From assembly GCF_035594125.1 (NCBI RefSeq), contig NC_087176.1, positions 20,156,591-20,220,590 on the forward strand: a stretch of DNA of 64,000 nucleotides, in the 5' to 3' direction. The position numbers and the translations under genes are program-made. The stretch comes from Scylla paramamosain. Taxonomy: Eukaryota; Arthropoda; Malacostraca; Decapoda; Portunidae. The notes beneath the pieces were generated by a model, which saw only the letters and a list, made by a program, of their open reading frames with translations, did no database searches and was not told where the DNA came from. Of the stretch, positions 1 through 64,000 are shown piece after piece; the first letter of the stretch is position 1; each line of letters opens with the position of its first letter.

Positions 1-20
1 AATGAGAACAGGTAAATTGA

Positions 21-41
21 GGTGGTGGTGGTGGTGGTGGT
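21..41. repeat. (GGT)n microsatellite
   Basis: Seven GGT triplets, followed at about 100-150 by imperfect GGAAGGGG-type purine repeats. The open frames on both strands here are by-products of the repeat. Confidence 0.9.
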
Positions 42-291
42 GCTGGTGGAAGTGGCGATGCAGAGTTACAAGTATGAGGCAGAGAAGGGAAGGGGAAAAG
101 GAAGGGGACTAGAAGGGGACTGGAAGGGGCTGGAAGGGGCTGGAAGGGAAAGGCCGGATCCATTACACCACGGAATGTTGCCAGGAAGGGGAAAAAAAAA
201 AACACCGCGCTTGGAACTTTTAATGGATGTAAGATAGTTGTGGGGAAAATATATATGAAGGGAAACCGTGAAGGGATAAAAACAAAAAACA

Positions 292-409
<118 letters not shown>

Positions 410-618
410 GAAATATTAGAACTAGCATGGCGTCATTGGAGTGTAGAGTTTCTGAGAATGTAAAAAGGGAAATGAGAGGAAATTTTTACTTAATGTGTCG
501 CTATGAGGGGAGGTGAAACTCTCTCTCGGTGCGGGAATGTTGTGAGGGGAATGTGAGGGCGAAGATACGGGCGGAAGAGGGGAGAGTAGAGGCTTCGTTG
601 TCCCCTGAGGGGATGCCA

Positions 619-619
619 G

Positions 620-693
<74 letters not shown>

Positions 694-743
694 TTATGAA
701 TGTGTATCTTAGTTGAGTAATTACTGATGCATATATTATTACT

Positions 744-812
<69 letters not shown>
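619..812. repeat. (GT)n and (CT)n microsatellites
   Basis: A GT run (619-690) and a CT run (745-812) separated by about 55 bases. A pyrimidine-rich tail follows to about 918. Confidence 0.95.
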
Positions 813-815
<3 letters not shown>

Positions 816-918
816 TTTTCCTCCTTTCTTCCCTCCTTACTATCATTCTTCTCTCCCTCATTCCTCCTTCATCACTCACCATCTTTCATCTTCCCTTCCT
901 TCCCTCTCTTCTTCCCGT

Positions 919-949
919 ACACACACACACACACACAGAGAGAGAGAGA
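919..949. repeat. (AC)n(AG)n abutting retrotransposon 3' end
   Basis: A short AC run passes directly into an AG run, which then runs into the hexamer tail of the minus-strand retrotransposon. Confidence 0.85.
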
Positions 950-1303
950 TTCAGATTCAGATTCAGATTTGTTTATTATCCACCAAAGTGGTTATTACTC
1001 AGGTTACAATAGATATTTAGTAATTACGATAGACACATCAATCACAATACATTCAGATGCATAAGTCTCTTACAACTATTATATATTAATGTAAAAGATT
1101 TGATAAATTGTTTACCATTAAATCCCAAAGGTAAAAAGTCACAATAAAAGAAACACACATACTACACATGCACAAAAACATACATATAAAATAAAAATAA
1201 AAATAAAATAAAAATACAATAAAATAAGATAAAAGTATAAAATAGAGATATATTAGCGAGTAAAATTTTCTTGAAAAGATGACGATAAAATCCTCAGTCT
1301 GGC

Positions 1304-4111
1304 TTAAACATTATCTGTTAGCAGAAATTTCTCAATTCTAGCCTTAAAAGTGTTAAGAGAGGGTGCCTGGGTTAGGCGAGGTGGGAGCGCGTTCCACAGC
1401 TTGGCTCCTCGTACAGCAGTGCGCCTGTCTCCACTGTGTGTTTTTGTGTGTGGCACGTACAGGCTGTGCCTCTGTCTGGTGATGCTGCTAGTAACAGCTT
1501 GTCTACTGCTTAATGATAAAAACCATTCTGGGTAAAATCCTCGTAAAGCTTTAAAAATAGTTATACCTACTTGAAATACATGTTTCTGCTTTATTTTTAG
1601 CCATTTCAGTTCCCTGATAAATGGAGATATATGATCATATTTCCTTACTCCTCCCACTGCAACCCTTGCTGCAAAATTTTGCACTTTCTGCACATTAGAT
1701 ATTACAGTGTCACTTGCAGTTCCCCATATCCTAATGCAATACTCAATTAAGCTAAGAACGAGTGTCTGTACAATAATGACCCTGGTTTGTTTATCTAAGC
1801 TGTCACCTATTCTGCTGATATACATTAAAATACCAATAGCTTTCTTATTTAACTCATTAGTATGGACATCAAAGAGCATAAAGCGGTCAATATAGACTCC
1901 TAAGTTTTTTACGTGTTTACTTGGGTATATGATGTTCCCATTAAAGTTGATCATTGTGGTAGGTGGAATTTTAGATAATAGCTGACTGTTTCCTATAAAA
2001 ATACACTGAGTTTTAGAGGAGTTGAACATCAAACCATTTTTCAAAAAATAATCTCGACATTTCTCATGAGTGTCCTCAGTGTATTTCACAATTTGATTAA
2101 TATCTTCAATAGTTCCCGAATGCAAAAATTGTGTGTCGTCAGCATATTGTATCAGGAAACAATCAACATGTTCATATAAGTCATTGACATAGATGCCAAA
2201 TAAAATTGGTCCCAGGATCGAGCCTTGTGGGACCCCATAGCAAGTAGTTTTCTTTTTAGATATATTGTTTTCTAGACGAACTGACATACTTCTATTCATC
2301 AAATAATTATCAAACCAAAAGTAGTCAATATTTAATAGAGAGCACTTATTTAGAAGGAATTTATGGTTGACTGTGTCAAATGCTTTGGAGAGGTCACACA
2401 AGGTTAACAGAGATACTTTCTTGTTGTCCATATTTGCATACAATGCATCTGTGACGCTAGTGAGGACCGTTTCAGTAGATAGTTTGGGTCGAAAGCCATG
2501 TTGACTCTTAGACAATAAATTATTAGATTCTAAGTAAAATGACAGCTGTTTAGCAACAATTTTTTCCAGTACTTTAGATATGATAGGTAGTATAGATACT
2601 GGTCTATAATTATTCACACTATCAGAGTCACCGTTCTTATATATTGGGACGACCAAGGCGTGTTCCCAGGCCTCAGGGAACACCCCCGTCACCAAGGATG
2701 TGTTGACCATACACGTAAGGAAGGGAACTATGACACACAGCGCGTCTCGGAGAAACCGTAACCCGATACCATCAGAGCCGACAGAGCTGGTTGTATTGAG
2801 ATCTTTAACTGTTAATATTATGGTGTTAATATCTACTGGTTCTGGTCTAAAAGTAGAGACAGTACTAATATTAGGTTCAGGAAGCTGGCCAACAGATTTA
2901 CCATCATCAGTTAGTTCTTTCTGTGAGCGTTTAAAAGTGGATTCACCAATACCAGAAAAGAAATTATTGAACTCTTCGGCTTTCTCTTTTACGTTTTCAA
3001 AATTATAGGAATTGTGATTATTTTTCTGACTAGGGATAATTTCTTTAATGATGTTCCACGTAGCCGAAGTGTTCCCTTTGTTGTCTTTAAAGCGATTGAG
3101 GTAGTGATCCATCTTTGTTTTATTAATTAGTTGCTTGACGCGTTTCTTTACTGTCTTATAACGTTCCCGTAACCGCGAATTACTTGTGTCGATTTTAAAC
3201 TCTCTTTGCAAGTTATTACGTTCCTCCATTGCCTCACGTATATCGTCATTCATCCATGGTGTTGGTCTTCCTTTCACTGCTCTAGTTACAATAGGGGCAC
3301 ATATATTAAGACAATTAATAAAAACATCATTAAAAATTTCTACTTGTTTGTTGACATCGTCAGTTAAAAATATATTATTCAAAATCAGAACATTGTCAAG
3401 AAGAAGCGAGCAAAAAGTGTCTTTATCATAGTTCTTCAAATTACGAAACGTTTTTACCTCAAGCAATTTTCTGGGTTTCCTTACATTTAAAGCAACTGAT
3501 ATTAGGTCATGGTCAGCTATGACTTGAGGAACAACATCTTGTGATAAAATGACATCAGGTTTATTAGTTATTATGAGGTCTAGTAACGTAGCTGATGTTG
3601 ATGTTGTTCTTGTGGGTTTATCTATTATTTGTGTCAACTTGTTGTTTTTTATCACCTTACTGATTTTATTGCCCATTGTCATTATGTCGTCATTAAAATC
3701 TCCTAGGATGAAGACACTTTTGTCACGTAAACATACCATCCTAAAAATGTCTTGAATGTAATCAAATGATGTGGCTAAGGCCTTGGGATGTCTATATACA
3801 CAACCAATGATGATGGCCGGCCATTTCCTGTACTGTATTTTTACCCACACATCCTCCACGCCTGTCGTCCTTGGTACATCTAATTTAATGACAGAGGGAT
3901 TGAGGGCACAATGGACATATATGCACACCCCGGCTCCTCGGCCATTGTCACATCTAAAGATCTTGTAATTAGGAATTTCTACATAGCTATCTGGGGTGTT
4001 TGCTTGAAGCCATGTTTCACTCACACATAAAACATCGATTTTTCTATCTATTATCAATAATTTCACCTCGTCCAAACTCGATAATAGTGATTGTGCGTTA
4101 ATGTGTTCCAC
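1304..4111 (-). CDS. endonuclease/reverse transcriptase (ORF2)
   Basis: A 935-residue intact frame. The N-terminal third is an apurinic/apyrimidinic-type endonuclease: SETWL near residue 31, GDFND, LLDLIITN and the ADHDLIS motif in order. The reverse transcriptase follows, with YRPVSILP, HGFRP, the SKAFDTVNH motif, GVPQGSILGP and the catalytic YADD at about residue 655. The C-terminus ends with the LWNALPP-type motif common in L2/CR1/Jockey-like elements. It nicks target DNA and copies the element RNA by target-primed reverse transcription. No frameshift or stop is seen, so the copy is young. The first ATG is only a proxy: the frame is open upstream to the amber codon that ends ORF1. Confidence 0.93.
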   Translation of the reverse strand: MEHINAQSLLSSLDEVKLLIIDRKIDVLCVSETWLQANTPDSYVEIPNYKIFRCDNGRGAGVCIYVHCALNPSVIKLDVPRTTGVEDVWVKIQYRKWPAIIIGCVYRHPKALATSFDYIQDIFRMVCLRDKSVFILGDFNDDIMTMGNKISKVIKNNKLTQIIDKPTRTTSTSATLLDLIITNKPDVILSQDVVPQVIADHDLISVALNVRKPRKLLEVKTFRNLKNYDKDTFCSLLLDNVLILNNIFLTDDVNKQVEIFNDVFINCLNICAPIVTRAVKGRPTPWMNDDIREAMEERNNLQREFKIDTSNSRLRERYKTVKKRVKQLINKTKMDHYLNRFKDNKGNTSATWNIIKEIIPSQKNNHNSYNFENVKEKAEEFNNFFSGIGESTFKRSQKELTDDGKSVGQLPEPNISTVSTFRPEPVDINTIILTVKDLNTTSSVGSDGIGLRFLRDALCVIVPFLTCMVNTSLVTGVFPEAWEHALVVPIYKNGDSDSVNNYRPVSILPIISKVLEKIVAKQLSFYLESNNLLSKSQHGFRPKLSTETVLTSVTDALYANMDNKKVSLLTLCDLSKAFDTVNHKFLLNKCSLLNIDYFWFDNYLMNRSMSVRLENNISKKKTTCYGVPQGSILGPILFGIYVNDLYEHVDCFLIQYADDTQFLHSGTIEDINQIVKYTEDTHEKCRDYFLKNGLMFNSSKTQCIFIGNSQLLSKIPPTTMINFNGNIIYPSKHVKNLGVYIDRFMLFDVHTNELNKKAIGILMYISRIGDSLDKQTRVIIVQTLVLSLIEYCIRIWGTASDTVISNVQKVQNFAARVAVGGVRKYDHISPFIRELKWLKIKQKHVFQVGITIFKALRGFYPEWFLSLSSRQAVTSSITRQRHSLYVPHTKTHSGDRRTAVRGAKLWNALPPRLTQAPSLNTFKARIEKFLLTDNV

Positions 4112-4174
4112 CGTTAGTAAATCTTTTCTAAATTCCTTTATTTCAACAACGGCAGAGGCTTCTTCGCCATCATC

Positions 4175-4564
4175 CTATGCCCTATACTGTTGACATAAGC
4201 GGCTCTTATGACCGAAACGTTGACAATTGCTACTTAAGAGTTTGTGGTCAAACCTACAATTTCTTTGAATATGGTTGTATTCGCCGCAATTGTAACACCC
4301 TGTTTTACTTCTCTGATTAGCATATCTATTTCTCTCGTTTCTGTAACCGTATGAGTTATCACTATGCACGTTCTGTGTTTCAAACACCGGGGTACACTCA
4401 TTAGCATATCTATCTCTCTCATTTCTGTAACCGTATGAGTTATCACTATGCACGTTCTGTGTTCCAGACACCGGGGTACACTCATTAGCATATCGGTTTC
4501 TTTCCCTTCTGAAACCATACATTTCCTGAGACTCATATACCGGGGCACTTGCGTATTTCTGCAC
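4175..4564 (-). CDS. gag-like zinc-knuckle protein (ORF1, C-terminal part)
   Basis: 129 residues from the first ATG, probably the C-terminal part of a longer ORF1 because the element is cut by the GA repeat just upstream. It holds three imperfect copies of a repeat of about 28 residues (core YGYRNERNRYANECTPV), then a CX2CX4HX4C zinc knuckle (CYNCGEYNHIQRNC). A second knuckle has lost its first cysteine (Ser at that site). Such knuckles bind the element RNA. The frame ends with TAG and is continuous with ORF2: both lie in the same phase with no other stop between them. Confidence 0.75.
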   Translation of the reverse strand: MQKYASAPVYESQEMYGFRRERNRYANECTPVSGTQNVHSDNSYGYRNERDRYANECTPVFETQNVHSDNSYGYRNERNRYANQRSKTGCYNCGEYNHIQRNCRFDHKLLSSNCQRFGHKSRLCQQYRA

Positions 4565-4587
4565 TGGGTGGTTTCTATTCCGTCTAT

Positions 4588-4590
<3 letters not shown>

Positions 4591-4643
<53 letters not shown>
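4591..4643. repeat. (GA)n microsatellite
   Basis: Pure GA run touching the 5' end of the retrotransposon. Confidence 0.95.
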
Positions 4644-4645
<2 letters not shown>

Positions 4646-4684
4646 CTTTTACTCAATATAGGAAAATAAAACTATCCAACTGAA

Positions 4685-4717
4685 TGTGTGTGTGTGTGTG
4701 TGTGTGTGTGACGCAGG

Positions 4718-4794
<77 letters not shown>

Positions 4795-4833
4795 TTGCTT
4801 TGGTTTCACTTCCCAGAGTACGAGTATGTTTTC

Positions 4834-4865
<32 letters not shown>

Positions 4866-4916
4866 GTTTTGATATACTGTTTTATCGTGGGCTGGCAGGA
4901 TAGGTACTAAGGGAGG

Positions 4917-4947
<31 letters not shown>

Positions 4948-4948
4948 A
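4685..4948. repeat. cluster of (GT)n and (CT)n microsatellites
   Basis: GT 4685-4710, CT 4722-4789, GT 4838-4865 and GT 4917-4948, separated by short unique spacers. Confidence 0.93.
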
Positions 4949-5230
4949 TGTTTGCTTCTAGTTAAAACTCCCCCAGCTCTCAACTATCTGGGTCAGTGAC
5001 TTTGTGTACAACACTTGAAAACAAACTCGCGCTCCGGCAATAGCTTACGAAGGCAAACTGAGGTGTATATTTATAATGTTGTTCCTCCGCTGGCGTCTGG
5101 TTCTGGGGTACGATTTTATTCCTTCAAAATGTGTTCTGGTAAGAGTTTATTCTTTATAAACGTGTTCCTGGTAGTTTTCTGCCTTATAGGTTTGGCTGAA
5201 AAACAAGTGGTTTTAATTTGTTATACTTGT

Positions 5231-5508
<278 letters not shown>

Positions 5509-5511
<3 letters not shown>

Positions 5512-6340
5512 TAGTGATGGATTAATTCCAGTCTCAAAAAAAGAACTATAATTCATAGTTTTGAACCATTACTTAAAGATATGAAACACATAAGGATTGA
5601 GTCACTTCATAATTTAAATTTAATCGTTCATTTGACTTTGTTCTATTGAAGCTTTAGGCCCTTATTATTAACTCATCACATTATGTATTTACATTTTTTT
5701 ACATATTCGTCAATATAGTAGGAGGTGGATAGTTTTTTACTGATCCCATGGGTATATTGTTTTTAAATATTCAATGAAAGACGTTTTGAGAACGTCTAAC
5801 TTTCTTTGCCACAGAGAGAATGAGAGGACGGGTAAGAGCTGTAGCTGCTTATTTTTATTTTTATTTTTATTTTTATTTTTCATGTTTTAATAAGCTTGCT
5901 GTTGTCGTAGGTCGTAGTTATGGTAGATAAGACTTAAACTGATCGCCAGTCAGTTAGGGAGGATGAAAGAAAACTGATTATTGGCCAAAAAGAGATGTGG
6001 GAAGGAGTGCTGCGGTGATATAATTAATCTTTCTAAGTTTCAATGAGCTGTTGTCGTAGGTTACCATAATGATAGATAAACGCTTGATAGTTTTGATAAG
6101 TATCCCTTGACAGGAAATATTTCAGGAACACTTGCTAATGTTATGAGAGGACAGAGTTGATCGACGCGGCCGTTCTCTCGTCATAACCAGGGATGATTAG
6201 TGTTATACGACTCTTATATACTTTGATTTTCATGTGTCAGTGCGTCATGCTGGTCATCTTGTTAAGTAGCTTGGGTAAAGTTGAGTGAGGAATGAGTCTG
6301 CAGCGTAGGATTACTGAGACTGACGTGGCTTGGTTGAAGT
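5509..6340. other. no gene recognised
   Basis: AT-rich unique DNA with a short (ATTTTT)n run at 5850-5880. A loose repeat of a GTCGTAGGT..AT..TAGATAA phrase occurs near 5905 and 6055, suggesting an old duplication. No conserved coding frame is seen. Confidence 0.6.
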
Positions 6341-6670
6341 GAAGTGTGGTGTCCTCCGTGGTGTGCACATGCCGTGGTATAGGTGCGGTGTGCTGTGGTC
6401 AGGTGTTCTTTGATGTGTGCTTGTCGTGGTGGTGTGTGGTGTGGTGGTGTACTGAGGTATAGTGGGGACGAGATCTGGTGTAAGTGTGGTGTGGTGTGAC
6501 TAAGGTGTTGTGGGTTTATGTGTAGTGTGGCGTGTGGTGTGGTGAGGCCTAGACTTGCTTCAGGTTTGGTGTGGCTGAGGTATTGTGGGGTGTGGTACGT
6601 GGTGGTGTGACAGGTTGTGTGGTGTGTGGTGTGGTGTGACTGTTGTGTGGTTCGTGGTGTGACAGGTGAA
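6341..6670. repeat. degenerate GTGGT-rich simple sequence
   Basis: A long stretch dominated by GTGTGGTGTGGT-type words. The minus frames rich in His, Thr and Pro that cross it are artefacts. Confidence 0.8.
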
Positions 6671-7181
6671 TGCAGATGAACAGCTCAGTGCACTGACACA
6701 CTCCCTGTAGTACATGAAATTTCACTAAACCTGTCATTATACTTCATGAGATTTATGAGTCCATCCTTTGAGTGCCATTGTGTCCACTTATGCACCATTG
6801 TATTGCATGGGTGGAGTTTGTTAGCCTGATTGATCACACAGCATGGGAGGACAGAGGTGGGAGGGTAAGGCAAGGGAGGGGAGTAGAGGGGACAAGAGGA
6901 AGCTAAGCTAGGATGTGATTAGGGCATCTTGTATATACATATTTCCTTGGTCCTGCATCTCCTCTTATTTTTGGGGGGCTGTTACTGACAATAACTACAT
7001 TATTCACTTAGGTGATGGCAGGAAAAATTTGTTGTGACGTTCATGACAGGGTAGGTTTGATTTAAGTCAAATTATTTAAGCTTATTTAAATTATAGTAAA
7101 AAATAATTATTTAAGTCAAAATTAAATATACTGTATCCAAAATTATTGAAATGTTACATTGGGTCAAATATCTAATGATTT

Positions 7182-8560
<1,379 letters not shown>

Positions 8561-8619
8561 ACCATGAATGCCCAAGACTTGTATGACAATGTGCTGCAGG
8601 GAAGAGAGTGTAAGTCATT

Positions 8620-9256
8620 TCAGTTCAGTGATGATAACTTCTCACCCAAGTCTAACCTGGCTGTGTCCCCACACTACACCACCCTCTCTGGCATTCCATG
8701 CCGATGACTCTCACTCTCCTCCAGTACTTGTGACACGCCTCGGTCCAGCCTCTTTGACTCAACTGAATTTTCAATCAGCTTATCGCCAGACAACCATGGT
8801 TCCAACTGTGGGCACATTTATCCCATAGAACAATCACATTCAGAAATGGGTGCCAGTACTGTGGAGACCAAACTCAGGAAACTGGATCCACTCAGGTCAT
8901 CCTCTGATCCAGAGATGAATTGTTGTCACTCGGAAACTCATGTCTCTATAATGAAGGCTTTAAACAAAAGTTATAAACGTGAAGAGAATCTCACTGGTGA
9001 CTTCTCCAAGGCTCTGTTGCTTCCTCTCCTTGAGATTGGGAAACACCCAGACCTTCAGTCTATAAGTGTTCATACTCTAGCTGATGTTATTAAGGGCAAG
9101 TACAATGATAAACTTGCCTCCTGCAGAATTATTGACTGTAGGTACCCGTATGAATATGACGGAGGGCACATAAAGGGGGCAGAATTGTGGCACTTGCCAG
9201 AGTTAGTGACTCAGAACCTGAGAGCTAAGAAAGGTGTTTCACTTATGCCACTATAA
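8620..9256 (+). pseudogene. Cdc25: Cdc25-like phosphatase fragment
   Basis: Downstream of an in-frame TGA (8705-8707) an open frame runs to a stop at 9256. It encodes a serine-rich stretch typical of the Cdc25 regulatory region (including DTPRSSLFDS), then a clear match to the start of the Cdc25 catalytic domain: TGDFSKALLLP, GKHPDLQSIS and IIDCRYPYEYDGGHIKGA. Cdc25 is the dual-specificity phosphatase that activates CDK1. The fragment stops about 25 residues after GGHIKGA, and the catalytic HCX5R loop (HCEFSSERGP in the family) was not found downstream. The upstream part before the TGA is also Cdc25-like in composition and in the same frame. It could be a truncated duplicate, or one exon of a gene whose other exons lie elsewhere; the internal stop favours a pseudogene. 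Confidence 0.65.
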
Positions 9257-9329
9257 GGCCTTCCTTATTTTCCCTATATCATTCTCTCCATCTTATGTTC
9301 TACAGTCCCTCCTTTCTAATGCATGAGAC

Positions 9330-10060
9330 TTGCATTGCTCAAACTAAAGTTTTTATTGGGCTTATTAGAAATTAGGTCATTTATTGTTTAATTGTGTTAT
9401 TTTACTGAGGATGTTTAATATTTTCATGTCATTCATCCATTAACAAACCTTTTTATTGGCTTTATTAGAGATTAGGTAATTTTATTTAATTGTGTTATTT
9501 GACTGAGGTTGTTTAATATTTTCATGTCCTTCATTCCTTCCTGTCAAATTCATTAACCTTGCAATGTTCAGACAACACTTGTATAGTGTGAATACTTTGG
9601 TATTTTTTGTTTTGTTTTACTGAGATTGTTTAATATTTTTATATCATCCACAAATTCACAAAACTTGCAATACTTAAACAAAACCTCTAATCTGTGGATT
9701 GGAGATCAGGCATTCTGTTCTGTCTTACTGTGTTCTGTTTTACTTATTTAATCTGTGGATTGGAGATCAGGCATTCTGTTCTGTCTTACTGTGTTCTGTT
9801 TTACTTATATAATCTGTGGATTGGAGATCAGGCATTCTGTTCTGTCTTACTGTGTTCTGTTTTACTTATATAATCTGTGGATTGGAGATCAGGCATTCTG
9901 TTCTGTCTTACTGTGTTCTGTTTTACTTATTTTCATATGTCCTGTCAAATTTGTGAGACTCACAATACTCAAACAAAATTTGCAATGTATGGATTGCAGA
10001 TTAGGTATTTTATTCTGTTTCATTGTGTTCTGTTTCACTAAGATTATTTAATATTTTCAG
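9330..10060. repeat. degenerate tandem repeats incl. 61-bp satellite
   Basis: Four near-identical 61-bp units start at 9689, 9750, 9811 and 9872. Around them lie older copies of a related unit containing TTTAATATTTTCAT (about 9410, 9510 and 9630) and one divergent copy at 9985-10050. The last copy ends in TTTAATATTTTCAG, which is the 3' splice site of the exon at 10061. Confidence 0.88.
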
Positions 10061-46688
<36,628 letters not shown>

Positions 46689-46739
46689 GTAAGTGTGGCA
46701 GTGCTAATGAGACTCATGCATAGACAAATGTACCATTTC

Positions 46740-46970
46740 ATGTGTTGTTTAATTTTTTATTTGTTTATTCATTTATTTTATTTATTTATTTATTTATTTA
46801 TTTTATTCACTTATTTATTTATTTATTTATTCATTTATATTCATTTATATATTTATTTATTTTTTTATTTATTTTTTTTTTTGATCATCCCAAGTATTCT
46901 TTTAGGAAATTTACACACACACACGCAGGCACGCATGCACGCACGCATGCACACACGCACGCACGCACGC

Positions 46971-47009
<39 letters not shown>

Positions 47010-47010
47010 C
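46740..47010. repeat. (TTTA)n, (GCAC)-rich and (GACA)n simple repeats
   Basis: TTTA-type repeats 46740-46882, CA/GCAC-type 46912-46972 and GACA 46972-47008, ending at the tail of the next retrotransposon. Confidence 0.93.
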
Positions 47011-47012
47011 AC

Positions 47013-49066
47013 AGTTAGTTAGTTAGTAGTTTATTGACAAAAGAATCCTTTTACAAAATAAACGAAGAAGAAATAATTGTACAAGTACTTTTGTCCATGA
47101 AAAGTAACAAACATGCATTTGATGTAGAGGTGATTCTTACATATTATACGTATATACTCAGTACTTCAAAAATATAGCAACACACTTCCTGTATATAGAT
47201 ATTCTCTTCCATTATGTCATTTATATCGCCAAATCTGAGCATTTGATAACTATTACGTAGATCAGCAGTCATTGTGCACTCTAACAACACATGTTTTTCG
47301 GTTTGAACATGAACACCGTCGCACAAACATACTCTCTGCTCAGTTGCCGTTCGACTCCACCTGCCTGTTTCAATTCTTAGATTGTGTGACATTAATCTCA
47401 GTCTTGTGAATGCCTCTCGCTGGTAATCGGGCACATACTTATCAGTCTTATAAATATTGTGAACTGTCAGTGTCGGGTTAAAGTCATTCACATATGTCCA
47501 GATCTTAGTGGCACTGTTCGGTGTGTTCCTCAAAATATTTCTCAATTTTTCCATGGGGTCATTATCTGATATCAGGGATATTTCTCTATTAAGGAATCTA
47601 TATCCAGGTGTGTTTTCTCTCCTGCAAAGGTCATACACAATATAAAAAGGTTGTTCCATATCTATGACCTCCAACTTAGATTTTAAGAAGTTTTTCCTCC
47701 TTCACTTTACTAATTCTATTACAGGTAAAATGCCGCTTTCAACCATACATAAATTTATGCTGGTATTTTTTCTCAAACCTAATAAACACTTTACTAAACT
47801 GTTGTATTGTCTTTCTAAGTTCTTAGTCTTGTTTGTCAGCCACGACTCACAACTGTACAGTAAGGCTGACGTCACGGCAGCATCAAAAACCTTTTTCTTC
47901 AATATAAATGGCATTAATGTATTTGCTGCACAAAAAATAGAAAATTTGTTTAGTGTCGCTTCACTCATTGTTTGGTGCATGTTAAGTACATCGTCCATTC
48001 CGGCAGTGTCTGTGAACCAGGCACCGAGGTACAAGTACCTGGCAGCATAGTTCACTACCACCTCACCCACCTTTAAGTCATGTTTGTCTCTATCATCACC
48101 GTTTACCACAAAAAATTTTGTTTTCTTCTCATTGATAAGCATTCCGTATTCACTACAATAATGTAACACGATGTTCATTTTCTTTTCACACATTTCTCTA
48201 CTTGTTGCAACGATCACTGCGTCATCCATTAACAGCATTGTATGTAAACTTCCTAAGAAATCATCTGCTGCTATTTCGTTTTTCAGCATCTTTACCATAT
48301 GGTCAATATACAAAGTAAAAAGCAGACAACTGGTCGGGGCCCCTTGACGAACACCAACAGATGATTCAATGATTGCAGATTTCATAATATTTCTAGTACA
48401 GGTATACATAGCTTTAATGGCTCTAATCATTACCTTACCACATCCACGCTCTTTTAAAGCATCTATAAGTTTTCCTCTGGGGACCCGATCGTATGCCTTA
48501 CTAAAATCTATAAACAGGACATACAGTTTTCTCTTCTTGTACATAACATAGTCACAGAGTAACCTCAAAGAAGTAATCTGTTCAACACAGCCTCTCTGTT
48601 TTTGTGCTCCCGCTTGACACTTGTCGATGTTCCACCATAATTTCAATCTATTCAATATCATAGTGTCATAAACTTTAGCTAGAGTATCCATTATAGTGAT
48701 TCCTCTATAATTACCACAAATCATACGATTACCTGACTTAAATAATACAATTAGCTTGTTGTAACACCATAACAGGGGGTAACATATTTGAGTGAACACT
48801 ACATTAAACACATTCAAGATAAATAACTTCCATGTTACATCAAACACCTTAATCATGGCCGGGCATAATCCTATATAACTTTTGTTCTTCGTAACATTCA
48901 GTGCATCGTCAAGTTCAGTCATAGAAAAAGGATCGTCTAAAATTGGTATATATGGCATATTTTCCAAATCATCAACATCTAACACACTATCGGCAATCGG
49001 TTGCTCACTAGATGGATTCAATAACTTTTCAAAATGTTCTTGAAAATTAAGTTCTGAAGCCTTTTC

Positions 49067-49068
<2 letters not shown>
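47013..49068 (-). mobile_element. 5'-truncated non-LTR retrotransposon, second family
   Basis: Minus-strand element with RT and C-terminal domains, an AATAAA signal near 47030, and a 3' end made of TAAC tetramers (47013-47026). The 5' end is cut at a CA microsatellite, removing the endonuclease. Confidence 0.85.
47144..49065 (-). pseudogene. reverse transcriptase with one in-frame stop
   Basis: The frame runs from about 49065 to 47144, broken only by TGA at 47702-47704. RT motifs: YRGITIMDTLAKVYD, CVEQITSLR, FIDFSKAYDRVPR and GVRQGAPTSCLLF. The catalytic block reads LLMDDAVIVA, with Met where YADD or FADD is usual. The C-terminal part has a CX1CX8HX4C zinc-type motif (CLCDGVHVQTEKHVLLEC), found in several non-LTR lineages. 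Without the stop it would be about 640 residues. The endonuclease is missing through 5' truncation, so this copy is dead on arrival. Confidence 0.88.

Positions 49069-49108
<40 letters not shown>
49069..49108. repeat. (CA)n microsatellite
   Basis: Abuts the truncated 5' end of the retrotransposon. Confidence 0.94.
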
Positions 49109-49112
<4 letters not shown>

Positions 49113-49325
49113 CATGTAATCAGTCATTCTTTTATAGTCTTGTATTTTCTTTTCCAGTAGAATGGTAAATAATTTTTTTTCTTTTTTAAAGTGTTTGCAA
49201 AGAGCAGCTCACGGTATTTTATATTTTTTTCCCCACGTTGCCATTCACTTGCATTCACATCTCACGTCCCAGTCACCTTTTTTCCTTTTTCAAAACGTCT
49301 TAAGCATTAACTTAGGCCATTCCTT

Positions 49326-50280
49326 CTGCTAAATCTATTAACAGGGTTCTGTCCTGTCACCCACTCTCTTTTTATTATCCATCAATGACTTTCTAAACCA
49401 GGCTTCTTGTCCTGTCCACTCCTATGCTGATGATACCACCCTGCACTTTTCCACATCTTTTCATAGACGTCCAACACTTCAGGAAGTAAACATTTCATTC
49501 AGGGAAGCCACAGAATGCCTGACTTCTGAGCTTTCTAAAATTTCTGATTGGGGCAGAGCAAATTTGATATTATTCAATGCCTCAAAAACTCAAATCCTCT
49601 ATCTATCAACTCAACACAACCTTCCAGACAACTATCCCTTCTTCAGTGACACTCAACTGTCCCCCTCTTTTACACTGAACATCCTCAGTCTGTCCTTTAC
49701 GTATAATCTGAACTGGAAACTTCACATCTCATCTCTAGCTAAAACAGCTTCTATGAAGTTACGTGTTCTGAAATGTCTCCGCCAGTTTTTCTCACCCCCC
49801 CAGCTGCTACCTCTGTACAAGGGCCTTATCCGTCCATGTATGGAGTATACTTCACATGTCTGGGGGGGGGGGGGTCCCACTCATACTGCTCTTTTAGACA
49901 GGGTGGAATCAAAAGCTTTTTGTCTCATCAACTTCTCTCCTCTAACTGACTGTCTTCAGCCTCTCTCTCATCAGTGCAATGTTGCATCTCTAGCTGTCTT
50001 CTACCACTATTTTCATACTAACTGCTCTTCTGATCTTGCTAACTGCATGCCTTCCCTCCTCCTGTGGCCTCGCTGCACAAGACTTTCTTCTTTCTCTCAA
50101 TCCTGTTCTGTCCACCTTTCTAATGCAAATGTTAACCAGTATTCTCAATCATTCATCCCTTTCTCTGGTAAACTGGAACTCCCTACCTGCTTCTGTATTT
50201 CCATTTTCCTATGACTTGAACTCCTTCAATAGAGGGGTTTCAAGACACTTATCCTTCAATTTTTGACTACTGCTTCGGAC

Positions 50281-50316
<36 letters not shown>

Positions 50317-50350
50317 CCCTGGCCAGTGTCCCTCGTACAGAAAAAAAAAA
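49326..50350 (+). mobile_element. 5'-truncated poly(A) non-LTR element, copy 3
   Basis: Begins at the AAATCTATTAAC block of the RT and runs to the poly(A) at 50341-50350. Relative to copies 1 and 2 it lacks 12 bases around the GVPQG motif (49344) and has a G-run expansion at 49862-49874 and a T-run at 50284-50314 in the 3' UTR. It still has the undeleted segment at 49780-49815 that copy 2 lost. Confidence 0.9.
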
Positions 50351-50842
50351 GTGTAGGTGTCTTGTTTCTTGTTATTTTCTGCAGTTCCTTCAGGTCAGCA
50401 AACCCCAAGAACTTATTGTCTGCCACCTTTTGTCTTGCATGTATCTGTAAGTGTGGTTAATATGCTTTATAGAGGGACTGCCTGCCTTGTGTAGTCTTGC
50501 AGCTTCCATTATACTCTTATGTACATGGCAGGATATATGAGACTTTCAATTCTTAAGTTATGTTATGCACTTTGCCTTGGCCTCCTTGTGTGAGATTGTC
50601 ACTCGGTTCATATGCTTTTGAGTTTTAGGTATGTTGGGTAATGTTCTGAAACACTACTAAACCTCACTTCCACTGCTTTTAAAAGGCTCTGGATGAAGTT
50701 ACATGTGTGTTGAGGTACTTATGCAGGTCTAATGCCAAATTAACAAGATTTCAAATTTATCAACAGGAGAAATCTTTCTTGAGAACCCAGCTAATCATCT
50801 ATGTGGACTCTGAAAATGGTCATAGTGAGAGAGCAGAGTGCT
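50351..50842. other. no gene recognised
   Basis: Unique sequence between retrotransposon copy 3 and the last exon of the receptor gene; it would contain the receptor 3' UTR. No canonical AATAAA was picked out on the minus strand. Confidence 0.4.
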
Positions 50843-50891
50843 TCAGAATATGGGCCATGGTTTTACACATGCATCATTATCCACTGCATAC

Positions 50892-50924
<33 letters not shown>

Positions 50925-51083
50925 CAGCTAAATGCTGCACCACCCATCAAGAGGATGAAGATTGCAGCCACATCAGAGAGGCTGGCTGTGAATTTAGTCT
51001 TCCTGCCACACATTGAAGTTCCTGCTGATAGCCAATTGGACCTCAGCTTGTTCATCAGGCTTGACTCCTGCCTCTTCTGAAGG
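50843..51083 (-). CDS. receptor exon 6 (end of S2, M4, stop)
   Basis: Acceptor CTTCCTACAG. The first C completes the AGC codon with exon 5. Contains LQKRQESSLMNKLRSNW, then M4, whose second half is a (CTG)10 run read as ten Leu, then EYAVDNDACVKPWPIF and TGA at 50843-50845. Confidence 0.85.
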
Positions 51084-54000
51084 CTGTAGGAAGAATAAGT
51101 AAGGTGAGTGTATGAGGGTTTGTAGGGAGAGAAGGTCTGGTACAGAAGATTGAAAAGGAATTGTGTCACTGAAGTATATCATTATGCTTTTATGTTGTGT
51201 AATAATATAGCAGTAAAATGCAGGCTGTATGGAAATAAAGGCACATCAGGATTTTATAAGGAGATTAAATTTTATAGGGAAGATTAAAAAGGAATATTGT
51301 GTCATTGTATCTGTCTCTTGCACCTTCCTTTCTGACTCCCATCCTTTGCAGTTCCATCCCTCCATCCACTTTCTGTCTTCTCAATCTTAATTCACACACA
51401 TACACACACGTGCACACACACCTGCAGTCAAATAACTTCCTAAAGGTGAATTTTTTTTGCAGCCCAATAGCAATGCCTCCTGTGATGTACTGGACTGGCA
51501 GTTCCTTGATTCTGGAGGAGTCTGCAATAGGAAGACCACAAATGTAGTAGTTCGTTGTGACATCCATACCTATGAACATGTATTTACCTGCCAAGTGAGT
51601 TTTTTATTTGTTTGACTTATTTATTTTCTCTTTTTTTTTTTTTTAATGTAACAGGAGGACTGGCCAAGGACAACAAAAAGAGCAAAAGAAAAGAAAACAA
51701 GACCCACTGAGCTGCCCGTCCCAAAAGAAAGTTAAAAAAGATCATCCAAAATTGGAAGATGTGTCCTGAAACCTCCCTCTTGAAAGAATTTGCATCATAG
51801 GAAGGAGGAGGTACAGAAGCATGTAGGGAGTGTGGGATTAGCTAACAGTGAGATACTGGTGGTGGTTATGCTAAATTGAGGAATGTTTGTGGTTTTATCT
51901 AAATGAAGAATGAATCTGGCTAATTTATTTTACCTGGTGGAAGAATTAGTTGTTTTCATTTATCAGAGGCAAGATATGAAGCAAATGTTTATATGACAAT
52001 TTCAAGTTTGCATCTTTCTCACTATGAGGAGAACTAATTGATGCTTTTTAATGACCTGTAAAGGAATTTTGTTCAACATTGCTTCATCTTAAGGGATTTA
52101 AGGATTAACAAAACCAGACCAAAAAATTCCCAAAGCATTCCAAAACAAGAGAAATAATGAAAAACACTGAAAAACACACTCAAATCATCAACAGATGTAT
52201 CCAAAGCATCAAAAAGACACAAAGAGAGATGAATATTTCATGAGAAACAATTAGAATATAAAAAAATACTAAAATCTTGAAAAATACACCAAAACATCAA
52301 AAAGACAAAAAAAGGGAGATGAAGAGACCATGACATAGTGAAGATTTTCCTGACACCAACGTGGGAGTTGCTTCTCCAGTCCCTCACTGTTGGAGCTGTG
52401 AAGGACTTACCATTCAAGACCTTCTCCAGTCCCTCACTGTTGGAGCTGTGAAGGACTTACCATTCAAGACCTTCTCCAGTCCCTCACTGTGGGAGCTGTG
52501 AAGGACTTACCATTCAAGACCTTCTCCAGTCCCTCACTGTGGGAGCTGTGAAGGACTTACCATTCAAGACCTTCTCCAGTCCCTCACTGTGGGAGCTGTG
52601 AAGGACTTACCATTCAAGACCTTCTCCAGTCCCTCAGTGTAGGAGTTCACTAAGTTATCTGGGGACCTCAGCACCACTTTCTGCCATGCCTCTCTCAGCA
52701 CACGGCACTCACCTGTCTGGGAGCCCACACAGGTTTGCTGCTCCCAGGGAAGAAGAGAAGGCACGTTATAATCTAGCCAGACTGATGTGGTGATATGAGA
52801 TTGTTCACATCCTAGGTGGTTATTGGAGGCAATCTTGATAAAGGACTAATCAAAAGGGCCTGGAGAAAGCCAGTTGAAGGAAGATCAAGGTAAAGAGTGA
52901 GTGAGATGGAAGGATGGAATTGTGCTAGAGCTGCTAAGGATGGGAGTCACAGAAGAAGATGCAAGGGACAGACACAACCAAAGAAGACTTGTGCATGGTG
53001 CCAGCCCCTCACTCCAGAGAAGCAGCAAAAACAGAAAAAGAGGACGGTAGTCACATCAGTATTTTACACAGTTTAGCCTAACAGTCAGTTAGTTTTTGGT
53101 AGACTCTGGGACACTCTGCCTACTTCTATATTTCCTCCTTCTTATGACTAGAACTCTTTCAAGAGGAAAGTTTCAAGGCACTTACCCTCCAATTTTGGAT
53201 GATCCTTTTGGTCTTAAGGGAATGGCACCTAAGTGGGTCTTTTTTTTTTTCCCTCCCAAAGCCAATGCCCCTCAAGTAAGAAAAAAAAAGAAAAAAAAAT
53301 TAACTCACAAATCCAGGGGTGGATTTAAGGTGGTGTCATACTAGCACTTTTTCCGTCAGTTTTTCATCGTTCCACATGAACTTATCGCATGAATTTGTCA
53401 GACGATCAGGATTGTTTCCTCCTGCAAATTTCCGCCTTTGTTTATATTTCCAAGACCAAGACCAAGACTTTCTGTGTGGCTTCAACCTGTCTCACAGAAC
53501 GTTATTACCACCTCTACGCTTCGTCATGGAAGGAAAACCACATCCAAGTTGGACACGCCGTTCAGAGGAGATCCTTGTGGAAAGCATAAGGAGCCATAAG
53601 TGCCTCTGGGACCACAAGGATGAATCTTGTATGAAGAAAGGCCTGAAAAGAGCGGCTCACAACACTGTCACCTGTGCCCTCCAATACTGTGTCTCACAGT
53701 AAACAGTATTAGTTTCAGAGTAGCGTATCTTTGCTGCAGTGTGGACTCCATGTTTGTTTGCACTCCTTGGGCTGTGCCAATGGAAAGTTTCAGATGAAAC
53801 ACCATTTGTGTGCGACAGGCCGCAGCCAAGATATCCACGATTTTCAGAAAAACGATGGAAAAAGTTGACGGAAAAAGTGTTGGTGTGACACACCACCTTG
53901 AGGTCAGTGGAGGCCCATGGCCAGCCTGAGATATTTATATTAATGTTTTTATGTATCTATATTCCATTCAATTTTTTAATATATATAATATAATCTAGAG

Positions 54001-54179
54001 AAAAGAGCATATTTATTTAGTGTAAATGAAACAAAAGCAGCTGTATTAATAATGATAAAAAATGTTAAAAAGTTCATAGAAAATTAGTGTTTACTGATTA
54101 ATTTGAGTTTCTTTCACTTACAGAATGCTTAATTATGTAAGGCCTGCCTGCCTGCCTGCCTGCCTGCCTGCCCCCCCCC

Positions 54180-54278
<99 letters not shown>

Positions 54279-56580
54279 GTGTGGATGGTATATCAGCACA
54301 GGGAGCAAAAAACCAAGGAGCCACTGAGGCTGTCACTTTGAAGAGGTCATTGTTGTTGCATCCAGCATCCCAGCCTGACTGCCTAGACAGCTCCTGCAGG
54401 TTGCTGAAGGGCAGAGTCACAGACTGCTCCACTGCCAGGTGTGAGACCAGTGTGGCAGAGTATGATGTGTACACAATGAGGGACACACCACAGCCAACCC
54501 TGTAGGTGACCCATGCTGCACTGCTGATTGGGTAGGTGTTGGAGCCTGCAGAAGGAGGAGGAGGAGGAGGGGGGGAAGATGCTATAAAAAAAGCAATTTT
54601 AAAACCTGGAAAATGATGCAAAAGCAATTTAAATCTTTGAAAGGGACAAAAGTAGATAATTTTAAATTCAAGTGTTGAAAAGACCATTTTAAAATGTTTC
54701 AGAGATAAAAATGCAATTTAAAAATTTTCTCACCATTTCTGAAAGATTTAAACATTATATCTTACTAAGAAAACTGTTGATACCTTCATCATGAGAACTA
54801 CTGATAACAAAATTAAATACATTACTTACGATATCCATAACAGTTGTATCAACACCACTTGCTTGCATTGCTCATGCCAGAACCAATTGAAGTTAATATC
54901 AACACAATTATGGAAATACATCAGATGTCATGTGAAGTTTACCAATTTTAAATCTATCCTTTAATGATTGTCTTCCTGTATTCCCATCTTATCAAACATT
55001 AAACACCACTACCCTTGTATTCATCTAACAGTCCCACCCATATACACATGTACACCCATCAAAAAAATGTTGTCACCTTTATGGTGTGTTACTGTATGAC
55101 ACATCACACAATGATTTCTGGTATAACTCATGCAGTATGGTGCAAAGTTGGTAACCCTGCTGTGCCAAGTTGCTAGTTACTGGGGAATTTGTGACTGGTA
55201 TAATATATGATCCTGGTATGATGTGGAAAATGCACTCCATGAACCATTATTTGCTCTACAGAATGAACTACACTAAAGTGATAATAGTATGGGATGTTTA
55301 CGAGGGAGAAGAATGGAGAGGGGGGGGACAGGAAGACGTACCAACCTCCACAAGTCATCACGGCTGCTGTGCCAGTGTTTGTTGCGGTCAATTTCAGAAC
55401 CTAGAGTAACAAAAAATATTTTGACAGGTGTACTAGCTAACTAACCGGACACTAAACATTGCTATCCTGCAGCTAACCAGTCCTTGCATTCAACTAACAG
55501 TCTCACCCTTTCAGGTCCTCACCTTGCTGTAGGAGACCTGATAACATGTACCAGCCATTTTACCAAACACTAAACACTACCACCATTGAACTGACCAGTC
55601 CCACACCCCAACAGGTCCTCACTTTGCTGTAGGAGAGCTGACAACACGTACCAGCCAGCAACTCCCATGCTGACGGGCTTCTCCCCCATGGGTATGTAGC
55701 ACCTCTGGAGTTGGTCAGCAAAGAAGAGGATGCTAGCCAAACCTATCATGTTAGTCAGGATGCACCAGTACAGAGCTGTGTCCATTGGGGTTGTGTAGGC
55801 TAGTAGCATCTTGTCAAGGTCCTCATAGGTGGCCACAAACAGTTTATGGCTATAAGAGGAGGACTTGCCTTGTGAACATCACATTGGGGTGAGTGTTTAA
55901 TCTGATTTTGTGTTAATTTGTTTTGTGGGGAGTGAGTGTTAATGTGATTTTTTGTTAAGTGAATGCTGTGCCTGGGCTCCTGAGGTGTAGTGTGGTGTGG
56001 TGGGCCATAAGACTGTCCCTTTCCACTAGGGCCTGACAGGTATTAAGAGTGTGAAGGATGTGTGTGTGGTGCCTTGTTTGGGCCATCTTGTGTGTGATTG
56101 CCAGCCTGATATATACAGAAAAATAAGTTATTAGTGGAGCTGAGAGTGTGAATGTGTGGTGGTTTGTCTGGGGTGTCCTGTGGGGGATTGTTTGGCCTGG
56201 TATGTAAATACATTATTATTTGGGTTAACTGTGAATGTTGTATGTGTGAATATATGGTGCATTGTCTGGGCCACCCTGTATGGGGTTGCCAATGTGGTAT
56301 ATAGATATATCAATCAAATTATTTGACATTTCATATTGTAAACATTTTGCTGATCCAAGTTAATCTGTTAAGGGAGTGCTTTGTTCACTATCCTTAAATC
56401 ATTATTTGATCATCACTTGTGTATATATATAGGCTGGGTGTAGGTAACAACTTTCAGCCTCTCTTCAGTGATGGACAATTCAGAGACAGTGAGGTCAGCT
56501 TCCCCTGACTGCAAAGCTCCTACCATGCCCGTCCACTCATTGTTTGAGCTGTCCTTCAGTTTCCCTCTAGTACCTTCAGA
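50843..56580 (-). CDS. ionotropic receptor (iGluR/IR family), six exons
   Basis: Exons on the minus strand: 56417-56580, 55623-55849, 54337-54545, 52611-52716, 51422-51587 and 50843-51083. All have AG/GT borders, phases match at every junction, and the sum is exactly 371 codons including the stop. Domains in order: S1 ligand-binding half (EWTGMVGALQSGEADLTVSE, SITEERLKVVTYTQP), M1 (YWCILTNMIGLASILFFA), pore loop (WYVLSALLQQ), M3 with SYSATLVSHLAV (the SYTANLAAF-equivalent), S2 (NDLFK, AWQKVV, EGLEKVLNGKYMFIGMD, GGIAIGLQKKFTFRKLFD, LMNKLRSNWLSAG) and M4 (DVAAIFILLMGGAAFS plus ten Leu). It would be a ligand-gated cation channel, either chemosensory IR or a divergent glutamate receptor. The S1 arginine of SITEER aligns with the glutamate-binding Arg, but the S2 Thr and Glu positions look replaced. 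The first part of S1 and any N-terminal domain were not found upstream, so the 5' end is missing or distant. Confidence 0.88.
50895..50924. repeat. (CAG)10 microsatellite inside the M4 codons
   Basis: Ten CAG triplets on the plus strand, read as CTG (Leu) by the receptor. Confidence 0.95.
51422..51587 (-). CDS. receptor exon 5 (S2 domain)
   Basis: Acceptor CACTTGGCAG, donor GTGTGT. Encodes KYMFIGMDVTTNYYICG, LPIADSSRIKELPVQY and GGIAIGLQKKFTFRKLFD. Confidence 0.85.
51588..52370. other. receptor intron 4, unique part
   Basis: AT-rich; the 52090-52330 part is very A-rich with repeated AAAACAC/CATCAAAAAGACA words. No other feature seen. Confidence 0.5.
52371..52660 (-). repeat. 50-bp tandem repeat copying the exon-4 donor
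   Basis: The unit starts at 52371, 52421, 52471, 52521, 52571 and 52621. On the minus strand each full unit carries GTCTTGAATG followed by GTAAGTCC, the end of exon 4 plus its 5' splice site. GTAAGT begins at 52610 (the true junction), 52560, 52510, 52460 and 52410. Confidence 0.95.
52611..52716 (-). CDS. receptor exon 4 (S2 domain)
   Basis: Acceptor GGCTCCCAG, donor GTAAGT. Encodes TGECRVLREAWQKVVLRS, PDNLVNSYTEGLEKVLN and ends in phase 1, as exon 5 requires. An alternative acceptor 4 bases downstream (ACAG) is possible but would break the phase. Confidence 0.8.
53083..53299 (+). mobile_element. 3' fragment of poly(A) non-LTR family
   Basis: Diverged counterpart of the last codons and 3' UTR (GACTCTGGGACACTCTGCCT, TCAAGAGGAAAGTTTCAAGG), ending in poly(A). 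Confidence 0.8.
53327..53899 (+). mobile_element. TIR element carrying a MADF-like frame
   Basis: The left end AAGGTGGTGTCATACTAGCA continues with CTTTTTCCGTCA. The right end is the inverse, with the same words in the same order over about 43 bases, allowing a few mismatches and gaps. The 573-bp element lies in a receptor intron. The association of such ends with a MADF protein suggests PIF/Harbinger, but no transposase is present and the target duplication is unclear. Confidence 0.72.
53525..53702 (+). CDS. short MADF-like protein
   Basis: 58 residues: MEGKPHPSWTRRSEEILVES, then IRSHKCLWDHKDESCMKKGL and KRAAHNTVTCALQYCVSQ. The pattern ILVESIRSHKCLWD..D resembles the first two helices of MADF (Myb/SANT-like) DNA-binding domains, in which an acidic/Leu helix is followed by P.LWD. 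It lacks the rest of the domain (about 85 residues), so it is truncated. The frame is also open upstream (53319) without domain signal. Probably the remains of the accessory DNA-binding protein of the transposon. Confidence 0.5.
53903..54140. other. receptor intron, no feature
   Basis: AT-rich unique sequence. Confidence 0.5.
54141..54275. repeat. (GCCT)n, poly(C) and (CT)n compound repeat
   Basis: Seven GCCT units, a C-run with one A, then about 42 CT units. The receptor frame is open into this repeat but the likely donor lies before it. Confidence 0.95.
54337..54545 (-). CDS. receptor exon 3 (M3 and start of S2)
   Basis: Acceptor CTTCTGCAG. The leading GC completes a Ser codon with exon 2. 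Encodes SNTYPISSAAWVTYRVGCGV, SLIVYTSYSATLVSHLAVEQ and the NNNDLFK end. The donor GTGACA is weak; the frame stays open downstream, so the exon end is the least certain junction. Confidence 0.8.
54546..55440. other. receptor intron 2, unique part
   Basis: AT-rich with a GGA-rich patch at 54548-54575. No other exon recognised. Confidence 0.5.
55441..55660 (-). repeat. two-copy tandem duplication spanning exon-2 end
   Basis: Two units of about 100 bp. The unit at 55512-55557 duplicates 55612-55657, that is the last bases of exon 2 and its donor. The words CACTAAACA and CAGTCC recur in the upstream halves. Confidence 0.85.
55623..55849 (-). CDS. receptor exon 2 (M1 and pore loop)
   Basis: Acceptor CTCCTCTTATAG, donor AAA/GTGAGG. 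Encodes HKLFVATYEDLDKMLLAYTT, PMDTALYWCILTNMIGLASI, LFFADQ and GVAGWYVLSALLQQ. Starts with one base that completes the codon from exon 1 and ends in phase 1. Confidence 0.86.
55985..56310. repeat. degenerate repeat units in receptor intron 1
   Basis: Three units of about 95 bp sharing TGGTG..TTGTCTGGG..., TGTG.GGGATTG and CCTGGTAT-type words. The first unit is also related to 46320-46470. Confidence 0.65.
56417..56580 (-). CDS. receptor exon 1 found (S1 domain)
   Basis: Acceptor ACTTGTACAG, donor AA/GTGATG. Encodes SEGTRGKLKDSSNNEWTGMV, GALQSGEADLTVSELSIT and EERLKVVTYTQPIYIH. Starts in phase 0. The preceding exon carrying the start of S1 was not located. Confidence 0.85.
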
Positions 56581-56588
56581 CTGTACAA

Positions 56589-56590
<2 letters not shown>

Positions 56591-56674
<84 letters not shown>
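56591..56674. repeat. (CT)n microsatellite
   Basis: About 42 CT units; on the receptor strand this is GA and lies only 10 bases upstream of the exon-1 acceptor. Confidence 0.95.
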
Positions 56675-56679
<5 letters not shown>

Positions 56680-57093
56680 ATCTGCATGTTTATCTCCTCC
56701 TTCATGCATCACCAAATACCACCAACTGTTCTATGTATCCTTGCATCTAAGATTTGTCCTAATTTTGCAGGAAGCCCACCCCAGCAGCCCAGCCTCCCCT
56801 GACAGCTATCATCATCTGCTGCCTTGCCTGGGAGGACCATAGACACAGCTTGTCTCTGATGTCTTCCCCACAATGCCTTGTCTTTGTTGGCTTCAGTGCA
56901 ATTTGTTTGTCTTCAGTTTAAATAGTATTGTATATACTATCTTGTCTTCACCATCTTGAAATGTGAAGGATGTTCTTGACAAACAAACAAGGTAGTATTG
57001 TATAATTATTACTTTAAATATTGTCTTAAATTATCTTGAAATTTGTAAAAAAAAAAATGTGTAAAAAGAAAGCAAATACAGATGATTATCTCT
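56675..57093. other. no gene recognised
   Basis: AT-rich sequence upstream of the first receptor exon found. It was searched for the missing S1 start without success. Confidence 0.5.
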
Positions 57094-57320
57094 GTAGTGA
57101 AGGAGGAAGGACTCAATATCCCTGTAGTGAAGGAGGAAGGACTCAATTTTTTTTAAGTTTAAGGTGTGATTTGCACATAGAGGCTCCTGGATTTCCCTGT
57201 AGAGTGACCCTCCCTGAATGCAGGGAGGGACGGTGCCTCTATGTACAAATCGCACCTTAAACTTAGTAGTGAAGCCTTAAACTTAGTATTTTGTAGTGAA
57301 GGAGGGAGGAAGGACTCCTT
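57094..57320. repeat. hairpin-forming inverted repeat in a short direct repeat
   Basis: The arm 57155-57184 (AAGTTTAAGGTGTGATTTGC...) pairs with 57234-57263 with two or three mismatches. An inner CCCTCC...GGAGGG stem lies in the loop. GTAGTGAAGGAGG repeats at 57095, 57124 and 57294 bracket the hairpin. Confidence 0.8.
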
Positions 57321-57330
57321 TCTGAGTCCT

Positions 57331-57740
57331 TCTCATCACCACAATGTTGCATCTCTAGCTGTCTTCTACCGCTATTTTCATGCTAACTGCTCTTCTGATC
57401 TCACTAACTGCATACCTTCCCTCCTCCCGTGGCCTCACTGCACAAGACTTTCTTCTTTCTCTCACCTCTATTGTGTCCACCTCTCTAATACAAGAGTTAA
57501 CCAGTATTCTCAGTCATTCATCCCTTTCTCTGGCAAACTCTGGAACTCCCTACCTGCTTCTGTATTTCCACCTTCCTATGACTTTAATTCCTTCAAGAGG
57601 GAGGTTTCAAGACATTTATCCTTCAATTTCTGACTACTGCTTTGGACAGTGTTTGGGGATCAGCACCTCAGTGGGCTTTTTTCTTTATTGGATTTTTGCT
57701 GCCCTTGGCCAGTGTCCCTCTTGCATAAAAAAAAAAAAAA
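57331..57740 (+). mobile_element. 5'-truncated poly(A) non-LTR element, copy 4
   Basis: Starts at the CACAATGTTGCATCTCTAGC block and keeps the last 95 or so codons intact to the stop at 57633 (LWNSLPASVFPPSYDF), then the 3' UTR and about 18 A. The frame is uninterrupted, suggesting a fairly recent insertion. Confidence 0.9.
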
Positions 57741-58350
57741 AAACTATACTCTTTTTATTCTTAGAAGAATGTTTAGGCATTGGCTGAGATCTGTTAGATA
57801 CTCTGCCACATCACACAATTTCTCTTAAATATATCAATTCTTTTTACTCTATTGAAAATGGAATATTGAGTACGGATTATTCAGCTCATCAAACCAAGCA
57901 GTGCTATGAATGGTTTGGGTTCTAAGATAATAAATAGTCTGGATCTTACATAAATATCAAAACATTTGACAACATAGCTTTGCAGCGTTATCATTTTGGT
58001 GGAGCACCTGGGATGCTTACTGATAGGGTCAGGTGACTCAGGTCAGTGAGAGGGGTGGCTCCTACTCTTGAGGGACACTCCCATGATGGAAGCAACTCCC
58101 AAGTGCTCGCATGTTCTTCACAGGTGGGAGAAATAACTTACTTACAACAAGAATAAGTATTTTTAGAAGAGAAGGGCCTATAAAGGTCCAGTCATTGCAT
58201 CCTCCACAGCAATACTTCCAACAACCATAGCCAATCATGTGAGTGAGACAACAGTACCACCAATCTGCTCTGCCCAAAATTGAGATTACGCAAATCAATT
58301 ACCATGAAGAAATGAATTATACAAAAATTATTCACACAGTATCATACAAT

Positions 58351-58351
<1 letters not shown>
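57741..58351. other. no gene recognised
   Basis: Unique sequence; minus-strand frames near 58062-58298 were examined as possible receptor exons and not accepted. Confidence 0.5.

Positions 58352-58394
<43 letters not shown>
58352..58394. repeat. (GA)n microsatellite
   Basis: About 20 GA units. Confidence 0.94.
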
Positions 58395-58397
<3 letters not shown>

Positions 58398-58744
58398 GTC
58401 ACCTGTCCTTTCCACCAAAGTGTTAAACTGATAATTGGTCCTGTAGAGACAATGCAACTCACAGGGAATTCCCCTACTCGACCAATGCCCAAACGTTCTT
58501 CTGGGAGTAAAAACACCATAGGTAAATACACACACACACACACACACACCTTGTTTACTTACTGATATTGTGGCAAGTGGGTGTCAATTTCTGGTCCTGT
58601 CTTGGTCAGCTAATGTCAATTCCTAGTGGTGTCTTGGTCAACTGACGTCAGTTCTTGTTGCTATCAAGTGACCAGTCTCCCCAGCAGAGATTTCCTCAAA
58701 ATTGAAAAAAAAAAAGAGGAATCAAATAACCTAGAGTCAATGCA

Positions 58745-58877
58745 TGTGTGTGTGTGTGTGTGTGCAGCCTGCAGTCTGGGTGTTAGTTCTTGGTAATGGA
58801 AGATCTGTGTGTGTGTGTGTGTAGTGTCAGTTCTTGGAACTTCCAGTTATTCTAATAACTTCCAGTTATTGGAAGAT

Positions 58878-58919
<42 letters not shown>
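58745..58919. repeat. three (GT)n microsatellites
   Basis: GT at 58745-58763, 58805-58823 and 58881-58919, with a repeated CAGTTATT/GGAA phrase in the spacer. Confidence 0.92.
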
Positions 58920-58921
<2 letters not shown>

Positions 58922-59160
58922 ACCTAGTAGTGGTTTACGGGAGGGGAGTAATCTCATAGTCTCTATGTCTATCCAGTTTGGTCTTAAGAGCATGGACAGT
59001 TTGGACATTGACAACGTCTTCAGAGTTCATTCCATTTGTTAACACTTCTGTGAGGAAAACTATACTGCTTGATGTCTCTTCTACAGTTAACTTTCAGCAA
59101 CTTCTTACTGTGTCCCCATGTACTCTGTGTCTAAATTTATAAAACATTCTTTGTCTACGT
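58920..59160 (+). repeat. possible decapod interspersed repeat
   Basis: TTTACCTAGTAGTGGTTTAC, GACAACGTCTTCAGAGTTCA and TTAACACTTCTGTGAGGAAA look like words of a repeat widespread in decapod genomes. Recognition is from memory and unverified. Confidence 0.4.
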
Positions 59161-59183
59161 GTGTGTGTGTGTGTGTGTGTGTG

Positions 59184-60555
59184 AGGCATGTATGATAGGA
59201 TGTACACCACATAAAGATCTCCAGCAGATCCCTATTAATATTTACCACTTAATGAAATAAGAATAATGCACAAGAACATGAAATTATAAGAAAAAAATTA
59301 CAAAAACTATACAAAACACCGCCATGATGCATTAACACAAAAACAATAAACAGAAGAAAAATAAACGTGAAAAGACAAGAAAATCACGCACAACCCCAAA
59401 AAATTTACTCATAAATGTAAAAAAAAAAAAAATAAATAAGTAAATAAATAAATAAACAGCAGGCAAGCCATTAGGATGCAGGCCAGACTGACGCTGTCCT
59501 ACCACGCCCCCCTCCTCCCACCGAAGGCCCCCAGCTGTGTGGAGAGCTGCCTGGCTCTCCACACGGGCCGCCAAACGCACAGTCCCTCCGCCAGCTTGTC
59601 CACATATACTTTCACTTAAACTTACTCTCATCTATTTCCACCACTTTTGTATACGCATATGTATTGTGAATAAAAGTACTCAATCTGAATCTGCTGCCTT
59701 GATACTCTCGCGGAGGCCTACATAACAGCCTGATCCAAAATTACAGCCCATTTGAATCGGTGGGCAGCACAAATGTCACATTCCTGTTACGCAGCACTGC
59801 CTGACCACACAATACCACCCACACACACGCGTTGTTCAGCGAGTATTCCTCACCACACGTGCATGATGTGGCTGCTTCATGAGGCGCCTTTATTGATAAT
59901 ATTATCCCAGAATGCTAATGTATTATGACATATTTCTGCACCTACCGGCTTCTTATAAAAACACTTATTTCCGGTCTCCTATTACTCCTTCACCTTATTT
60001 ACCATATCTTACTGATTATAGACACTTTAGAGTATATTTAGGATAACTGACACACGTGTACACAACTCACCTGAGGATAAAATGGTGAAATAAGATGGAA
60101 AAACACACACCGACGTCCATTTCGGAATTTCCTCTGCTTCTTCTTGTAGCCTCATCTTTCATTACTCAAGAATTCGGTTCCTGTTGCACTTAAAACATTA
60201 TTAAAAACGCAATTACTCAGAAAATAAGATAAATTTGATGAAACTGTCAAATAAACAAAGTACATACTGCCACAATAGCAAAAAGTAGCAAAAGCAAAAA
60301 AAATCGTCTGCTTTGAACAGGTGACGTGGGAACCTACCGAGTACTTACAGTTATTACGCAATATTCCCTCTTGCTTTAATTCCTCACCATGGGCTGTTCA
60401 AATGTGATGCTGCTGTTTTGAGTGTGACGCTGCATGGTGATGCCTGGGTACTGGTGGTGGTTGTGTGTGTCTGATGGTGAGGTTTGTGGGGAAACTGATG
60501 TGTGTGGTGATGATGCCTGGGTACTGGTGGTGATGCTGTGTTGCTGTTGTGTTAT
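59184..60555. other. no gene recognised
   Basis: Includes an A-rich block (59418-59457) and a GC-rich block (59500-59600). A duplicated GATGCCTGGGTACTGGTGGT occurs at about 60438 and 60509. No exon could be supported. Confidence 0.5.
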
Positions 60556-60735
60556 TCTTAGACAACAGAATCACATCATCTTTATCTTAGACATAACAGC
60601 ATTACAGCCTCATTATCTTAGATCTAACAGCATCACAGGGTATCTTAGACATCACATCATTATTATCTTAGACCTAACAGCACAACATCATAATCTGACC
60701 CTCAGCATCACAGCATCTTAATCTTATTATCACTG
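60556..60735. repeat. degenerate tandem repeat, unit about 30 bp
   Basis: Four to five units built around TTATCTTAGACCTAACAGC and ATCACA. Confidence 0.8.
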
Positions 60736-61089
60736 TTATGTGATGCTGTTTTGCGTTTGTATGTAATGTTGTTCTGCTTGTGATGTTGTCATGCCTAAAA
60801 TAATGTTGTTACAGAATTGTGATGCTGTGCTAATGCTGATGTGCTGTAATGCCTGAAATAATGTGCTAATCCTGCTGCACTAACATTAACCCTTTAAGCG
60901 TTTCTTTTCTAGAAAAAGAAGTTCTTCCTCAACAAGAAGCAAAAAACCAGTAACTTTACTGCATTTTCTTACACCTACTTCATTTTACAGTTCCTCTATG
61001 GGAAAAAAATATTCCAAACAAGAAACTAAATACGTAACGGCGGTGGAGGTGGTGACACCAGAGCTGGTGGTGGTGGTGGTTGTGTCGAG

Positions 61090-61422
61090 GGAGCCTGTTA
61101 CCTTTTTTTTATACGCCTCCTTCCTTGTCCACTTTGCACACTCCTTTTCTTTCCAAGAACACCTGAGGAAATGCTGGGTGGTTGCTTTTTGTGTTTCAAT
61201 GATAAAGAGGCTGTGGCAGCAGTAGGATCAGGCGTATCTGTGGTGGTGGTTGCAATAACAGGGTCCGCAATGGTTGAGGCGGTGGCGAGTGACACGGCGT
61301 AGTTTCTCTTTCCTGTTACCACGTGTTATATGCTTCACGCGCTTTACCCTTATTGTTTTAACAGGTTTTAGGTCCATCGATGACCCAGAGGAAGACGAAT
61401 CTGGACTTTGACCTGGTGACAA
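61090..61422 (-). other. possible decayed basic ORF1-like sequence
   Basis: Minus-strand frames overlapping by a shift: DLKPVKTIRVKRVKHITRGN, then TTTTDTPDPTAATASLSLKH and KKRSVQSGQGRRRIKKR. The Ser-rich to Lys/Arg-rich composition recalls the N-terminal part of retrotransposon ORF1 proteins, but no domain is recognised. Confidence 0.25.
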
Positions 61423-62400
61423 TTTGTAGTAATAATGATGTGTGTATATTTAATGGTAGACTAGATGAAGAGCTTAGAGTGGGGAAACCCACAACTACTT
61501 ATGCTACACTGGTGGATTATGTCACTGGCTCACCAACACTGTTCAGAAAAATGAACAGGAATTTAGAATACTAGATTTTGATCCGCTGTACTCAGATATT
61601 CATTGTGGTATACATGTACAACTAAAAGTTAATATTGAAAAGAAAAGAAATAATGATGGAAGTAATATACCTGTGAATAATTGTAGCTTAACAGGGAAAT
61701 GGAGTGCAACAAAGGAAGATGATTATAAAGCAGAAATTAATGAAGGTGAGGTAAAGGAGTTAATAGAGCAGAGGGATTTTATGTCTGCTGAAGAGGTGAA
61801 TTCTTGGTTAAAGAACACATTGTCAGAACCACCTATAAAGGTATTCACACCCAAAAAAAGGAAAAATTTTGTTAAACAAAGTAATAATGTAAGCCTATTT
61901 GTGTGTGACAATCAATGCTGGAAAACAAGGAAAGCCTACTATAAGGCTAGACGTAAATATAATCGAAGAAGGAGTGAAGAAAATTATAGTCATGACAGAA
62001 AAAAGTAAGAAATATAAGACTGATTAGAAAAGAGTGCAGAGTAAAGAGAAGGAAAGCTTGGTGACTAAGTTAAAATAAAACAATAATAAAGGTCCCAAAA
62101 AATATTGGAAAATATCAAGAGAAAGAAATGTTAATAATAGTAAGACTACACTAACAGCAGAAATTCTAATTTTCATCATCACTTCAAGAGTTTATCAGAA
62201 GATATTAATGCAGTTGATGGACATTGAATGGAACCAGAAAGTGTTGCACATGAGTTAGGAGAAAGGCAAGTATTGAATGAGCCTACAACAGAAAATGAGG
62301 TGGTGAAAGCTGTTGGAAAACTCAAGAAAGACAAAGCACCTGGTTATGATAACATCGTTAATGAACACATCAAAGGTGATAAAAATATCCTTCTTAATCT

Positions 62401-62404
62401 GTAT
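62401..62404 (+). repeat. GTAT target duplication (left)
   Basis: GTAT, repeated at 62874-62877 after the LTR. Confidence 0.8.
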
Positions 62405-62873
62405 TGTTACGAAAGCACAAACCTCAGCACTCCCGTAGACGCCCACAATTCCCCGACAGTCAGGACAGCACTCGGGAACACCAGCAGGCTAGACAAGAGA
62501 TGCTAAGGGTACCACGTCCCACGTGATTCACGCACAGCCAGACAGAGCGGGTAGACAAACAGTGGGCAACACTCTCTTCCTTTACTAGTTCCGTTAGTTA
62601 CAGGCAGTTACAGACACAGGCAGTGACAGTCAAACTCTTCAGGCTCACGCAACAGGCACTCGGCACGGAGGACACGCAAAGACAAGTTATCCAGAGCGGG
62701 GCCAACAACACACTGCCCAGTCACTGCAGTCACGCGACTTCTCTCCCGCCATCCATGCACCACTGCCAGACACCAGGCACAGCTGACACACACACACGCA
62801 CGTCACACACTCAATCCCACAGAAAGAAATAAAGGCAACTTAGACTAAACAACAATAATACCCGGGCGTTACA
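62405..62873 (+). mobile_element. solo LTR, 469 bp
   Basis: Begins TGTTACGAAAGC and ends GGGCGTTACA, giving TG...CA termini with a short GTTAC-type inverted end. It is flanked by GTAT. Excising it with one GTAT restores the RT frame as NLYVKMFD. It contains AATAAA at 62829-62834, suggesting plus orientation. The 4-bp duplication and the ends suit a Gypsy- or BEL-type retrotransposon. The GC-rich composition differs from its AT-rich host. Confidence 0.87.
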
Positions 62874-62877
62874 GTAT
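62874..62877 (+). repeat. GTAT target duplication (right)
   Basis: Second copy of GTAT, immediately after the CA end of the LTR. Confidence 0.8.
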
Positions 62878-64000
62878 GTTAAAATGTTTGATAGAATTCT
62901 AGATACAGGAGACTTACCAGAGCAATGGCTAATAGGGGTTATTTATTGTTCCTTTGTATAAAAATAAAGGTGATGTTGATGAGCCACATAATTATAGGGC
63001 TATAACTTTACTAAGTTGTTTAAGTAAGCTTTTCACATCAATAGCTAATGACAGACTAACACACTATTCAAACAGATTCAATATTGTAAAAGAAACACAA
63101 GGTGGGTTTCGGCAAGGTTACAGTACCTCGACCATATATTTTTACTGAAGTGTATCACGGACTTGTTCTTATGGAAGAGGAGAAAACTGTTCTGTCTCTT
63201 TATTGACTACAGGAAAGCTTCTGACACAATATGGAGGGATGGGCTTTGGTACAAGACGGTGAAAGAAAATATAGGTGGTAAAGTACTTAATGTTATTAGA
63301 AATATGTACATGAATATAAAGTCATGTGTAAAATTTTACCAAAAAACATCTGACACTTTCATTTGTACTAAAGGAGTAAGACAGGGAGAAGATCTCTCTC
63401 CATTGCTGTTTGCTCTATAAGTTAATGATATACAAGATTCCCTGGTAGAAAACAACTGTAATTATCTGTTATCTGATGATAATTTTCTTGATTTACATTT
63501 AAATCTATTGGTTATGATGTATGCTGACGACACAGTTATTTTAGCTAATAGTGAAGATGAAATTAAAAATATTCTCAAAGCAATGGAATTATATTGTGAG
63601 CAATGGAAGTTAGATGTGAATAACAGCAAAACAAAGGTTGTAGTGTTTAGTAGAGGGAGGGTGAATTATGGCACCTATGACTTTGTCTTTAGAGAAGAGA
63701 ATATCCAAACAATAAGTGAATATCAGTACCTAGGAGTTTTACTTAATTACAATAGAAGATTTAGAATTGCCCAATTAGAACAAAAAAGTGCTTCTAGAGC
63801 GACGTATTCACTGACTGGGAAATGCCGTAAACACGACCCACCGCTTGATACGACTGTGATGCCAATTATGACACACGGTTGTGGAATATGCGGTTGTACT
63901 GTTGATAGAGAGTTGAAACAATTGCTGATGAAATTTTTTAAACACGTATTATATGTCCATAAGAATACAAGTAGAGACATTGTGTACGGTAAGTTAGGAG

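Follow-up and report, generated by a model that had tools for sequence, protein, structure and literature searches.

A 50-bp tandem repeat iterates an exon end with its splice donor in an ionotropic-receptor gene of the crab Scylla paramamosain

The window analyzed here, a single stretch of 64,000 nucleotides from Scylla paramamosain, carries on its minus strand a gene of the ionotropic (glutamate) receptor type, in which both ligand-binding and channel domains are present (Table 1). Pfam, run on a spliced model with an earlier exon-4 start at 52716, detected PF10613 (Lig_chan-Glu_bd; 40.3 bits, cut-off 30) and PF00060 (Lig_chan; 40.4 bits, cut-off 30.8), and the same model was used as query for the first protein homology search, for which 15 proteins were listed of 807 candidates. 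Nine of these 15 homologs, including the best two, come from S. paramamosain; the best one, P0001, is annotated as 'glutamate receptor ionotropic, kainate 5-like' and shows 84% along 98% of the query. At the level of single exons, several shorter proteins of S. paramamosain come close to identity with the window; P0007 matches at 100% both along 91 residues around exon 2 and along 70 residues of exon 3. Further protein searches were made with residues 255-300 of P0006 (three proteins listed of 15) and with residues 75-150 of P0009 (four of four).

Comparison with these homologs led us to replace the exon-4 start near 52716 by position 52737 (CAG/CAAACC, reading QTCVGSQTGECRVL), which is the most likely one, as in P0001 and P0009. 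Exon 3 closes after DLFK (about 54337) in the sibling models P0006, P0007 and P0009. When exon 4, exon 5 and the last coding exon are joined canonically, the reading frame is open to KPWPIF-stop and follows P0001. The last membrane helix contains ten leucines encoded by a CTG/CAG run (50894-50928) in the last coding exon; the corresponding number is five in P0001 and nine in the siblings P0016 and P0017. We also considered that exon 5 might start GTAAGT, so that the donor would be repeated directly at either end of intron 4, but exon 5 starts GTAAAT.

Table 1. Features of the receptor gene and of the repeat array at the end of its exon 4 (window positions; a slash marks a splice junction).
Feature	Position	Strand	Remarks
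Exon 1 as seen in the window (GKLKDSSNNEWTGMVGALQ...TQPIYI)	56417..56580	-	both ends tentative; 5' side enters GA repeat
Exon 2 (HKLFVATYEDL...LSALLQQ)	55623..55849	-	
Exon 3 (SNTYPISSAAW...NNNDLFKVTAS)	54325..54545	-	3' end uncertain
Exon 4, 127 nt, ends AAT G/ (phase 1)	52611..52737	-	tblastn with P0001 residues 311-354, 93%; translation
Strong donor-like site CAG/GTGAGT inside exon 4 (GT 52712)	52708..52716	-	U1 duplex -11.9
50-bp tandem array	52371..52636	-	five full units and a partial unit
Full units 1-5	52636-52587 (exon/intron copy), 52586-52537, 52536-52487, 52486-52437, 52436-52387	-	
Donor 1, canonical exon-4 donor (GT 52610)	52605..52611	-	joining to exon 5 continues homologous protein VLNG-KY
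Four identical intronic donors (GT 52560, 52510, 52460, 52410)	52405..52561	-	
Partial unit, array end	52386-52371	-	
Proposed duplication seed CAACTCCCAC, directly after array	52361..52370	-	
Exon 5 (GKYMFIGMDVTTNYY...), phase 1 start	51422..51587	-	
Possible alternative acceptor inside exon 5, CTATTGCAG/ACTCC	51521	-	in frame, removes 66 nt
Last coding exon (SLQKRQESS...KPWPIF-stop)	50843..51083	-	CTG run

Other observations were made in and around the gene. Within exon 5, a run of eight A with a nearby compensating change (51440-51458, minus strand) gives KKFTF in the window and KNSPF in P0001, and P0009 is out of frame from about this run. A 30-bp repeat at 57087-57147 has two copies in the window (IESFLLHYRD), whereas the same peptide occurs five times in the sibling P0008, which suggests that the length of this minisatellite differs from one gene copy to another. 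Three open reading frames with a reverse-transcriptase match (PF00078) flank the receptor gene on both sides, at 47705-49123 (minus strand), 49342-50211 and 63052-63417 (both plus strand), and probably belong to transposons. An open reading frame with a WD40 repeat (44050-44331, plus strand) is probably an exon of another gene, on the strand opposite to the receptor.

Exon 4 ends, together with its donor, inside a tandem array. A preliminary description of the locus, made from its letters, had reported a 50-bp repeat with five donors between 52610 and 52410, and this is confirmed. First, TRF found a period of 50, with 5.5 copies and 98% matches, over 52371-52645. Second, the identical donor ATG/GTAAGT occurs five times on the minus strand, with its GT at 52610, 52560, 52510, 52460 and 52410. 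Third, the 32-mer TGAGGGACTGGAGAAGGTCTTGAATGGTAAGT, namely, 26 exon-type nucleotides plus GTAAGT, recurs five times at 50-bp spacing with zero mismatches; no further match to it was found at up to three mismatches elsewhere in the 64,000-nt window, and five copies were reached in 0 of 100 shuffles. The word GGTAAGT by itself is not enriched (11 found window-wide on both strands vs 8.2 expected, with at least 11 in 24 of 100 shuffles), and thus the signal is the repeat and not donor-like words generally.

Among the five full units a single site varies, being C in units 1-3 (CTCCCACAG) and A in units 4-5 (CTCCAACAG). Identity between exon and array is confined to the last 26 nt of exon 4, which form the outermost copy, and the similarity at a 50-bp offset wanes about 12 nt deeper into the exon. 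The unit contains the exon's own donor, as in donor-spanning variable number tandem repeats (VNTRs) of the ABCA7 and CBS kind. Of the two readings offered in the preliminary description, the one that derives a minisatellite from a splice junction is supported. The array itself is likely present, and its exact copy number, five, is that of one assembly.

Such an array may have originated by tandem duplication between similar words of the ACTCCYAC type, the exonic AACTCCTAC and the intronic AACTCCCAC. The resulting unit would begin in exon sequence and finish in intron sequence, which is the arrangement observed; slippage or unequal exchange would then have expanded it. This model additionally needs the last unit to have lost 22 nt, a donor among them, at a later time. 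The proposed seed that directly follows the array, CAACTCCCAC, is identical to the unit's CAGCTCCCAC at nine of ten positions, and the exon carries a similar GAACTCCTAC just ahead of its repeated part. This match is suggestive only, as 23 of 7658 10-mers sampled from the window as background match some part of the unit equally well.

The setting of the array also bears on its origin. After removal of TRF rows nested in others and of multiples of 4-6-base repeats, the window has 25 arrays of period at least 10, which cover 2,706 bp or 4.2% (24 arrays and 3.8% without the present one). At this density, it is unremarkable that one of the gene's dozen splice sites should fall inside some array. 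However, only two others with a period of at least 10 have at least four copies at 95% or above, namely, 9688-9930 (61 bp x 4, 99%) and 39874-40236 (30 bp x 12, 96%). Long clean arrays are therefore rarer than the figure of 4.2% suggests, which counts against the explanation that we favor below.

Translation of the extended exon gives a uniform result. Each of the four extra donors leads to the identical tail GKSFTAPTVRDWRRS-stop, inside the first retained unit (4/4), so that exon 4 extended to any later donor, or read into a retained intron, ends ...VLNGKSFTAPTVRDWRRS-stop. Two proposals of the preliminary description fall on this point. Three-unit steps were expected to keep the frame, and 150 nt is divisible by three, yet the stop sits in the first unit retained; and the four extra donors, regarded as a potential splicing-choice device, yield one truncated product instead of distinct usable products. 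As far as extension donors are concerned, only two outcomes are allowed, native or one truncated form, and the array amounts at most to a leak between two states rather than to a choice among many.

Paths in which the units also supply acceptors were enumerated with the five donors, varying both the type of acceptor and the minimum intron length. When acceptors had to be CAG and introns had to span 24 nt or more, 24 nt being all the distance there is between a unit's donor and that unit's last CAG, we obtained 81 paths, of which only the canonical one retains the native C-terminus, the remaining 80 finishing in one of three short truncated tails. Mini-exons bounded by CAG, as had been envisaged, thus truncate the protein in 80 of the 81 paths, and the same count speaks against a new intron gained by tandem duplication, which should leave the old coding sequence intact. 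For CAG acceptors and introns of at least 40, 50 or 60 nt, one of 29 paths has the native C-terminus. When any AG is accepted, 47 of 1405 paths are open with introns of at least 24 nt (46 besides the canonical), and 11 of 101 with introns of at least 50 nt (10 besides the canonical); one example has a 45-nt insert beginning at the AG within GTAAGT.

The quality of these acceptors was estimated from the share of pyrimidines upstream. It is 0.35 for the AG within GTAAGT, 0.35 for GAAG and 0.70 for TGAG, the last of which requires a second mini-exon for frame restoration. Four of the six receptor acceptors have values of 0.60 to 0.95, the others being exon 1 with 0.25 (tentative) and exon 5 with 0.40. 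Since these two acceptors are poor as well, tract quality alone cannot exclude the AG acceptors of the units.

A calculated U1 duplex energy of -8.8 kcal/mol was obtained for each of the five array donors. The best duplex among the GT sites scored in 52736-52340 is that of the donor-like site inside exon 4, at 52712 (-11.9 vs -8.8 kcal/mol), which sits where P0001 has D (Asp) and the window has G (Gly), and which is apparently used in the sibling model P0016, judging by its junction QTCVGSQT/DSSRIK. The other donors of the gene score -2.2 (exon 1), -5.1 (exon 2), -1.5 (exon 3) and -7.4 (exon 5), with the positions of the first three being tentative.

The sibling proteins, which are database gene models, give an indirect view of how related copies are read. 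Of 16 proteins compared, four window-like ones from S. paramamosain hold exon 4, with the following results. First, P0006 continues beyond the first donor, and its C-terminus is precisely the tail predicted above (VLNGKSFTAPTVRDWRRS). As this tail needs the exon-type sequence of a second unit, the sequence behind P0006 has at least two units; and as P0006 differs from the window at two residues in the exon-2 segment, it represents another copy or allele. The protein fits both intron retention and use of a later donor. Second, P0009 leaves exon 4 where the first donor lies, and its point of entry into exon 5 fits the acceptor at 51521. Third, P0016 exits at QTCVGSQT, which fits the donor at 52712, and enters at 51521, the acceptor that fits its junction too, thereby bypassing the array. 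Fourth, P0007 loses frame before the array. Continuation from a repeat unit into exon 5 was found in none of the four (P0006, P0007, P0009 and P0016).

The explanation that we favor, with a probability of roughly 0.75, is that of a donor-straddling 50-bp minisatellite in a decapod (Scylla-type) ionotropic-receptor paralog, whose spare donors are mere passengers. The spliceosome would use the first donor of exon 4, or the stronger one within the exon at 52712, and the four remaining donors would be carried along. Whenever a spare donor were used or the intron retained, translation would meet the same TGA in the first retained unit, and the truncated receptor would lack the remainder of the ligand-binding lobe as well as the last membrane helix; alternatively, the stop-bearing mRNA might be removed by nonsense-mediated decay. 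An ordinary minisatellite is suggested by the fact that an extra copy, used in nearly every way, just shortens the protein, and its effect on the biology of the crab receptor is probably neutral.

Two observations count against the spare donors as passengers, namely, that the truncated form exists as an annotated protein, P0006, and that the array donors score better than those of exons 1, 2 and 3. By analogy with ABCA7 the outermost donor should dominate, a strong opposite effect being possible. The intron-proximal donor of a pair can prevail if both are strong and occupied by U1; truncation would then be the main outcome. The available part of a report on the tandem-donor mechanism does not state which of two occupied donors is the winner (PMC8724738).

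A reading compatible with the favored one, to which we give somewhat less than an even chance, is that the whole receptor copy is a decaying member of a multi-copy family, and the array neutral debris within it. A search of the window with residues 1-112 of P0001 yielded four matches, all weak (E 3.7 to 9.3) and none lying upstream of exon 1, beyond which the window extends a further 7.4 kb; the lacking N-terminal exons could lie past window position 64000. Exon 1 adjoins the GA repeat and has the poor acceptor tract mentioned above (0.25), so that the copy may be 5'-truncated. The near-identical S. paramamosain proteins, whose contigs differ in length, start late or end early (P0006 to P0009, P0016 and P0017), and P0009 shifts frame after LQKK; however, these siblings may stem from two assemblies, and their number is therefore not a copy count. 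Moreover, decay does not sit easily with exons 1 to 5 being open in frame (with the earlier exon-4 start), nor with exons 4 to 6 being open to a native-like C-terminus.

It is unlikely, in our judgment, that the array acts as a poison-splice rheostat, in which the number of spare donors would set the share of transcripts taking the unit-1 stop, and copy number would tune the amount of full receptor. Equal scores for all five donors and a common stop for all spare ones would suit such a role, but the copies may be alike only through youth. The annotation of P0006 as exactly the truncated form points in the same direction, as does the human CBS gene, where, in the part of the source available, lower activity accompanies a larger number of units of a 31-bp VNTR at the exon 13/intron 13 boundary (PMC5188458); against this, the accessible account of ABCA7 has the unit-retention isoform unchanged with VNTR length (PMC5954066). 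Assembly error, by which collapse or expansion would have produced the copy number or the array, is quite unlikely: young, near-identical units are hard to assemble, but P0006, from a sequence differing from the window, demands two or more units as well. It is more doubtful still that the array provides a heritable, copy-number-tunable off-switch, with receptor dose varying by copy or individual and truncated receptors maybe acting as dominant-negative partners. Finally, units serving as mini-exons that diversify the receptor are highly improbable: each unit has a good donor, its CAGs have modest pyrimidine shares (0.55 and 0.65, above the 0.40 of exon 5) and the 46 non-canonical any-AG paths are open, but CAG-bounded units bring a stop in all paths save the canonical one, and not one of the four exon-4-bearing siblings passes from a unit into exon 5.

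The locus also has a more general use, as a clean natural test of donor choice, for its five donors share 26 identical exon-type nucleotides plus the signal and differ mainly in their position in the intron. Transcripts of such a gene would reveal whether position alone picks the winning donor, in an invertebrate addition to the human ABCA7 and CBS cases. Our literature search, of partial coverage, found no donor minisatellite in a crustacean, and we do not claim its absence from print. As in intron gain by tandem duplication, splice signals have been multiplied, the potato case spanning an intron-exon boundary and fission-yeast cases with several 24-bp duplicates being cited alongside it; in contrast with those, no new coding intron is evident in the crab, where the repeats lie inside an existing intron.

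Alternative splicing at the donor of the human CBS VNTR was reportedly described by Lievers et al. in 2001. That 31-bp VNTR, c.1444_1467+7, straddles the exon 13 donor (PMC2630376, PMC5188458) and, like the crab array, iterates an exon end with its donor, the unit comprising, per its name, 24 exonic and 7 intronic nucleotides; it differs, in what could be consulted of these sources, in having 16 to 21 units of 31 bp, in residing in an enzyme gene and in having variation and activity data. CBS 844ins68, also human, is likewise a duplication of an exon-intron boundary, described in the available texts as largely neutralized by splice-site choice (PMC2630376, PMC1334203, PMC7277093). The intronic minisatellites of earthworm metallothionein, in the portion of that report available, include none at a donor (PMC12783039).

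A close likeness in coding consequence is seen with intron 18 of human ABCA7, as far as the accessible part of its description goes (PMC5954066). Its 25-bp VNTR unit begins with the GT of the exon 18 donor, transcripts keeping one unit amount to about 2% (2 +/- 1% in the tissues examined) and have a premature stop, and long arrays are associated with loss of the following exon from the transcript. In both genes donors are iterated down the intron, the unit length is not a multiple of three and use of the next donor means a premature stop. However, the ABCA7 array has 12 to about 427 units, is described as intronic and comes with known population variation and RNA data, whereas that of the crab has five units and includes 26 nt of coding sequence inside the unit. 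A donor-spanning VNTR is thus already known in man, and the crab locus is a further case, with coding sequence in its unit and few copies.
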